From assembly GCA_021793235.1 (NCBI GenBank), contig JAJYTD010000017.1:1-64000 (forward strand): a DNA stretch of 64,000 nt, given 5' to 3'. The notes under the pieces were generated by a model. The model did not search any database. It saw nothing but the letters and a program-made list of their open reading frames with translations, and was not told the DNA's origin. The position numbers and the translations under genes were made by a program. Below are positions 1 through 64,000 of this stretch, one piece after another. Numbering within the stretch: the stretch's first letter is position 1; the number at the start of each line of letters is the position of its first letter. Source of the DNA: Actinomycetes bacterium. GTDB lineage: Bacteria > Actinomycetota > Actinomycetes > Streptosporangiales > Streptosporangiaceae.

Positions 1-102
1 GCCCGCACCGGCCAGCGGCTGCTGGCCCTGGCTGCGGCGATCTGGCACAACTGGGAGACTGACGCACCCGTCAAGCGGTCCCTGATCGCCTATGACCACT
101 GA
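1..102 (+). CDS. IS982-like transposase, C-terminal end (partial)
   Basis: The reading frame is open from base 1 and ends at TGA 100-102. The last 33 residues include LLALAAAIWHNW and end in KRSLIAYDH, the ending I associate with IS982-family (DDE) transposases of actinobacteria. The 5' part lies outside the window, so it is unknown whether the gene is intact. It converges on the glycosidase gene, whose stop codon is only 19 bp away, so the right end of the insertion sequence must lie in or near 103-121. I could not define a terminal inverted repeat there. The family call rests on the C-terminus alone. Confidence 0.65.
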   Translation, partial: ARTGQRLLALAAAIWHNWETDAPVKRSLIAYDH

Positions 103-121
103 AGACATCGGACTCAATCAT

Positions 122-1714
122 CTAGGGCGCCTGCACCGCGGCGGGCGGGCTCGGGGCGCCCTCGGTGCGATAGCCGTCCAGCGCGGTCACCCGGTAGCCG
201 ACGAGTTCGTCGGCGGGCTGCGTGTCGGTGAACGCGGTATCCTCGGCACCGACGACGGCCAGCAGGTGCGCGGCGTCGGCGAGGTCGCACAGGTCCGCAC
301 CGTCACCCGGAATCCGGTACACGGCATAGAACCGCGCGCCCTCGACCGAATCCCACTCCAGACGCACCTCACCGGAGTCGCGCTTTGCGCTCAGGTTCCC
401 GACCGGATCCGGTGCGCCCTTGGCCCCGTCCGCCCGGGGCGGCAGGGCCGGACGCCGGTAGTACTTCTCGACCACCCGGTCCATGGCCTCGCTCGCCCTG
501 CCGCTCAGGTCCTTCATGGAGAAGTAGAGGTCGCCGGTGACCTTGGGGCTGCCGGTGTTGAAGTCGAGCTGGCGGGTGAGCGCGTCGTCCCCCTTCCAGC
601 CGTCCTCACCGACCTGGTAGGCGGCCTGGCCGATGTAGAGGTCGACATCAGTGCCCGCGACCTGGTCCGCCCACCACGGCACCAGCGTCTCGTAGTCGGC
701 GATCTCCAGACCGCGGGGCCAGTACAGCTGCGGGACGACGTAGTCGACCGTCCCCTCCTCGATCCAGGCCCGGGTGTCGGCGTACTGCGCGTCGTAGGAC
801 TCCAGGCCCCCGGTATCGGAACCGGAGCCGTCGCTGTCCTTGTTGCGCCAGATACCGAAGGGGGAGACGCCGAACCGTACCCACGGTTTGGCCTCGTTGA
901 TCCGCCCGTGGATATCGGCGATCAGCGTGTTGACGTTATCGCGCCGCCAGTCGCCTCGGTCGTCGAAGTCGCTGCCGTACTTCTGCCAACTGGCGTCGTC
1001 GTCGAACTCCTCCCCCTCGGCCGGGTAGGGGTAGAAGTAGTCGTCGAAGTGCACGCCGTCGATGTCGTAGCGGTCCACGACATCGAGGACGACATCGCCC
1101 ACCCACGCCCGCACGTCGGGGTTGCCGGGGTCGAGGTAGCCCTGATCGTCGTATTCGACGAGCCAGTCGGGATGCTCCCTGGCCGGGTGGTCCTCGGCCA
1201 GGTTCTCCAGGTCGGGGTCGCGCCAGCCGACCCGGTAGGGGTTGAACCAGGCATGCAGTTCCAGGCCGCGCGCGTGGGCCTCCTCGATGGCGAACGCCAG
1301 CGGATCGTACCCGGGATCGCCGCCCTGCTTTCCGGTCAGGTAGCGCGCCCAGGGCTCCTTGGCAGAGGCATAGACGGCGTCGGCCGTCGGCCGGACGTGG
1401 AAGAAGACGGCGTTGAGCCCCAGTTCCGCGGCTCGGTCGAGCTGGGTCCGCAGCTCCTCCTGCTGCCTGTCCTTACCCAGTCCGCTCTTGGACGGCCAGT
1501 CGATGTTGCGTACGGTGGTGAGCCACACTCCGCGCATCTGCCTCTTGGGCAGTTCTTCGGCCACGTCGCAGTCCTCGGGAATTTCGGCGGCGCTTCCCTC
1601 CGGCGCCCCGTTCCCGTGCCCGGGATCGGCCTCCGCCCACGGCGAGATGACCGAGCACCCCGCGATCAACGGCAGCGCCGCGAGCAGGGCCGCTCCCCGT
1701 CCCGGCCATCCCAT
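122..1714 (-). CDS. GHL10/YngK-type glycoside hydrolase lipoprotein
   Basis: Predicted secreted, lipid-anchored glycosidase of the GHL10 (DUF187, YngK-like) family, 530 aa. A short signal peptide ends in a lipobox (LIAGC, Cys20). The TIM-barrel-like catalytic region follows (about residues 60-400) with family-typical stretches RGVWLTTVRNIDW, HAWFNPYR and DGVHFDDYFYPYP. The last 100 residues look like a fibronectin type III module. Members act on cell-wall or extracellular polysaccharides, but the substrate here is unknown. The ATG at 1714 gives a clean signal peptide; an AAGGAAGGG stretch upstream is rather distant. The gene is divergent from menF. Confidence 0.88.
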   Translation of the reverse strand: MGWPGRGAALLAALPLIAGCSVISPWAEADPGHGNGAPEGSAAEIPEDCDVAEELPKRQMRGVWLTTVRNIDWPSKSGLGKDRQQEELRTQLDRAAELGLNAVFFHVRPTADAVYASAKEPWARYLTGKQGGDPGYDPLAFAIEEAHARGLELHAWFNPYRVGWRDPDLENLAEDHPAREHPDWLVEYDDQGYLDPGNPDVRAWVGDVVLDVVDRYDIDGVHFDDYFYPYPAEGEEFDDDASWQKYGSDFDDRGDWRRDNVNTLIADIHGRINEAKPWVRFGVSPFGIWRNKDSDGSGSDTGGLESYDAQYADTRAWIEEGTVDYVVPQLYWPRGLEIADYETLVPWWADQVAGTDVDLYIGQAAYQVGEDGWKGDDALTRQLDFNTGSPKVTGDLYFSMKDLSGRASEAMDRVVEKYYRRPALPPRADGAKGAPDPVGNLSAKRDSGEVRLEWDSVEGARFYAVYRIPGDGADLCDLADAAHLLAVVGAEDTAFTDTQPADELVGYRVTALDGYRTEGAPSPPAAVQAP

Positions 1715-1798
1715 CGCCTGACCGCACCCTTCCTTTGACGACTGTTTCGGGCACAGCTTAGGTCAAGCGCGGCTCACGAACTCCTAAACTCGGATACC

Positions 1799-3082
1799 GT
1801 GACCGACGCCTGTGAAATGACGCGGATGCCGATCGTCCGTACCTTCCCCTTGCGGAAAGGATCGGATCTTCTGGGCCACCTGCCCCCTACCGCCCCGCTG
1901 GCCTGGATCCACCGGGGCGACGGCCTGGTGGCGTGGGGCGAGACCGCCCGGATCTCTCTTCCCGCTGAGGACGACCCCCGTAGTGTGCGACGTTTCACCG
2001 ACGCCGCGCAGCGGTTGGCGGAATTGTTCTCCACGGCCGACATCCGCGACCCGGTGGACCTGCCCGGCACTGGACCGGTCGCCTTCGGCGGCTTCACCTT
2101 CGACCCGCGTTCAGCCGGATCCGTGCTCGTCATACCGCGGGTCATCGTCGGGCGCCGCAAGGGGCACGCCTGGATCACCACCATCGGCGACGACCCGTAC
2201 AAGCATCCCGAGGAGCTCCTCGCCCGCGTCGCTCCCCTCCCCTCCGTAGGCCCGCTGTCCTGGAGCGACGGCTCTCTTCCCGCATCGGAGTGGAGCGCGG
2301 CCGTCGCGGCGGCGGTCGACCGCATCCGCAACGGCGACCTGGGCAAGGTGGTCCTGGCCCGCGACCTCCATGCCAGCTCCGAACGCGGGATCGACGTCCG
2401 CTCGGTGCTCGCCCGGCTCACCGCGGACTTTCCGGACTGCTACACCTTCTGCGTCGACGGCATGGTCGGGGCGACCCCCGAACTGCTGCTCCGGCGCGAG
2501 GGGGACCAGGTCGGTTCGCTGGTGCTGGCCGGGACGCGGCCGCGCGGCGCCTCCCAGGAGGATGACGACGCGTTCGCCGCCGAACTGCTCGCCTCGCTCA
2601 AGGACGCCGAAGAGCACCGCTTCGCGCTTGACTCGTTGCGGGAGACACTGTCCCCCCTGACCTCGGCCATCGAGACCACCGACCGTCCTCGGCTGCTGCG
2701 GCTGGCCAACGTCCAGCACCTGGCCTCTCCCGCCCGCGCCACCCTGCGCGCCGGTGTCTCGACGCTGGACGTGGTCGCCGCGCTGCACCCCACCGCCGCC
2801 GTGGGAGGAACACCGACGACGACGGCGATGGAACTGATCCGCGAACTGGAGGGGATGGACCGGGGCCGCTACGCGGGCCCGGTGGGCTGGATCGACGCGC
2901 ACGGCAACGGCGAATGGGGCATCGCGCTGCGTTGCGGGCTGATCGAAGGCTCGCGCGCCCGCCTGTTCGCGGGCTGCGGCATCGTCGCCGGCTCCGACCC
3001 GGAGGCAGAGCTCGCCGAAGCCGAAGCCAAGTTCCGTGTCATGCGCACCGCGCTGACCGACCCTGTGGACACGCGCGAGTGA
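1799..3082 (+). CDS. menF: Isochorismate synthase (menaquinone pathway)
   Basis: Converts chorismate to isochorismate, the first committed step of menaquinone synthesis. The C-terminal two thirds (about 160-415 of 427 aa) form the chorismate-binding domain, with GKVVLARDL, LVLAGTRPRG, VQHLAS and the HPTAAVGGTP motif, and with WGIALRCG and GCGIVAGSDPEAE near the end. This is the family's usual length. The start is a GTG 8 nt after TAAACT (1785-1790), which fits a -10 box, so translation is probably leaderless. A siderophore-type isochorismate synthase (DhbC/EntC) is possible on sequence alone, but menD, menC, menB and menE lie within 6.5 kb. Confidence 0.9.
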   Translation: MTDACEMTRMPIVRTFPLRKGSDLLGHLPPTAPLAWIHRGDGLVAWGETARISLPAEDDPRSVRRFTDAAQRLAELFSTADIRDPVDLPGTGPVAFGGFTFDPRSAGSVLVIPRVIVGRRKGHAWITTIGDDPYKHPEELLARVAPLPSVGPLSWSDGSLPASEWSAAVAAAVDRIRNGDLGKVVLARDLHASSERGIDVRSVLARLTADFPDCYTFCVDGMVGATPELLLRREGDQVGSLVLAGTRPRGASQEDDDAFAAELLASLKDAEEHRFALDSLRETLSPLTSAIETTDRPRLLRLANVQHLASPARATLRAGVSTLDVVAALHPTAAVGGTPTTTAMELIRELEGMDRGRYAGPVGWIDAHGNGEWGIALRCGLIEGSRARLFAGCGIVAGSDPEAELAEAEAKFRVMRTALTDPVDTRE

Positions 3083-3115
3083 AACCGCGCGCCCGCCTGC
3101 GGCGCGGCGTGTCGG

Positions 3116-3910
3116 TCAGTCCGCTGCGGTCTCGAAATCGGCGAAGTCGAAGCCCGGGGAGACGAAACAGCTCACCAGCGTCTCCTCGCAGGCGGCGGGG
3201 CGTGCCGTCTGCCAGGTGCCGGCCGGGACCAGGACCTGCAGGGCGTGTCCGGATTCGATACGGGGGCCGAGGATACGGGTGGAACGGTCCTGCTCGGCGG
3301 CGGGCCGCTCCCCGGTGCCGCCGAGGGAGATCTCCAGCTCTCCGCCGCGGTTGAAGGCCCACACCTCGTCGGAGCGCACCCTGTGCCAGCGTGAGCGCTC
3401 CCCGGGGCCGAGCAGGAAGCAGATGCCGGTCGCGGTGGGCCGCTCCCCCGGGTATCCGGAGGGGTGCACACCGACCCCGGTGCGCCATGTAGGCCGGTAC
3501 CAGCCGCCCTCAGGGTGCGGCAGCAGGTCGAGCAGTTCCGCTGTGGCGCTGCGACGCTCCACCCGGGTGAAGGTCCCGTCGGGGTCGCGCCGCAGGTAGC
3601 GCACCTCGGCGACAGCGGCGCGCGGAATCGGGCCGTAGATGTGGGGAAACAGGACCCCGGCATCGACCCCGGGCGGCGGGGCCGGGGACGGCGCTTCCCA
3701 GCGGACCTGCGCCTCCAGCCGCCCGGGGTCGATGACGAGCACGACCTGCTGCCCCTTGGCCCCGGAGTACCGGCTGTTGGCCACCGCGAGCACCGTCGGC
3801 TCGTCCGGCGAGGCGTGCACGAACCCCTCAGTGTGCAAAGAGTCGGCGTCGATGTCGGTTTCTGCGTCCAGCCAGCGTCCGAGGTCGGTCAGGTGCAGCA
3901 GGTAAGCCAT
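3116..3910 (-). CDS. DUF952-cupin (DUF985) fusion protein
   Basis: A 264-aa two-domain protein of unknown function. Residues 1 to about 115 match the DUF952 family (LLHLTDLGRWL, GFVHASPDEPTVLAVAN, LFPHIYGPI). Residues about 118-264 match the DUF985/Cupin_5 family (LPHPEGGWYRPTWR, TGICFLLGPGERSRWHRV, DEVWAFNRGG, VPAGTWQTA). The cupin His and Glu positions are present, so metal or small-molecule binding is plausible. The two families usually occur as separate small proteins. It sits between menF and menD on the menD strand; no link to menaquinone is evident beyond position. No ribosome binding site is seen and the start may be leaderless. Confidence 0.82.
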   Translation of the reverse strand: MAYLLHLTDLGRWLDAETDIDADSLHTEGFVHASPDEPTVLAVANSRYSGAKGQQVVLVIDPGRLEAQVRWEAPSPAPPPGVDAGVLFPHIYGPIPRAAVAEVRYLRRDPDGTFTRVERRSATAELLDLLPHPEGGWYRPTWRTGVGVHPSGYPGERPTATGICFLLGPGERSRWHRVRSDEVWAFNRGGELEISLGGTGERPAAEQDRSTRILGPRIESGHALQVLVPAGTWQTARPAACEETLVSCFVSPGFDFADFETAAD

Positions 3911-3974
3911 AGGGCCAGTATCGTGCCCCGCCCGCGCGCCCTGCCGCCGGGGCCGCGGCCTCGTGGTGGAGACC

Positions 3975-5669
3975 TCAGCGGCCGCGCACCGCCCGGTTCA
4001 CCGCCCCCTGCAGACGTCGCCGCAGCAGGGCGGAGTCGACACGGCCGGTGCACACCTCGATGATCCGCAGCCCTTCTCCCAGCAGCGCCTTGGGCAGGTC
4101 ACTGGCCCACTCCAGACGGGTGTAGGGCAGGTCGGCCATTGCCGCGACGCGCTCCATCGACACCCCGTGGGGGGTACCGAAGACGCGCTCGAAGTCGGGG
4201 TGGCCGACCTGCTCCAGCCCCGAGAAGATACCGCCCCCGTCGTTGTTGACGACCACGACCGCCAGCTCCGGACGGGGCTCCCCGGGACCGATGACCAGCC
4301 CGTTCTGGTCGTGCAGCATGGCCAGGTCACCGATCAGCGCATAGCCGCCCCCGCCCCCGTCCCTCTGATGCGCCAGGGCGGCCCCCACCGCCGTCGACAC
4401 GGTACCGTCGATACCGCTGACCCCCCGGTTGCCGATGACCCGGGCGCCGCACCTGGCCGCCATGGCCGCGTCCAGGTCGCGGATGGGCATGCTGGAGCCT
4501 GCCAACAGCAGTGATCCGTTGGGTATCTGATCCGCCAGATCGCGAGCGAGGCGGGGCTCGCTGAGCACCTCATCACTGTCCAGCAGGCGGTCGATCGCGT
4601 CGCGGGCCGCGGCCTCCGCCTCCTGCCAGGAGCGGGCCCACCCCGTGTCCGGGACCGCCTCTTCGGGGGCCGCCACGGCGGGGACGACGTCGGTGGCGGT
4701 GCGTACCGGGTCCGCGAAGTGGAACGGGTCGCCGACCACGACATGCCGGTCCGCCCGCCGCAGGTAGGCCGGCAGCTGCCGGGAGAGGCCGGGTCGCCCC
4801 ACGCTGACGACGAGATCGGGCTCGTGCCGATCGACGAAGTCCGGACAGGCCAGCAGGTGACGGTAGGCCGATATCGCATCGGCGCGGCGCGCGTTGGACG
4901 TGGGCTCGGCCAGCACCGGCCATCCCGTTCGAGCGGAGAGCGCGAGGTAGGGGATGGCGTCGTAGTCGCCGTCCCCGCATACGATCACCCCCTTCTCCAC
5001 CGGCGGAAGCCGCATCGGCGCGGGCTCGCACGGCGCAACGGACCGGCCGATCCACGCTCGGCCCCCGCCGCGACCGTGCAGGGGCTCGGGCCAGTCTTCG
5101 GCGGAGTCGTCGAGGAAACCCCCGGGGTCGGCGGCGTCGGGCATCAACGGGTCGCGGAAGGCGAGGTTGAGGTGTACGGGGCCGGGACGGTCCGGACCGG
5201 TCGCCGCCCAGGCCCGGCAGGCCAGCGACCGCCAGTAGGCGACCATGCCGGGCGCTTTTTCCGCGACCCCCACTTCGGTGAAGAGCCGTACGGCCGAACC
5301 GTAGAGCCCGATCTGGTCGACGGTCTGGTTGGCTCCCGTCCCGCGCAGTTCGGGTGGACGGTCGGCGGTGAGCAGCAGCAGCGGGACCCCGCTCTGGTCG
5401 GCTTCCAGGACGGCCGGATGGAAGTTCGCGGCCGCGGTACCGGACGTGCACACCAGCGCCACGGCCCGGCGGGAGGCGCGCGCCAGTCCGAGGGCCAAAA
5501 ACGCCGCGGACCGCTCGTCGATGCGGACATGCGTCCGGATATCGGGGTGAGAGACCAGTGCCAGCGCCAGGGGCGTGGAACGCGACCCCGGAGCGATGAC
5601 GGCCTCGACCAACCCGCATCGGGCCAGTTCGTCGACGAGGACACGCGCCAGGGCAGTAGACGGGTTCAT
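3975..5669 (-). CDS. menD: SEPHCHC synthase (MenD)
   Basis: Thiamine-diphosphate enzyme that adds a 2-oxoglutarate-derived succinyl semialdehyde unit to isochorismate, forming SEPHCHC, the second menaquinone step. At 564 aa it has the expected length. The N-terminus carries APGSRSTPLALAL and the DERSAAFLALGLA region with the catalytic Glu, followed by CTSGTAAANFHPAV and TADRPPELRGTGANQT. The C-terminal ThDP/Mg site shows GDLAMLHDQNGL and VVVVNNDGGGIFS. The ATG at 5669 is preceded by GAGAGA. The gene is transcribed leftwards from a likely promoter at 5692. Confidence 0.96.
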   Translation of the reverse strand: MNPSTALARVLVDELARCGLVEAVIAPGSRSTPLALALVSHPDIRTHVRIDERSAAFLALGLARASRRAVALVCTSGTAAANFHPAVLEADQSGVPLLLLTADRPPELRGTGANQTVDQIGLYGSAVRLFTEVGVAEKAPGMVAYWRSLACRAWAATGPDRPGPVHLNLAFRDPLMPDAADPGGFLDDSAEDWPEPLHGRGGGRAWIGRSVAPCEPAPMRLPPVEKGVIVCGDGDYDAIPYLALSARTGWPVLAEPTSNARRADAISAYRHLLACPDFVDRHEPDLVVSVGRPGLSRQLPAYLRRADRHVVVGDPFHFADPVRTATDVVPAVAAPEEAVPDTGWARSWQEAEAAARDAIDRLLDSDEVLSEPRLARDLADQIPNGSLLLAGSSMPIRDLDAAMAARCGARVIGNRGVSGIDGTVSTAVGAALAHQRDGGGGGYALIGDLAMLHDQNGLVIGPGEPRPELAVVVVNNDGGGIFSGLEQVGHPDFERVFGTPHGVSMERVAAMADLPYTRLEWASDLPKALLGEGLRIIEVCTGRVDSALLRRRLQGAVNRAVRGR

Positions 5670-5990
5670 TCGATCTCTCTAAATCGTCACGTGTATACCA
5701 GTATCGGCGAAGCCTCCGGCCCGCTTCCCCTGCCCCCACTCCAGCTTCGCGTGTGACCGGCCACCGGCGCGCGGCGCCCTCCCGGCCCCGCCGCCCCGAC
5801 ACCCCGGCGGCCTTTGCGGTCTCCCTGCTCAACGCACATCGCCGCGGTATTCGTCCTCATTCGTCCTCGTGCACGCCGCGCAACGGACCACGTTCGGCCG
5901 CCGATCACCGCGCCCGCCCGAGTTACGGCCGGCTACACGTGCACCGCTACCCAGTATCGCGGCGCGCACAACGAAGCCCCGGAAGGCCCG
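5670..5990. other. Intergenic, upstream of menD
   Basis: A 321-bp stretch between menC and menD on the leftward strand. Apart from the menD promoter candidate next to 5692 I see no convincing gene, repeat or terminator. Short open frames here have no ribosome binding site and non-protein-like composition. Confidence 0.6.
5692..5697 (-). promoter_or_regulatory. Candidate -10 box of menD
   Basis: TATACA on the minus strand, 23-28 nt before the menD ATG, in one of the few AT-rich spots of the region. No clear -35 box was recognised. The site predicts a short leader carrying the GAGAGA ribosome binding site. Confidence 0.4.
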
Positions 5991-6998
5991 TCATGTCGCG
6001 GGATCCGCGGCATCGCCCGCCTCCCAGGCGCGGCGGGCGGCCGCCATCCGCCGCCGCCACGGGCCGGGGGCGATCTCCACCGCTGCCAGCCGCTCCTCGT
6101 CGACGCCGACCCGGCGGACCGGGAGGTGGCCGTCGACCGGTACCAGCGGCTCCGCGCTCACGTCCCCGGCGAGCAGCCGCGTCGTCGCCAGCCCGCAGGC
6201 GTAGGGCAGCTCCGGCAGCGCCGCGGCGAGCGCGACCCCCGCCGCCAGGCCCACGGAGGTCTCCACGGCGCTGGAGACGACGGCAGGCAATCCGCAGGCC
6301 TCGGCCACACGCAGTGCGGCGCGGACGCCCCCCAGCGGCTGCACCTTCAGCACCACGATGTCGGCCGCGTCGGCCGCCCGGACCTTCAGCGGGTCATCGG
6401 CGCGGCGGATCGACTCGTCTGCGGCCACGGGAACGCCGCTGCGCCGCCGCACCTCGGCCAGCTCCTCCAGTGTCGCGCAGGGCTGCTCCACGTACTCGAG
6501 GTCGAACCGGCGCAGCTCACCGAGCATGCGCAGCGCCGTGCCGACGTCCCAGCCTCCGTTGACGTCGATGCGCACCCGGCCGCTCGGCCCGATGGCGTCA
6601 CGCACCGCCTCCACCCGCGCGATGTCCTCAGCGGGGCTCTGCCCCGCCTCCGCCACCTTCACCTTCGCCGTACCGCAGTCGCTTTCGGCAACGATCCGCG
6701 CCGCGTGCTCCGAGCCGACCGCGGGCACGGTGACGTTGACCGGGACCCGGTCGCGCACCGGTTCCGGCCAGCCGATCTCGGCCGCCTCGTGGCAGGCCGC
6801 CCACCAGCGGGCGCATTCGCGTGGCGGGTACTCGGCGAAGGGGGAGAACTCCCCCCACCCGGCGGCTCCTTGCACCAGCAGTCCTTCGCGCGCGGTGACG
6901 CCGCGGAAGCGGGTCCGCATCGGTACCGAGAACGCCCTTTCCGCAGCGGCCTCGTCCAAGTCCCGCGCGCTTCCCGCCCGCGGTGCGCTCTTGTGCAC
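5991..6998 (-). CDS. menC: o-Succinylbenzoate synthase (MenC)
   Basis: Enolase-superfamily dehydratase converting SHCHC to o-succinylbenzoate. It has the barrel motifs in order: the KVK pair in TAKVKVAE, RIDVNGGW, EYVEQPC, ADESIR and VLKVQPLGG, followed by SSAVETSVGLAAG. I chose the GTG at 6998 (335 aa) because GGAGGGG lies 7 nt upstream and family members start shortly before the AFSVPMRTRFRGV segment. The open frame runs further upstream, but that part has no similarity. It lies downstream of menB and is separated from it by a 202-bp MITE and a hairpin. Confidence 0.93.
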   Translation of the reverse strand: MHKSAPRAGSARDLDEAAAERAFSVPMRTRFRGVTAREGLLVQGAAGWGEFSPFAEYPPRECARWWAACHEAAEIGWPEPVRDRVPVNVTVPAVGSEHAARIVAESDCGTAKVKVAEAGQSPAEDIARVEAVRDAIGPSGRVRIDVNGGWDVGTALRMLGELRRFDLEYVEQPCATLEELAEVRRRSGVPVAADESIRRADDPLKVRAADAADIVVLKVQPLGGVRAALRVAEACGLPAVVSSAVETSVGLAAGVALAAALPELPYACGLATTRLLAGDVSAEPLVPVDGHLPVRRVGVDEERLAAVEIAPGPWRRRMAAARRAWEAGDAADPAT

Positions 6999-7083
6999 CG
7001 GCACACCCCTCCGGCTTCCTCGTTCTGCTTTCGGCCGCCCTTCCTCGGGAGCCGAAAGGCCCGGACGGCCCTGCGTTGCCGCA

Positions 7084-7107
7084 GCGGGGGGCGTATCCGC
7101 CCCCCGC
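7084..7107 (-). terminator. Hairpin downstream of menB
   Basis: A perfect 10-bp inverted repeat (GCGGGGGGCG and its complement) with a 4-nt TATC loop. There is no U-tract. It lies between MITE copy 1 and menC on the leftward strand, so it may be the original terminator or an attenuator after menB, now separated from the menB stop by the insertion. Confidence 0.45.
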
Positions 7108-7122
7108 ACCGCACACGACCTA

Positions 7123-7324
7123 GGGAGTGTTTGACGAAGGCTTTCGGACCAGCGAGCGGCCGTCCAGGCAATCTCTCGCAAGACGATTCGCGCAGATCAT
7201 CCTGGTTGGCTGAGCAAGCGACATCGGCGCAGCGAGAGGCCCCTACTGCGCGCGCTTCGCGATTATCGCGCAGCGGGGGCCCTGCCTGGCGGCCGCGAGC
7301 CCGAAATGATTCGGCAAACACGAC
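7123..7324 (+). mobile_element. MITE-like element, copy 1 (202 bp)
   Basis: A non-coding element with imperfect terminal inverted repeats: left end GGGAGTGTTTGACGAA, right end complementary to GTCGTGTTTGCCGAA. It is flanked by CTA(G) on both sides (7120 and 7325), a 3-4 bp target duplication. Two further copies lie at 11213 and 12759. This copy carries an extra segment of about 42 bp (around 7240-7282) able to form a hairpin. The right-hand CTA supplies the menB stop codon. No transposase is encoded, so a related full-length element would have to mobilise it. The CTA(R) duplication suggests an IS5-family helper; this is an inference. Confidence 0.85.
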
Positions 7325-8161
7325 CTAGGGCCGGCGGGGGAACCGGTCGAACTCCGGGCGGCGCTTCTCCTTGAAGGCGTCCCGTCCTTCCTGTGCCTCC
7401 TCGCTCATGTAGAAGAGCATCGTGGCATCGCCGGCGAACTGCTGCATGCCGGCCGCGCCGTCGCTCACGGCGTTGATCGCGCCCTTGACCATGCGCAGCG
7501 CCAGCGGCGACTTCTCCAGCATCTCCCGCGCCCAGGCGACGGTCTCCTCCTCCAGGCGCTCCAGCGGCACGACCGTGTTGACCATGCCCATCTCCAGGGC
7601 CTCCTGCGCGCTGTACTGCCGGCACAGGTACCAGATCTCGCGCGCCTTCTTCAGCCCGACCGTCTGAGCGAGCAGCCACGACCCGTATCCGCCGTCGAAA
7701 GAACCCACCTTCGGCCCGGTCTGGCCGAACTTCGCGTTGTCGGCGGCGATAGTCAGGTCGCAGCAGACCTGCAGCACGTTGCCTCCGCCGATGGACCACC
7801 CCGCGACCATGCAGATCACCGGTTTTGGCAGGCGGCGAATCTGCACTTGCAGGTCGAGCACGTTGAGCCGACCGATCCCCTGCTGGGCGACGGCGTCATC
7901 GCCCATGTACCCGTCGTCGCCGCGGATCTTCTGGTCACCGCCCGAGCAGAACGCCTGGTCCCCGGCCCCGGTGAAGATGATCACGCCGACCTCGGAATCG
8001 TCCCGGGCGAGGTTGAAGGCGTCTTGGAGCTCGAACAGAGTCTGGGGGCGGAATGCGTTGTGGCGCTCCGGCCGGTTGATCGTGATCTTGGCGATGCCCT
8101 CAGCGGTCTCGTAGATGATGTCGGAGTATTCCCTTGACCGCTGCCAATTGACGCCACTCAC
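7325..8161 (-). CDS. menB: 1,4-Dihydroxy-2-naphthoyl-CoA synthase (MenB)
   Basis: Crotonase-fold enzyme that cyclises o-succinylbenzoyl-CoA to DHNA-CoA. The 278-aa protein shows the crotonase signature ([46 protein letters not shown]) and the MenB-specific [14 protein letters not shown] and [15 protein letters not shown]. It starts at the furthest in-frame position, giving [15 protein letters not shown]. The TAG stop falls inside the MITE target sequence CTAG. It is divergent from menE and probably once ran into menC. Confidence 0.96.
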
Positions 8162-8312
8162 GATTCTCGTCTCTCCTCATTCGCCACTACCGCCGAGGAA
8201 TCCGGGCGCACCGGCCCGAATATCTCACTGTCCGGTGGCCAACTTTAGCTGTTCGCCCGCGTATCGACGCACTCCCCCTGGGCACTGCGTGGCAGCGCTA
8301 GCATTGATCGAC

Positions 8313-9497
8313 GTGGCGAAACGACCCGTACAGGCGGTGATGGGGCTCGAACCGGCCCGGCTCACCGCTCTCCTCTCCCACGCCCTGGAGGGCCGTGGCC
8401 CCGCGCTGCTGCCCATCGACCCCCATACCCCCGCCCCGCGCGTGCGCACGCTGCTGGCGGCGCTGCGTCCCGCGACCCTGCGTACGCCCGAAGGAGTCAC
8501 CGACCTGGCGGGGGTCGGCACGGCCGAGGAGACCGCGCTGATCATCGCCACCTCGGGTTCCACCGGTAGGCCGAAAGGCGTGGAACTGTCCGCGGCCGCA
8601 CTGCTGCACTCGGCCCGCGCTTCGGTGCGGCGCATCGGCGCCGCACCGCACGACTCCTGGCTGTGCGTGCTGCCGACCGCCCATATCTCCGGCCTGCAGG
8701 TCGTACTGCGGGCACTGGTCAACGGGGCAGAGCCACTGCACCAGCGCTTCACCCCTGAGACCGCCATGGCCGCCGCGGCCGCCCACCGCCCCCATGTCTC
8801 CCTCGTCCCCACACAACTGCGCAGGCTGCTGGCCGCGAGCGCCGACCTCTCCCGGTTCGGCACGATCCTGCTGGGCGGGGCGGCCGCCGACGAAGGGCTG
8901 CTGGCCGCCGCCCGCAGCGCCGGCGGCCGGGTCGTCACCACCTATGGCATGAGCGAGACCTGCGGGGGGTGCGTCTATGACGGCCTGCCCCTGGACGGAA
9001 TGGATGCGGACCTGGATCCGGACGGCCGGATCCTGCTGTCGGGCCCGGCCTTGTTCTCCGGGTACCGGCTGGACCCCGGCCTGACCGCGGAACACCTGGC
9101 GCCCGGCGCCGATGGCCGCCCCCGGTTCCGCACCAGCGACCTCGGCCTGTTCGAGGAGGGCGGTCGGCTGCGTGTGCGCGGCCGCACCGACGACGTCATC
9201 AACACGGGAGGCCACAAGGTGGTCGCGGGCGAGGTCGCGGCGCTGCTGGCCCGGCTCGACTCGGTGGCCGAGGCGGTGGTGGTCGGCCGCGCCGACCAGG
9301 AATGGGGGCAGCGGGTGACCGCCGTCATCGTGCCTGCCGACCCGTCGACCCCGCCCGCGCTCGACGACCTGCGTGCCTGGGTGCGCACCCGGCTACCCGG
9401 CTACGCGGCACCCCGCGAACTCGACTTGCGCTCCGAGATCCCCCTGTTGGCCTCGGGCAAACCCGACCTGCCGGCCCTGCGCGCACCCGCCGATTGA
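8313..9497 (+). CDS. menE: o-Succinylbenzoate-CoA ligase (MenE)
   Basis: AMP-forming acyl-CoA ligase that activates o-succinylbenzoate for MenB. Motifs are the P-loop-like IIATSGSTGRPKGVELS, TYGMSETCGGCVY, the FRTSDLG region and VRGRTDDVINTGGHKV, ending with the SGKPD catalytic-Lys region. It is about 394 aa, the short form usual in actinobacteria. I chose GTG 8313 because TAGCAT (8299-8304) fits a -10 box for a leaderless transcript starting there. GTG 8289 or ATG 8340 are alternatives. It is divergent from menB. Confidence 0.9.
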   Translation: MAKRPVQAVMGLEPARLTALLSHALEGRGPALLPIDPHTPAPRVRTLLAALRPATLRTPEGVTDLAGVGTAEETALIIATSGSTGRPKGVELSAAALLHSARASVRRIGAAPHDSWLCVLPTAHISGLQVVLRALVNGAEPLHQRFTPETAMAAAAAHRPHVSLVPTQLRRLLAASADLSRFGTILLGGAAADEGLLAAARSAGGRVVTTYGMSETCGGCVYDGLPLDGMDADLDPDGRILLSGPALFSGYRLDPGLTAEHLAPGADGRPRFRTSDLGLFEEGGRLRVRGRTDDVINTGGHKVVAGEVAALLARLDSVAEAVVVGRADQEWGQRVTAVIVPADPSTPPALDDLRAWVRTRLPGYAAPRELDLRSEIPLLASGKPDLPALRAPAD

Positions 9498-9631
9498 CGT
9501 CGCCTTCTTCGGGCAGGATGATCAGAAGCCCTGCTTCGTCTGCGGCATGATCCGCAAATGGGGGAACTTCCCGGACTCCGCAGGCGTCTACCAGAGCATC
9601 CGGATCCCTGCCCCCGTAAAGGAGGTCAGCG

Positions 9632-9793
9632 ATGCGGTCATCGGAACCCGAAAAGCACCGGAGACCGCTCCCCCAAGGGAACGAGAGGGGCGTGGACACT
9701 ATCCCCTACCTGCTCTGCGGACCGATCGGCCACAAGGACGGTCGTGATATATACCACGACCGGCGATATCCAATCGAGACCGGGAACATTTGA
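9632..9793 (+). CDS. Small ORF with consensus ribosome binding site
   Basis: A 53-codon frame starting at ATG 9632, preceded by AAAGGAGGT (9618-9626) at ideal spacing, the best ribosome binding site in its neighbourhood. The product is charged and hydrophilic, begins MRSSEPEKHRRPLPQ and contains DGRDIYHDRRYP. There are no membrane segments or recognisable domains. It lies between menE and the sigma-factor gene, and a 22-bp near-palindrome (9740-9761) sits inside it. It could be a real small protein or a leader peptide for the sigma gene. No family is recognised. Confidence 0.45.
   Translation: MRSSEPEKHRRPLPQGNERGVDTIPYLLCGPIGHKDGRDIYHDRRYPIETGNI
9740..9761. promoter_or_regulatory. 22-bp near-perfect palindrome, operator-like
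   Basis: Arms GGTCGTG and CACGACC flank an AT-rich core (ATATATAC); 20 of 22 positions are symmetric. It lies 124 bp upstream of the sigma-factor start in an unusually AT-rich patch. This fits a binding site for a dimeric regulator or a promoter-region operator. The cognate protein is unknown. Confidence 0.45.
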
Positions 9794-9884
9794 CTCTCTG
9801 ACACGTTAGACATATTGGCGCGCCAAGACGGCGGATTCGATACCGCCACGCGCCTGATGTCTTGGAAGGGAGGGAGGTGCCAGT

Positions 9885-11213
9885 ATGTCGCGCACTGCCC
9901 TAGCCACTTCTGCCACGGTGGCGGAGACCGCAGACGGCAAGAAGGTGGCGTCCGCGGCTCTCGACGAGCTGATCACTCGAGGGCGTTCCCAAGGACACCT
10001 GTCCCTTGCGGAACTCCGCGCCGCGTTCTCCGCGGCAGGTATCAGCCCGGCCGATGGCCGCTCCATCCTGCGTGAACTCACCGACGCCGGAGTGCGGCTC
10101 GCCAACGGGGGCGACGACGCCGCGGCGGTGGAGTCCGTGGACGCCGACGCCGAGGACGAGGCCCTGGAGGAGGCTCTGGACACCGCGGAGCCGGGACCGG
10201 GTGCCCAAGCTCCCAAAGACCGAGAAGCCAAGGCGGACGCCACCGAGCAGGAAGTCCCCGAAGCCGACCTGGACGACCAGTCCCCCGCCATGGGCGACTC
10301 CGTCCACACCTACCTGAAGGCCATCGGTCGGCGCCAGCTGCTCACCGCCGAAGAAGAGGTCGATCTCGCCAAACGGATCGAGGCCGGTCTCTACGCCGAG
10401 TACCGGCTCGGCGAACTCGACGAAGCGCCGGAGCCGACCGTCCTCGGCGACACCGAGCGCGAGGAGCTCGCCGAGATCGCCGAGGACGGCCGCCGAGCCA
10501 AGCAGCACATGCTCGAAGCCAACCTGAGGCTGGTCGTCTCGGTCGCCAAGAAGTACAGCGACCGCGGCATGTCCCTGCTGGACGTGGTCCAGGAGGGCAA
10601 CCTCGGGCTCATCCGCGCGGTGGAGAAGTTCGACTACACCAAGGGCTTCAAGTTCTCCACATACGCGATGTGGTGGATCCGCCAGGCCATACAGCGCGGC
10701 TTCGCGGATTCCGCGCGCACCATCCGCCTGCCCGTGCACGTGCTGGAACTCCTCAGCAAGGTCAGCCGGCTAGAGCGCGACATGCACCAGACGCTGGGGC
10801 GCGAGCCCACTCCCGAGGAACTGGCGCTGGAGCTGGACAAGACCCCTTCGCAGATCGAAGAACTGCTGAGAGTGACGCGCCAGCCGATCAGTCTCGACTC
10901 CACCATCGGCGAGGACGGCGAGACCCGCATCGGCGACCTCATCGAGGACATCGACGCGTCGGAGGCCTCGGAAGTGGTCGACCGCCAGCTCATGGCCGAC
11001 CACCTGCGGCGCGCGCTGGACGACCTCGAACCGCGCGAGGCCACGATCATGTCGCTGCGGTTCGGGCTGATGGACGGCCGCCCTCGCACACTCGACGAGA
11101 TCGGCAAACACCTCGGGCTCACCCGCGAGCGCATCCGCCAGTTGGAGAAGCAGTCGCTGTCCAAGCTCCGCCACCCCAGCCGGGCCCAGCAGCTTCTGGA
11201 CTTCGCCAGCTAG
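9885..11213 (+). CDS. RpoD-type sigma factor (group 1/2)
   Basis: RNA polymerase sigma-70 of the primary type, 442 aa. An N-terminal region-1.1-like segment (ALDELITRG, LSLAELRAAF) precedes a long acidic linker rich in Glu and Asp (about 75-135). Then come region 1.2 (DSVHTYLKAIGR), region 2 (EANLRLVVSVAKKYSDRG, LLDVVQEGNLGLIRAVEKFD, STYAMWWIRQAI), region 3 and region 4.2 (LDEIGKHLGLTRERIRQLE). ATG 9885 follows GGGAGGGAGGTG. It could be the principal sigma factor (HrdB-like) or a close homologue; the sequence alone does not decide. The TAG stop lies in the insertion site of MITE copy 2, which separates it from its terminator at 11406. Confidence 0.92.
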   Translation: MSRTALATSATVAETADGKKVASAALDELITRGRSQGHLSLAELRAAFSAAGISPADGRSILRELTDAGVRLANGGDDAAAVESVDADAEDEALEEALDTAEPGPGAQAPKDREAKADATEQEVPEADLDDQSPAMGDSVHTYLKAIGRRQLLTAEEEVDLAKRIEAGLYAEYRLGELDEAPEPTVLGDTEREELAEIAEDGRRAKQHMLEANLRLVVSVAKKYSDRGMSLLDVVQEGNLGLIRAVEKFDYTKGFKFSTYAMWWIRQAIQRGFADSARTIRLPVHVLELLSKVSRLERDMHQTLGREPTPEELALELDKTPSQIEELLRVTRQPISLDSTIGEDGETRIGDLIEDIDASEASEVVDRQLMADHLRRALDDLEPREATIMSLRFGLMDGRPRTLDEIGKHLGLTRERIRQLEKQSLSKLRHPSRAQQLLDFAS

Positions 11214-11372
11214 GGAGTGTTTGACGAAGGCTTTCGGACCAGCGAGCGGCCGTCCAGGCAATCTCTCGCAAGACGATTCGCGCAGATCATCCTGGTTGGC
11301 TGGGCAAGCGACATCGGCGCAGCGAGAAGCTGCCTGGCGGCCGCGAGCCCGAAATGATTCGGCAAACACGAC
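11213..11372 (+). mobile_element. MITE-like element, copy 2 (160 bp)
   Basis: Near-identical to copy 1 without the 42-bp insert, and in the same orientation. It is flanked by CTA(G) at 11210 and 11373. Its left end overlaps the TAG stop of the sigma gene, and the sigma terminator lies just beyond its right end. An open frame runs through the whole element on the minus strand but is not considered a gene. Confidence 0.86.
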
Positions 11373-11405
11373 CTAGCACACCCTCCCCGCCCCGGCCCCG
11401 TGCCC

Positions 11406-11430
11406 GCCCCGCAGCGGACGCGGGGCCTTT
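11406..11430 (+). terminator. Terminator of the sigma-factor gene
   Basis: A perfect 7-bp stem (GCCCCGC and its complement) with a 7-nt loop, followed by CTTT. It lies 193 bp after the sigma stop because MITE copy 2 occupies the gap. A second hairpin follows at 11435. Confidence 0.6.
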
Positions 11431-11434
11431 CCGT

Positions 11435-11461
11435 GCACCCCCTTCTGAAGGGAGGGGGTGC
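11435..11461. terminator. Second hairpin after the sigma gene
   Basis: A 9-bp perfect stem (GCACCCCCT and its complement) with a 9-nt loop and no U-tract. With the preceding hairpin it probably insulates the sigma gene from the small-membrane-protein genes. Confidence 0.45.
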
Positions 11462-11521
11462 GCACGGCCGCCTCCCCCTCAGGGTGAAGCGGCCCGGCGG
11501 CGCATAGGGAATAATCCGACC

Positions 11522-11899
11522 ATGACCTCTCATCCGGTTTCCAAGGACGATGTGGCCGCCAGCCTGGCGACACGGCAGGAGCTCGGCTCCGAGTACAACG
11601 ATGCCGTCGCGGACTCGCTGGCCCAACGCCTCGACCAGACCATTGAGGAGCGGGTACGTGAGCAGGTGGAGCGCCAGGTGGCGCAGCGCCTAGCGGATGC
11701 GCCGGTGAGCCGCACGCAGCAGGGCGGCTCCAACTCGACCATCGCCATTAGCAGCACGGCCTTCTTCTCCCTCATCTTCGGCACGCCCGCCAGCCTCTTC
11801 GCGCTGGAGACGTCCCCGTTCGCGTTCGCAATCGTCTGGATCGCGCTCGCGGCCATCAACATCACCCTCATCCTCGGCCTCACCCGCCGCCCGGGATAA
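11522..11899 (+). CDS. Small membrane protein, paralogue A
   Basis: A 125-aa protein of unknown function, the first of three adjacent paralogues. The N-terminal half is hydrophilic and helical, with the shared core SKDDVAASLATRQELGSEY and a stretch rich in Arg, Glu and Gln (EERVREQVERQVAQRL). The C-terminal half holds two hydrophobic segments. It lacks the near-identity seen between B and C, so it is the older branch. The N-terminal motif (RELG.(D/E)Y..AV) occurs widely in uncharacterised actinobacterial membrane proteins. The ATG at 11522 has no strong ribosome binding site; TAGGGAATAAT upstream may be a -10 region. Confidence 0.75.
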   Translation: MTSHPVSKDDVAASLATRQELGSEYNDAVADSLAQRLDQTIEERVREQVERQVAQRLADAPVSRTQQGGSNSTIAISSTAFFSLIFGTPASLFALETSPFAFAIVWIALAAINITLILGLTRRPG

Positions 11900-11988
11900 G
11901 GGGCCTGCTCTCCGGGATCCCCCTGAGCTTTCCCTCAGATCCACCGAGGACAGGGGCAGAGCAGGGCCGATGGGGCGATAATGCTGCC

Positions 11989-12342
11989 ATGCCTGAACAT
12001 TCGCTTCCCAAGGATGAGGTGGCCGCGTCGCTGCGGGCCGGCCGGGAACTCGGCCCCGACTACGACGACGCGGTCGCCGCCGCCCTGGCCGAACGCATCG
12101 AAACCACCATCGACGAACGCATCCGCCACCGCCTCGCCGAAGAGCGGGACCGCCCCTCCGCCCCGGCCGGCAATGACGAGGCATGGAAGAACCCCCGCTT
12201 GGTGATGGGGCTCGCCGCCATGGTCTTCGCCATCCCGCTGTCGGCCATCGCCGCTGGGCACATGGGACCCGCCGGCCTGATCTTGGCGTGGGCCGGCGTC
12301 ATCCTCCTCTACCTACTCGCGGTGGTCGGCGTCCGGCGCTGA
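11989..12342 (+). CDS. Small membrane protein, paralogue B
   Basis: A 117-aa protein with an N-terminal hydrophilic segment (LPKDEVAASLRAGRELGPDY, then AERIETTIDERIRHRL) and two C-terminal transmembrane helices. About 125 bp of its 5' half is almost identical to paralogue C, while the membrane halves differ. This points to a recent duplication or gene conversion limited to the soluble half. Function unknown. Confidence 0.75.
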   Translation: MPEHSLPKDEVAASLRAGRELGPDYDDAVAAALAERIETTIDERIRHRLAEERDRPSAPAGNDEAWKNPRLVMGLAAMVFAIPLSAIAAGHMGPAGLILAWAGVILLYLLAVVGVRR

Positions 12343-12407
12343 CCACCGCTCCCCTGCCCCGGTCGCTTCCAGAAGACGACCGCCATGGCCACGATCAGGA
12401 GATAACG

Positions 12408-12758
12408 GTGGATTCGAGTCGCGAACCGCTTCCCAAGGACGAGGTGGCCGCGTCGCTGCGGGCCAGCCGGGAACTCGGCCCCGACTACGACGACGCGGTC
12501 GCCGCCGCCCTGGCCGAACGCATCGAAACCACCATCGACGAACGCATCCGCCACCATCTGGCCGCCCATGCCCGGCCGCCCGCCAACGCCGGCGTCAGGA
12601 GCAACACCGCGCGCATGGTCCTCAGCATCATCTCGCTGGGCCTGTCGCTTCCGCTCACGATCGCCGGCGCCGCCTTCGCGGGGGCCGAGGGGGTGGCGCT
12701 GGCCTGGATCGGCCTCATCGTCTTCTACGTGGTCTCAGTGATCGGCTTCCGGCGTTAG
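12408..12758 (+). CDS. Small membrane protein, paralogue C
   Basis: A 116-aa protein starting at GTG 12408 behind AGGAGATAACG. It has the same N-terminal core as paralogue B (LPKDEVAASLRASRELGPDY) and two hydrophobic segments with a different sequence. Its TAG stop forms part of the target site of MITE copy 3. The three genes lie 60-90 bp apart in one direction and may be co-transcribed. Confidence 0.75.
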   Translation: MDSSREPLPKDEVAASLRASRELGPDYDDAVAAALAERIETTIDERIRHHLAAHARPPANAGVRSNTARMVLSIISLGLSLPLTIAGAAFAGAEGVALAWIGLIVFYVVSVIGFRR

Positions 12759-12918
12759 GTCGTGTTTGCCGAATCATTTCGGGCTCGCGGCCGCCAGGCT
12801 GCCTCTCGCTGCGCCGATGTCGCTTGCCCAGCCAACCAGGATGATCTGCGCGAATCGTCTTGCGAGAGATTGCCTGGACGGCCGCTCGCTCATCCGAAAG
12901 CCTTCGTCAAACACTCCC
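12759..12918 (-). mobile_element. MITE-like element, copy 3 (160 bp, inverted)
   Basis: Same element as copies 1 and 2 in opposite orientation, flanked by TTAG at 12755 and 12919 (CTAA in element orientation). It sits between two convergent genes, directly after the stop codon of paralogue C and 15 bp from the end of the GntR gene. With copy 2 it forms 160-bp inverted repeats around the three small membrane-protein genes. Confidence 0.86.
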
Positions 12919-12933
12919 TTAGGCGGCCCCTCG

Positions 12934-13296
12934 TTACCGCCGCAGCGCCGCAGCGACGATGTCCAGTGCCTCGCTGGAGTCCAACCCCAGGCGGGAGATC
13001 ACATCGGCGTAGGCCCGGGCCGCGTTCACCGCCTCCGCCCGCTGGTCGTCGCCTCCCGCAGCGATGAACGTCCCGGACCGGCCCCGTGTCTCGACCACCC
13101 CGGCCTGTTCCAGCTCCCGATAGGCGCGTGCGACGGTGTTCACTGCCACCGACAGTCGTTCCGCCAGGGCGCGGACCGTCGGCAGCTTGTAGCCGACGGG
13201 AACCTCGCCTTTGGCCGCCGCACCGGCCACCGCCGCCCTGATCTGCTCATACGGGGGCACTTTTGACGCTGGATCAATCCGGATGGACTCCGGCAT
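12934..13296 (-). CDS. GntR-family regulator, short YtrA-like form
   Basis: A 120-aa DNA-binding protein. The N-terminal winged helix is clear (VPPYEQIRAAVAGA, YKLPTVRALAERLSVAVNTV, YRELEQAGVVETRGRSGTF). It is followed by a short helical tail of about 45 residues instead of a full effector domain, as in the YtrA subfamily, which often controls ABC transporters. ATG 13296 follows AAGGAG; the GTG at 13308 is too close to it. The upstream gene on the same strand (13386) may be co-transcribed. Confidence 0.87.
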   Translation of the reverse strand: MPESIRIDPASKVPPYEQIRAAVAGAAAKGEVPVGYKLPTVRALAERLSVAVNTVARAYRELEQAGVVETRGRSGTFIAAGGDDQRAEAVNAARAYADVISRLGLDSSEALDIVAAALRR

Positions 13297-13385
13297 CGTC
13301 GTCCCCACTCCTTAATCCGCTACGTTGCCTAGTGTGGCGGTCCCGTCACGTTCGATCCTCCCATCGAAGAGCGGGGCACGCACAC

Positions 13386-13769
13386 TCAGGCGGGGACAGG
13401 GCTGCGCGGTACGCGCACGATGCCGTGCAGGCGGTGCGCCTCCCGTGCGGTGAGCAGCCGCTCGGCGACCTCGGTCGCCTCCCGGATCCCTGGCTTGGCC
13501 AGCCGCTTCCTCCGGTAGATGCGGTCGTTGTACCCGCGCGGGCCGATCCGCACACGTTCCTCGGCGTAGGCGGCCCGCATCGCCTCGGTCAGCGCCGCAT
13601 CCAGGGCCACCCCGCACCGGTGCAGCTCCTCTGTACCGGCCCCGGCGGCATGGGCCTCCTCCAGCGCCTGCTCCGCCAACGCGACGGCCTCCAACAGCTC
13701 CGGCAGGCGCTGCGCGCGCTCCCGGTCCTCGGCATAGCGGCGCCGCGCCGCCTCATCGACCTTGGCCAT
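13386..13769 (-). CDS. Hypothetical helical protein
   Basis: A 127-aa protein, mostly charged and predicted helical (about 5-75, with EAARRRYAEDRERAQRLPEL and LAEQALEEAHAAG), with a C-terminal Arg/Lys-rich part (YNDRIYRRKRLAKPG). I do not recognise the family. ATG 13769 has GGGAG five bases upstream, preferred over a longer frame. It precedes the GntR gene by 89 bp. Confidence 0.65.
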   Translation of the reverse strand: MAKVDEAARRRYAEDRERAQRLPELLEAVALAEQALEEAHAAGAGTEELHRCGVALDAALTEAMRAAYAEERVRIGPRGYNDRIYRRKRLAKPGIREATEVAERLLTAREAHRLHGIVRVPRSPVPA

Positions 13770-13883
13770 GCTCACTCCCGAACTTTCCAATAGGTGCCGG
13801 CCGTGGTGGGGCACGGTCGTTAACGAACCACTTTAGGGGCGTATGGGCTGCGTGGAAAAACGGCGTATCCTTCACCCCTGCCT

Positions 13884-13894
13884 TTACAAAGTAA
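13884..13894. promoter_or_regulatory. Possible TetR operator
   Basis: TTAC-AAA-GTAA, a short perfect inverted repeat 18-28 nt before the TetR start, next to TAGTAT that could be its -10 box. The position fits autoregulation. The arms are only 4 bp. Confidence 0.3.
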
Positions 13895-13911
13895 GTCTAG
13901 TATTGGGAAGC

Positions 13912-14589
13912 GTGAGCCGAAACAACGCCGGCCTCAGCGCCGACCGCATCATCACCGAGGCCCTGCGCATCATCGACGGCCAGGGACTGCGCCGACTGAC
14001 CATGCGCCGCCTCGGCGACGCCCTCGAAGTCGAGGCCATGGCCATCTACCACCACTTCCCCCTGGGCAAGGAGGCGCTCTTCGAAGCGATCGTCGACTTC
14101 GTCACCGACGTCTCCCGCACCGGCGGGGAGGAAACCGGCGACGAAGCCGCCGCGCAGGACGATCCCGCGGACGACCCCGAAGACACCGGACCCCGGGAGG
14201 ACACGCGCCCCTGGGACGAGCGGCTGCGCGCATGGGCGCACGCCTACCGCGACCGGCTGCTCCGCCACTCCGGAGCGCTCCCGCTGATCATCAACCGCCG
14301 CCCCGACACCGACGGGGCCCTGCGCACCCTCGACCTGCACTACGCGGCCTTCACCGAGGCCGGCCTGAGCGGCCCCGATGTGGTACGGGCCGGCGCCGCA
14401 CTGGACTCCTATGTGACCGGCGCGGTCATCCACCAGGTCCGCGCCGCGGGACTGCCCGGACAGCACCCCGCAGCCCTCAACGGGCGCTATCCGCACGTGG
14501 CGGCCCTGGTCGGGGTCGAACTCGACCCCGACCAGGGCTTCGATGACGGACTACGGACCCTGCTGAGTGCGCTGACCCGAAACCGCTAG
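13912..14589 (+). CDS. TetR-family regulator
   Basis: A 225-aa repressor-type protein with an N-terminal helix-turn-helix (LSADRIITEALRIIDGQG, LTMRRLGDALEVEAMAIYHH) and a C-terminal ligand domain of the TetR_C type (LPLIINRRP, LDSYVTGAVIHQV). A 35-residue acidic insert (EETGDEAAAQDDPADDPED) separates the domains. GTG 13912 behind GGGAAGC is the chosen start. The 3' end overlaps the convergent response-regulator gene by 39 bp. The regulated genes are unknown. Confidence 0.88.
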   Translation: MSRNNAGLSADRIITEALRIIDGQGLRRLTMRRLGDALEVEAMAIYHHFPLGKEALFEAIVDFVTDVSRTGGEETGDEAAAQDDPADDPEDTGPREDTRPWDERLRAWAHAYRDRLLRHSGALPLIINRRPDTDGALRTLDLHYAAFTEAGLSGPDVVRAGAALDSYVTGAVIHQVRAAGLPGQHPAALNGRYPHVAALVGVELDPDQGFDDGLRTLLSALTRNR

Positions 14590-15234
14590 CTCCTGGGCGA
14601 CGATGGCCGCCTGGACACGGCTGCGCAGGCCGAGCTTGGCCAGGATCCGGCTGACGTGGGTCTTGGTCGTCGTCTCGGTGATGCCGAGGCAACGGGCGAT
14701 CTGCTGGTTCGACAGTCCTTCGCCGACACGGGCCAGCACCTCCCGTTCGCGCGCCGTCAGATCGGCGACGGCGGCCGGGCTCACGGGCGGCACCCCGCCC
14801 GCGGCCCCGCGGGTGCCGCCCGTCCCGGCGAATTCGGCGATCAGCCGCCGAGTGACCGCCGGCGCGATCATCCCCTCCCCTCGGGCGACCACCCGGACCG
14901 CCTCGATGAGCTCATCGGCCTCGATGTTCTTCAACAGGAAGCCCGCGGCCCCGGCGCGCAGCGCACCGAAGACGTACTCGTCGAGGTCGAAGGTGGTCAG
15001 AATGAGCACGTCCACACCGGCCCCGACCAGCTCCCGGGTCGCGGTGATGCCGTCCTTGCGGGGCATCCGGATGTCCATGAGGACGATATCGGGCGCGCTT
15101 CTTCGGGCCGCCGCCACCGCCTCCTCACCATCGGCGGCCTCCGCGACCACCTCGATTCCGGGGGCCGAGTCCAGGATCATCACCAGTCCCGACCGCACCG
15201 CCCACTGGTCTTCGGCCACAACGACCCGGATCAC
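14551..15234 (-). CDS. NarL/LuxR-type response regulator
   Basis: A 227-aa response regulator. The receiver domain (1 to about 120) has the acidic pocket (VVAEDQ), the phospho-acceptor Asp in DIVLMDIRMP, and the TTFDLDEYV and FLLKNI motifs. The LuxR-type helix-turn-helix is at about 160-215 (LTAREREVLARVGEGLSNQQIA, TETTTKTHVSRILAKLGLRS). GTG 15234 lies behind GGAGA and starts 4 nt after the kinase stop, so the pair is translationally coupled. Targets unknown. Confidence 0.93.
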   Translation of the reverse strand: MIRVVVAEDQWAVRSGLVMILDSAPGIEVVAEAADGEEAVAAARRSAPDIVLMDIRMPRKDGITATRELVGAGVDVLILTTFDLDEYVFGALRAGAAGFLLKNIEADELIEAVRVVARGEGMIAPAVTRRLIAEFAGTGGTRGAAGGVPPVSPAAVADLTAREREVLARVGEGLSNQQIARCLGITETTTKTHVSRILAKLGLRSRVQAAIVAQELAVSGQRTQQGP

Positions 15235-15238
15235 GTGC

Positions 15239-16525
15239 TCATCTCCGTTCTTTGTCCATATCGGCCGCCCGCTCCTCCTCGCTGATCGGAAGTTCGACGC
15301 AGACCCGCCACAACCGCCGCCCCTGCCCGTCGACCGCACCGGCGTCGAACCGGCCCCCGAGCAGAACGGCCCGCTCCCGCATCCCGGTGAGCCCGGCACC
15401 ACCGCCCAGTCCGGGATACCAGGCCTGCTCCGGCCGCCCCTGCTGCTCCTCCACACCGTTCTCCGCGGTGATTACCAGCCAGGACCGCCGGTCCTGTTCC
15501 GCGTAGGACAGCGTGATCTCGACGCGCCTGGGAACGGCATAGCGCAGCGCGTTGGTCAGGCACTCCTGGACGATCCGGTAGGCGGCGGCGTCTGCCTGCA
15601 CGGGCAGCGGGCGGGGGGTGCCGCGTTGTGCCATCCGCACCTCCAGCCCGGCCTCGCGCGCGGTGTGCATGAGCCGGTCGACCTCGCTGAGCCGCGGCAT
15701 CACCCGCTCCAGGTCGGGATTGTCGTCGGCGCGCAGCACCCCGATCATCCGCCGCATCTCCGCCAGCCCCTGGACACTGTTGTCCCGGACGACCCCCAGT
15801 ACCTGGCGCACACGCTCCGGATCGGGATCGCGCATCGACAGCGCCGCCGTCGACTGCACCGCGATGGCACTGAGGTGGTTGGCGATGACATCGTGCAGTT
15901 CGCGCGCCATGCGGCCGCGCTCCTCGGCGATCGCAGTTCCGCGGTCCAACTCGGCCATCCGCACGATCTGGCGGGTGCGCTCCCGCTCCAGTTCGGCGCG
16001 CAGGTGGTGCTCCCGAACGCTCAGGCCGGTGATCACCGGAGTGACGAAGACCAGTATGTACAGCCCCAGCTCCTGCAGTACGGAAAGCGCGCCGGGCAGG
16101 TAGCCCGCCCGCAGCGCGTACAGCAGCAGTACCAGCACGGCGGCCGCGCCCGCCACGACGGCGGCCAGCGTGCCGTAGGTCAGTCGGCGGCGCCCCCACA
16201 CGCAAGCCGCATACAGCGCATCACCGTAGGCGATGAGCACCCCTGCCGACGGGCCGAGCAGCGCATCGGCGGCCAGTACGACCGTCGCCGCAGCCAGGGC
16301 CGGGCCGGGGGCGGCGCGCCGCAGCAGGATCGCCAGGCAGATTCCGGCCAGGGTGAGCAGCAGCCAGCGCGGGTCGACGCCCCCGCGTGATACGTAGCTG
16401 TCCAGCCACCACAGCAGCAGGCCGCCGCCGAAGTGCACACCGGCCCACAGGGTGCTTCCCAGGTAGAGGCGCCCGCCCAGGAGGCGCCGGTCGAGGAGTT
16501 CGTAGCGTCGCAGAAGCAGCGTCAC
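15239..16525 (-). CDS. Sensor histidine kinase (HisKA_3 type)
   Basis: A 428-aa membrane sensor kinase, partner of the downstream regulator. The N-terminal half has about five or six hydrophobic segments. The dimerisation domain contains the phospho-acceptor His in RGRMARELHDVIANHLS. The C-terminal ATPase domain has IVQECLTNALRYA (N box) and GAGLTGMRERAVLLGG (G box). The signal is unknown. It starts at ATG 16525, where the hydrophobic region begins. Confidence 0.92.
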   Translation of the reverse strand: MTLLLRRYELLDRRLLGGRLYLGSTLWAGVHFGGGLLLWWLDSYVSRGGVDPRWLLLTLAGICLAILLRRAAPGPALAAATVVLAADALLGPSAGVLIAYGDALYAACVWGRRRLTYGTLAAVVAGAAAVLVLLLYALRAGYLPGALSVLQELGLYILVFVTPVITGLSVREHHLRAELERERTRQIVRMAELDRGTAIAEERGRMARELHDVIANHLSAIAVQSTAALSMRDPDPERVRQVLGVVRDNSVQGLAEMRRMIGVLRADDNPDLERVMPRLSEVDRLMHTAREAGLEVRMAQRGTPRPLPVQADAAAYRIVQECLTNALRYAVPRRVEITLSYAEQDRRSWLVITAENGVEEQQGRPEQAWYPGLGGGAGLTGMRERAVLLGGRFDAGAVDGQGRRLWRVCVELPISEEERAADMDKERR

Positions 16526-16682
16526 CCGACCATCTCAGCACGTTGCGGACTGCCGTGCGTACATCCAAGGTCCTATCCCGATCTCCTCCGCCGTGCCGAT
16601 GACCGCCTCCCGCGGCTGTTCGAGACTGGCAGGACAGATCAGGAGAAGCCGGGGAATCGGCGGGTGAGCGGGGGATGTGCGC

Positions 16683-17291
16683 ATGATCGTAGCCGTGATC
16701 GTGTTCTGCGAGACCATGTTCTGGGTGCTGCTCCTGGCCGGGCTGGCCGTCCGCTACCTGCTGCGCCGGCGGCGGCTGAGCACGCTCCTGCTGCTGCTTG
16801 TGCCCGTGCTGGACGTCGTACTGCTGACCGCGATCGCGGTGCACCTGGCGTCGGGGGCGGCCGCCGACTCCTCACACGGGATCGGCGCGCTGTACCTGGG
16901 GTTCACCGTTGGATACGGGCACAGCACCATCCGCTGGGTCGATGCCCGCTTCGCCCACCGCTTCGGCGGCGGCCCCACGCCGGCCAAGCCGCCCGCGCGC
17001 GGGCGGGAGCGGCTGCGCTATGAGTGGCGGGCCTGGCTGCGCGGCCTGGTCGCCTGCGCAATCGGCGCGGCGGTGCTGGCGGGGCTGACCGCCGCGGTCG
17101 GCGACCCGGCGCGCACGGCCGCGCTGACCGGCTTCTACCCACCGCTGGCGACCTTCCTGTTCGTCCACACCGTGATCTCGGTGTGGGGAGCGGTGGAGGC
17201 GCTGCTTCCCGCCAAGGAGGCGTCCCCGGCTCCTTCGGCGGAGGTCGCCGCAGCCGGGAACGGAGACCGCCCGCCCCCCGCTGATATCTGA
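16683..17291 (+). CDS. Integral membrane protein, unknown function
   Basis: A 202-aa protein with about five transmembrane segments (two at the N-terminus, one around IGALYLGFTVGYG, two in the C-terminal half) and a Pro/Ala-rich tail. I chose ATG 16683 because GGGGG lies 8 nt upstream; GTG 16677 is two codons earlier but too close to that site. It is divergent from the kinase gene and convergent with the peptide transporter operon. No family function is known to me. Confidence 0.75.
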   Translation: MIVAVIVFCETMFWVLLLAGLAVRYLLRRRRLSTLLLLLVPVLDVVLLTAIAVHLASGAAADSSHGIGALYLGFTVGYGHSTIRWVDARFAHRFGGGPTPAKPPARGRERLRYEWRAWLRGLVACAIGAAVLAGLTAAVGDPARTAALTGFYPPLATFLFVHTVISVWGAVEALLPAKEASPAPSAEVAAAGNGDRPPPADI

Positions 17292-17345
17292 GGGCCCGCC
17301 CGTGTCAGCGGCCCCTCAGTTCCGTGCTCTGCGGGTGCGCGGTCT

Positions 17346-19136
17346 TCAGGCGGAGCCGGCCGCCTCGTGAGCATCGGTCGAGCCGCGCAGGCGCGCCCGA
17401 TCGGCGCGGTGCGCCCGCGCCTCTTCCGGGTCGAGCACGGGCGCCGCGGCGAGCAGTTGCCTGGTGTAGTCGTGTTGCGGGTTCTCATAGACCTCGTCGC
17501 CGTGGCTCATCTCCACGATCCTGCCTTTGGACATCACCGCGACACGGTCGCTGACCTGGCGGACCACCGCGAGGTCGTGGGCGACGAAGATATAGGTCAG
17601 GTCGAAGTCGTCCTGCAGTTCGTCTAGCAGGCGCAGCACCTGGTCCTGCGTTGACACGTCCAGCGCCGACACGGGCTCGTCGCAGATCACCAGTTTCGGC
17701 CGCAGGATCAGTGCCCGCGCGATCGCGATGCGCTGCCGCTGGCCGCCGGAGAAGGCGTGCGGGAACCGGTTGTAGTGGGCGCTTTCCAATCCGACCCGTT
17801 CCAGCAGTTCCTGTACGCGCATCCGGATCTTCTTGGTGTCGGTCTCGCCCTGCACGCGCAGCGCGGCCCCGATGCTGTCGCCGATGGTGACGCGCGGGTT
17901 CAGCGACGAGTAGGGGTTTTGGAAGATCATCTGGATATCGCGCCTGAGAGGACGCAGTCGGCGCTCCGGAAGGCGGGTGATGTCGTGCCCCTCGAAGGTG
18001 ATCCTGCCTTCGGTCGGCCGCAGCAGCCGCGTCACCATCCGGGACAGGGTGCTCTTGCCCGAGCCCGACTCCCCCACGATGCCCAGTGTCTCGCCCTTGT
18101 ACAGGTCAAAGGAGACGTCGTCGACAGCGTAGAAGTCGGTCGCCCGGCCGAAGAGGCCGCCGCGCACCTTGAAGCGCATGCGCGCGTTCTCGACCTTCAG
18201 CAGCGGCTCCTCCTCTGCCGATCCGGGCGGGCCGGGGGCAACGGGCCGGGCCGCGGTGGGCTGCGCCGCGGCCGACGACGCGCCCTGGTGCCGCTCCTGC
18301 GCGCGGTCGGCACGCACCTGCGCGCGGCGCTGGGCGCGCGAGACGTCCACCCGGGGCACCGCGTCCAGCAGCGCCTGCGTGTAGGGGTGCTCCGGTGTGG
18401 ACAGCACCCGGCGGACATCGCCGCGTTCGACGATCTCGCCCTTGCGCATGACCAGGACCTCGTCGACCGATCCGGCGACGACGGCCAGGTCATGGCTGAC
18501 CAGGATGAGCGACATGCCCAGGTCCCGGCGCAGGTCGTCGAGCAGGTCCAGGATCTGGGCCTGGACGGTGACGTCCAGCGCGGTGGTCGGCTCGTCGGCC
18601 AGCAGGACTGTCGGATCGCACATCAGCCCCATGGCGATCAGCACGCGCTGGCGCATCCCGCCGGAGAACTCGTGCGGGTAGGAGTTGATGCGCCGCGCCG
18701 GCTGGGGGATGCCCACGCGGTCCAGCGACTCGACCGCGCGCTTGCGCGCTTCGGCGACCGAGGCCTTCGGCCGGTGGATCCGGTAGGCCTCGATCAGCTG
18801 GTTGCCGATCGTGTACTGCGGGTGCAGCGAGGACATCGGGTCCTGGAAGACCATCGCGATGTCGTTGCCGCGCATCGCCCGGATGCGGCGGTCGCTCGCG
18901 GCGGCGATGTCGGTCCCGGCCACCGTGATCTTCCCGGTGACCTCGGCCTTGGTCCCCCGGTGCAGGCCCATCAGCGCCAGCGATGTGACGCTCTTGCCCG
19001 AGCCCGACTCGCCGACGATCCCCAGCGCGCCCCCGGGCTCGACGTCGAAGCAGACACCGTCGACGGCGGTGATCCGGCCCTCCAGGGTCGGGAATGTGAT
19101 CCGCAGGTCGCTGACGCTGACGACCGGGTCGGTCAT
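17346..19136 (-). CDS. Peptide ABC transporter, fused DppD-DppF ATPases
   Basis: A 596-aa protein containing two complete ABC ATPase domains that power an oligopeptide/dipeptide importer. Domain 1 (about 1-255) has Walker A GESGSGKS (42-49), signature FSGGMRQR and Walker B VLLADEPTTALD. Domain 2 (about 320-570) has GESGSGKS, FSGGQRQR and LVICDEPVSALD. The Pro/Ala-rich linker of about 60 residues replaces the usual gene boundary. ATG 19136 follows AGGTGGG; ATG 19196 is possible and would add 20 residues. It is the last gene of the operon. Confidence 0.93.
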   Translation of the reverse strand: MTDPVVSVSDLRITFPTLEGRITAVDGVCFDVEPGGALGIVGESGSGKSVTSLALMGLHRGTKAEVTGKITVAGTDIAAASDRRIRAMRGNDIAMVFQDPMSSLHPQYTIGNQLIEAYRIHRPKASVAEARKRAVESLDRVGIPQPARRINSYPHEFSGGMRQRVLIAMGLMCDPTVLLADEPTTALDVTVQAQILDLLDDLRRDLGMSLILVSHDLAVVAGSVDEVLVMRKGEIVERGDVRRVLSTPEHPYTQALLDAVPRVDVSRAQRRAQVRADRAQERHQGASSAAAQPTAARPVAPGPPGSAEEEPLLKVENARMRFKVRGGLFGRATDFYAVDDVSFDLYKGETLGIVGESGSGKSTLSRMVTRLLRPTEGRITFEGHDITRLPERRLRPLRRDIQMIFQNPYSSLNPRVTIGDSIGAALRVQGETDTKKIRMRVQELLERVGLESAHYNRFPHAFSGGQRQRIAIARALILRPKLVICDEPVSALDVSTQDQVLRLLDELQDDFDLTYIFVAHDLAVVRQVSDRVAVMSKGRIVEMSHGDEVYENPQHDYTRQLLAAAPVLDPEEARAHRADRARLRGSTDAHEAAGSA

Positions 19137-19210
19137 GGTCGTCCCACCTTTTTTGTCTCGGATGCCGTGGTCGGCCTCGTGTGCGATATCGGTCATGTCC
19201 ACTCTGCCGG

Positions 19211-20227
19211 TCAGGCGCCGACGCGGACACGGGGGTCCACCCAGGCGTAGAGGAGGTCGACGATCAGGTTGGCGATCACCACGAACACCGCGGTGAACAT
19301 CGTGACGCCGAGGACCACGGGAAGATCGTTGCCCCGGATGGCGTCGACCGCGTACTTGCCCAGTCCGGGCAGGGAGAAGGTGCTCTCGGTGAGTACGGCG
19401 CCCCCGAGCATCAGGCCGAAGTCCAGGCCGAAGATGGTGATGATGGGGGTCAGCGCCGAGCGCAGGGCGTGCTTGCCGATGACGGTGCGCTCCGGCAGGC
19501 CCTTGGCGCGGGCGGTGCGGATGAAGTCCTCGCCCATCGTGTCGAGCATCCCGGCCCGGGTGAGGCGGGCGTACATGGCCGCGTAGAGGAACGCGAGGGT
19601 GACCCAGGGCAGGACCAGGCCGTGCGCCCACGCGATCGGGTTCTCGGTGAAGGGGGTGAAGCTGCCGCCCGGTGGGAAGATCCCCCAGTAGTAGCTGAAC
19701 ACCGCCAGCGATACCAGGCCGGTGAAGAAGATCGGCAGTGAGACACCGGCCAGTGCCACCATCATCGCCGCCCGGTCCAGTGCCGTTCCGCGCCGCAGCG
19801 CCGAGAGCACGCCGATCGAGACCCCGGCGACCAGCCAGATGACCGCGGCTCCTACGGCCAGTGACGCGGTGACCGGGAGCCGGTCGATCAGTTGGGGCCA
19901 GACCTCGGTGCCGGTCTTGAAGGAGTAGCCGAAGCAGGGTGCGCTGCATTCGATGACGTCGGTGCCGCTGTCGTACTCCGTGCCCACGACCAGCCCTTTG
20001 ACGAATTCGCCGTACTGGACGGTGATCGGCTCGTCGAGGTTGAGCCGCTCCTTGACCGCGGCGATCGCTTCAGGGGTGGGCGACTTTCCGATGTAGCGGG
20101 CGGCCAGGCCGTCGGCGTCGGTTCCGGCCAGCCGCGGGATCAGAAAGAAGATCGCGAAGACGACCATGCTGACGATCAGCAGCAGGCCGACACCCGCGAA
20201 TAGGCGGCGGATGATGTATGTGATCAC
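19211..20227 (-). CDS. Peptide ABC transporter permease, DppB type
   Basis: A 338-aa inner-membrane permease with about six transmembrane helices. The N-terminus (MITYIIRRLFAGVGLLLIVS) is typical of DppB/OppB. The ATPase-contacting EAA loop is TARAKGLPERTVIGKHALR, and FGLDFGLMLGGAVLTESTF follows. It pairs with the DppC-type permease at 22189. Two strong hairpins lie between it and the preceding binding-protein gene. Confidence 0.93.
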   Translation of the reverse strand: MITYIIRRLFAGVGLLLIVSMVVFAIFFLIPRLAGTDADGLAARYIGKSPTPEAIAAVKERLNLDEPITVQYGEFVKGLVVGTEYDSGTDVIECSAPCFGYSFKTGTEVWPQLIDRLPVTASLAVGAAVIWLVAGVSIGVLSALRRGTALDRAAMMVALAGVSLPIFFTGLVSLAVFSYYWGIFPPGGSFTPFTENPIAWAHGLVLPWVTLAFLYAAMYARLTRAGMLDTMGEDFIRTARAKGLPERTVIGKHALRSALTPIITIFGLDFGLMLGGAVLTESTFSLPGLGKYAVDAIRGNDLPVVLGVTMFTAVFVVIANLIVDLLYAWVDPRVRVGA

Positions 20228-20287
20228 AGCGGGCGGCCGAAGCCTTCACCTGCCTTGTCGCTTCGCACGGTTGATGAAGTGCCGGGG

Positions 20288-20354
20288 GTGCGGGCCGGCT
20301 CGTGGCCGGCCCGCACCGACGCGGAGCCGCAGCCGGATCCGGGTGGGATCCGGC
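20288..20354 (-). terminator. Two tandem hairpins between binding protein and permease
   Basis: The hairpin at 20288-20316 has a perfect 12-bp stem (GTGCGGGCCGGC) and a 5-nt loop. The hairpin at 20332-20354 has a perfect 9-bp stem (GCCGGATCC) and a 5-nt loop. There is no U-tract, so they more likely stabilise the binding-protein mRNA or act as partial terminators, giving more binding protein than permease. Confidence 0.5.
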
Positions 20355-20364
20355 GTGGACCCGG

Positions 20365-22107
20365 TTACTGGGCGAGGCCCATGGCGGAGTAGTCGTACAT
20401 CTTGAACGACTCGCCGAAGAAGACGTTGGTGACGTTCTCCGGGCGGAAGAGCAGCGCCTTCTGGTCCAGGTAGGGCAGCAGCGTCGCGGAGTCCATCGCC
20501 AAAGCGTCGACCTCGGCGTACATCTCCTCGCGCTGGGCGGGGTCGTCGGTCACGGCCGCCTCGTCCAGCAGCTCGTTGATCTCTGGGTCGTCGAGCTCGG
20601 AGAGATTGCTGTTGCCGGCGCCCTTGATCGAGTCGCCGTGCACGATCTGCTGGAAGAAGCCGTAGCCGGAGGGCCAGTCAGAGCCCCAGCCGTAGGCCAT
20701 GATGCCGAGCTCCTCCTTCTCCACGAAGGCCGGGGAGCCGGCCTGCTCGCTGGTGTAGGTGCCGGCCTCATAGCCCTTCAGTTCGGCATTGATGCCGTAC
20801 TCGGCCAGAGCCTGCTGCAGCGCCTCGGCCGCCTTCTTCTCCTTGTCGCGGTCCGAACGGTAGGAGATCTTGGTGTCGAAGCCGTCCTCCTGGCCACAGG
20901 CCTCCAGGCTTTCGGCGACCTTGTCCGGGTCGCCCTTGTGCTCGGGCGTTCCGTAGGGGTCGATCTCGGTAAAGCCCGGCGTGGACGGGGGCAGCATGTT
21001 GGTGGCGATGTCGCCGCCGACCTCACCGCCCCAGGCGGCCTGCATGGCCGTCTTGTCGGCGCCGTACAGGACCGCCTCGCGGCAGGCCTTGTCGTCGAAC
21101 GGCTCGACGTTGGGGTTGATGGCGAAGTAGAGCTTGAAGCCCGTCTGCGGGTTGTCGGCCTGGGCCTTGAGGTTCTCGTCGCGCAGGATCTTGCCGCGCG
21201 CCGCCGCCTCGAGGCCGAGGCCGGCGACGTCCATGTGCAGGTCGCCCGACATCAGGCGGTTGTCGCGGTCGTTCTCCTCCTGCTTGAAGGCGACCTCGAT
21301 CTTGTCGGGGCGGTTGCGGGTGAGCGGGTCGGTCTCGGGGTCGTACTCTTCGTTGCGGACCAGGTTGAGGGTCTTGCCCGGGGTCCACTCGGATTCGAAC
21401 TTGTAGGGGCCGTTGGAGACGACCTGGGTCTGGTACTGGTCACCGGTGTCGGCATCGGCCGGAACCGGTGACGTCTGGGGCATCGCGGCGACGTAGTCGA
21501 ACTCGCTGAACGGCTCCTTGAGCTTGAATTCGATGGTGCGCTCGTCGGGGGTCTCGATGCCCGTGAAGTTGTCGAGGTCTTCGTCTTCGTAGGGGCCCTC
21601 GTAGTCGCCGGCGTCCAGGAGCTGGCTGAAGTACACCGGGCCCTTGTTGATGATGTCGGGCGCGAAGTTGCTGCGCGCCACGGCGTACTTCACGTCCTCG
21701 GCGGTGATGGGGGTGCCGTCCTCGAACTTCAGCCCCTCTTTGAGGGTGTAGGTCCAGGTCAGGCCGTCGTCACTGACCTCGCCGAGGTCTTCGGCCAGGT
21801 CCGGGACCAGCTCCAGGCCCTCCTCGCCGGGCTGCTGGGCATAGGTCACCAGGCTGCGCGCGTAGAAGCGGGTGAAGGACCAGTTGGCGGCGTAGTAGGT
21901 GTTGCCCGGGTCCAGGGAGTCGAACTGGTCGGAGTGCGCGAACTTCAGCGTTCCGCCCTGCTCGTCCGAGGGGTTGACGATACTGGTGGTGCCGGCGTCG
22001 AATTCGGCTTCGGTACCGCCTCCGCCGTCGCCTCCTCCGCCGCAGGAGGTGAGGAGCATCGCCGCCGAGGTTGTGGCGGCGGCGAGGCCCAGCCATTTCT
22101 TGCTCAC
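20365..22107 (-). CDS. Peptide ABC transporter substrate-binding lipoprotein
   Basis: A 580-aa extracellular solute-binding protein of family 5 (DppA/OppA type). The signal peptide ends in a lipobox (LLTSC, Cys22) followed by a Gly-rich stretch. Family features are LVPDLAEDLGEVSDDGLTWT, LKEGLKFEDGTPITAEDVKY and the long C-terminal region ending in an aromatic patch. It binds peptides outside the membrane for the DppB/C permeases. The ligand is not predictable. Confidence 0.94.
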   Translation of the reverse strand: MSKKWLGLAAATTSAAMLLTSCGGGGDGGGGTEAEFDAGTTSIVNPSDEQGGTLKFAHSDQFDSLDPGNTYYAANWSFTRFYARSLVTYAQQPGEEGLELVPDLAEDLGEVSDDGLTWTYTLKEGLKFEDGTPITAEDVKYAVARSNFAPDIINKGPVYFSQLLDAGDYEGPYEDEDLDNFTGIETPDERTIEFKLKEPFSEFDYVAAMPQTSPVPADADTGDQYQTQVVSNGPYKFESEWTPGKTLNLVRNEEYDPETDPLTRNRPDKIEVAFKQEENDRDNRLMSGDLHMDVAGLGLEAAARGKILRDENLKAQADNPQTGFKLYFAINPNVEPFDDKACREAVLYGADKTAMQAAWGGEVGGDIATNMLPPSTPGFTEIDPYGTPEHKGDPDKVAESLEACGQEDGFDTKISYRSDRDKEKKAAEALQQALAEYGINAELKGYEAGTYTSEQAGSPAFVEKEELGIMAYGWGSDWPSGYGFFQQIVHGDSIKGAGNSNLSELDDPEINELLDEAAVTDDPAQREEMYAEVDALAMDSATLLPYLDQKALLFRPENVTNVFFGESFKMYDYSAMGLAQ

Positions 22108-22188
22108 TGGATTCTGCCTTTCTACGCGAGATCTCCGGTGGTCGGGGGGGGACCGGGGCGGCGGTTCACGCCGTGGTCGGTCCGGGGC

Positions 22189-23187
22189 TCAGGACTGTGT
22201 CCGGGGGTCCAGTGCGTCGCGCAAGCCGTCGCCGAAGAGGTTGAACGCGAGCACGGTCAGAAAGATCGCGAGTCCGGGGGCCAGCATGAAGTTCGGTGCC
22301 GCGTTGTAGTAGTCCACGGCCTCAGAGAGCATCCCGCCCCAGGTCGCGGTGGGTGCTTCGACTCCGACCCCGAGGAAGGACAGGGCGGCTTCGAACAGGA
22401 TGTTGGTGGGGATCAGCAGCGTCGAGTAGACGAGGATCGGGGCGACCAGGTTCGGCAGGAGTTCTTTGCGCAGGATGTAGAAGTTGCTCGCGCCGAGGCT
22501 GCGGGCGGCTTCGACGAATTCGCGCTCCCGCAGCGACAGGGTCTGGCCGCGGATGATCCGGCCGATGTAGGGCCAGTTGAAGAACCCGATGATGAAGACC
22601 AGGATCGCGATCCGCAGTCCGTTGCCCTGCAGCCCGAACGCGGCGTCGGGGATGACGCCGACCAGTGCCATCGCGAACAGCAGCAGCGGGAACGCCAGGA
22701 AGATGTCCATCAGGCGGCTGATGAACGCGTCCACCCAGCCGCCGAAGTAGCCGGCGATGACGCCCATGACGGTGCCGATGACCACCGAGACCATGGTGGC
22801 GAGGAACCCGATGAGCATGGAGATGCGTGCGCCGTAGACGATCCGGCTGAAGATGTCGCGCCCGGTGACCGGTTCGACGCCGAGTAGGAACTCCCCGCTC
22901 ATTCCGCCCCACGGCGCGTTGGCGGTGCTCAGGACGGGATCGATCATCTCCTGGTGCCACTCGTTGGGCGGGTGGCCGAGCAGGCGCACGATCAGGGGTG
23001 CGCAGACCGCCACCAGGGCCATGAACACCACGAAGCCGAAGCCGATCATGGCGACCTTGTCCTGCCGCAGCCGTGTCCAGGCGATCTGTCCCAGAGAGCG
23101 CCCGCGGTCGGTGGCGCCTCCCGGGGAGGCGCCCTTGTCCGGTCGGGCCGGTTCGGCCGCCCCGGATACGTCCAAAGGCGCGGTCAT
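22189..23187 (-). CDS. Peptide ABC transporter permease, DppC type
   Basis: A 332-aa permease and first gene of the leftward operon (DppC, binding protein, DppB, DppDF). A cytoplasmic N-terminal stretch of about 40 residues precedes the first helix (VAMIGFGFVVFMALVAVCAP). The EAA loop is EAARSLGASNFYILRKELLP, and the family end LNLFGDGLRDALDPR is present. GGGGAG lies 11 nt before the ATG. The gene order, with the DppC-type permease ahead of the binding protein, is unusual. Confidence 0.93.
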   Translation of the reverse strand: MTAPLDVSGAAEPARPDKGASPGGATDRGRSLGQIAWTRLRQDKVAMIGFGFVVFMALVAVCAPLIVRLLGHPPNEWHQEMIDPVLSTANAPWGGMSGEFLLGVEPVTGRDIFSRIVYGARISMLIGFLATMVSVVIGTVMGVIAGYFGGWVDAFISRLMDIFLAFPLLLFAMALVGVIPDAAFGLQGNGLRIAILVFIIGFFNWPYIGRIIRGQTLSLREREFVEAARSLGASNFYILRKELLPNLVAPILVYSTLLIPTNILFEAALSFLGVGVEAPTATWGGMLSEAVDYYNAAPNFMLAPGLAIFLTVLAFNLFGDGLRDALDPRTQS

Positions 23188-23654
23188 TGAACCACTACTC
23201 CCCTACTGCTCCCGCTTCTTGTGCGGCCGGGCCCTCCGGTTGGTTGGCCTGAGGACCCGGGTGTTCCGGGTGGTTGCACGATGCGTACTGGTACGTGCGG
23301 AAAACGTCAACACCGGCACCGGATGCGTCCCCGCCACCGGAAACCAGCGAGCGCGGTCAGCGCACACCGGAAATCAACAGAATCGACATGAAGTGTGCGC
23401 ACGGCAGCACACCATGATCAACCTACTCATGAGTACGTCACCAAGCGTCCAAATCTCGGCGATGTATCCCAATCGTGACCCGAAGCGCATGCAACCGTAG
23501 CCTTCCGTTGCCGAACACCCAGCAGGCAGCACACCACGAAGCGCGCACACCCCGGAGGCAGCGTGCACCCGGCCGCGAAGATTGTCTACACCCTTCCGCC
23601 GAATTTCGTAGAAAGCATACACCAACAAAGCGCCCATAACGGACATATAGGCAT
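23188..23654. other. Long intergenic region upstream of the peptide transporter
   Basis: 467 bp with a rather low GC content in its right half. It must contain the operon promoter. A short inverted repeat CGTAC-TG-GTACG (around 23284-23295) could be an operator. I found no convincing gene; the frames here have no ribosome binding site or overlap the terminator at 23655. Confidence 0.5.
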
Positions 23655-23686
23655 AAAAAAACACGCCCCATTCGAAATGGAGCGTG
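23655..23686 (-). terminator. Rho-independent terminator
   Basis: On the minus strand an 11-bp stem with one mismatch (CACGCTCCATT pairing with the downstream arm) is followed directly by seven T residues. This is the clearest intrinsic terminator in the window. It ends transcription of the membrane-protein gene 23734-24228. Confidence 0.85.
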
Positions 23687-23733
23687 CGGACGGCCCGTCC
23701 CGTGGCGCCCGGAAGGCTACCGCGCGGTCTCTC

Positions 23734-24228
23734 TCACTCGATACCGTGCTTGCGCAGCAGGTCCTCGATGTCGCTGAAGTCCTCGGTGCCGCCGGCGGCC
23801 TGCTTCTTGCCCGGCTGCTGCCCGGCGCCCCCGGCCGCGTCCCCCGATCCGCCGATCCCCGCGGCCGGTTTGCGGCTCTGCCCCTCCACCGCGGTCGTGC
23901 CGCCTTTCGGCCCGCCGACACCGCGGGACTTCATTACTCCCGAGACCACCCACAGGACCACGGCCAACCCCGCTACGGCGACACCGGCCCACACCACCGG
24001 GTTGAAGACCAGCCCCACGAAGAACCCGGCCAGATCGGCGACGATCCGCCAGATGATCGCCATCAGCCCCATCAGGCCGGCGGCCAGCGGCAGCAGCGAC
24101 CACGCCACGCCGCGCAATCCCGCCGCGGCGCCCCTGCGGCGCCAGACCACCCAGGAGATGAGCAGCCCCACCACGGTGAGAGCGGCTCCCAGCATCGGAC
24201 CTGCGATCGGCAACTGTTCCGGCGACAT
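23734..24228 (-). CDS. Small membrane protein, conserved in actinobacteria
   Basis: A 164-aa protein with three or four transmembrane helices in the first 100 residues, then a Gly/Ala-rich linker and an acidic end (EDFSDIEDLLRKHGIE). The short C-terminal motif ending in a Leu-Arg-(Lys/Arg)-His-Gly-Ile pattern looks like a conserved docking peptide; this is my impression, not a named domain. It is transcribed leftwards and ends at the terminator at 23655. Confidence 0.75.
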   Translation of the reverse strand: MSPEQLPIAGPMLGAALTVVGLLISWVVWRRRGAAAGLRGVAWSLLPLAAGLMGLMAIIWRIVADLAGFFVGLVFNPVVWAGVAVAGLAVVLWVVSGVMKSRGVGGPKGGTTAVEGQSRKPAAGIGGSGDAAGGAGQQPGKKQAAGGTEDFSDIEDLLRKHGIE

Positions 24229-24287
24229 ACCCCCAGTCTCGCACTTCAGGGACGCGCTGCATATCCGGTGAGTCCCCTAGGGACGGT

Positions 24288-24317
24288 GGAAGGCGGCAGG
24301 CCCTCCTGCCGCCTTCC
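24288..24317. terminator. Strong hairpin after the metH operon
   Basis: A perfect 13-bp stem (GGAAGGCGGCAGG and its complement) with loop CCCT. It lies 26 bp after the HAD gene stop on the leftward strand. There is no U-tract, as is common for actinobacterial terminators. Confidence 0.6.
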
Positions 24318-24342
24318 GTCCCCCGAGATCGGCGCCGGCGCC

Positions 24343-25019
24343 TCAGCCCTGAGCGTCGGCCGCCAAGCGGTGCAGCCATGCCATGTCGATGCCGACCAGC
24401 GACTCGACCACATGCACCCCTTCGGCCCGCACCGGACCGGCGTGGCCGGGCACCGCGACCGTGATGCAGCCCGCGGCCAGCGCCGAGGCCACACCGACGG
24501 CCGAGTCCTCGAACGCCACGCACCGCTGGGGGTCGACCCCGAGCAGCCGGGCCGCCTTCAGGTAGGGCTCCGGATCGGGCTTGTTGCGCTCGACCTCGTC
24601 ACCGGCGACGGTCACATCGAAGTTGTCGATGCCGATGCCGCCGATCGCCATCTTGATCAGGTGCCGCTCGGTCGAGGTCACCAGGGCCGAGGCCACCTCG
24701 GAGCCCGCGACCAGTGCCACCAGGTCCTTGGCGCCGGGGCACGTATCGGCCCCCTCGGCCAGCCGGCGGGCGAACGCCGCGTGCAGCCGGGAGGTGACCT
24801 CGGCCGGCGGCACGCCGGCGCCGGTCAGCTCGATGATGTACCGAGCGACCGGCTCCGCCGCACCGCCGATGTTGTATCGGTGGTCCTCTGCCGTCCAGAC
24901 TCCGCCGAGCTCGGCAACGGTCTCCGCCTCGGCGTCGTTCCACATCCCTTCACTGTCGATCAGGGTTCCGTCCATGTCGAACAGGACGGCCTGCAGCGGC
25001 CCACCGGTCGAGGTGTCGG

Positions 25020-25023
<4 letters not shown>
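24343..25023 (-). CDS. HAD-superfamily phosphatase
   Basis: A 226-aa hydrolase of the HAD superfamily, beta-phosphoglucomutase-like group. Motif I is VLFDMDGTLIDSEG, motif II is in ALVTSTERHL, and motif III/IV is KPDPEPYLKAARLLGV with CVAFEDSAVGVASA. Its ATG overlaps the metH stop as ATGA, so it is translated from the metH transcript. The substrate is unknown; tight coupling to metH suggests a housekeeping or metabolite-repair role. Confidence 0.9.
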
Positions 25024-28490
<3,467 letters not shown>

Positions 28491-28823
28491 AGACACCAAC
28501 TGTAGTGTCGGCAGACCGTGCGCACCCGACCCGGGGTGCCCCCCGGCGGTCTCCCCGTGGTGATGTGGCAGGTCAGGCGTCCGGGACAGCAGTGCCTGAT
28601 TCTTTACGGTCGCTACCGGAAACGATATCGCACCGCATTACTCCTTCCGGTGCCCAACCCATAGGGTGGGCGTGTCCGGCACGTGCCCGGCGGACGGGGC
28701 GGCATTGCGCTGTCGCGGTCCCGGGGGAACGTGGTAGGGCTAGAACGCGCGGCGAACCCCGCGCGAACGGAACCAAGAACCCGGGCGGCCCGGTCGGCGG
28801 CCCGGAGAGTAAGGAGGCGGCCG
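28491..28823. other. Divergent intergenic region metH / PAC2 gene
   Basis: 333 bp between two outward-reading genes; it must hold both promoters. I see no gene, riboswitch-like structure or repeat that I can support. No cobalamin riboswitch signature was recognised. Confidence 0.5.
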
Positions 28824-29669
28824 GTGTCTGAGCTCGACAGCGTCCCTGAGCTCGTCGAGCCCGTCATGGTGGCCGCGTTCGAAGGCTGGAACGACGCCGG
28901 CGAAGCCGCGAGCGCGGTCGTCGAGCATCTGTCCTCGGTCTGGGACGCAGGCGAGCTGCTCGCCCTGGAGCCTGACGACTACTACGACTTCCAGGTGTCC
29001 CGCCCGCGCGTGACGGTCGTGGACGGCGAGCACCGCGGCATCAGTTGGCCCACCACCCGGGTCTCGATCGCCCGTCCCCCCGGCGGGCGAACCGACGTGG
29101 TCCTGGTCACTGGTCCCGAGCCCAACATGCGCTGGCGCAGCTTCGCCGGCGACCTGCTGGCGATCGCCCGGGAACTGGGGGTGCGCAGGATCGTACTGCT
29201 GGGTGCGCTCCTGGCCGACTCCCCCCACACCCGCCCGGTTCCGGTCACCGGCATGAGCACCCCGGCCGGCCTCTGCGGCGCCCTGCACCTGGAATCCACC
29301 GGCTATGACGGGCTGACCGGGATCGTCGGCGTCCTGCACGACGCCTTCGCCGCGGCCGGCATCGAGGCGGTGTCGCTGTGGGCGGCGATCCCGCACTACG
29401 TCGCGCAGCCACCGTGCCCCAAGGGAACGCTGGCACTGCTGCGGCGGGTCGAGGACGTCCTCGACCTCACCGTCCCGCTGGGCGACCTCCCCGAGGAGGC
29501 CCGTGCGTGGGAGCACGGCGTCGACGAGCTCGCCTCCGAGGACGACGACATCTCCGGTTATGTCCGCAGTCTGGAGGAGGCCAAGGATGCCGCCGAACTC
29601 CCCGAGGCCACCGGCGAGGCGATCGCCCGCGAGTTCGAGCGCTACCTGAAGCGCCGCGGACAGGGGTAG
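28824..29669 (+). CDS. PAC2-family protein
   Basis: A 281-aa member of the PAC2 (proteasome assembly chaperone 2-like) family, which actinobacteria carry near mshC. Motifs include MVAAFEGWNDAGEAAS near the N-terminus, RRIVLLGALLADSPHTRP, and SLWAAIPHYVAQPPCPKGT. The molecular role in bacteria is not established. GTG 28824 has a consensus AAGGAGG 6 nt upstream and is preferred over longer frames. Confidence 0.88.
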   Translation: MSELDSVPELVEPVMVAAFEGWNDAGEAASAVVEHLSSVWDAGELLALEPDDYYDFQVSRPRVTVVDGEHRGISWPTTRVSIARPPGGRTDVVLVTGPEPNMRWRSFAGDLLAIARELGVRRIVLLGALLADSPHTRPVPVTGMSTPAGLCGALHLESTGYDGLTGIVGVLHDAFAAAGIEAVSLWAAIPHYVAQPPCPKGTLALLRRVEDVLDLTVPLGDLPEEARAWEHGVDELASEDDDISGYVRSLEEAKDAAELPEATGEAIAREFERYLKRRGQG

Positions 29670-29714
29670 GGCCTCTGGCCGACATGTCCGTGCAGGCGCC
29701 TGCAAAGAAGTAGC

Positions 29715-30134
29715 TCATTCGACGTCGATACGCCGCCATTCGCCGGTGGCCATAACGGTGGCCCATGCTCCCGCGATACGCGCCAGGCCGCGGCGGACCT
29801 CGTCGACGACAGCGGGGGCCAGTACCGAGGCCGCGTCTTCGGCCGGATCCATCCGCACCGTCACCCGCAGGCCGTCGAGGACCCGCTGCCCCCGCGCGAT
29901 CGCGCCGAGGTCGCTCGCCTCTTCGCCACGGCTGCGCAACCGCGCGCGCATCCCGTCGCGCAGCGCGATGGCCTCCTCGAAGTCGGCGAGCGTGATGGGG
30001 ATGGCGCCTTCAGTGACAAGCCGGTGGTCGCGTAGGAATCGTGCGAGGTCCGCGCGGTCGCCCAGCGCGGCTCGGGTCGAGGCGAAGGAGCGTACGAGCG
30101 CGGCTGCGGAGGTCGGTTCGGTGGGGGTGGTCAT
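29715..30134 (-). CDS. ABATE-domain protein lacking the CGNR zinc finger
   Basis: A 139-aa protein resembling the N-terminal ABATE domain (DUF1470) of putative stress regulators: LVRSFASTRAALGDRADLARFL, then AIALRDGMRARLRS, ending in IAGAWATVMATGEWRRI. Full-length relatives continue into a C-terminal CGNR zinc finger for nucleic-acid binding; here the frame stops before it. ATG 30134 gives a sensible start, but the ribosome binding site is weak. It may be a shortened but functional form. Confidence 0.65.
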   Translation of the reverse strand: MTTPTEPTSAAALVRSFASTRAALGDRADLARFLRDHRLVTEGAIPITLADFEEAIALRDGMRARLRSRGEEASDLGAIARGQRVLDGLRVTVRMDPAEDAASVLAPAVVDEVRRGLARIAGAWATVMATGEWRRIDVE

Positions 30135-30248
30135 ACCCCTATCCCACCACGGAACGCCGCTTTTCAATGACGTCCGGTGCGTCGGCGGCCGCAATCGGCC
30201 GCCGACGCACCGGCGGCCGGCCCTGCGTGGTATCGGACCGACCCGGTC

Positions 30249-31478
30249 TCAGAGCCGGACGCCCAAAAGCGCGTCGGCGATGTCGGCCACGAGTGCGGGG
30301 GCCGCGGTGTCTTCGTCGCCTCCGCCGGCCAGCGCCGCCGCGGCCCAAGCGTCGATCTCACCGAGCGCGGTCGCTGTGTCGAGGTCATCGGCCAGTGCGG
30401 CACGCACCCGCTGCAGCAGCGGCGCGGCGTCGGGCCCCGCGGCCAGGGATACGGCCGCGCGCCAGCGCTCAAGGCGTTCGGTGGCGGCGGTGAGCAGGGC
30501 GTCGCTCCACTCCCAGGCGTCGCGGTAGTGGTGCGGCAGCATGGCCAGCCGCACCGCCATGGGGTCCACGCCCCGCTCGCGCAGCCCGGAGACGAAGACG
30601 AGGTTGCCGAGCGATTTGGACATCTTCTCGCCGTCCAGGCCGACCATGCCGACGTGCATGTAGTTCTGCGCGTGCGGACCGGTCCCGGTGACGCAGCGCG
30701 TTTCGGCTGCGCCCATCTCGTGGTGTGGGAAGATCAGATCGTTGCCGCCGCCGTTCAGGTCGAAACCCGCACCGAGCTCGTTCAGGGAGATCGCGCTGCA
30801 TTCGACGTGCCAGCCGGGGCGGCCGCGCCCCACAGGGCTGTCCCAGGCGGGTTCGCCCGGGCGCTCGGCCCGCCACAGCAGCCAGTCCAGGGCGTCCTTC
30901 TTGCCTTCGCGTTTCGGGTCGCCGCCGCGCTCGGCGAACAGGCGCAGCATCTCCGCACGGTCCAGCCCGCTCACCTCGCCGAACCTCGGCGCGGATTCGA
31001 CCGCGAAGTAGATGTCTCCGTCGAGTTCGTAGGTGGCTCCGGCCTCGCGGATCTTCGCCACGAGCTCGGCGATGAGGTCGATGGACTCCACAACCCCGAC
31101 AAAGGCACGGGGCGGCAGGATGCGCAGCGCGGCCATGTCGTCGCGAAAAACCTGGATCTCGCGTTCGGCCAGGGCCCGCCAGTCCTCCCCGTTGGCCTGG
31201 GCCCGCTCCAGCAGGGGGTCGTCGATATCGGTGGTGTTCTGTACGTAGTCGACGTCGTGCCCGGCGTCCCGCCACACCCGTGTGACCAGGTCGAAGGTGA
31301 GATAGGTGAAGGCGTGGCCGAGATGGGCGGCGTCATAGGGGGTGATACCGCAGACGTACATCCTCGCGGTCGGCCCGGGAGTCGTCGTGCGCAGGGTTGT
31401 GGTGGCGGTGTCGTGGATGCGGAGCGGATTGCCGCTGCCGGGCAGGCGGACGATGTCGGGCGCAGACCATGAACGCAT
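30249..31478 (-). CDS. mshC: Mycothiol ligase MshC
   Basis: ATP-dependent ligase joining cysteine to glucosaminyl-inositol in mycothiol synthesis. It is a cysteinyl-tRNA-synthetase paralogue of 409 aa that starts with the MshC-typical [14 protein letters not shown]. The HIGH-like motif is in [16 protein letters not shown], zinc ligands lie around [16 protein letters not shown] and [10 protein letters not shown], and the KMSKS motif is [10 protein letters not shown]. The short C-terminus without an anticodon-binding domain separates it from CysS. Its presence shows the organism makes mycothiol. Confidence 0.96.
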
Positions 31479-31577
31479 AACCAGAGACTATCTGGCGAAG
31501 TATCCCCCAATGCCCGGACTCGCCGCTAAGCGTGCCTTCGGGTGTCCCGCCGGGCGACAGGCGCCGCATCTTCGGGG

Positions 31578-31832
31578 TCAGCGCCCCTGTTCGCTTCGGT
31601 GGTGCGCGTTCATGATGAACCGGATGCTGATGAGGATCGCTGCCGCGCACGCGGCGAACAGCGCCTCGTTGCCCGCGCGCCAGTGCAGCACCGCGGCGCC
31701 GAAGGCCACCACGTACAGCAGCCAGTACGCGCAGCGCTCCCAGTACCCGCGGCCGAGGCGGGCGCGGAGCCCGGCCAACCACTGCCCCGTCCCGGCGCTC
31801 CGACCCCCGCGCCACTCTCGTCGCTCTGCCAC
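31578..31832 (-). CDS. Small membrane protein
   Basis: An 84-aa protein with an Arg-rich N-terminus and two hydrophobic segments (YWLLYVVAFGAAVLHW and LFAACAAAILISIRFIM). GTG 31832 is preceded by AAAGGAGGG at 10 nt, a good ribosome binding site. It lies 99 bp upstream of mshC on the same strand. Function unknown. Confidence 0.65.
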   Translation of the reverse strand: MAERREWRGGRSAGTGQWLAGLRARLGRGYWERCAYWLLYVVAFGAAVLHWRAGNEALFAACAAAILISIRFIMNAHHRSEQGR

Positions 31833-31970
31833 GGCGCCACCGCCCTCCTTTCGCTCCCGGCCGAACCCGTTCGGCGCGGGCCAGAGCAGGCGGCCCCACC
31901 CGTTCCTGCCCCGCTCCGACTAGACGTCTGCTGAGGTCAACCGGTTTACCCGCGAGGCAGGCAACGGGCC

Positions 31971-32792
31971 TCACACCACCATCCGCCACGCTTCGGGGTC
32001 GCCCGGCGCGCCCGTGAAGGCATAGCGCATCCTGTCCGCTGTGCAGGCGAGCAGGGACATCGACGAGGTCGCCCACACATGCCCGCCGAGGTCGACGTGT
32101 GCGATGAGCGACGATGGATCATCGCCTCCCTTTGGGCCGAAGCCGCCGGCCCGCGCCTTCCCACGCGCCGCCTCGTTCAGGATCTGCGGCCACTGCCCCC
32201 AGATCTCCCCCGGTTCCACCGCCGAGCGCAGCGCCTCAGCGGCGGGGCGCGGACGTCCCCGATCGAAGACCGGCCCGAACCGGCGGGCACGCGGCGCGGC
32301 GGCGTCCAGACCGGTGTTCACCAGCACACTGACGCCGACGGGAAGTTCCTCCTCTGTGCGGCCGCTGCCGTTCCAGCCGTACAGGACGGCTTTCCCGGCG
32401 TCGGCGACGAGCAGGTGGAAGGGGTCGTAGTGGCGCAGCTCGGCCGGCCCCAGACCCAGGTCGCCGCGTTCGGCGCCCCGCAGCGGCAGCCGGCCGCGGC
32501 TGAACCTGGGCACGCCGGCGGGAACGGTGGAGCGCCCGGGCGCGGACGAGGCGTCCGGCGAGAACCCGTTGAGCACCGCGCCCACCCGAGGAGGGCTCGC
32601 GCCTTGTTCCCCCGCGCCCGCCGCCAGCCAGGTCCCGCCCTCGCGGGTGTCGCGGCCGCCGATCAGACCGGGGTGCTCGGGCCAGTGCCGGTCCGGCCAC
32701 TCCCACCGGCGCTCCAGCATCTCGTCGCGGATGGCGGCGATCAGCAGTGGGACCTGCGCCTCGGGATCGAAACAGACGATGACCGTGCACAT
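31971..32792 (-). CDS. NRDE/TANGO2-family protein
   Basis: A 273-aa protein of the NRDE (TANGO2-like) family: MCTVIVCFDPEAQVPLLIAA with the conserved N-terminal Cys2, then RDTREGGTWLA and ERGDLGLG-like stretches. Some members are Ntn-hydrolase-like, with the Cys as possible nucleophile. The substrate is unknown. ATG 32792 follows AAGGGGGTG and places Cys at position 2, which decides the start. Confidence 0.85.
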   Translation of the reverse strand: MCTVIVCFDPEAQVPLLIAAIRDEMLERRWEWPDRHWPEHPGLIGGRDTREGGTWLAAGAGEQGASPPRVGAVLNGFSPDASSAPGRSTVPAGVPRFSRGRLPLRGAERGDLGLGPAELRHYDPFHLLVADAGKAVLYGWNGSGRTEEELPVGVSVLVNTGLDAAAPRARRFGPVFDRGRPRPAAEALRSAVEPGEIWGQWPQILNEAARGKARAGGFGPKGGDDPSSLIAHVDLGGHVWATSSMSLLACTADRMRYAFTGAPGDPEAWRMVV

Positions 32793-32989
32793 TCGCACCC
32801 CCTTGTCCGGCTCGGCCGGCCGCCACCGGCCGGCTGACGATGGTAGACCGCACGCCGCGCGGGTCGCGCCTCCACCCCTGAATATTGGACGTGCCCGCCC
32901 TACCGCGGTGTTCCCCGTTGTCACTTAAGCTCGGACCGGCTGGACACGGCCGCCGACCACCCACCGCGACCAAACGACCAGGAGGGCGC

Positions 32990-35503
32990 ATGGCCCCGCA
33001 GGAGGAGCAGGATCAGGCCGTGGCCGTCCTGGACGACGCGAACGGCCTCTCCGCGACGCAGGTCGCCGAGCGCGTGGCCTCCGGCAGGACCAACGACGTC
33101 CCGGTGCGGGCCGGCCGGAGCGTCGGCCAGATCGTGCGGGACAACGTCTTCACCCGGATCAACGCGATGGTCGCCGTACTGTTCTCGATCATCGCCGTCA
33201 TCGGACCGGTGCAGGACGGCCTGTTCGCCATGGTCATCGTGATCAACACGCTGATCGGCATCGTGCAGGAGCTACGCGCCAAGCACACGCTGGACCGGCT
33301 CGCGATCGTCAACGCCGCCCGTCCGCGGGTTCTGCGGGACGGCGAGGCGGTCGCGGTCACCCCGCAGGAGATCGTGCTCGACGATGTGATCGAGCTGACT
33401 GCGGGAGACCAGGCGGCGGTGGACGGCACAGTGGTCGGCGCCAACGGGCTGGAGATCGACGAGTCGTTGCTGACCGGCGAATCCGACCCGGTGGTGAAGC
33501 TGCCGGGCGACCCCGTCATGTCGGGCAGCTTCGTCGTGGCCGGCAGCGGGCGCTTCCGCGCGACCAAGGTCGGCCGGCACGCTTACGCCGCCCGGCTCGC
33601 CGAGGAGGCCGGCCGGTTCTCCCTGGTCCACTCCGAGCTGCGTTCGGGAGTGAACCGGATCCTGACCTTCATCACCTGGGCGCTGTTCCCGGTGGGCGGC
33701 CTGCTGATCTTCAGCCAGCTCGTCCTGGGCGGGCACGTCACCATCGAGGAGACCGTGGGCGAGGGCCAGATCTCCGGTCCGCTGGCCGATGCGCTGCGCG
33801 GCATGGTGGCGGCCCTGGTGTCGATGGTGCCCGAGGGGCTCGTCCTGCTGATCAGCATCGCTTTTGCTGTCGGCGTGATCCGGCTGGGCCGCCGCCAGTG
33901 CCTGGTACAGGAATTGCCCGCGATCGAGGGGCTGGCCCGGGTCGACATCGTGTGCACCGACAAGACCGGCACCCTCACCGAGAAGGGCATGCGGCTGGCT
34001 GAGATCCGCGACCTCGGCGGCGGTGGGCACGGTACCGCGCCCCGCGAGGTCCTTGCCGCGCTGGCGGCCGCTGACGCCGGCCCGAACGCGAGCACGGCCG
34101 CGATCGCCGAAGCCGCCGGTCCGGCTCCGTCGTGGGCGGTCATCGCGTCGGCGGCGTTCTCCTCCGCCCGCAAGTGGAGCGGCGCGAGTTTCGCCACCCC
34201 TGAGGGGGATCAGCACTGGGTGCTGGGGGCCGCCGACGTGCTGGCCCCGCCGGAGAGCCCCGCGGCCGCAGAAGCCGAGCGGATCGGCGCCCAGGGCCTG
34301 CGGGTGCTGCTGCTGGCCCGGGCCGCCGACCGCGTCGACGGCCCCGACGCCCCCGGTCCGCTCACCCCGGTGGCGCTGGTCGTGCTCGACCAGCGCATCC
34401 GGGAGGACGCGGCTGCGACCCTGCGCTACTTCGCCGACCAGGATGTCGCCGTCAAGATCGTCTCCGGGGACAATGCCTCCTCCGTGGGGGCCGTCGCCCG
34501 AGACGTCGGGCTGGCCGGCGCCGGCGCGAGCGTCGACGCGCGCACGCTGCCCGAGGAGCGCGACCGGTTCGCCGAGGAGGTGGAGCGCACCTCCGTCTTC
34601 GGCCGGGTGAGCCCGGAGCAGAAGCGGGAGATGGTGCGCGGCCTGCAGAACCGCAAGCACACCGTCGCGATGACGGGGGACGGTGTCAACGACATCCTCG
34701 CCCTCAAGGAGTCCGACATCGGCGTCGCCATGGGTTCGGGTTCCCCGGCGTCGCGTGCGACCGCCCAGATCGTGCTGCTGGACGACCGCTTCGCCACCCT
34801 GCCGGCCGTTGTGGCCGAAGGGAGGCGGGTCATCGGCAACATCGAGCGCGTCGCGAACCTCTTCCTCACCAAGACGGTGTATTCGATGACGATGGCCACC
34901 ATCGTGGGCCTGCTCGCCGTGGCCTACCCGTTCTTTCCCCGGCACGCCACACTGATCAACGCGGTGACGTTCGGCATCCCCTCGTTCTTCCTGGCGCTGG
35001 CGCCCAACAACGAGCGCGCCCGCCCCGGGTTCGTGGCCCGGACCCTGCGGCTGGCCGTCCCCGCAGGGGTCATCAGCGGGGTGGCCGCCATCACCACCTA
35101 CCTGCTCGTCATGGGCGATGCGCCCGCGCCCGAGCTCACCGACCGGACGGCCGTCGTGGTGACGCTGTGCGCCACCACGCTGTGGGTCCTGCTCCTGGTG
35201 GCCAAACCGTATGTGTGGTGGAAGGTCGTGCTCGTCGCGGCGATGGCCGGGCTGCTGCTCACCGCCCTGCTCACCCCTGTGGGCCAGGCGTTCTTCGCCC
35301 TTGACGTCAGCGCCCCCGACAAGCTCGTCACGGCCCTGGCCGTCGCCGGCGCGGCAGCCACCCTGATCACCATCGTCCGGATCGCAGACGACCGCTTCAT
35401 CGGCCGCGGCAAAAGCAAGGAAGGCGCACCGGAGCGGGACGGGGGTGATCTGCTCGGCTACACCGGCGGCCAGGGAATAGCGGGCCAGTCGGGTGAGGGG
35501 TAG
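32990..35503 (+). CDS. P-type ATPase, CtpE-like
   Basis: An 837-aa cation-transporting P-type ATPase closest to the mycobacterial CtpE type (linked to calcium). It shows the actuator LLTGESDPV, the PEGL motif in the membrane helix (VSMVPEGLVLLIS), the phosphorylated Asp in CTDKTGTLTEKG, and the hinge MTGDGVNDILALKESDIGVAMG. There is no N-terminal heavy-metal domain and about ten helices. ATG 32990 follows CAGGAGGGC. The last 46 bp overlap the convergent kinase-fold gene. The transported ion is inferred from the family. Confidence 0.9.
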   Translation: MAPQEEQDQAVAVLDDANGLSATQVAERVASGRTNDVPVRAGRSVGQIVRDNVFTRINAMVAVLFSIIAVIGPVQDGLFAMVIVINTLIGIVQELRAKHTLDRLAIVNAARPRVLRDGEAVAVTPQEIVLDDVIELTAGDQAAVDGTVVGANGLEIDESLLTGESDPVVKLPGDPVMSGSFVVAGSGRFRATKVGRHAYAARLAEEAGRFSLVHSELRSGVNRILTFITWALFPVGGLLIFSQLVLGGHVTIEETVGEGQISGPLADALRGMVAALVSMVPEGLVLLISIAFAVGVIRLGRRQCLVQELPAIEGLARVDIVCTDKTGTLTEKGMRLAEIRDLGGGGHGTAPREVLAALAAADAGPNASTAAIAEAAGPAPSWAVIASAAFSSARKWSGASFATPEGDQHWVLGAADVLAPPESPAAAEAERIGAQGLRVLLLARAADRVDGPDAPGPLTPVALVVLDQRIREDAAATLRYFADQDVAVKIVSGDNASSVGAVARDVGLAGAGASVDARTLPEERDRFAEEVERTSVFGRVSPEQKREMVRGLQNRKHTVAMTGDGVNDILALKESDIGVAMGSGSPASRATAQIVLLDDRFATLPAVVAEGRRVIGNIERVANLFLTKTVYSMTMATIVGLLAVAYPFFPRHATLINAVTFGIPSFFLALAPNNERARPGFVARTLRLAVPAGVISGVAAITTYLLVMGDAPAPELTDRTAVVVTLCATTLWVLLLVAKPYVWWKVVLVAAMAGLLLTALLTPVGQAFFALDVSAPDKLVTALAVAGAAATLITIVRIADDRFIGRGKSKEGAPERDGGDLLGYTGGQGIAGQSGEG

Positions 35504-36201
35504 GGGTGCACTTGGTGGGCGAGCAGCAGCTCGACCCGGCGGCGGAGCGCGTAGATCTCGGATCCGGTGAGGTGGCGGCCGAGTTCGGTCGCCACCGGAC
35601 CGTCCGGGCGGGCCAGTTCGGCCGCCACGGACTCCAGCGCTTCCAGGGCTTCGGCGGTGAGGGGCTCGCCCTGCCACTGCCACAGCACTGTGCGCAGCTT
35701 GTAGTCCTCGGCGAAGGACACGCCGTGGTCGCAGCCGTAGAGGTGGCCCTCGCGGGTGGGCAGCAGATGGCCGATCTTGCGGTCGGAGTTGTTGATGACG
35801 GCGTCGAAGACGGCCATCCGGCGCAGTCCGGGGTGCGCGCGGTCGCCGGCGAGCCCGATCAGGTCCACCTCGGGATCGCCGTCGATCCACAACTGGACCA
35901 TGCCCTCGCCGAAAGGTCCGTCGCGGTACACGGTGGGCGGAACGATCCCCCACCCCAGCGCCTCGGAGACCACGAACGCCGCGAGCTCGCGCCCCGCCAG
36001 TGTTCCGTCGGGGAAATCCCAGAGCGGCCGCTCCCCCGCCACCGGCTTGTAGACGCAGGCCGCCTCAGCGCCGGCGGTCGCGACCCTGCAGTACAGGGTC
36101 GCGTTGGAGGCCTCCGTGAGCCGCCCGGCGACCCGCAGGTCGCCGACGCTCAGCAGTTCCAGGGCGGCTGTTGCGGGCAACCTCTCAAACGACGCGGTCA
36201 T
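35458..36201 (-). CDS. TIGR03843-type kinase-fold protein
   Basis: A 247-aa protein of the actinobacterial TIGR03843 (SCO1664-like) family, distantly related to phosphatidylinositol 3/4-kinases. Motifs are GRLTEASNATLYC, CVYKPVAGERPLWDFPDGTLAGRE split over two strands, VFDAVINNSDRK and YGCDHGVSF, which resemble catalytic and metal-binding loops. Activity is unproven. It is next to the DUF3090 and phosphatase genes, its usual partners. GTG 36228 is an alternative start directly after the DUF3090 stop. Confidence 0.87.
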   Translation of the reverse strand: MTASFERLPATAALELLSVGDLRVAGRLTEASNATLYCRVATAGAEAACVYKPVAGERPLWDFPDGTLAGRELAAFVVSEALGWGIVPPTVYRDGPFGEGMVQLWIDGDPEVDLIGLAGDRAHPGLRRMAVFDAVINNSDRKIGHLLPTREGHLYGCDHGVSFAEDYKLRTVLWQWQGEPLTAEALEALESVAAELARPDGPVATELGRHLTGSEIYALRRRVELLLAHQVHPYPSPDWPAIPWPPV

Positions 36202-36228
36202 GGCCCCCCGTCCCGTGTTCTGATCCAC

Positions 36229-36807
36229 TCACCCACCGCCGGGCTTGTACCCATTCTGCCGAGGACAGATGTGTCCGGCCGGGTCAAGCGGCTGGCCGCA
36301 CAGTGGGCAGTTCGGGCGCCCGGCCGCGACGACCTTCATCGCACGCCCGGCGAAGGCCCGGGCGGCGGCCGGGGTCAGGTGGACCCGGAGTACATCACGG
36401 GTCTCGGGCGCGTCCTCGGCGAAGACCTCGACCTGCTCTTCGTCCTCGGGCTCCTCGTCGGGATCGCCGGCCTGCTGGGCCTCGATGATGACGCGGGCCG
36501 CGTCGGCGTCCCAGGCCAGGGCGAGCGTACCGACCCGGAAGTCCTCCTCGATGGGCCGGTCGAGCGGGCCGTCGTCGATGTCCTCGGGGCCGGGGGTGGC
36601 ATCGCCCAGTTGGTCGCCGAAGCGCCGCCGGACCTCCTCCAGTAGCTCCTCGACGCGTTCGGCGAGTGCGGCCACCTGGGCTTTTTCCAGAACGACGCTG
36701 GTGATCCGGCCACCGCCGCTGGCCTGGAGGAAGAACGTGCGGTCTCCCGGTTGGCCGACGGTACCGGCCACGAAGCGTTCGGGAGGGTCGTATGCGAAGA
36801 CGGGCAT
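36229..36807 (-). CDS. DUF3090 protein with C-terminal zinc ribbon
   Basis: A 192-aa protein of the DUF3090 family. The N-terminus (PPERFVAGTVGQPGDRTFFLQ) and the acidic middle are typical. The C-terminus has NCPLCGQPLDPAGHICPRQN, a CxxC...C ribbon likely to bind zinc. Function unknown; it nearly always accompanies the TIGR03843 protein and the histidine phosphatase. It ends one base before the longest possible start of the next gene. Confidence 0.9.
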   Translation of the reverse strand: MPVFAYDPPERFVAGTVGQPGDRTFFLQASGGGRITSVVLEKAQVAALAERVEELLEEVRRRFGDQLGDATPGPEDIDDGPLDRPIEEDFRVGTLALAWDADAARVIIEAQQAGDPDEEPEDEEQVEVFAEDAPETRDVLRVHLTPAAARAFAGRAMKVVAAGRPNCPLCGQPLDPAGHICPRQNGYKPGGG

Positions 36808-36831
36808 GGGATGAACCCTAGAGGATCCTGG

Positions 36832-37566
36832 TCACCGCCGCGATTCCGCGGCCCGGGGACCTCCTGCTCCGCCTCCGACGACGGCGTCGCCCGATGCCTG
36901 TGCGGGGTCGGGCAGCAGGTCCGCCACCGAGCCGCCCACGTCGTTGAGGCGGGCCACGAAGGGCCGGGTCCGGGTGTAGCGGATGGCGGTGAGGGAGCAC
37001 GGGTCGGCCTGGATGCGCTGGAACTGGTCGAGGTGCAGGCCCAGGGCGTCGGCGACGATCGCCTTGATGACGTCGCCGTGGCTGCACACCACGTAGGCCG
37101 GGTTGGCGCGGCCGTCGCGGAGCAGCCGCTCGTTCCAGTCGCGTACAGCCGAGACGGCGCGGTGCGCCATCCCGGCGAGGCTCTCCCCGCCGGGGAAGGC
37201 CGCGGCGCTGGGGTGGGCCTGCACGACACGCCACAGGGGTTCTTCGGCGAGGTCGGTGAGCCTGCGTCCGGTCCAGTCGCCGTAGTCGCACTCTGTGAAC
37301 CGCTCGTCGACGGTGACCTCGCGGCCCTCGGCGATGGCCGCCGCGGTCTCGCGGCAGCGCTCCAGCGGGCTGGAGACCACCCCGGCCAGGTCCAGACCGG
37401 CGAGTCGGCCCGCGACCTCCGCGGCCTGCCTGCGGCCGCGGTCGTCGAGATGGAGTCCGGGACTGCGCCCGGCGAGGGTGCTGCCGGTCAGTTCGGTGAG
37501 CCCGTGCCGGACGAGCAGCAGGGTGACGACGGGATCGGGAGGCGTGTGGTGCTGTGGGGTCCCCAT
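36832..37566 (-). CDS. Histidine phosphatase (MSMEG_4193-like)
   Basis: A 244-aa phosphoglycerate-mutase-like phosphatase. The catalytic phospho-His is in LLLVRHGLTELTGS; other active-site parts are SSPLERCRETA, FTECDYGDWTGR and VVCSHGDVIKA. It belongs to the group that travels with DUF3090 and TIGR03843 proteins. The substrate is unknown. ATG 37566 has no strong ribosome binding site. Confidence 0.88.
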   Translation of the reverse strand: MGTPQHHTPPDPVVTLLLVRHGLTELTGSTLAGRSPGLHLDDRGRRQAAEVAGRLAGLDLAGVVSSPLERCRETAAAIAEGREVTVDERFTECDYGDWTGRRLTDLAEEPLWRVVQAHPSAAAFPGGESLAGMAHRAVSAVRDWNERLLRDGRANPAYVVCSHGDVIKAIVADALGLHLDQFQRIQADPCSLTAIRYTRTRPFVARLNDVGGSVADLLPDPAQASGDAVVGGGAGGPRAAESRR

Positions 37567-37625
37567 GCCGGGCCACGATATCGGCTTGCGGCCCGCGCGG
37601 GCGACGGTGCGCGGGCCGCGGCGGT

Positions 37626-38783
37626 TCACCCGGTCGGCGCCTGCTGCCCCTGGTCGGCTTGGCCGCCCTGCTCGGTGTCATCTGCCCGGGGGTCGTAGGT
37701 CTGCCCGGTGAGGGGATCGATCGGCAGTCCCGACTGGGGGTCGATGTCCACGTCCATTCCAGTGTCGGGGTCGCGGTGCTGCCCGGTCTCGGGATTGCGC
37801 GGAAGCCCGACCTCCGGGTCGATCGGCCAGCCGGTGACCGGGTCGATGCTGGGCTCGGGGGACGGCTCGGCCGAAGGGCTCGGCTCGGGGGACGGCTCGG
37901 CCGAGGGACTCGGTTCGGCCTCGACGGTCTGCTCCGTCGACACCTCCTCCACCTCCGAGCCGCCGTGCGGGTCCAGTTTGCCGAAGCTCACCAGCGTGAG
38001 GATCACAATGCCCAGCGCGACGCGGTAGTAGACGAACGGCATGAAGCTGTGCGTGGAGATGAACCGCATGAACCAGGCGATGACGGCGTATCCGACCACG
38101 AACGCGACGAGGGTGCCGACGATGGTGGCGGTCCACCCCGCGTACTCGTCGCCGCCGATGTCGGTCAGCTTGTACAGGCCCGAGGCGAACACGGCCGGCA
38201 GCGCGAGCAGGAAGGCGTACTCGGCCGCGTCCTTGCGCTGGAAACCGAGGAGCATGCCGCCGGTGACGGTGGCGCCGGAGCGCGAAACACCCGGGATCAG
38301 CGCGAGGGCCTGGAACAGGCCGAAGATGACACCGCGCTGGATGTTGAGGTCGTTGAGGTCGCGGTGCTTGCGGGTGTACTGGTCGACCATGCCGAGGACC
38401 ACGCCGAAGACGATCAGCGTGAGCGCGATCAGCCTCAAGTCGCGAAAGACGCTGTCGATCTGCTCCTCCAGGAGCAGGCCGAGGGCGCCGATGGGGATGG
38501 TGCCGATGATGACGTACCAGCCCATGCGCGCGTCGATGTGGCGGCGCAGCTCCTTGTTGACCAGGGAGCGGAACCAGGTCGAGAGGATGCTCCAGACCTT
38601 CGCGCGGAAGTAGACCAGTACCGCGATTTCGGTGCCCAGTTGGCTGACGGCGGTGAACGCCGCGCCCGGGTCCGGCCATCCAAAGAAGGCGGATAGCACC
38701 CGCAGGTGTCCGCTGGAGGAGATCGGCAGGAATTCGGTCAGTCCCTGGATCAGTCCAAGGATGATGGCCTCAATGATGGACAC
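37626..38783 (-). CDS. uppP: Undecaprenyl-diphosphatase with repeat tail
   Basis: Recycles the cell-wall lipid carrier by removing a phosphate from undecaprenyl diphosphate at the membrane. It has the BacA/UppP motifs GLIQGLTEFLPISSSGHLR and ALIPGVSRSGATVTGG and about eight helices. The 385-aa protein is about 110 residues longer than usual. Residues about 270-385 form a tail with a Pro/Ser/Glu-rich part, followed by six tandem octapeptides of the type DPxTGxPx (37690-37844) and a Gln/Gly end. GTG 38783, behind AGGAG, starts the typical MSIIEAIILG-like N-terminus. Confidence 0.93.
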   Translation of the reverse strand: MSIIEAIILGLIQGLTEFLPISSSGHLRVLSAFFGWPDPGAAFTAVSQLGTEIAVLVYFRAKVWSILSTWFRSLVNKELRRHIDARMGWYVIIGTIPIGALGLLLEEQIDSVFRDLRLIALTLIVFGVVLGMVDQYTRKHRDLNDLNIQRGVIFGLFQALALIPGVSRSGATVTGGMLLGFQRKDAAEYAFLLALPAVFASGLYKLTDIGGDEYAGWTATIVGTLVAFVVGYAVIAWFMRFISTHSFMPFVYYRVALGIVILTLVSFGKLDPHGGSEVEEVSTEQTVEAEPSPSAEPSPEPSPSAEPSPEPSIDPVTGWPIDPEVGLPRNPETGQHRDPDTGMDVDIDPQSGLPIDPLTGQTYDPRADDTEQGGQADQGQQAPTG

Positions 38784-39168
38784 GGCGGACTCGGCTCCTG
38801 GATGTTCGTTTCCGTCGGGGGGCGCGCGGCTCCGATGCCCGGCACGCTCGGCCCGGCGGCGGTGGGACGGCCGTCGGCAGGCATGGGACCGGCCGCCGCC
38901 GCGTCTCAAGGCAAGGAGCGTCAGCGCGGTCCGGACAGCAGGGTAGGCCGGACCGGCCCGGGGCACTCCCCGCGCGAAACGCGAGGGGCGGCCCCCGGAA
39001 GCCTACTGGGAATCCGCGCCTGACAGCAGCCCGGGGGCAGCGCGCGCGGCCGCGCCCCACAGCGCACTTTGCTGGCCGCGCAGCGCGCCCCGGCGATCGC
39101 GGTTCATCCTTGGCCGTCCGCGGTGCGTATCGCCGACTCCGAGGCTGTTACACGGTACTCTCCGCGCC
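38784..39168. other. Divergent intergenic region uppP / aldo-keto reductase
   Basis: 385 bp. The only feature I can support is TACTCT (39156-39161) 8 nt before the reductase ATG, a -10 box for a leaderless transcript. The rest is GC-rich with no convincing frame. Confidence 0.5.
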
Positions 39169-40125
39169 ATGGAACAGCGACAGGTGGGCGGGTCGGGGCT
39201 CTGGGTGTCTCGCACCGCGCTAGGCACGATGACCTGGGGAAAAGACACCCAGGAAGACGAAGCCGCCGACCAGCTCACCGCCTTTGTGGACGCCGGCGGA
39301 ACACTGATCGACACCGCCGATATCTACACGGGCGGGCAGAGCGAACGCATAATCGGCCGGCTGCTCAACGGGGTGGTGCGCCGCGATGATGTGATCATCG
39401 CCACCAAAGCGGGGCACACTCCCGAACGGTTCCGCCCCTACGACCTGTCGCGCCGCCACCTCCTGGCCGCGTTGGAGGCCTCCCTGCGCCGCCTGCGGAC
39501 CGACCACATCGATCTGTGGCAGTTGCACGTGCACGACCCCGATACTCCGCCGGCGGAGACCCTTTCCGCCATGGAGACGGCTGTGGCCTCCGGCAAAGTC
39601 CGCTACATCGGTGTGGGCGACCTGGCCGCATGGCACTTCGCCAAGTACGCGACGTGGCAGCGGGCCGCCTCGAACGCCCGCGCCCCCATCGTCTCCGCCG
39701 GGGCCGAGTACTCGCTGCTCAACCGGAGCGCCGAACACGGCCTGCTGCCCGCGACGGCCGACCACGGCGCCGACCTGATCGCCTGGTCTCCCCTGGGGCG
39801 CGGCGTGCTCAGCGCCAAGTACCGCAACGGCGTTCCCAGCGACTCCCGCGCCGCGCTGACGCACATGGCCCCCTATGTCGAGCCCTATCTCGGCGAGAGC
39901 AGCCGGCGCATCGTCGAGTCGGTGTGCACGGCCGCCGAAGGGCTCGGCGTGTCCCCGCTGGCCGTCGCGCTGAGCTGGGCGCGGGACCGGGAGGGCGTGG
40001 CGGCGGCGACGGTCGGCCCCCGCACCTTTGCCCAACTGGAGGACATCCTCGCCACCGAGAGCGTGGAGCTCCCCCGCGAGATCCGCGACGCCCTCAACGA
40101 CGCCTCATGTGCCCCGGGACGGTGA
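39169..40125 (+). CDS. Aldo/keto reductase
   Basis: A 318-aa NADPH-dependent oxidoreductase of the AKR superfamily. The catalytic tetrad is visible: Asp and Tyr in DTADIYTGGQSE, Lys in IATKAG, His in DLWQLHVHD. NADPH-binding features lie in SPLGRGVLSAKY and at the C-terminus (VGPRTFAQLEDIL). It is of usual length. The substrate cannot be predicted. Translation is probably leaderless from ATG 39169. Confidence 0.92.
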   Translation: MEQRQVGGSGLWVSRTALGTMTWGKDTQEDEAADQLTAFVDAGGTLIDTADIYTGGQSERIIGRLLNGVVRRDDVIIATKAGHTPERFRPYDLSRRHLLAALEASLRRLRTDHIDLWQLHVHDPDTPPAETLSAMETAVASGKVRYIGVGDLAAWHFAKYATWQRAASNARAPIVSAGAEYSLLNRSAEHGLLPATADHGADLIAWSPLGRGVLSAKYRNGVPSDSRAALTHMAPYVEPYLGESSRRIVESVCTAAEGLGVSPLAVALSWARDREGVAAATVGPRTFAQLEDILATESVELPREIRDALNDASCAPGR

Positions 40126-40265
40126 CGGCGGCGGCCGCACGAGCACCCGGATACCCGTACCGGCCGGCACCGCGGCGCACTCCGGCCGGCGGGCACGAAG
40201 CGTCCCGCGCCCTCGCTAAGCTCCAGGGACGACCCGCCCGCCTGTTCAACGGAGAGGAATCCCCC

Positions 40266-42134
40266 ATGCCCCAGGCGCCGCTGCCATCCCCGGAGGGTGG
40301 TGCCGCTTCTTTGCCCGCGGAGGCCGAGGGCGGGAATCCGGTAGAGCGCACGCGGGCCGTTCTGGCGCGCATGGGGGCGCCCGAGGCGCTGGCGCAGCCC
40401 CTGGTCGCCGCGCTCGGGCCGGGGGCAGCCGCCGACCTGACCGCAGATCCGTGGCGGCTGCTGGCACTGCCCCGGGTCACGCTCGACCAGGCCGACTACT
40501 GTGCCCGCCGCGTACTGGGCGCCGAGGCCTCGCCCGACGACCCTCGGCGCGGCCGGGCCGCCGTCGGCCGCCTGCTGCGCCGAGCAGCGCGCGAGGGGCA
40601 CACCGCGATCGAGGAGCGGCGCCTGTCCGCGGCCCTGCGCCCCCTGGGGATCCGCTCTCCCGGGCCTGCGCTGACGGCCGCGCTCGATGACGGCGATGTG
40701 CTGGTCTTCGAGGTCTTCGACGAGCCGGACGACGACCCGGAATTCGATGGCGGCACGCTGCCGGAGATGCCCGAACCCGAGCGCTGCTACGCCCTGGCCC
40801 GGGTGGGGCTGGCCGAACAGGACCTCGGTGAGGGCATCGTCCGGCTGAACGGGACCAGTGAGCCCATCATGGATTCCGCGACGGCCGCCGAATCGGTCGA
40901 GGCGACGGCGGAGCGGCTGGGGGTCGATGTCGCACCGGAGACCACCGCGGCGCTGGTCACGGTGGCGCTGCGCGGCGTCTGCGTGCTGACGCACGGCGGC
41001 GGCGCTCCCGCGGCCGTCGCGCACACGCTGGCGTGTGCGGCCGCGATCGCCGCCGAGAGCGAAGTCGGGATCGCGCTCGCCGCCCCGACCGCGCAGGCCG
41101 CCGCCGCGCTCAACGCCGACCTGGCCGCCCTCGGCGACCGGACCGGCGGCAAGGCCGGTGTCACAGCGGTGCCGCTGGCACAGCTGCTGGACTGCCGCGG
41201 CCCCGGCGTGTTCGGCCGGGGCGCCGAGCGCCCGATCGATGCGGGGCTGGTCGTTGTCGCCGGCGCGATGGCGGTGGGCGTCGAGCACGCGGCCGCGCTG
41301 GTGGACGCCTGCGCCGATGGAACCCACCTGGTACTCCTCGCCGACCCCGCCCAGGCGCCCTCTGCCGCACCGGGGCAGGTGGCGGCCGACCTGATCGCCT
41401 CGCGCACCGTCGCCGTGGCGCAGCTTCCGGCCGACCCCGACCCCGGCCCCCTGGCCCGGCTCGCAGACCGGGTCGCACACGGCGACGTGGGGCATGTGGA
41501 GGCACCGGACAAGGAGGTCGTGGTCGTTCCCGCGGCCTCCGGCGGCGAGGCGGCGCACCGGGCGGTGCAGTTGCTCACCGACTCCATCCCGCGTGCTCTG
41601 CGGATACCCGCCGAGCACGTGCAGATCATCGCCGCCACCCGCGGCGGGGACGCGGGGGCCGCCGCTCTCAACACCGCCTGCAAGAGCCGGCTCAACCCCG
41701 GACCGGGCACGCACAACGGGCTGGATGTCGGCGACCGCGTGCTGCTGGCCGCCGACGGCCCGGGGTATGCGGCCGGCGATATCGGCTATCTGCGCGCCCG
41801 CGAGGACTCCGCCGACGCAAAGGGCTCGGCGGGCCCGGGGCTCGTGGTCGAGCTGGCGGACGGCTCCAGGGCCGCCGTCGCCGACCCCGCGCATCTGCGC
41901 CCTGGCTGGGCGGTCACCGTCGCCGCCGCCCACGGCGGCGTGTGGCCCGCGGGCATCGCGGTCTTTCCGCCGGAGACCAAAGGGTCCCGGCCGCAGGTGT
42001 ACACGGCGGTCACCGGCGCGCTGCGGCACCTGTCCATCGTGCACGCGGCAGGGCCCGACCTGGCCCGGTCCGTACGGGAGAACGCGGCCATCCCCCGCCA
42101 CACGCGCCTGGTGCGGGTCCTGCGCGAGGGGTGA
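40266..42134 (+). CDS. RecD2-like protein with lost ATPase motifs
   Basis: A 622-aa protein built like the RecD2/TraA helicases: an N-terminal helix-hairpin-helix part (about 25-125; ADPWRLLALPRVTLDQAD), a helicase core and a C-terminal SH3-like part (GDRVLLAADGPGYAAGDIGY). The motifs needed for ATP hydrolysis are missing. The P-loop position reads THGGGAPAAVAHT with no Lys, the Walker B position reads LVVVAGAMAVG with no Asp-Glu, and the late motif reads AVTVAAAHGGVWPAG. It is probably a pseudo-helicase with a structural or DNA-binding role. ATG 40266 follows GGAGAGG. Confidence 0.72.
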   Translation: MPQAPLPSPEGGAASLPAEAEGGNPVERTRAVLARMGAPEALAQPLVAALGPGAAADLTADPWRLLALPRVTLDQADYCARRVLGAEASPDDPRRGRAAVGRLLRRAAREGHTAIEERRLSAALRPLGIRSPGPALTAALDDGDVLVFEVFDEPDDDPEFDGGTLPEMPEPERCYALARVGLAEQDLGEGIVRLNGTSEPIMDSATAAESVEATAERLGVDVAPETTAALVTVALRGVCVLTHGGGAPAAVAHTLACAAAIAAESEVGIALAAPTAQAAAALNADLAALGDRTGGKAGVTAVPLAQLLDCRGPGVFGRGAERPIDAGLVVVAGAMAVGVEHAAALVDACADGTHLVLLADPAQAPSAAPGQVAADLIASRTVAVAQLPADPDPGPLARLADRVAHGDVGHVEAPDKEVVVVPAASGGEAAHRAVQLLTDSIPRALRIPAEHVQIIAATRGGDAGAAALNTACKSRLNPGPGTHNGLDVGDRVLLAADGPGYAAGDIGYLRAREDSADAKGSAGPGLVVELADGSRAAVADPAHLRPGWAVTVAAAHGGVWPAGIAVFPPETKGSRPQVYTAVTGALRHLSIVHAAGPDLARSVRENAAIPRHTRLVRVLREG

Positions 42135-42184
42135 GGAACACGGGCGGCCGCGCCGCGGCGATGCGGAGGACGGCTGGAGGACGG

Positions 42185-42946
42185 CTACACCCGGTCGGTG
42201 AAGCCGCCGTCGACGACGAGGTTGGCCCCGGTGATGAAGGAGGCGGCGGGGGAGCTCAGGAAGGCGACCGCGCGGGCGACCTCTTCGGGGCGGCCGAGGC
42301 GGCCGAGGGGAATCCGGGCGCGGATGCCCTCGTAGAACTCCGGGGTGTTCTCGCGGCGCCGCGCCCAGCCGCCGCCCTCGAACTCGATCGGGCCGGGCGA
42401 GACGGTGTTCACCCGGATGCCCCGGCCCGCCAGGGAGCGGGCCAGCGCCGCGGCGTGGTGGTTGAGCGCGGCCTTGACCGCGCCGTAGGCCGTCGGAGCG
42501 GCCGGGGGCGAGGTGTGCAGCGCCGACGTGCTGGAGACGAGCACGATCGCGCCGCCGTGTCCGGAGGCGGCCAAGTGCGGCTCGGTGTACTCGGCCAGCC
42601 GGACGAAGGGCATGATGTCGGTCGCATACCCCCGCTCCCACTGGTCGGGGGTTGCCGCGCTCCCCCCGGAGACGTTGGAGACCAGGACGTCGATACCGCC
42701 GAGTTCGGCAGCGGCGCGGTCGACGAACGCCTTCAGCGCGTCGGTGTCGGACACGTCGAGTGCCTGGTCCAGCACGGTCGCACCCGAGGCGCGCAGCTCC
42801 TCGGCGGCGCGCCGCAGCGGTTCGGCGGAGCGGGCGCACACGGCCAGGTCGGCCCCCTCCTCAGCGAAGGTCCGCGCGATGGCCCGGCCGATTCCCCGGC
42901 TCGCCCCCGTGACAAGGACCCTGGCCTTGCCGAGTCCCAGATCCAT
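42185..42946 (-). CDS. Short-chain dehydrogenase/reductase
   Basis: A 253-aa SDR. The cofactor motif is VTGASRGIGRAIA, the NAG-equivalent is SNVSGG, the catalytic Ser is in VSSTSAL and the Tyr/Lys pair in YGAVK. The C-terminus has ITGANLVVDGGFTDRV. The substrate is unknown. It lies 76 bp downstream of fabI on the same strand and may be co-transcribed. Confidence 0.9.
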   Translation of the reverse strand: MDLGLGKARVLVTGASRGIGRAIARTFAEEGADLAVCARSAEPLRRAAEELRASGATVLDQALDVSDTDALKAFVDRAAAELGGIDVLVSNVSGGSAATPDQWERGYATDIMPFVRLAEYTEPHLAASGHGGAIVLVSSTSALHTSPPAAPTAYGAVKAALNHHAAALARSLAGRGIRVNTVSPGPIEFEGGGWARRRENTPEFYEGIRARIPLGRLGRPEEVARAVAFLSSPAASFITGANLVVDGGFTDRV

Positions 42947-43022
42947 GGTGCCGTCTTCCCCTCCGTTGGCCGCCTGTCGCCTTGGGTACGCGCGCGAACG
43001 CCCGGCCGCCCGCGGTCGAAGC

Positions 43023-43787
43023 CTACGCTCCCGTGGAGTGGAAGCCCCCGTCGACATGCACGACCTCGCCGGTGGTGGCGGGGAACCAGTCGGACAGCAG
43101 GGCCACGACGGCACGGGCGGCCGGTTCGGGGTCGCCGGTGTCCCAGCCCAGCGGGGCGCGCTGCGGCCAGGCGTCGGCCAGCTCCTCGAAGCCGGGGATG
43201 CTGCGCGCCGCCATGGTGCGCAGCGGGCCCGCCGAGACCAGGTTCACCCGGATGTTCTGCTCGCCCAGGTAGCGCGCGAGGTAGCGCGCGGTGGAGGTGA
43301 GCCCCGCCTTGGCGACGCCCATCCAGTCATAGATCGGGTAGGAGACGCTGTTGTCGAAGTCCATCGCGACGACCGATCCGCCGTCCTTCATCAGCGGGAG
43401 CGCGGCCATGGTGAGCGACTTCAGCGAGAACGTCGAGGTGTGCATGGCCGTGGCGACGTCCTCCCAGGAGGTGTTGAGGAAGTTGCCGCCCAGGGCCTCC
43501 TGCGGGGTGAAGCCGATGGAGTGGACGATGCCGTCGATGCCGTCGACGTGCTCGCGGATCCTGTCGGCGAGGCTGTCCAGGTGTTCCTGGTCGGTGACGT
43601 CGAGCTCCAGCACGGGAGGGGCGTCGGGGAGCCGCTGGGCGATGCGCTGGACCAGGCTCAGCCGCCCGTAGCCGGTGAGCACGACCGTGGCGCCCTGCTC
43701 CTGGCAGAGGCGGGCCACGTGGAAGGCGATCGAGCTGTCGGTGATCACTCCGGTGACGAGAATGCGCTTGCCCTCAAGAATGCCCAT
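43023..43787 (-). CDS. fabI: Enoyl-ACP reductase (InhA-like)
   Basis: NADH-dependent reductase catalysing the last step of each fatty-acid elongation cycle. The 254-aa protein has the FabI-type nucleotide motif VTGVITDSSIAFHVA, which lacks the classic SDR glycines. It has HSIGFTPQEALGGNF, the catalytic pair in YDWMGVAKAGL (Tyr-x6-Lys), and the substrate loop SAGPLRTMAARSIPGF as in InhA. It lies 58 bp after fabG, the mycobacterial mabA-inhA arrangement. Confidence 0.95.
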   Translation of the reverse strand: MGILEGKRILVTGVITDSSIAFHVARLCQEQGATVVLTGYGRLSLVQRIAQRLPDAPPVLELDVTDQEHLDSLADRIREHVDGIDGIVHSIGFTPQEALGGNFLNTSWEDVATAMHTSTFSLKSLTMAALPLMKDGGSVVAMDFDNSVSYPIYDWMGVAKAGLTSTARYLARYLGEQNIRVNLVSAGPLRTMAARSIPGFEELADAWPQRAPLGWDTGDPEPAARAVVALLSDWFPATTGEVVHVDGGFHSTGA

Positions 43788-43845
43788 GGAGTCTTCCTGT
43801 TCTGCTGGTTCGCCTGCCGGCGGGGGATGTGCGAAGGAGCGGGTC

Positions 43846-44550
43846 TCAGTGGCCCATTCCGAGGCCGCCGTCGACGGGGATGACGGCGCCGGTGATGTAG
43901 GCGGCGGAGTCGCCGGCGAGGAAGCGCACGGTTTTGGCGATCTCCTCGGTCGACCCGTAGCGCCCCAGCGGCACGTTCTTTTTGATCTCGGCCTGCCGCT
44001 CCTCGGACAGGGCCGCCGTCATGTCGGTCTCGATGAACCCCGGGGCGACGACGTTCACGGTGATGTTGCGCGACCCCAGTTCGCGGGCGAGGGAGCGGGC
44101 GAACCCGACGAGGCCGGCCTTGGAGGCGGCGTAGTTCACCTGCCCGCCCGAGCCGAGCAGGCCCACCACGGAGGAGATGAGGATGATGCGGCCGCTGCGC
44201 TTGCGCATCATCCCGCGCACGGCGCGCTTGGCGACGCGGAAGGCGCCGGTCAGGTTGGTGTCCAGGACAGAGGAGAAGTCGTCCTCGCTCATCAGGGCGA
44301 GCAGCTGGTCCTTGTTGACACCGGCGTTGGCGACCAGGACCTCCACTGGCCCCTGCTCGTCCTCTACCTGCTTGAAGGCGGCGTCGACCTGGGCGCTGTC
44401 GGTGATGTCGCAGGGGACGCCGAGGAGCCCTTCCGGCGGCTGTCCGGACCGGTAGGTCACGGCGACATCGTCTCCGGCCGCGGCGAGTTCGCGGGCGATG
44501 GCCAGACCGATCCCCCGGCTGCCGCCGGTGACCAGTGCCGAGCGGGGCAT
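43846..44550 (-). CDS. fabG: 3-Oxoacyl-ACP reductase
   Basis: NADPH-dependent ketoacyl reductase of fatty-acid synthesis, 234 aa. Motifs are VTGGSRGIGLAIA, ANAGVNKD, the catalytic Ser in LISSVVGLLG, and Tyr/Lys in YAASKAGLVGF, with APGFIETDM and ITGAVIPVDGGLGMGH at the end. ATG 44550 has GGAGGT upstream. It heads the fabG-fabI operon; a palindromic operator candidate lies 71 bp upstream. Confidence 0.95.
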   Translation of the reverse strand: MPRSALVTGGSRGIGLAIARELAAAGDDVAVTYRSGQPPEGLLGVPCDITDSAQVDAAFKQVEDEQGPVEVLVANAGVNKDQLLALMSEDDFSSVLDTNLTGAFRVAKRAVRGMMRKRSGRIILISSVVGLLGSGGQVNYAASKAGLVGFARSLARELGSRNITVNVVAPGFIETDMTAALSEERQAEIKKNVPLGRYGSTEEIAKTVRFLAGDSAAYITGAVIPVDGGLGMGH

Positions 44551-44620
44551 AACGCGGGCACCTCCGAACGCGCTGATGAGCGCGGTGGTATTGGTATTCG
44601 AACGGACAGCAGCGTATCCA

Positions 44621-44636
44621 CCTACCGGGCGGTAGG
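44621..44636. promoter_or_regulatory. Palindromic operator candidate of fabG-fabI
   Basis: Perfect 7-bp arms CCTACCG and CGGTAGG around GG, 71-86 nt upstream of fabG in the divergent region with the reductase gene at 44832. The form fits a TetR-type operator. A fatty-acid regulator of the FasR/FadR kind is a plausible binder, but this is inferred. Confidence 0.5.
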
Positions 44637-44831
44637 AGAACCTCGGGTGATCCGGATCGCTCTCCCGGGCCGACGGGACCGCCGCGTGCCTGCGGCAAAG
44701 GGGCCCGCAGACTCCCGGACCGGGATCCGGGCCACGGCGCACCGGCCGCCGTAGGCTGGGAACCGAGTTTGAGCGCCCCGGCCCGGGCGCGGCCCGGGCG
44801 CGGCGACGTCTTCAACACGGGGAGGACCGCC

Positions 44832-45851
44832 ATGACGACCGCCACCACCGCGACCCCTGTCGACTTCGAGGCCTACGGGGACTACGGGTCGGCCATGACC
44901 GCGCCCAAGGGGACCTCGTTCGAGCGGCCGCGGTACCCGTTCCGCGGCCGGATCGGCTCGGACCGCTTCCCCGCCGAGGCCGGGCGTTACCACATCTACG
45001 CCTCCTACGCCTGCCCATGGGCGCAGCGCAGCCTCATCGTGCGCAGACTCAAAGGCCTGGAGGAGGCCGTCTCGGTCGGCATCGTCGACCCGGTCCGGGA
45101 CGGGCGCGGCTGGGCGTTTCGCGACGGCGACGGGCACGGGCCCGACACTGTGGGAGGCTTCACCCTGCTGCGCGAAGCCTACGAGGCCACCGAGCCGGGA
45201 TACGACGGGCACATCTCCGTTCCCGTGCTGTGGGACACCCAGACCCGCCGGATCGTGAGCAACAACTTCCCCGACATCACGATGGACCTCAACAGCTGCT
45301 TCAACGCCTGGGCCGCCCACGGCATCGACCTCTACCCCCAGGGCCTGCGCTCGGAGATCGACGAACTGAACCGCAAGGTCTATGCCACCGTCAACAACGG
45401 GGTCTACCGGTGCGGCTTCGCCCCCACCCAGGAGGCCTACAACAACGCCGTCCGCGACCTGTTCGCCACCCTGGACGGACTGGAGGAGCGCCTGGGCAGC
45501 CGCAGGTACCTGCTCGGCGACGCCATCACCGAGGCCGACGTGCGGCTGTGGGTGACCCTGGTCCGGTTCGACACCGTCTATGCCACCCACTTCAAGACCA
45601 ACATCCGGCGCCTGGTGGACTACCCGAACCTGTGGGGCTACACGCGCGACCTGTACGCGCTGCCCGCGTTCCGTGAGACCACCGACTTCGACCACATCAA
45701 GCGCCACTACTACACCACGCACGGCGCCCTCAACCCCAAGCGGATCGTGCCGGCGGGCCCGGTCCTGGACTTCAGCGCGCCCCATGACCGTGCCCGGCTG
45801 AGCGAGCGCGACCCGCACGCCCAGGTCGTCAGTCCCCGGCCAGCCGGTTGA
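44832..45851 (+). CDS. Glutathionyl-hydroquinone reductase-like protein
   Basis: A 339-aa protein of the Xi-class glutathione transferase/glutathionyl-hydroquinone reductase family (YqjG/ECM4-like). The catalytic Cys is in YASYACPWAQRSLI, followed by VPVLWDTQTRRIVSNN and the helical C-domain with YLLGDAITEADVRLW and HIKRHYYTTHGALNP. Actinobacteria lack glutathione, so mycothiol is the likely thiol; mshC in this window supports that. ATG 44832 follows GGGGAGGACC. The 3' end overlaps the next gene by 23 bp. Confidence 0.9.
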   Translation: MTTATTATPVDFEAYGDYGSAMTAPKGTSFERPRYPFRGRIGSDRFPAEAGRYHIYASYACPWAQRSLIVRRLKGLEEAVSVGIVDPVRDGRGWAFRDGDGHGPDTVGGFTLLREAYEATEPGYDGHISVPVLWDTQTRRIVSNNFPDITMDLNSCFNAWAAHGIDLYPQGLRSEIDELNRKVYATVNNGVYRCGFAPTQEAYNNAVRDLFATLDGLEERLGSRRYLLGDAITEADVRLWVTLVRFDTVYATHFKTNIRRLVDYPNLWGYTRDLYALPAFRETTDFDHIKRHYYTTHGALNPKRIVPAGPVLDFSAPHDRARLSERDPHAQVVSPRPAG

Positions 45852-46851
45852 GGCCGCCCTCGATCAGCCTGGGAACCGCCTCGCCGATCCGGTCGAAGTC
45901 CTCGCCCACGGTCTGGCCCTGGCGGAACCGGTAGTGGATGCCCTCCAGGATCACCGCGAGCTTGAAGAACGCGAATCCGACGTAGAAGTCGAGGGAGGAG
46001 ACGTCGCGGCCGGAGCGCTCGGCATAGCGGGCGGTGATCTCCTCGGCGCTCGGGTAGCCCTCGGCCGTGTGCGCGTCGCTCACACCAGAGCCCACGGGCA
46101 TCGACGAACTGCTGTACATGAGGATGAGCGCCAGGTCCGTGAGCGGGTCGCCCAGCGTGGACATCTCCCAGTCGAGTACGGCCGCGATGCGGTCGCCGCC
46201 GTCGACGAGCAGGTTGTCGAGCCGGTAGTCGCCATGGACGATGGTCGGCGCGGGCGAGACCGGGCGGGTGGCGGTGAGCCGGTCGTGCAGCTCGTCGATG
46301 CCGGGCAGGTCCCGGCTGCGCGAGGCGTCGAGCTGCCTGCTCCACCGGCGCAGTTGCCGCTCCATGAACCCTTCGGGGCGGCCGAAGTCGCCCAGGCCGA
46401 CACTGGCGGGGTCCACGGCGTGCAGGGCGACGAGCGTGTCGACCATCGACAGGGCCACCTCGTGCGTGCGCCGCGGGCCGATCCGGGCGAGCTGGGCGGC
46501 TTTCCGGTAGGGCGTGCCCTCGACGTAGTCCATGACGTAGAAGGGCGCGCCGATCACCTCGGTGTCCCGGCAGAGCAGGACCGTGGGCGGTACCGGCACA
46601 TCGGTGCCGGCCAGCGCGGTGATCACGCGGTGCTCGCGGCTCATGTCGTGCGCCGTCGGCAGCACGTGGCCCAGCGGGGGGCGGCGCACCACCCAGCGCC
46701 GGTGCCCGTCGGTGACGTCATAGGTGAGGTTGGAGCGGCCGCCGGCGATGAGGGCGGCGGTCAGGTCGCCGCGCACCAGACCGGGCCGCTCGGCCTCCAG
46801 GTGGGCGCTCAACCGCCGCAGATCCAGCCCGGGAGGGTTCGTCTCACCCAT
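45829..46851 (-). CDS. Phosphotransferase, APH family (ACAD10-like)
   Basis: A 340-aa kinase-fold protein. The N-lobe has GRSNLTYDV and the Lys-equivalent region WVVRRPP, the catalytic loop is IVHGDYRLDNLLVD, and the metal Asp is in VLDWEMSTLGDPLTDL. It resembles the phosphotransferase domain found with acyl-CoA dehydrogenases (ACAD10/11) rather than antibiotic-resistance kinases. The substrate may be a hydroxyacyl compound. AGGAGAACTG precedes the ATG at 46851. It is downstream of a TetR gene. Confidence 0.87.
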   Translation of the reverse strand: MGETNPPGLDLRRLSAHLEAERPGLVRGDLTAALIAGGRSNLTYDVTDGHRRWVVRRPPLGHVLPTAHDMSREHRVITALAGTDVPVPPTVLLCRDTEVIGAPFYVMDYVEGTPYRKAAQLARIGPRRTHEVALSMVDTLVALHAVDPASVGLGDFGRPEGFMERQLRRWSRQLDASRSRDLPGIDELHDRLTATRPVSPAPTIVHGDYRLDNLLVDGGDRIAAVLDWEMSTLGDPLTDLALILMYSSSSMPVGSGVSDAHTAEGYPSAEEITARYAERSGRDVSSLDFYVGFAFFKLAVILEGIHYRFRQGQTVGEDFDRIGEAVPRLIEGGLNRLAGD

Positions 46852-46966
46852 CAGTTCTCCTGCCTGTCCGTCCGGCTGTCTTCGCCCGTCCGGCCGCGGC
46901 CGCCTGCTGTCGGCCGCGGCGCGATACACCCCGGCACATGTGAAAAGCCGGAACAGGCCTCAACAT

Positions 46967-46980
46967 ACCATCTAGTCGGT
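46967..46980. promoter_or_regulatory. Possible TetR operator of the phosphotransferase gene
   Basis: ACCATCTAGTCGGT is an imperfect palindrome (10 of 14) centred on CTAG, 116-129 nt before the phosphotransferase start and just after the TetR gene. The ACC...CTAG...GGT form resembles operators of TetR regulators of lipid catabolism. The spacing allows promoter control. Confidence 0.35.
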
Positions 46981-47072
46981 TTCCTCTTGTGGCCGCATAG
47001 CGGGCGCGGTCTGCGGCGGGCGGCGGTGCGGCCCGGCGGACGGCCGCGGCCGTCGAAGTGGGCCCGGCTCGG

Positions 47073-47726
47073 CTACTCGGGCGGGCGCAACGAGTCGAGG
47101 AGCAGGCGGGCGTAGTACCCGCCGATCTCCTCGGGCGAGAGTTCGCCCTCGAGGCGGTACCAGGTGCTCAGGTGATGAACGCTGCCGAAGTAGAAGTCGA
47201 CCACGATGTCGGCGGGGACGTGGTCGGCGAAGGCCCCTTCCTCCTGCCCCTGGACGATCATCGAGCGGAAGAGCTCGTGGTAGCGGCGGCGCTTGGCGCG
47301 CACCTCGCGCTGCTTGTCCGCGCTGAGCTGGTGCAGGGAGCGGAAGGAGATGGTGGCGTCGTCCAGGTTGGCGATGGTGGTCACCACGACATCGGCCGCC
47401 GCCTTGCCCACCCGCTCGGCCACCGGTCCGCTCTCTCCGGCGATCTCCTCCAGCCGGGTCATCTGCAGGCGCAGAACCCGGGCGTAGATCTCGGCGAGGA
47501 GATCGTCCTTGGAGTCGAAGTAGTGGTACATCGCCCCTTTGGTGACGTTGGCGGTGTCCACGATCTCCTGGACCGACGTGCGGTCAAAGCCCTTCTCGGC
47601 GAACAGGCGGGTGGCCACCGCCAGCAGCCGGCGCGGAACCGACGTCTCTGCGGCCTCGGGGATGTCCGGGGAACCGGCGGCGGACGAGCCCGCCGCCCCC
47701 GTGCCTCCGCGGGTTCGGACGATCAC
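47073..47726 (-). CDS. TetR-family regulator
   Basis: A 217-aa regulator. The N-terminal tail of about 30 Gly/Ala/Ser-rich residues precedes the helix-turn-helix (LLAVATRLFAEKGFDRTS, VQEIVDTANVTKGAMYHYFD). The C-terminal ligand domain is of the type found in fatty-acid regulators. It is transcribed in the same direction as the phosphotransferase gene 221 bp downstream and probably controls it. Confidence 0.9.
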   Translation of the reverse strand: MIVRTRGGTGAAGSSAAGSPDIPEAAETSVPRRLLAVATRLFAEKGFDRTSVQEIVDTANVTKGAMYHYFDSKDDLLAEIYARVLRLQMTRLEEIAGESGPVAERVGKAAADVVVTTIANLDDATISFRSLHQLSADKQREVRAKRRRYHELFRSMIVQGQEEGAFADHVPADIVVDFYFGSVHHLSTWYRLEGELSPEEIGGYYARLLLDSLRPPE

Positions 47727-47854
47727 GGCACGGCCTTTCTGTATGGCGATACTGGGTTGCTTAACGGCGGGCCCAGAAGATGGGCCTTGTCACACAATAG
47801 ACCCCGTGGAGCAGCGGAACCGGGTGAGGCCGCTCACCGCACGGGGCGCTCCGC

Positions 47855-48508
47855 TCAGGCCCAGCCCGCGTCGTGGGCGAGGATGGCGGCCTGGACGCGG
47901 TTGGTCATTTCGAGTTTGGCCAGGATCCGGCTGACGTGGGCTTTGACCGTGGCCTCCCGCATGTCCAGCTCGCGCCCTGCTTCGGCGTTGGACATGCCGC
48001 GAGCGATCGCCACGAGCACATCGCGTTCCCGGTCGCTGAGCACGGCGAGCCGCTGCTCGGCGCTCGATGCCCCCGCCGCCGGGGCCGCCGGTGCGGAGAA
48101 GTGCTCCAGCATGCGTTTGGTGACGCTGGGCGCGAGCATCGCGTTGCCGCCGTCGATCGTGCGCACGGCGGCGATCAGGTCGCGCGGCGGCGTGTCCTTC
48201 AGCAGGAACCCCACCGCTCCGGCGCGCAGGGCCCGGTGCACGTACTCGTCCTGGTCGAAGGTGGTGAGCAGGACGACTTTGGGCGGGTCGGCCATCGCCG
48301 CCAGCTCGGTGGCGGCGGTCAGCCCGTCCACACCCGGCATCCGGATGTCCAGCAGGACGATGTCGGGGGCGAGCTCCGCGGCCAGCCGGACGGCGTCGGC
48401 CCCGTCGGTGCCCTCGCCCACGACCTCGATGTCGCCGGCCGAGTCGAGGATCATCCTCAGCCCCGAGCGCACCAGGTGCTCGTCGTCGACCAGAATCGTG
48501 CGGATCAT
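47855..48508 (-). CDS. NarL/LuxR-type response regulator
   Basis: A 217-aa response regulator. The receiver has VDDEHLVRSGL, the phospho-acceptor Asp in DIVLLDIRMPG, LLTTFDQDEYV and FLLKDTPP. The LuxR helix-turn-helix is LSDRERDVLVAIARGMSNAEA with ATVKAHVSRILAKLEM. The ATG overlaps the kinase stop by 4 bp (ATGA). Targets unknown. Confidence 0.93.
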   Translation of the reverse strand: MIRTILVDDEHLVRSGLRMILDSAGDIEVVGEGTDGADAVRLAAELAPDIVLLDIRMPGVDGLTAATELAAMADPPKVVLLTTFDQDEYVHRALRAGAVGFLLKDTPPRDLIAAVRTIDGGNAMLAPSVTKRMLEHFSAPAAPAAGASSAEQRLAVLSDRERDVLVAIARGMSNAEAGRELDMREATVKAHVSRILAKLEMTNRVQAAILAHDAGWA

Positions 48509-49815
48509 TCGGCCGCTCTCCTCTCGGTCTCCTGTGCCGTCTCCTGTGCCGTCTCCTGTGCCACGGGGACGATAGCGCGAATCTGCCATCCTCCGTCGAA
48601 GCGCGGCCCGGCCGACATCGTGCCCCCGGCCAGGGTGACGCGTTCGCGCAGGCCGGCCAGGCCGTAACCGCTACCGGGCAGGGGCGTGGGCCGGTTCTGG
48701 GCCGCGCCGAGAGACGGCTTGTTGGTGACGGTGATCTCCAGATGGCGCTCGCCGTAGTCCAGGCGCACCTCGACCGGGCTGCCGGGGGCGTGCTTGGCGG
48801 CGTTGGTCAGCGCCTCCTGCACCGTGCGGTAGGCGGTGCGCTCCAGTTGCGTGGGAAGCGGGCGCGGTGTCCCGGCCGTGTGCCACTGGACGGGCGTTCC
48901 GGCCGCACGCCAGCCGCCGATCAGCCGGGCGAGGTCGGACAGGACCGGCTGGGGAGTGGTGGGCGCGTGGGTGTCGGGCACGTCGCGCAGTACACCGAGG
49001 ATCTCCCGCAGCTCGGCCAGGGCCTCGCGGCCGGTGCCGCGGATGAGTCCGGCGGTCTCCACGGTCTTGGTGTCGGAGGCGCTGACCTCCAGGCCGCCGG
49101 CGTGCAGCACGATGAGGCTGACCCGGTGGGCGACGACGTCGTGCATCTCCCGGGCGATGCGGGTGCGCTCGGCGGAGATGGCGCGCTCGGCCATGAGGTG
49201 CTGCTCACGTTCCAGGCGCTCGGCGCGCTCTTTCAGGTTGGCGATGAGTTCCCGGCGGGTACCCGCCCACAGTCCCACGGTCAGCGGCAGCGCGATGATG
49301 AAGGTGCACTGGAACACGATGTTGGCGACCGTGACCGTGGTGCCCGGGACGTCGGCGAACGTGTTCAGGACATTGATGACCACGCCCGTCGTCAGGACGA
49401 CGCTCCAGACCGCCAGGCGGCGCCGGTCGGTGAACCAGACGGCGTAGGAGTAGAGCGCGATGATGGCCGGCACGGGGTTGACGAAGACGAACAGGACGGC
49501 GGCCGCCGCGAAGAGCAGCAGGTGCGGCCTTCGCCGGCGGCCCAGGATCGCCAGGGAGACCAGTCCGGGGACCCCGAGGGCCATCATGAGGATGACGGGC
49601 ACTTCGACGTAGAAGCCGATGGCGGTCGCCCATTCCCACAGCCGGTTGCCCATCCCACCGTCTGGGGTGAGGTTGAACACGGCGGTCCACGGAAAGAACA
49701 GGCAGGCGTATAACCAGTCGGCGAACCGGTAGCGGCGTTCCAGCAGCCACCGCCACACCGACCGCCACCGCGCCGCGAGGGCGCCCGGGTACCGCTGAAC
49801 CGTTGCCACCACCAT
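48505..49815 (-). CDS. Sensor histidine kinase (HisKA_3 type)
   Basis: A 436-aa membrane sensor kinase with five or six helices in the first 190 residues, the phospho-acceptor His in RTRIAREMHDVVAHRVSL, and ATPase motifs VQEALTNAAKHA and GSGYGLAGLRERVTLAGG. The C-terminus carries three copies of Ala-Gln-Glu-Thr from a 12-bp tandem repeat. I chose ATG 49815: TAGACT on the minus strand (49823-49828) is 7 nt upstream, consistent with a leaderless transcript. Confidence 0.92.
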   Translation of the reverse strand: MVVATVQRYPGALAARWRSVWRWLLERRYRFADWLYACLFFPWTAVFNLTPDGGMGNRLWEWATAIGFYVEVPVILMMALGVPGLVSLAILGRRRRPHLLLFAAAAVLFVFVNPVPAIIALYSYAVWFTDRRRLAVWSVVLTTGVVINVLNTFADVPGTTVTVANIVFQCTFIIALPLTVGLWAGTRRELIANLKERAERLEREQHLMAERAISAERTRIAREMHDVVAHRVSLIVLHAGGLEVSASDTKTVETAGLIRGTGREALAELREILGVLRDVPDTHAPTTPQPVLSDLARLIGGWRAAGTPVQWHTAGTPRPLPTQLERTAYRTVQEALTNAAKHAPGSPVEVRLDYGERHLEITVTNKPSLGAAQNRPTPLPGSGYGLAGLRERVTLAGGTMSAGPRFDGGWQIRAIVPVAQETAQETAQETERRAAE

Positions 49816-49872
49816 GGACCGGAGTCTAGGGCGGTGTCCGGTGCCGCGGTGTCGGCGGCCGCGGTGCCGCAA

Positions 49873-49987
49873 CGGCATCGACGAAAGTCGGTGTCGCGCT
49901 ATCCGGGCAAGTCACCCCTTGTGTCACCGTTGACGGAGCGGGTGTGCCCCCGGTTTCGGCACCGACGAAAGTCGGTGCCGAAACCGG
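49873..49987. other. Two hairpins with identical GAAA loops
   Basis: Hairpin 1 (49873-49896) has 10-bp arms with two G-U pairs. Hairpin 2 (49950-49987) has perfect 17-bp arms (inner part GGCACCGAC). Both have a C(GAAA)G loop and share the core GACGAAAGTCGGTG. They lie between the divergent kinase and FAD-protein genes, each of which has a -10 box next to its start codon, so the hairpins appear to lie outside both mRNAs. Role unknown: a small RNA, a protein-binding cruciform or a remnant repeat. Confidence 0.7.
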
Positions 49988-50113
49988 CCGGCGTGCCTAC
50001 GGCGCGCGCCGCGGCACCGGCGCGGCCAGAACCCGTGCACACCATCGGCAATGGCCCCATGGCGAGGAGTGATCGACCTGCGGTGCGGCCGCGGGGGGCC
50101 CTAGAGTTGGCCC

Positions 50114-50863
50114 ATGGGATTCAGGGCGACACCGACAGACCGGGCACCGGTCATCGCCTTCGCGGGCGGCGGGGCGAGCGCCGCGCTGGCGGTGATCGCC
50201 CTGATGCGCACCACCACCTGGCTGCGCCTGGACTACCGCGTCATACTCCTGGACGAGCACGGCAGGCACGCGCGCGGCGCCGCCTTCTCCGCCGATGACG
50301 GCCGTCGGCTGCTCGACACCCCGGTCAAGGCGATGTCGGCCCTGCCTGACCAGCCCTGCCACCTGATGGACTGGGCGCGGGGCAACGGGCTGGACTGCGG
50401 ACCCGAGACCCTGCTGCCCCTGCGGGCCTACGGCGACTACCTCGCCGCGACACTGGCCGACACCGCCGCGTGGGCCGCTCCGCACGCGGCGCTGCGGTGG
50501 CGCACCGGCCGCGTCGCGCGCGCCTGGGACGAGGAGGACCGGGCCGTTGTGGAACTGGCCGACGGGCAGCGGCTCGATAGCGCGGCCGCGGTGGTCGCCA
50601 CCGGCGACCCGGCCGCCGCCGCACCGCCGAGGATCGACGGGTTTCCCGCGCTCCCTCCGCGGGGGGACCTGTCCACGTGTGCACGCGGCGCGCTGCGGCG
50701 CCCGGCGGGCGGGGTCGCCCGGCGGCTGTTCGCCATCGGCCCGGTGCGCCGGGAGGATCCCGGCACCACCATCCCGCAGATCCGCGACCAGGCCGAGCGG
50801 CTCGCCCAGCGCATCGCCGACACGGTCCTGCGCAACCGCCCCGACGTGCTCCTGCGCGACTGA
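50114..50863 (+). CDS. Short FAD/NAD(P)-binding protein
   Basis: A 249-aa protein related to the FAD_NAD_bind family (PF13454). The dinucleotide motif is IAFAGGGASAALAVIAL and the middle has RLLDTPVKAMSALPDQP and SAAAVVATGDP. The family-typical end is preserved (LFAIGPVRREDPGTTIPQIRDQ), but homologues are often about 450 aa or longer. This one may have lost its central substrate domain. Translation is probably leaderless (TAGAGT 50102-50107, ATG 50114). Confidence 0.7.
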   Translation: MGFRATPTDRAPVIAFAGGGASAALAVIALMRTTTWLRLDYRVILLDEHGRHARGAAFSADDGRRLLDTPVKAMSALPDQPCHLMDWARGNGLDCGPETLLPLRAYGDYLAATLADTAAWAAPHAALRWRTGRVARAWDEEDRAVVELADGQRLDSAAAVVATGDPAAAAPPRIDGFPALPPRGDLSTCARGALRRPAGGVARRLFAIGPVRREDPGTTIPQIRDQAERLAQRIADTVLRNRPDVLLRD

Positions 50864-50879
50864 GGCCGGTCCGGGGCCG

Positions 50880-51650
50880 CTACCGGCGGCGGGCGTCGCG
50901 CTCGTACCTGCGCAGCCGGAAAGGGCGCAGGGCCGATTCCACCTGCACCGCGAGGTCCATCTTGCTGGAGCCCTCCTGGCGGTCCTCGAAGTGGATGGGG
51001 ATCTCCACCATCTTCTGGCCGCGCCGGTAGGCGCGGAAATGCATCTCCACCTGGAAGCTGTAGCCGCTGCTGCGGATACTGGGCAGGTCCAGGACCTCTA
51101 GGGCCTCCCGGCGCCACATCTTGAACCCGGCGGTGACGTCGCGGATCGGCATTGCCAGGATGGTCTTGACGTAGGCGTTGGCCCACCCGCTGAGCAGCCT
51201 GCGGCGCAGGTCCCACTGCTCGGACAGGCTGCCTCCGGCGACGTAGCGGCTGCCGATGACGACCCCCGACCCGGTCGCGAGCAGGGTGCCCAGCAGCTGC
51301 GGCAGGTAGGCCGGCGGGTGGCTGAGGTCGGCGTCCATTTGGGCGACGAACTCGGCGCCCTCCTCCAGCGCACGCGTCATCCCCGCGACATAGGCCCGGC
51401 CCAGGCCGTCTTTGGCTCTGCGGTGCACAACGGTGATGCGGTCGCCATGGGTGGCCGCCAGCTTGTCGGCGATCTCACCGGTGCCGTCGGGAGAGTCGTC
51501 GTCCACGATGACCAGGCGTAGTTCCGGCAGCTCCAGCGCGAGCACCTGCTCGGCGAGAAAGGGGAGGTTCTCCGCTTCGTTGTAGGTCGGGACGACGACG
51601 CTCACCTTCGACCGCGACCACGGCTCGGGCAGGATCACCGGGCTCGGCAT
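50880..51650 (-). CDS. Polyprenol-phosphate mannosyltransferase-like GT2
   Basis: A 256-aa family-2 glycosyltransferase of the dolichol/polyprenol-phosphate mannose synthase type. Motifs are [29 protein letters not shown], the metal-binding DADLSHPP, and [16 protein letters not shown]. It probably makes polyprenyl-phosphomannose used for lipoglycan or protein mannosylation at the membrane. It lacks the N-terminal acyltransferase domain seen in mycobacterial Ppm1. ATG 51650 has GGAG 9 nt upstream. Confidence 0.9.
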
Positions 51651-51734
51651 GGGAGGGGCTCCAGGGGGTCTTCTCGGCAACGGGGCGTGGCAGGTAGCGT
51701 ACGTGCTCCCCGCCGCCGCATCCAGTTCGCCTGC

Positions 51735-52541
51735 TCAGTCGCCGCGGTCGACCTCGAGGACGGCGACGTGCACCAGGGTCCCGATGTCCTCCAGTGTCAT
51801 CAGTACCTCGGGGTCGGCGTGGTTGTCGGTGATCAGGTGCGCGATGTGCTCCGGCGGCACCGTCTGCACCATGGTGTCCGCGCCGACCTTGGTGTGGTCG
51901 GCGAGCACGATCACCTCCTGCGCGCACGCCACCAGTGCCCGGTCGACGCTGGCTACGGCGGGGTTGGGGGTGCTCAGCCCGCGCTCGGCGGTGACGCCGT
52001 TGCCGGAGACGAAGGCCTGCCGCACCCGCAGCCCTGCCAGTGCCTGCTCGGCGGCGGTGCCCACGAGCGCGCGGATCGGTCCGCGCAGGGTTCCGCCGGT
52101 GACCACCACTTCCACGCCCGGGGCCGCTGCCAGCACATCGGCCACCGGCAACGCGTTGGTCACCACGGTCAGGTTCTGCCGGCCGACGAGTTCACGGGCC
52201 AGTGCCTCGGTGGTGCTGCCGGGGCCCAGCACGATCGCATCGCCGTCCTCCACCAGCAGAGCGGCCGCCGCGGCGATGGCGAGCTTCTCCGGGGCCGCCT
52301 GCCCGGTCTTGTGCGCATAGCTCTGCTCCTGGCCCAGCCGCCCCGGCAGGGCCGCTCCCCCGCGGCGCCGGTCGATCAGGCCTTCGGCCTCCAGCGCCCG
52401 GACGTCCCTGCGTACGGTGACCTCTGAGGCCCGGACCCGCGTGGCGATGTCGCGCAGCGCCATGGCGCCGTTGGCCCGCACCAGTTCCAGGATCCGCTCC
52501 CTGCGCTCGGCCGCGAACACCGGCCTGGTCTCTTCTGCCAT
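51735..52541 (-). CDS. DeoR-family regulator
   Basis: A 268-aa regulator. The N-terminal helix-turn-helix is RRERILELVRANGAMALRD with ASEVTVRRDVRALEAEGLI. The sugar-phosphate-sensing domain has VLGPGSTTEALARELV, LTVVTNALPVADVL and FVSGNGVTAERGLSTPN. It probably responds to a phosphorylated sugar; no sugar genes are adjacent. ATG 52541 follows GGAG. Confidence 0.92.
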   Translation of the reverse strand: MAEETRPVFAAERRERILELVRANGAMALRDIATRVRASEVTVRRDVRALEAEGLIDRRRGGAALPGRLGQEQSYAHKTGQAAPEKLAIAAAAALLVEDGDAIVLGPGSTTEALARELVGRQNLTVVTNALPVADVLAAAPGVEVVVTGGTLRGPIRALVGTAAEQALAGLRVRQAFVSGNGVTAERGLSTPNPAVASVDRALVACAQEVIVLADHTKVGADTMVQTVPPEHIAHLITDNHADPEVLMTLEDIGTLVHVAVLEVDRGD

Positions 52542-52594
52542 CGGTACTCCATATCGGGGGCGGGCTGTGCGCTCCGATGATAGAGCCGAAGAGG

Positions 52595-52765
52595 TCAGCA
52601 GAAGTGCACGCCGTGGGTGTGGAACACCTCGTCTATAGTGTCGTCGTCGGCCGATTCGTCCTCTGGCGCGGCGTCCGGTCCGGAAACGACGGCCACGAGG
52701 AAGAGCGCGACGAGCAGGCCGAACATGGCAACGGTCCCGATACCGAACATCACCATGATGGACAT
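52595..52765 (-). CDS. Small single-pass membrane protein
   Basis: A 56-aa protein: one hydrophobic helix (MFGLLVALFLVAVV), an acidic stretch (AAPEDESADDD) and a C-terminus FHTHGVHFC with three His and a terminal Cys that could bind a metal. ATG 52765 has CAGGGAGG at good spacing. It lies 53 bp upstream of the DeoR gene on the same strand. Family not recognised. Confidence 0.65.
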   Translation of the reverse strand: MSIMVMFGIGTVAMFGLLVALFLVAVVSGPDAAPEDESADDDTIDEVFHTHGVHFC

Positions 52766-53087
52766 GGGGCCTCCCTGATGAGCGGGACTGACCTGCACCT
52801 CCCCTCCGGGGGCCCGCGGGCGCCCCGTCGAGGAGGGTCCTTTGACGCATGCCCGTTGCGGCACCGGATTATGCCTCCGATCGGCCCCACTCCGCGGCGT
52901 GCTTTCCGGCGCGCAAAGGGTGGCCGTCGGCGGCCACCGCGTGGCTGCGGCCGATCAGGCCCGCGGCCGCCTTTTCCGGTGCGCTTCTTCGCGTCGGCTC
53001 GTTCCGCGGCCGCGAGGGCATCCGGGATGCGGGGACCACCGTCGCCCCCGGGCGGCGGGGCCGCCGGCAAACGGCCACAATGTGACG
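52766..53087. other. Divergent intergenic region before the PPTase gene
   Basis: 322 bp, GC-rich. Frames running through it lack ribosome binding sites and are not supported. CACAAT just before 53084 may act as a -10 box for a leaderless PPTase transcript. Nothing else is seen. Confidence 0.45.
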
Positions 53088-53825
53088 GTGACCCCTGTGA
53101 TGTGCGACGTGTGGTGGGCAGAACCCGCCCTGGCCGACCGCGGCCTGCTGGAGCTGCTCGACGACCGGGAACGCGAGCGGCACGCCCGCTTCCGCCTCGC
53201 GGCCGACCGCGACCGCTACGCTGTCGCGCACGCGCTGGCCCGCCTGGCCGTGGCCCGCGAGGCCGGGTGCGCACCGCGCGACGTGGTGTTCGGATTCCGC
53301 TGCCCCGCCTGCGAGCGGCGCCCCGATCCGCGTCCAAAGCCGCACGGCAAGCCCCGCCCCGAGGGGGCGGCACGCGGGCTGGAGATCTCCATCAGCCATT
53401 CCGGCGGCCGCGTGGTCCTGGCGCTGACGCGCGGGGTGCCGGTGGGCGTGGACGTCGAAGGGGTGTCCGCGGACCGCGACATCGACGGCCTCATCGCCTA
53501 CGCGCTGACCGGATCCGAGCGGGCGGCGCTGGAGGAGCTGCCCGCCCATGAGCGCGTTCCGGGCTTCTTCGGCTACTGGGCGCGCAAGGAGGCGCTGCTC
53601 AAAGCCACCGGCGAGGGGCTTTCCGGCGGCCTCGCCGCGGTCGCGGTGACCAGTCCCGCCGCGCCCGCGGCGGTCGTCTCCTGGGAGTCGCCCGACGCAC
53701 CCGGGCACGTGCAGCTGACCGACCTCGACGCCGGCCCCGGCTACCGTGCCGCTCTGGCCGCCCTGACCCCGGCCCCGGTCACCGTCGTCCCCCGCGACGG
53801 CGCCGCCCTGCTGCGCGAGCGGTAG
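53088..53825 (+). CDS. 4'-Phosphopantetheinyl transferase, Sfp type
   Basis: A 245-aa enzyme that attaches phosphopantetheine from CoA to carrier proteins of polyketide, peptide or fatty-acid synthases. Sfp-type motifs are the His region ISISHSGGRVVLAL, VGVDVEGV (metal-binding Asp and Glu) and WARKEALLKATGEGL. A Pro/Arg/Lys-rich loop lies before the first motif. The start is uncertain (GTG 53082, GTG 53088 or ATG 53100). No carrier-protein genes are in the window. Confidence 0.9.
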   Translation: MTPVMCDVWWAEPALADRGLLELLDDRERERHARFRLAADRDRYAVAHALARLAVAREAGCAPRDVVFGFRCPACERRPDPRPKPHGKPRPEGAARGLEISISHSGGRVVLALTRGVPVGVDVEGVSADRDIDGLIAYALTGSERAALEELPAHERVPGFFGYWARKEALLKATGEGLSGGLAAVAVTSPAAPAAVVSWESPDAPGHVQLTDLDAGPGYRAALAALTPAPVTVVPRDGAALLRER

Positions 53826-53960
53826 CGCCGCCCCGGTCTGTACCGCCCCCTGCCGCGCAGCGCGGAGAATCGGCACCCCTAAACCTCACCCGGGAGCCAT
53901 ATCCGCGTCCTCTCCGGCAAGCCAGGTGTCGCTTGACCGGCGCGGCGGCCCGCTTCAAGG

Positions 53961-54032
53961 ATGAAAGGCGTGCGCAACCGTTCACCCGGATTCGCCCCTG
54001 CCCATGTCCGCCGACCCCTCTTGTCCAGGTGA
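53961..54032 (+). CDS. Possible 23-aa leader ORF before the peptidase
   Basis: ATG 53961 to TGA 54030-54032, a basic 23-residue peptide (MKGVRNRSPGF...). Its stop overlaps the peptidase GTG start as GTGA. The peptidase itself has no ribosome binding site, so translation could be coupled through this frame. AAGG directly precedes the ATG, which is too close for a good site. Low confidence. Confidence 0.25.
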   Translation: MKGVRNRSPGFAPAHVRRPLLSR

Positions 54033-56095
54033 GCACGGCGCCCTTCCACCGCGCACCGGGCCGGCCCGGTGCGCGGACGGCGCCCGCCCCGGCCGTCGAC
54101 ACGGTGCACGGCGTCCCCGTGGCCGACCCCTACCGCTGGCTGGAGGACCCCGACTCCGCTGCCACCCGCCGGTGGCTGGCCGAACAGGACCGGGAGTTCA
54201 CCCGGGCCGCCGCCGGATGGCCCTTGCGCGGCCGGCTGGCCGCCGATATCCGCCGACTCGTCGCCACTGACCTCTGGTCACCGCCGGTCCACCGCGGCGG
54301 CCGGGTGTTCGCGACCCGGCGTGCGGCCGGTGCCGACCATCCCGTGCTCCTCGTCATCGGCGGCGGGACCGAGCACGTGGTGTTCGACCCCGCCGCCGAC
54401 GATCCCAGCGGCCGGACCACGCTGGACGCCTGGGAGCCCAGCCCCGATGGGCTGCTGGTGGCCGTGCAGACCTCCACCGGCGGCACCGAGCGCGGCGCGC
54501 TGCGCGTGCTCTCCACCGACACGGGCCTGCCGGTCGAGGAGCCGATCCGGGGGGTGCGCTACTCCCATGTCGCCTGGCTTCCCGGCCCGGGCGCCTTCTA
54601 CTACGTCCGCCGCGACGACGGCGACGGCCGCCGCGGGGTGTGGCTGCACCGCATCGCCGAAGGGCGCGGCCACCGCGGCGACGTGCTGGTGCGCCCCTGT
54701 ACCGGGGCGCGCACCGTGCCGGGTGTGCGGCTGCTGCGCGACCGGTGGCTGGTGGTCACCGAGAGCCACGGCACCGGCCACCGCAACGACCTGTGGATCG
54801 CCGATATCTCCGGCGGCCGCGAGGCGGACCCGCCCTGGCGGGAGGTGCACGCCGGACGGGATATCGAATCCGAGCCCGACATGGGCCCTGACGGCCTGCT
54901 CTACCTGCGTACGACCCTGGAGGCCCCGCGCCGCCGGATCTGTGCCGCCGACCCCGGCGCGCCCGGGCCCGCCCACTGGCGCGAGGTGGTGCCCGAGGCC
55001 CCCGATTCCACGCTGGACGGCTTCGCCGCCACCGGGACCGAACTCCTCATCGCCCGCACCCGCATGGGCATCAGCGAGGTGAGCGCCCACGACCCGCGCG
55101 ACGGGAGCCTGCTCCGGCGGGTCGACCTGCCCGGGGAGGGCATGGTGACCCGGCCGGCGGCCAGCGGGGACGACGGCAGCGCCCACTTCTGCTACGCCGA
55201 TGTCGCCACCCAGCAGACCGTGCTGGCCCTGCCTCCGGGCACGACCCGCCCCCGGCCCTGGCCCCCGGGCGCCGACCCCCCGGCTCCGCCACGGGTGCGC
55301 CGCCGCACGGTGCGGTGCCGCTCCGCCGACGGCACGCTGGTGCCGGTCACCCTGTTCTCCACCGCGGCGCACGACGAGTCCGGCCCCACCATCCTGCACG
55401 CCTACGGCGGGTTCGGCCGGCCGCGCCAGTTCGGGTTCAGCGCGACCGTGCTGGCCTGGCTGCTGGCCGGGGGCCGCTACGCCGTCGCCCACGTGCGCGG
55501 CGGCGGCGACGCCGGGCGCGAGTGGCACATGCGCGGCGCCCGGCGCAACAAGATCCGCTCGGTGGAGGACCTCATCGCCGCGGGCGACGCGCTCGTCGCC
55601 GCCGGGTACTGCACGCGCGGCCAGTTGTGCCTGTCGGGCGGGTCGGCGGGCGGCCTGCTGGTGCTGGCCGCCGCCATGCTCCGCCCCGACCTGTGCTCGG
55701 CCGTCATCGCTTCGGCCCCGCTGGCCGACATGGCGCGTTTCGAACGCCTGGGTCTGGGGTCGATGTGGACCCGGGAGTTCGGCACCGCGGCCGATCCCGA
55801 TGACTTCGCCGCCCTGATGTCCTACTCGCCCTACCACCGGGCGCTGGCCGGGCACGGGCAGCGCTACCCGGCGGTGCTGATCACCGGCTTCCACGGCGAC
55901 ACCCGTACCGATGCGGCCCATGCGCGCAAGATGTGCGCCGCCCTGCGGGCCGCGGCCGCGCCGGCCGTCCCGGTGCTGCTGCGCTACGAGCACGGCGTCG
56001 GCCACGGGCCGCGCTCTGTGACCAGGGCCATCGAACTCGCGGCCGACGCGCACGCGTTCGCGGCCGCGCGAACAGGGCTGCTCTCGCGGTACTGA
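54029..56095 (+). CDS. Prolyl oligopeptidase (S9A)
   Basis: A 688-aa serine peptidase of family S9A that cleaves short peptides, typically after Pro. It has an N-terminal DTVHGVPVADPYRWLEDPDS signature, a beta-propeller (about 80-420) and an alpha/beta hydrolase domain with Ser539 (LSGGSAGGLL), Asp624 (FHGDTRTDAAHARK) and His659 (HGVGHG). There is no signal peptide, so it is cytoplasmic. It is 47 bp upstream of a small peptide gene and in the same direction, suggesting a role in leader-peptide removal, as described for a few lanthipeptide systems (FlaP). A general peptidase role is the alternative. Confidence 0.9.
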   Translation: MSTAPFHRAPGRPGARTAPAPAVDTVHGVPVADPYRWLEDPDSAATRRWLAEQDREFTRAAAGWPLRGRLAADIRRLVATDLWSPPVHRGGRVFATRRAAGADHPVLLVIGGGTEHVVFDPAADDPSGRTTLDAWEPSPDGLLVAVQTSTGGTERGALRVLSTDTGLPVEEPIRGVRYSHVAWLPGPGAFYYVRRDDGDGRRGVWLHRIAEGRGHRGDVLVRPCTGARTVPGVRLLRDRWLVVTESHGTGHRNDLWIADISGGREADPPWREVHAGRDIESEPDMGPDGLLYLRTTLEAPRRRICAADPGAPGPAHWREVVPEAPDSTLDGFAATGTELLIARTRMGISEVSAHDPRDGSLLRRVDLPGEGMVTRPAASGDDGSAHFCYADVATQQTVLALPPGTTRPRPWPPGADPPAPPRVRRRTVRCRSADGTLVPVTLFSTAAHDESGPTILHAYGGFGRPRQFGFSATVLAWLLAGGRYAVAHVRGGGDAGREWHMRGARRNKIRSVEDLIAAGDALVAAGYCTRGQLCLSGGSAGGLLVLAAAMLRPDLCSAVIASAPLADMARFERLGLGSMWTREFGTAADPDDFAALMSYSPYHRALAGHGQRYPAVLITGFHGDTRTDAAHARKMCAALRAAAAPAVPVLLRYEHGVGHGPRSVTRAIELAADAHAFAAARTGLLSRY

Positions 56096-56142
56096 CCGGT
56101 GCTCGGGAGGGCCCTCACCCGGAAGAAGGAGGTGAAAAAACC

Positions 56143-56250
56143 ATGGACCCGATCGAGGTCGAGGTCGAGGACCTCGCCGAGGTCACCTCGCGGGACATCA
56201 CCGCGGGCGGCGACAGCGACGGTACCGACTCCAGCTCCGACTTCATCTGA
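56143..56250 (+). CDS. Candidate RiPP precursor peptide
   Basis: A 35-codon gene preceded by AAGGAGGTG (12 to 14 nt before ATG 56143), nearly a full anti-SD match. The peptide has 11 acidic residues and one Arg. Residues 1-23 are leader-like (MDPIEVEVEDLAEV, ending in Gly22-Gly23). Residues 24-35 read DSDGTDSSSDFI, a core of Asp, Ser and Thr without Cys. It sits between the peptidase and oxygenase genes, with a hairpin after it, the usual layout of a precursor gene before its modifying enzyme. The function is inferred from size, composition and context. Confidence 0.7.
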   Translation: MDPIEVEVEDLAEVTSRDITAGGDSDGTDSSSDFI

Positions 56251-56276
56251 CCGGACGATCCACCCCATCCGCCACC

Positions 56277-56315
56277 GACCGGCCGCCGGGGAGGCGCCTC
56301 CTTTGGCGGCCGGTC
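56277..56315 (+). terminator. Attenuator-like hairpin after the peptide gene
   Basis: An 11-bp perfect stem (GACCGGCCGCC and its complement) encloses a loop that itself contains the 12-bp palindrome GGAGGCGCCTCC (56290-56301), so two alternative structures are possible. There is no U-tract. The position, 27 nt after the peptide stop and 20 nt before the oxygenase, fits partial termination that keeps the peptide transcript in excess. Confidence 0.6.
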
Positions 56316-56335
56316 CCGCCGTGGAAGGCCCGATC

Positions 56336-57514
56336 TTGACCGACCGCCTGTTCACCGAAATACTGCGCACGGCCATCGGCGACGAGCTTCTCACCGGGCG
56401 GCTGTCCTCGGATGTCGTCTTCGCCGACCTCGGCGCCGAAGCCGTGCGCCCGCTGTTGACCTTCGACGACCTCAGCGACATCCTCACCACGCACGCCCTG
56501 GAGCCGCCCCGGGTGCGGCTGCACCGCAAGGGCGCGCCGGTTCCGGCCGCCCGCTACACCGATGCCGGTGAGGCCTCGCGCACCACGCGCCGGATCATCC
56601 GGCCCGAGGCGCTCTACCGCGAACTGCGCGAGGGCGCCAGCCTGGTCCTGGACGGCATCGACCGGCTGCACCCGCCGATCCGGGCGGCTACCGATGACCT
56701 GATGCGGCTGGTCCGCGAACGGGCCCAGACGAACCTGTACCTCATCTGGGGGGATTCGCACGGTTTCGACACCCACTGGGACGACCACGACACCTTTATC
56801 GTGCAGGTCGAGGGGACGAAGGCGTGGCAGGTGCACGGGCAGGGCAGCCGCCCGTACCCGATGAAGGTGGACGCCGACCACGCCCACGCCCCGCCCGAGG
56901 GCACCGTGTGGGAGGGGGTGCTGCGCCCCGGCCAGGTGCTGCACGTTCCCCGCGGCTGGTGGCACACGGTCACCGGCACCGGCGATGTGAGCATGCACCT
57001 GACGTTCGGGTTCACCCGCGCCACGGGCATCGACTGGGCGCGCTCCCTGCTGGAGCGCCTGCACGATGTGCGGCTCCTGCGCCGCGACCTGCCGCGGTTC
57101 GGCTCCGCCGAGGAGCGCCGCACACACCACCACGAGCTCCTGCGGTGCCTGGCCGACCTCGCCGAGCAGCACGATATCGACGCGTTCCTGGACGAGCGCG
57201 ACGCGCGGTTCCCGCGCCGCCAGTCCTTCGCGCTGCCCTGGGCGGTGGACGGCGCGGATCCCGCGCCGTCCACCCGGGTGGAGTTCGTGCCGATCCTGGC
57301 TCCTGTGGTGGAGCGCGACGGTGAGCGCATCAGCGTCACGGTCTCGGGCCGGCGCTACCGGCTTCCCGCGGTCGCCGAGCCCGTCCTGGCCGCGATCGCC
57401 CGGGAGCGGTCGCTGACCGTTGCCGAGCTCGCCGAGCGGTCCCGGACACCGCTGGAGACCACGGCCGAGGTGCTGCGCGCCCTGGTGCGCCACCACCTTG
57501 TGCTGCTGCGCTGA
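56336..57514 (+). CDS. JmjC/Cupin_4 oxygenase, ROX-like
   Basis: A 392-aa Fe(II)/2-oxoglutarate oxygenase-type protein of the Cupin_4 (JmjC) family. Metal ligands are the HxD pair in FDTHWDDHDTFIVQVEG (codons at 56774 and 56780) and the distal His in VPRGWWHTV (56963). The cofactor-side VEGTKAWQVHG is also typical. The C-terminal 90 residues contain a winged-helix-like segment (LTVAELAERSRTPLETTAEV), as in ribosomal oxygenases YcfD, MINA53 and NO66, which hydroxylate Arg or His. Here the nearest substrate candidate is the small peptide upstream. TTG 56336 has GGAAGG 7 nt upstream; GTG 56321 is the alternative. Confidence 0.85.
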   Translation: MTDRLFTEILRTAIGDELLTGRLSSDVVFADLGAEAVRPLLTFDDLSDILTTHALEPPRVRLHRKGAPVPAARYTDAGEASRTTRRIIRPEALYRELREGASLVLDGIDRLHPPIRAATDDLMRLVRERAQTNLYLIWGDSHGFDTHWDDHDTFIVQVEGTKAWQVHGQGSRPYPMKVDADHAHAPPEGTVWEGVLRPGQVLHVPRGWWHTVTGTGDVSMHLTFGFTRATGIDWARSLLERLHDVRLLRRDLPRFGSAEERRTHHHELLRCLADLAEQHDIDAFLDERDARFPRRQSFALPWAVDGADPAPSTRVEFVPILAPVVERDGERISVTVSGRRYRLPAVAEPVLAAIARERSLTVAELAERSRTPLETTAEVLRALVRHHLVLLR

Positions 57515-57535
57515 GGGGCGCGGGCGGCCGGGGCC

Positions 57536-58312
57536 TTACTCCCGGGCCGCCCGCTGCGCGGCGACGTAGGCCTCGATGCCGTCGAGTAGGCGCTCGATGC
57601 CGAACTCGATCTCGACTTCCACTTCCGGCCGGTCGGCGGGGTCCGCGGCTTCGAACGCGCCATCGGCGGCGACGGCCGCCAGGGCGGGGTAGCGGTCCGC
57701 GGGAATGCCTCGGAGGAACCGGCCGTAGTCCCGTTCCGCCTGGTCGGCGGTGAGGCCCGCCCGGCGCTGGGCCTGCTCGACGTCTCCGAGTACCCGGGCG
57801 AGTTCGCGGACCGCTCCGTCCAGGAACATGAACGCCTGGACCATCTCGGCTGAGCCGAGTCCGGAGGTGGAGAAGGCGCGCAGCCCCTGCTCGAGCCAGG
57901 AGAGGCTGCAGGGCCCCTGAGGCGGGCCTTCCAGCTTGTGCCGCAGCAGCCAGGGGTGTCTGCGGAAGACCGCCACCATCTCCCGGGCCAGGATGTGGAT
58001 CCCGGCCCGCCACCCGCCGGGGACGCCCTCCACCTCCGGCGCCGAACCGATCGCCGTGTCGACCATGAGCTCGACGAGCTGCTCCTTGCTGGAGACGTAG
58101 CGGTACAGCGACATGGTGGTGTAGCCGAGCTCCTGGGCGACGCGCTGCATCGACACCGCGTCCAGCCCTTCGGCGTCGGCGACCCCGATGGCGGCCTGAA
58201 CGACCTTGTCGACGCTCAGCCGGGGCTTGGGTCCGCGGCTGGGCCGCTCGGCGGTACCCCACAGCAGTTCCAGGGTGGTGGGGGCGCCCGTCGGGGTGCC
58301 GTCCCTCGCCAT
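57536..58312 (-). CDS. TetR-family regulator of the exporter genes
   Basis: A 258-aa regulator. The helix-turn-helix is in VVQAAIGVADAEGLDAVS and RVAQELGYTTMSLYRYV. The C-terminal domain is of the TetR_C type (VFRRHPWLLRHK, FMFLDGAVRELARVLGD). It is divergent from the drrA-like gene, with one operator between them, a typical drug-responsive arrangement. It ends 22 bp from the oxygenase gene, convergent with it. Confidence 0.91.
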   Translation of the reverse strand: MARDGTPTGAPTTLELLWGTAERPSRGPKPRLSVDKVVQAAIGVADAEGLDAVSMQRVAQELGYTTMSLYRYVSSKEQLVELMVDTAIGSAPEVEGVPGGWRAGIHILAREMVAVFRRHPWLLRHKLEGPPQGPCSLSWLEQGLRAFSTSGLGSAEMVQAFMFLDGAVRELARVLGDVEQAQRRAGLTADQAERDYGRFLRGIPADRYPALAAVAADGAFEAADPADRPEVEVEIEFGIERLLDGIEAYVAAQRAARE

Positions 58313-58332
58313 GTTCCTCCCATCGTCGCGGG

Positions 58333-58378
58333 TTGACCTCCAGTCTAGATCTGTGTATTACTTACACTAAATAGTGTA
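58333..58378 (+). promoter_or_regulatory. Promoter and TetR operator of the exporter
   Basis: A -35 box TTGACC (58333-58338), a 17-bp spacer and a -10 box TATTAC (58356-58361) place the start of transcription near 58368. Over that point lies the palindrome TACACTA-AA-TAGTGTA (58363-58378). Binding of the divergent TetR protein would block the exporter promoter and probably its own. Confidence 0.75.
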
Positions 58379-58403
58379 TCTGGCACACAGAAAGGAGGTG
58401 CCC

Positions 58404-59402
58404 GTGGACACCACCGGACACGCCGTCCTCGCCGAGGGGATCGGCAAGCGCTACGGCGCGACCCAGGCGCTCGACGGCTTCGACATCGCCGTGCCGCCGG
58501 GCACGATCTACGGACTGCTCGGCCCCAACGGCGCGGGCAAGACCACCACCGTGGAGATCCTGGCCACGCTGCGGCGCCCCGACACCGGGCGCGCCGTGGT
58601 CGCCGGGTACGACGTGGTGCGCGACCCCGGTCAGGTGCGCGCCCGGATCGGCCTGACCGGCCAGTACGCCGCGGTGGACGAGGTCCTGACCGGCCGCGAG
58701 AACCTCGCCGTGTTCGGGCGGCTCTACGGCCTGAGCCCCGCGGCCGCCCGGCGGCGCGCCGACGCGCTTCTGGAGGAGTTCGGGCTGGCCGAGGCCGGCC
58801 CCCGCCCGGCCCGGCAGTACTCGGGCGGCATGCGGCGCCGGCTCGACCTCGCCGCCAGCCTGATCCACCGGCCCCGGGTGCTGTTCTTGGACGAGCCCAC
58901 CACGGGCCTGGACCCGCGCAGCCGCACCGGAGTGTGGAACGCCGTCCGGGAACTGGTCGCGGCCGGGACCACGGTGCTGCTCACCACGCAGTACCTGGAG
59001 GAGGCCGACCAGCTCGCCGACCGGATCGCGGTCATCGACGCCGGGAGGGCGGTCGCGGAGGGCAGCGCCGACCAGCTCAAGTCCCGGATCGGCGGCGACC
59101 GGATCGACGTGGTCCTCAGCGGGCCCGGAAGCCTGGCCGAGGCCGCCGCGATCATCGGCCGCGTCTGCGGCGCCCAGCCGCGGGTCCTGGCCGAGGAGCA
59201 CCGGGTCAGCGTCCCCGTCTCGGACCGGACCGCCATGCTCACCGGCATCGTCCGCGCCCTGGACGACGCCGGTGTGCACCTCGAGGACATCGGAGTGCGC
59301 AGGCCCACACTCGACGAGGTCTTCCTCGGCCTCACCGGGCACCGCGCCGATCCGAGCGGGGCCGCGGGGGCCCGCCACGCGGAACTGGAGGCCGCATCGT
59401 GA
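58404..59402 (+). CDS. ABC exporter ATPase, DrrA type
   Basis: A 332-aa ATPase of the DrrA (daunorubicin resistance) group. Walker A is GPNGAGKTTTVEIL, the signature YSGGMRRRLDLA, and Walker B VLFLDEPTTGLD with the DrrA-typical YLEEADQLADRIAVID. The C-terminal RPTLDEVFLGLTGH is also typical. GTG 58404 follows a consensus AAAGGAGGTG. It is followed by the permease gene with a GTGA overlap. Substrate unknown. Confidence 0.94.
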   Translation: MDTTGHAVLAEGIGKRYGATQALDGFDIAVPPGTIYGLLGPNGAGKTTTVEILATLRRPDTGRAVVAGYDVVRDPGQVRARIGLTGQYAAVDEVLTGRENLAVFGRLYGLSPAAARRRADALLEEFGLAEAGPRPARQYSGGMRRRLDLAASLIHRPRVLFLDEPTTGLDPRSRTGVWNAVRELVAAGTTVLLTTQYLEEADQLADRIAVIDAGRAVAEGSADQLKSRIGGDRIDVVLSGPGSLAEAAAIIGRVCGAQPRVLAEEHRVSVPVSDRTAMLTGIVRALDDAGVHLEDIGVRRPTLDEVFLGLTGHRADPSGAAGARHAELEAAS

Positions 59403-60247
59403 CGACCACCGGCACGGCCGCCCCTCCCCCGGCGCGGCTCCCGGGCACCCCGGCGCAGCGGCTGGGCAGGGCCGCCGCCGACTGCCTGACCATCACCCGG
59501 CGCAACCTGATCCGGGCGGTGCGCGATCCGGCCGAGCCGCTGATCGGGGTCATCATGCCGATCGTGGTGATGCTGCTGTTCGGCTCCGTGTTCGGCAGCG
59601 TGCTGGTCGTTCCCGGCGGCGGCAACGTCTATGAGTTCCTGATGCCCGGCTTCTTCGCGATGGCGATGCTCAACGGCGTGGCCGCCACCGCGACCGGCAT
59701 GGCCATCGACAGCGGCCGGGAGGTCATGGGCCGGTTCCGCTCCATGCCCATGGCGCCGTCCGCGCTGCTCACCGGGCGCGCTGCGGCCGACCTGCTCCGG
59801 GCGGTGGTCGAGCTGGCCCTGCTGGTGCTGGTCGGGCTGCTGGTCGGCTGGAGGTGGAACGGCGGTATCGGCGGCGCGCTGCTCGCGCTGGCCCTGCTGC
59901 TGCTCTTCCGCCTGGCGCTCACCTGGGTCGGCGTCTACCTGGGCCTGGTGGCCCGCGATCCGGAGGTCACCGGCGTGCTGGTGTGGCCGGTGGTGTTCCC
60001 GATCACCGTCATCTCGACGACCTATCTTCCTCCGGCGCTGATGTCGGACGCGCTGGGGGCCATCGCCGAGTGGAACCCGGTCTCGGCCGTAGTGAACGCC
60101 ACCCGCGAGCTGTTCGCCAACCCGGGTGTGGGCGGGGACTCCTGGACGGTGGAGCACGCGGCGCTGATGGCGGTCGCGTGGTCGCTGCTCATCCTGGCGG
60201 TCTTTGTTCCGCTGTCCATCCGCCGGTACCAAAGGCTCAGCAGGTAG
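59399..60247 (+). CDS. ABC-2 type exporter permease, DrrB type
   Basis: A 282-aa membrane protein with six helices, partner of the preceding ATPase. Typical parts are LTITRRNLIRAVRDPAEPLIGVI at the start (over two segments), the FRSMPMAPSALLTGR loop and WNPVSAVVNATRELF near the end. It exports hydrophobic drugs or, in this context, possibly a modified peptide. GTG 59399 overlaps the ATPase stop. Confidence 0.93.
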   Translation: MTTTGTAAPPPARLPGTPAQRLGRAAADCLTITRRNLIRAVRDPAEPLIGVIMPIVVMLLFGSVFGSVLVVPGGGNVYEFLMPGFFAMAMLNGVAATATGMAIDSGREVMGRFRSMPMAPSALLTGRAAADLLRAVVELALLVLVGLLVGWRWNGGIGGALLALALLLLFRLALTWVGVYLGLVARDPEVTGVLVWPVVFPITVISTTYLPPALMSDALGAIAEWNPVSAVVNATRELFANPGVGGDSWTVEHAALMAVAWSLLILAVFVPLSIRRYQRLSR

Positions 60248-60335
60248 TCCGTCTCCGGCGCCGCGCCGTGGGCGCGGCGCCGGACGGCCGCGCTCGCGCC
60301 GCCCCCGAACCACCCGATGATCTGGGCTACTATCC

Positions 60336-60371
60336 TTGTCGATCAAAAACTGTTAGGGTAGCCTTAACTAA
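60336..60371 (+). promoter_or_regulatory. Promoter with iron box (DmdR/IdeR type)
   Basis: TTAGGGTAGCCTTAACTAA (60353-60371) matches the 19-bp actinobacterial iron-box consensus at 15 positions. It overlaps a possible promoter: TTGTCG (60336-60341), 17 bp, TAGCCT (60359-60364). Iron-loaded DmdR/IdeR would repress the FhuF-like gene when iron is plentiful. Confidence 0.8.
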
Positions 60372-60483
60372 CGGATAGCGGAGTGTCCGGAAATCGTGTA
60401 ACGGACCGGCTATCCGCGTATCAGGGGGTTCTCGTGCGGCGGCGCCGCGCGCGCCACGGTGCCGCAGGAAGGTTGATCCGCGC

Positions 60484-61350
60484 ATGCCAGTGCCACAGCA
60501 TCCGCTCCAGGCGGTGGTCGATGCCTGCGCACCGCTGAAGTTCGCACCGCTGCCCGACATCCGCACCGCCCAGTTCCAAGCGGCGAGCGACCACCCAGGC
60601 GCCGAGCACTGGTACCGCGCCGACCTGATGGTCGCCGAAGGCGCCGTGGGCGCCCTCTTCGACCAGATCACGACGCACCACGGCCCCGGCCACAAGCTTC
60701 CGGCCTCGACCAACCTCCTGCGCGCCCTGCTGCGCGAGCCGATCTTCATCGTGTCGGCCGGCATCTACCTCACCGGCCGCGCCCCGCTGCTGGACGCCGA
60801 CCACCTGTGGTTCCCGTGGCTGCCCGGTGCGAGCTTGGGCACCCCGACCCTGACCAGCGGCCGGGTCGCGGTACTGCCCGATGATCCGGCCGCCGGACAC
60901 CGCGACGCCGTCGTCGTCGCAGACGAGGCCGAACTGGACCGCATCGCCGCCGAGCACCTGGTGGGCGCCTTCTCCCCCATGATCGACGCGCTGCACGCCC
61001 ACACCCGGGTGGGCCTGCGGACGCTGTGGGGCTGGGTGCTGGACACCCTGCACTTCTACATGCTCAACCCGGCCCGCTTCCTGGGCCGCGACGCCGAGGC
61101 CGCGTGGACCCGCGCCGGCCGCCTGGGCGACGCGCTGGTCGAGGCCGGGGCGGTGACCCGGGCGCGGCCGCGGCTGTTCCCGTTCCAGGAGCACCACCCG
61201 CGCGGCACCTGGGCGGTGCGCGGCACCTGCTGTTTCGAGTACAAGGGCGACCCCGAGCACGGTTACTGCACCACCTGCCCGCTCAAGTGCGACACCGACC
61301 GCCGCACCGAACTCCAGGAGTGGATCCGCAACCCGGCCCTGGCCCCCTGA
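60484..61350 (+). CDS. FhuF-like siderophore-iron reductase
   Basis: A 288-aa protein whose C-terminus has four cysteines in a CC-x11-C-x2-C arrangement (GTCCFEYKGDPEHGYCTTCPL read in two parts), the [2Fe-2S] motif of FhuF-type ferric-siderophore reductases. The middle has the family-like LWGWVLDTLHFY. It probably releases iron from imported siderophores in the cytoplasm. ATG 60484 follows AGGAAGG. The iron box upstream supports the role. No siderophore genes are adjacent. Confidence 0.85.
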   Translation: MPVPQHPLQAVVDACAPLKFAPLPDIRTAQFQAASDHPGAEHWYRADLMVAEGAVGALFDQITTHHGPGHKLPASTNLLRALLREPIFIVSAGIYLTGRAPLLDADHLWFPWLPGASLGTPTLTSGRVAVLPDDPAAGHRDAVVVADEAELDRIAAEHLVGAFSPMIDALHAHTRVGLRTLWGWVLDTLHFYMLNPARFLGRDAEAAWTRAGRLGDALVEAGAVTRARPRLFPFQEHHPRGTWAVRGTCCFEYKGDPEHGYCTTCPLKCDTDRRTELQEWIRNPALAP

Positions 61351-61379
61351 CCGGGAGGCTGCGCGCCGAGCGCGGGCGG

Positions 61380-61760
61380 TCACTCATAGAGGGCGACGCC
61401 GCTCGCCGTCCACGTCCGGCTCGACGTGCCGAACACGGCATCGCATTCGTAGTCGAGCCGTATCATCGCCCCGAAGCCGTTCTGCGCGTCCACAGCGCCG
61501 TGCACCTCATAGCGCCAGTCCACGTCGCCCTCGTCGGCCAGGCGCACTGTGGTCTCCTCGGCGGGGAACGCGGCGGAGGCCGGGGCCTTCAGCCGCTGTT
61601 CCACGGCGTCCCGGCACTCCCGGAACGCCGTGTCCAGCATCGCCTGGCTCTCCGCCTTCGAGGCCCAGGGGAACCGCGGTGCCAGCGGGAGCGCTCCTCC
61701 CGAGCAGCCTGCCGACCCCGGCACCAGTACGCAGCCGACGGCGGCCAGGCGTGCGTTCAT
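61380..61760 (-). CDS. Small putative lipoprotein
   Basis: A 126-aa protein with a short signal peptide and lipobox-like VPGSAGC (Cys19). The mature part has ASKAESQAMLDTAFRECRDAV and LKAPASAAFP and a C-terminal domain with YECDAVFG and ALYE. Unknown family. It overlaps the upstream gene by one base (TGATG), so the two are translationally coupled. Confidence 0.75.
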   Translation of the reverse strand: MNARLAAVGCVLVPGSAGCSGGALPLAPRFPWASKAESQAMLDTAFRECRDAVEQRLKAPASAAFPAEETTVRLADEGDVDWRYEVHGAVDAQNGFGAMIRLDYECDAVFGTSSRTWTASGVALYE

Positions 61761-62380
61761 CAGAGCTTGACCGCGATGCCGCCGCTGAACGGCGAGTCGT
61801 GCAGCTCGATGGAGGCGGGTTCGACGTCGGCGGGGATGTCGAAGACGACCTGGGCCTCGACCTTGTTCCCCGGGTTGATCTCCTCCAGGAACGACTCGGA
61901 GTTCTCCAGGTAGATCTCGGCTTCGGTGTCGTTGGCGTACTCGGTGCCGTCGGCGTCGAAGAGCTTCTGGTCGGACCCGTCGAACATCTGCGCCGCATCG
62001 CCCACGTTCTCCACGGTCACGTCGACGATGACGAACTGCCCCTGCGGGGTTTCGGACAGGAACTCGTCGCCGACGCTGTCCACACCGGTCTGCACGTCGG
62101 TGACGGTGAAGGCGAACGACCCGTCCTCGACGGTGTCGCCCATGGCGGCCGTCTTCTCCTCCTTCTCCTCGCTTTCGCCGGAGTCGCCGTCGGCCGACTC
62201 CTGGGCGGCGTCGGCGCCGGGGCTGCTGCTCTCACCGCCGGCGCCGACGATGACCGCCATGCAGCCGGCGAACCCGAAGAGCAGGAACACGCCGATTCCG
62301 ATGAGCGCGGCCCACAGGCACCCCCGCTTCTTCTTCGGCCGCGGCTGGTGGGGGAACTGGTCGGGTGCGGGGTAGGTCAT
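61760..62380 (-). CDS. Membrane-anchored DUF4352-like protein
   Basis: A 206-aa protein: a cytoplasmic Pro/Lys-rich start, one transmembrane helix (AALIGIGVFLLFGFAGC), an acidic linker (ESADGDSGESEEKEEK), then an immunoglobulin-like DUF4352 domain outside the membrane (AFTVTDVQTGVDSVG, FVIVDVTVENVGDAAQ, VVFDIPADVEPASIELH). Such domains occur in secreted proteins of unknown role. It forms an operon with the small lipoprotein. Confidence 0.82.
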   Translation of the reverse strand: MTYPAPDQFPHQPRPKKKRGCLWAALIGIGVFLLFGFAGCMAVIVGAGGESSSPGADAAQESADGDSGESEEKEEKTAAMGDTVEDGSFAFTVTDVQTGVDSVGDEFLSETPQGQFVIVDVTVENVGDAAQMFDGSDQKLFDADGTEYANDTEAEIYLENSESFLEEINPGNKVEAQVVFDIPADVEPASIELHDSPFSGGIAVKL

Positions 62381-62473
62381 GGGATCGGTCCTTTTCAGTC
62401 GGGGCCGCCGGTGGATCCGGGCAGCCGGAATAGAGCGGACGGCGTCCGCGGGGGGTGTGTGGTTCGGGTCGTG

Positions 62474-64000
62474 TCAGTCGCCGTGCGGGATACCGACGAC
62501 CTCGACGGTGATTCCGCACCTGCGCAGCGCCACAGCGGTGCGGTAGAGCTCCACCTTGGCCAGCGGGTAGAGCTCTTGGGCGGTGATCGTGGAATGCCTG
62601 GCGAGCCGGATACCGAATACGACCGTCCTCGGGCGGAAACCGGAAAGATCGCGCGTGGGATCGAGTTCGGACACGCGCCGGCGGAACCACTCGCGTACCT
62701 GCTGCTCATAGACCAGGCTCTCCACCGCGCCCTTGGCCTGGATGAACAGGTGACTCAGTCCGGACGCGGAGGACGCCTGCTTGATGTGGACGAGCTGGTT
62801 GTCGGGACCCAGCAGATCGCAGACCTCCAGCCCGTTCCGGGCGTACTGGCCGACGCGGGCCAGCTTCTTGTCCATGCAGAGGTAGCGGGAGTCCTTGTCT
62901 GCGACCCTCTTGTTGTAGCCCCCCTCCGGCGAGTCCTCGCCTTTTTTCGGAGGCTCCCAGTCGGGCCAAGGGGGCAGCTTGATCGACGACTCCGCGTTGA
63001 GCAGCTCCTCCACTTCCCGATCGGCCTCCGCCAAATAGCGGGGACCGTACTCGTACCAGCGCCCGTCGCGCAGCACGTGCATCTCGGCGCCCGCCGACAC
63101 GGTGGCGTCGAGCCAGTAGCACAGGTTGCGATGTTGGGCGATCTCGCGTTGGCCGTGCTCATCTCCGTACAACCGGATCCATCCGTCCTTGAGCGCCTGG
63201 GCGAGCATGCCCGGCTTGAGGCAGCGAAGCCGTTCGACCAGCGGCCCGAGTTCCAGTTCGCCGCTGCGCAGGGGGCAGTTCACCGAGCCGATGCGGACGC
63301 GGTAGGAGCGCGCCTCGTGCAGATGCTCGAAGGCGTCGTAAGGGGGCGAGATCGCCAGTCCAATGGATTCGGGGTCGCGCAGTCCGCTCTCTACGAGTGA
63401 CCAGAGCGCAGAGATGACGGAGGGCGACCGGACCTCCTTGCGGTCCTCCAGAAACCGCATGCCCTCCTGGACCCTGCCGTCCTTGACGGTGGCGGCGATG
63501 AACCGGATGTCGTTGACAAGGTCGGCCGGCGCGACCCCGAGGTGGGTACGGATGCCGTCGCCGCATTCGGCGAACCTCGGCTTGCCCCCGTGGCGTGCTG
63601 CCGTGAGCTCCTCCAGGCCGCACCGGGCCTTGAGCCGGTTGACGAGGTCCTTCTCGTGCCGCAGCCCATAGGTGCGCATCGGTTCACCGCGCGGGATGCG
63701 GGTGCTGCCGTACCGGTTGGCGGTGTCCATATCCCGGGTGTCGACCGTGGCCACTGTCGCCTCATTGAGCGCACACGCGGCGAATGTGCGGCCGAAGTCC
63801 GGGTCGCGCAGCTCGCGCGGGATGAGGTGGTGGCCTCCCCCGTAACTGAAGGCATAGACCGCGCCGTCCACCGCGAGGAGGACGACGACCACGGGAGAGG
63901 CCGTGTGCAGATCCAGATTCAGGCCCGTGGAGGTCACAGCGTCGGGTTGCCAGTCGGGGGAGCGCTCCCCTCCGCGCACCCCCGAGAGCACGACGGCGGG
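62474..64000 (-). CDS. TIGR04141/DUF6119-like protein (5' end missing)
   Basis: At least 508 residues of a protein whose N-terminus lies beyond the window; the frame stays open to base 64000. Features resembling the sporadic TIGR04141/DUF6119 family are a substituted-loop region (VVVLLAVDGAVYAFSYGGGH), FGRTFAACALN, TVDTRDMDTANRYGSTR, RHEKDLVNRLKARCG, and a C-terminal HIKQASSASGLSHLFIQAKG resembling a nuclease-like or sorting fold. Such proteins have a patchy distribution and are suspected to take part in defence or toxin functions. Assignment is moderate. Confidence 0.6.
   Translation of the reverse strand, partial: PAVVLSGVRGGERSPDWQPDAVTSTGLNLDLHTASPVVVVLLAVDGAVYAFSYGGGHHLIPRELRDPDFGRTFAACALNEATVATVDTRDMDTANRYGSTRIPRGEPMRTYGLRHEKDLVNRLKARCGLEELTAARHGGKPRFAECGDGIRTHLGVAPADLVNDIRFIAATVKDGRVQEGMRFLEDRKEVRSPSVISALWSLVESGLRDPESIGLAISPPYDAFEHLHEARSYRVRIGSVNCPLRSGELELGPLVERLRCLKPGMLAQALKDGWIRLYGDEHGQREIAQHRNLCYWLDATVSAGAEMHVLRDGRWYEYGPRYLAEADREVEELLNAESSIKLPPWPDWEPPKKGEDSPEGGYNKRVADKDSRYLCMDKKLARVGQYARNGLEVCDLLGPDNQLVHIKQASSASGLSHLFIQAKGAVESLVYEQQVREWFRRRVSELDPTRDLSGFRPRTVVFGIRLARHSTITAQELYPLAKVELYRTAVALRRCGITVEVVGIPHGD

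What the first reader, a model, noticed from the sequence alone, without database searches (positions are those of the whole stretch)
54029..57514. Candidate new RiPP locus: prolyl oligopeptidase, Asp/Ser-rich 35-aa peptide, ROX-like JmjC oxygenase
Three genes run in one direction with short gaps (47 bp and 85 bp). The middle gene encodes a 35-residue acidic peptide with a near-consensus ribosome binding site. A hairpin separates it from an oxygenase with intact HxD...H metal ligands, and a prolyl oligopeptidase precedes it. Known facts: 2-oxoglutarate oxygenases modify RiPPs (for example Asp hydroxylation in cinnamycin), and prolyl oligopeptidases can remove leaders (FlaP). I know of no described class with a Cupin_4/ROX enzyme as the sole modifier and a Cys-free DSDGTDSSSDFI-like core. 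Inference: the enzyme hydroxylates or further oxidises Asp, Ser or Thr in the core.
Basis: partly seen in the sequence, partly recalled or inferred. Interest (0 to 1): 0.88.

Follow-up and report, generated by a model that had tools for sequence, protein, structure and literature searches.

The report
Iron-linked JmjC-modified ribosomal peptide
Almost every bacterium of the Nocardiopsis family carries a tiny, nearly unchanging acidic peptide next to an enzyme that probably hydroxylates it, and the genes around it suggest the finished peptide handles iron, which would be a ribosome-made counterpart of the usual siderophores.

Summary
In detail: a prolyl oligopeptidase gene, a 35-codon acidic peptide gene with a strong ribosome-binding site, a hairpin and a JmjC (ROX-like) oxygenase gene lie in a row. 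The peptide is real. It sits upstream of the oxygenase in essentially every Nocardiopsaceae genome examined, is under strong purifying selection (pN/pS 0.16), and related enzymes in other actinobacteria have their own upstream peptides with a shared leader and an invariant Arg. The oxygenase's C-terminal domain is predicted to fold like a RiPP recognition element. So a RiPP pathway is well supported.

Precursors whose core holds DxDGxD are associated with an iron-repressor (IdeR/DmdR1) box nearby (51 of 60 loci, against 1 of 46 with other cores), in three separate places on the enzyme tree. The boxed genes include a FhuF ferric reductase (this window) and, elsewhere, Suc_Fer-like proteins and a siderophore-binding protein. 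I propose that the enzyme beta-hydroxylates the three Asp residues, giving a six-toothed ferric ligand: a ribosomal siderophore or internal iron carrier. Hydroxylation, cleavage and iron binding are inferred, not shown. JmjC-RRE fusions and one JmjC RiPP hydroxylase (BipG) are already published.

The parts
53933..53938 (+). -35-like element TTGACC of the operon promoter, conserved with an upstream AAACCT (53881-53886)
   Evidence: alignment of 16 Nocardiopsaceae upstream regions; function inferred
54029..56095 (+). prolyl oligopeptidase (S9A), candidate leader protease
   Evidence: Pfam PF02897 and PF00326; closest solved relative M. xanthus POP 2bkl; triad and S1 Trp intact; a second POP, 46% identical, elsewhere in the genome
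56126..56133 (+). ribosome-binding site AAGGAGGT of the peptide gene
   Evidence: read directly
56143..56250 (+). 35-aa precursor peptide gene
   Evidence: conserved in 50 loci, pN/pS 0.16
56143..56193 (+). leader part M1-R17 (motif IEVEVEDL before the invariant Arg)
   Evidence: alignment of divergent precursors: M1 and R17 are the only invariant columns
56212..56229 (+). core motif D24-S-D26-G-T-D29 (DxDGxD), proposed hydroxylation and iron-binding site
   Evidence: D24, D26, D29 invariant in 46 of 46; motif associated with iron boxes; chemistry inferred
56277..56315 (+). intercistronic hairpin between precursor and enzyme
   Evidence: fold z = -2.3; conserved position, changing sequence in relatives
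56336..57514 (+). JmjC/ROX-like Fe(II)/2OG oxygenase fused to an RRE-like domain (TTG start most likely)
   Evidence: PF08007; AlphaFold2 pLDDT 92, nearest folds NO66, MINA53, YcfD, YxbC
56774..56782 (+). H147-x-D149 metal ligands; third ligand H210 at 56963-56965
   Evidence: invariant columns in alignment A1
57251..57511 (+). [quoted passage not shown]
   Evidence: separate model pLDDT 95; Foldseek hits TbiB1-leader complexes, ThcOx, MibB, TruD, MccB, PqqD, and the NO66 winged helix
60353..60371 (+). IdeR/DmdR1-type iron box TTAGGGTAGCCTTAACTAA
   Evidence: 3 mismatches to the 19-base consensus; one of only 4 such places in the 4.8-Mb genome, control 0
60484..61350 (+). FhuF-like [2Fe-2S] ferric reductase, partner gene under the iron box
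   Evidence: PF11575 above cut-off, PF06276 just below it; co-occurs with the A-type oxygenase genome by genome

Best explanation
The locus is a minimal RiPP pathway that makes an iron-binding peptide. The oxygenase grips the leader (VEVEDL...R17) with its C-terminal RRE-like domain and beta-hydroxylates the three Asp of the DxDGxD core, possibly D33 as well. In Nocardiopsaceae the dedicated prolyl oligopeptidase then removes the leader, after R17 or A21. Three beta-hydroxy-Asp residues, each two-toothed, give a six-toothed ferric ligand. The iron-repressed FhuF (or a Suc_Fer-like protein in other lineages) reduces the ferric complex to release iron. Shown by sequence: the peptide, its conservation, its pairing with the enzyme, the iron boxes and the reductase partners. 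Supported by prediction: the RRE-like domain. Inferred: the hydroxylation, the cut site, iron binding, and whether the product is secreted (siderophore) or stays inside the cell.
For: Precursor and enzyme are paired in Nocardiopsaceae, Pseudonocardia, Actinomadura, Streptomyces, Brevibacterium and other actinobacteria. Purifying selection on the peptide. Shared leader and invariant Arg. RRE-like C-terminal domain. JmjC fold closest to enzymes that hydroxylate side chains in proteins. Iron boxes near 51 of 60 loci with DxDGxD cores against 1 of 46 others (at most 4 mismatches); without Nocardiopsaceae 6 of 10 against 1 of 46, Fisher p = 4e-5; reversed-pattern control about 0. DxDGxD lineages lie in three well-supported places on the enzyme tree. 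Two unrelated families recur as partners under the boxes: FhuF and Suc_Fer-like, plus a siderophore-binding protein in L046. Among 347 genomes of the order, the only genome outside the A-type group with this FhuF (G191) is the one with a DNDGND precursor, and it sits beside it. In Pseudonocardia the box lies directly upstream of the peptide gene.
Against: No box was found before the oligopeptidase-peptide-oxygenase operon itself in Nocardiopsaceae; there it lies before FhuF. Boxes were scored by mismatch count, and those of Pseudonocardia have 4-5 mismatches. The loci are not phylogenetically independent, and related enzyme types (C, D, E) show no iron link, so iron is not a property of the whole enzyme family. 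No dedicated exporter or importer is constant in the window's lineage. The genome also has an NRPS cluster on a contig that carries another iron box beside a siderophore-interacting protein, so it may already make a siderophore. No chemistry was tested, and substrate residues of JmjC enzymes cannot be read from sequence.
Confidence: 0.55

Rival explanations
1. A RiPP with a function unrelated to iron, such as a signal or antibiotic; FhuF and its box are merely old neighbours kept by synteny.
For: FhuF is a separate transcription unit and other neighbours are also syntenic in Nocardiopsaceae. C-, D- and E-type relatives have no iron boxes.
Against: The iron association recurs with different partner genes in Pseudonocardia, a distant MAG and a third family (f19), with DxDGxD cores. 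The near-invariant core is unlike antibiotic precursors.
Confidence: 0.2
2. A peptide-derived redox cofactor comparable with mycofactocin or PQQ, with [2Fe-2S] proteins (FhuF, Suc_Fer-like) as electron partners.
For: Almost invariant core; [2Fe-2S] partners; aldo/keto reductase next to the oxygenase in some relatives.
Against: Iron-repressor boxes point to iron supply; FhuF is known as a ferric-siderophore reductase (PMC8068687); no aromatic residue other than F34, and none of the usual quinone or glycosylation enzymes nearby.
Confidence: 0.1
3. The oxygenase acts on the invariant Arg17 (ROX/YcfD-like arginine hydroxylation) rather than on Asp.
For: R17 is the only non-initiator residue invariant in all precursor types aligned; YcfD, a structural neighbour, hydroxylates an Arg; BipG hydroxylates Orn (PMC12707348).
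Against: R17 sits at a nearly fixed distance from the leader motif, which fits leader recognition or cleavage; the acidic core, not R17, tracks the iron boxes.
Confidence: 0.17
4. The oxygenase is an ordinary ribosomal oxygenase, and the small ORF is translated but unrelated to it.
For: Fold and family match NO66, MINA53 and YcfD.
Against: The peptide ORF is conserved with the enzyme across many genera with a shared leader, and divergent enzymes have divergent peptides.
Confidence: 0.03

Closest known systems
BipG, JmjC ornithine hydroxylase of biphenomycin biosynthesis (PMC12707348)
   Same: JmjC Fe(II)/2OG oxygenase that acts on a ribosomal precursor peptide
   Different: There one of several modifiers (MNIO, B12-rSAM, arginase, HExxH) acting on Orn; here the only modifying enzyme encoded next to an Asp-rich precursor in the window's lineage
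JmjC (PF08007)-RRE fusions noted by Bregman et al. 2025 (PMC12710340)
   Same: PF08007 domain fused to a beta3-alpha3 RRE-like fold in RiPP-like contexts
   Different: The text read gives no precursor family, product or function; here precursors, leader motif and an iron link are defined
CinX-type Asp hydroxylation in cinnamycin (from memory)
   Same: 2OG-dependent Asp beta-hydroxylation in a RiPP
   Different: Different oxygenase family; the hydroxy-Asp serves lipid binding; a lanthipeptide
Copper-binding RiPP metallophores: methanobactin and bufferins (from memory; bufferin paper cited in PMC12710340)
   Same: Ribosomal peptide chemically converted into a metal ligand
   Different: Copper rather than iron; MNIO enzymes, Cys-derived ligands
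Beta-hydroxyaspartate siderophores made by NRPS (from memory)
   Same: Hydroxy-Asp as two-toothed ferric ligand
   Different: Non-ribosomal; here ribosomal
FlaP, prolyl oligopeptidase of class III lanthipeptides
   Same: Prolyl oligopeptidase encoded with a RiPP precursor
   Different: Here no conserved Pro in the precursor; leader removal untested

Membership tests
[quoted passage not shown]
   50 loci, pN/pS 0.16; pairing across genera
[quoted passage not shown]
   Shared leader motif and RRE-like domain by fold prediction (best E 2.5e-3); binding not measured
[quoted passage not shown]
   needs mass spectrometry
RRE domain | beta3-alpha3 winged-helix fold like solved RREs | tested here: met
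   Strands and helices in the required order; top hits TbiB1, ThcOx, MibB, TruD, MccB, PqqD, though the NO66 winged helix scores a higher TM (0.75)
JmjC/ROX 2OG oxygenase | HxD...H metal triad in a JmjC double-stranded beta-helix | tested here: met
   H147, D149, H210 invariant; Foldseek NO66 E 5e-22
Siderophore pathway | Iron-repressor control of the biosynthetic genes | tested here: inconclusive
   Box upstream of the peptide gene in Pseudonocardia; in the window and in f19 only upstream of the reductase
Siderophore pathway | Ferric reductase and/or ferric-siderophore uptake partner | tested here: met
   FhuF (window), Suc_Fer-like (B, f19), Peripla_BP_2 in L046 only; uptake partner not constant
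Siderophore pathway | High-affinity Fe(III) binding and secretion of the product | not testable with these tools
   needs experiment
Known lanthipeptide, lasso, graspetide or thiopeptide classes | Class-defining synthetase next to the precursor | tested here: not met
   No LanB/C/M, lasso cyclase, ATP-grasp or YcaO recognised adjacent in the window's lineage; the precursor matches no NCBIfam or Pfam family

The most novel reading that the evidence does not exclude
A ribosomally encoded siderophore: one JmjC-RRE enzyme converts the DxDGxD core of a 35-residue peptide into a tris(beta-hydroxyaspartate) six-toothed Fe(III) ligand, which is reduced by an iron-repressed FhuF or Suc_Fer-like protein. 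The same solution occurs in three separate places on the enzyme tree in Actinomycetota.
Probability: 0.35. Interest if true: 0.92.

Novelty: new variant of a known kind. Interest (0 to 1): 0.8.

Why it matters
Ribosomal metal ligands are known for copper, but my literature search found no ribosomal siderophore. A pathway of one small gene and one oxygenase would be among the simplest conceivable, easy to express and to engineer, and its near-universal presence in Nocardiopsaceae implies a basic physiological role. It would also give a function to part of a large group of JmjC-RRE enzymes that has been noted but not explained, and give a simple sequence marker (DxDGxD plus an iron box) for finding more.

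Tried and rejected
Variable-core antibiotic RiPP: rejected for this family because the core is the most conserved part. Iron control of the oligopeptidase-peptide-oxygenase operon itself in Nocardiopsaceae: no box found; only an unassigned AAACCT/TTGACC promoter pattern. Iron as a property of all JmjC-RRE systems: rejected; C, D and E types have no boxes. Cleavage after Pro: rejected as general, since Pro3 is not conserved. The peptide as the genome's only siderophore: weakened, since an NRPS gene lies on the same contig as another iron box next to a siderophore-interacting protein, although there is no IucA/IucC synthetase. L071, a Streptomyces relative inside a hydroxamate siderophore cluster, was considered as support but not counted, because its peptide lacks DxDGxD. 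A first automated motif table missed peptides through its leader pattern and was replaced. A regional Rfam scan gave nothing. One paper suspected to describe this family (PMC13381572) concerns a different one.
Full report
Observation. The three genes are present as described. The peptide is MDPIEVEVEDLAEVTSRDITAGGDSDGTDSSSDFI, window 56143-56250, behind AAGGAGGT. The upstream gene is a prolyl oligopeptidase with an intact catalytic triad and S1 Trp. The genome holds a second one, 46% identical, elsewhere, so this copy may be dedicated. The downstream gene is a PF08007 JmjC oxygenase with all three metal ligands. The hairpin between them recurs at the same place with other sequences in relatives, a common arrangement for making more precursor than enzyme (established knowledge).

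The peptide is a real gene. One scan of genome contigs found 71 loci with related oxygenases. In Nocardiopsaceae practically all carry the peptide 70-200 bp upstream with a ribosome-binding site, and the oligopeptidase-peptide-oxygenase order is constant. Across 46 aligned genes pN/pS is 0.16; D24, D26, D29, D33, R17, F34 and I35 never change, while position 25 is S/N/T and position 30 S/G. In a sample of 347 genomes of the order, about 70 Nocardiopsaceae genomes, nearly all those sampled, have the A-type enzyme.

A wider precursor-enzyme family. More distant enzymes (about 30-55% identical) in Pseudonocardia, Actinomadura, Streptomyces, Brevibacterium and other actinobacteria have their own small upstream ORFs. 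They share a leader of the form hydrophobic-x-V-x-VE followed, usually eight residues on, by an Arg that is invariant in the alignment. The cores differ: DxDGxD (A, B, MAG, f19), SDGG..SDxND (C), GDDGENRD (D), and ATFAKTH.RA.VPDF in Streptomyces (E, with arginase, radical SAM and a second JmjC enzyme).

The enzyme. AlphaFold2 gives a confident model (pLDDT 92) closest to NO66, MINA53, YcfD and YxbC. The C-terminal 87 residues fold separately (pLDDT 95) with strands and helices in the RRE order. The best Foldseek hits are RREs, TbiB1 with leader, ThcOx, MibB, TruD, MccB and PqqD, together with the winged helix of NO66, which has the higher TM score. The E-values are modest, so this is RRE-like by prediction. 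Bregman et al. (PMC12710340) independently noted PF08007-RRE fusions in RiPP-like contexts. BipG of biphenomycin is a proven JmjC RiPP hydroxylase (PMC12707348).

The iron link. A FhuF-like [2Fe-2S] protein lies downstream (60484-61350), and an IdeR/DmdR1-type box stands 112 bases before it (60353-60371). Only four places in this genome match that closely; of the others, one stands by a siderophore-interacting protein and one before a ferric-siderophore-type lipoprotein (read by eye). Across all loci, boxes with at most 4 mismatches occur in 51 of 60 with a DxDGxD core and 1 of 46 with another core; without Nocardiopsaceae, 6 of 10 and 1 of 46 (p = 4e-5); with at most 5 mismatches, 9 of 10 and 2 of 46. 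The single exception at 4 mismatches, L071, lies in a hydroxamate siderophore cluster. Most Nocardiopsaceae loci without a box lack FhuF in the stretch held. The reversed-pattern control is about zero. On the enzyme tree the DxDGxD lineages fall in three places separated by well-supported branches, so the association is seen in more than one lineage, though three changes could also be one gain and two losses. The partners differ: FhuF in Nocardiopsaceae and the MAG (L065), Suc_Fer-like proteins in Pseudonocardia and f19, and a Peripla_BP_2 protein with its own box in L046. In Pseudonocardia the box lies just upstream of the peptide gene and is conserved within a more variable stretch. The FhuF subfamily and the A-type enzyme occur in the same genomes; the one other genome with FhuF is the MAG that has a DNDGND precursor beside it. 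Linking metallophore clusters to their metal through DmdR1 boxes has precedent (PMC12161575).

Mechanism proposed. Leader binding by the RRE-like domain, beta-hydroxylation of three Asp, leader removal, ferric binding by three hydroxy-carboxylate pairs, and reductive release by FhuF. Asp beta-hydroxylation in RiPPs is established for other enzyme families (PMC12636437, PMC13060819), and beta-hydroxy-Asp is a known siderophore ligand (from memory). What is shown is the gene pairing, the selection and the iron-box correlation. The modification, cut site, iron binding and location of the product are inference.

What stays open. The invariant Arg may be a recognition, cleavage or modification site. 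No transporter is constant. The operon in the window has no box of its own. The genome may also make an NRPS siderophore, so an internal iron carrier is a serious alternative to a secreted siderophore.

Verdict. Observation confirmed; RiPP reading well supported; iron function likely but correlational. I rate it a new variant of a known kind, which would become categorically new if a ribosomal siderophore is shown.

Noticed in passing
L054, L056, L057, L058 (Streptomyces), L068 (Brevibacterium): A distinct RiPP cluster type with the same JmjC-RRE enzyme in Streptomyces: precursor, JmjC, peptide arginase, radical SAM, second JmjC/cupin, aldo/keto reductase, ABC exporter and PhyH oxygenase. In Brevibacterium only the precursor-JmjC pair was seen.
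   Followed up: partly
L059-L064, L070, L102-L107, L161-L168: C-type precursors (SDGG..SDxND) with JmjC enzyme and often an aldo/keto reductase; also a paralogous system inside Nocardiopsaceae. No convincing iron boxes.
   Followed up: partly
window 53970-54032: A 20-codon ORF (VRNRSPGFAPAHVRRPLLSR) ends in a GTGA overlap with the oligopeptidase start; in some Nocardiopsis (for example L026) the same stretch is fused in frame to the oligopeptidase.
   Followed up: partly
window 53881-53938: Conserved AAACCT about 50 bp upstream of a TTGACC -35 element before the operon in 16 Nocardiopsaceae loci; regulator unknown.
   Followed up: no
window 57536-60247: TetR regulator and a DrrAB-like ABC transporter lie between the oxygenase and FhuF in some Nocardiopsaceae and are absent in others, where FhuF follows the oxygenase directly.
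   Followed up: partly
L067 and L069, downstream of the JmjC gene: YcaO gene two genes downstream of a JmjC relative (Pfam-confirmed in L069), suggesting a thiazole/oxazole or thioamide RiPP.
   Followed up: no
L071 (Streptomyces antioxidans): A JmjC relative with a short basic upstream ORF lies inside a hydroxamate siderophore cluster (ornithine monooxygenase, formyltransferase, FecCD, binding protein).
   Followed up: partly
L022: Record titled Glycomyces fuscus carries a Nocardiopsis-like locus and enzyme; the genome may be mislabelled.
   Followed up: no
G000:C36:14019 and 21256-27227: Probable NRPS siderophore region in the window's genome: iron box, siderophore-interacting protein, MFS transporter and condensation domains.
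   Followed up: partly
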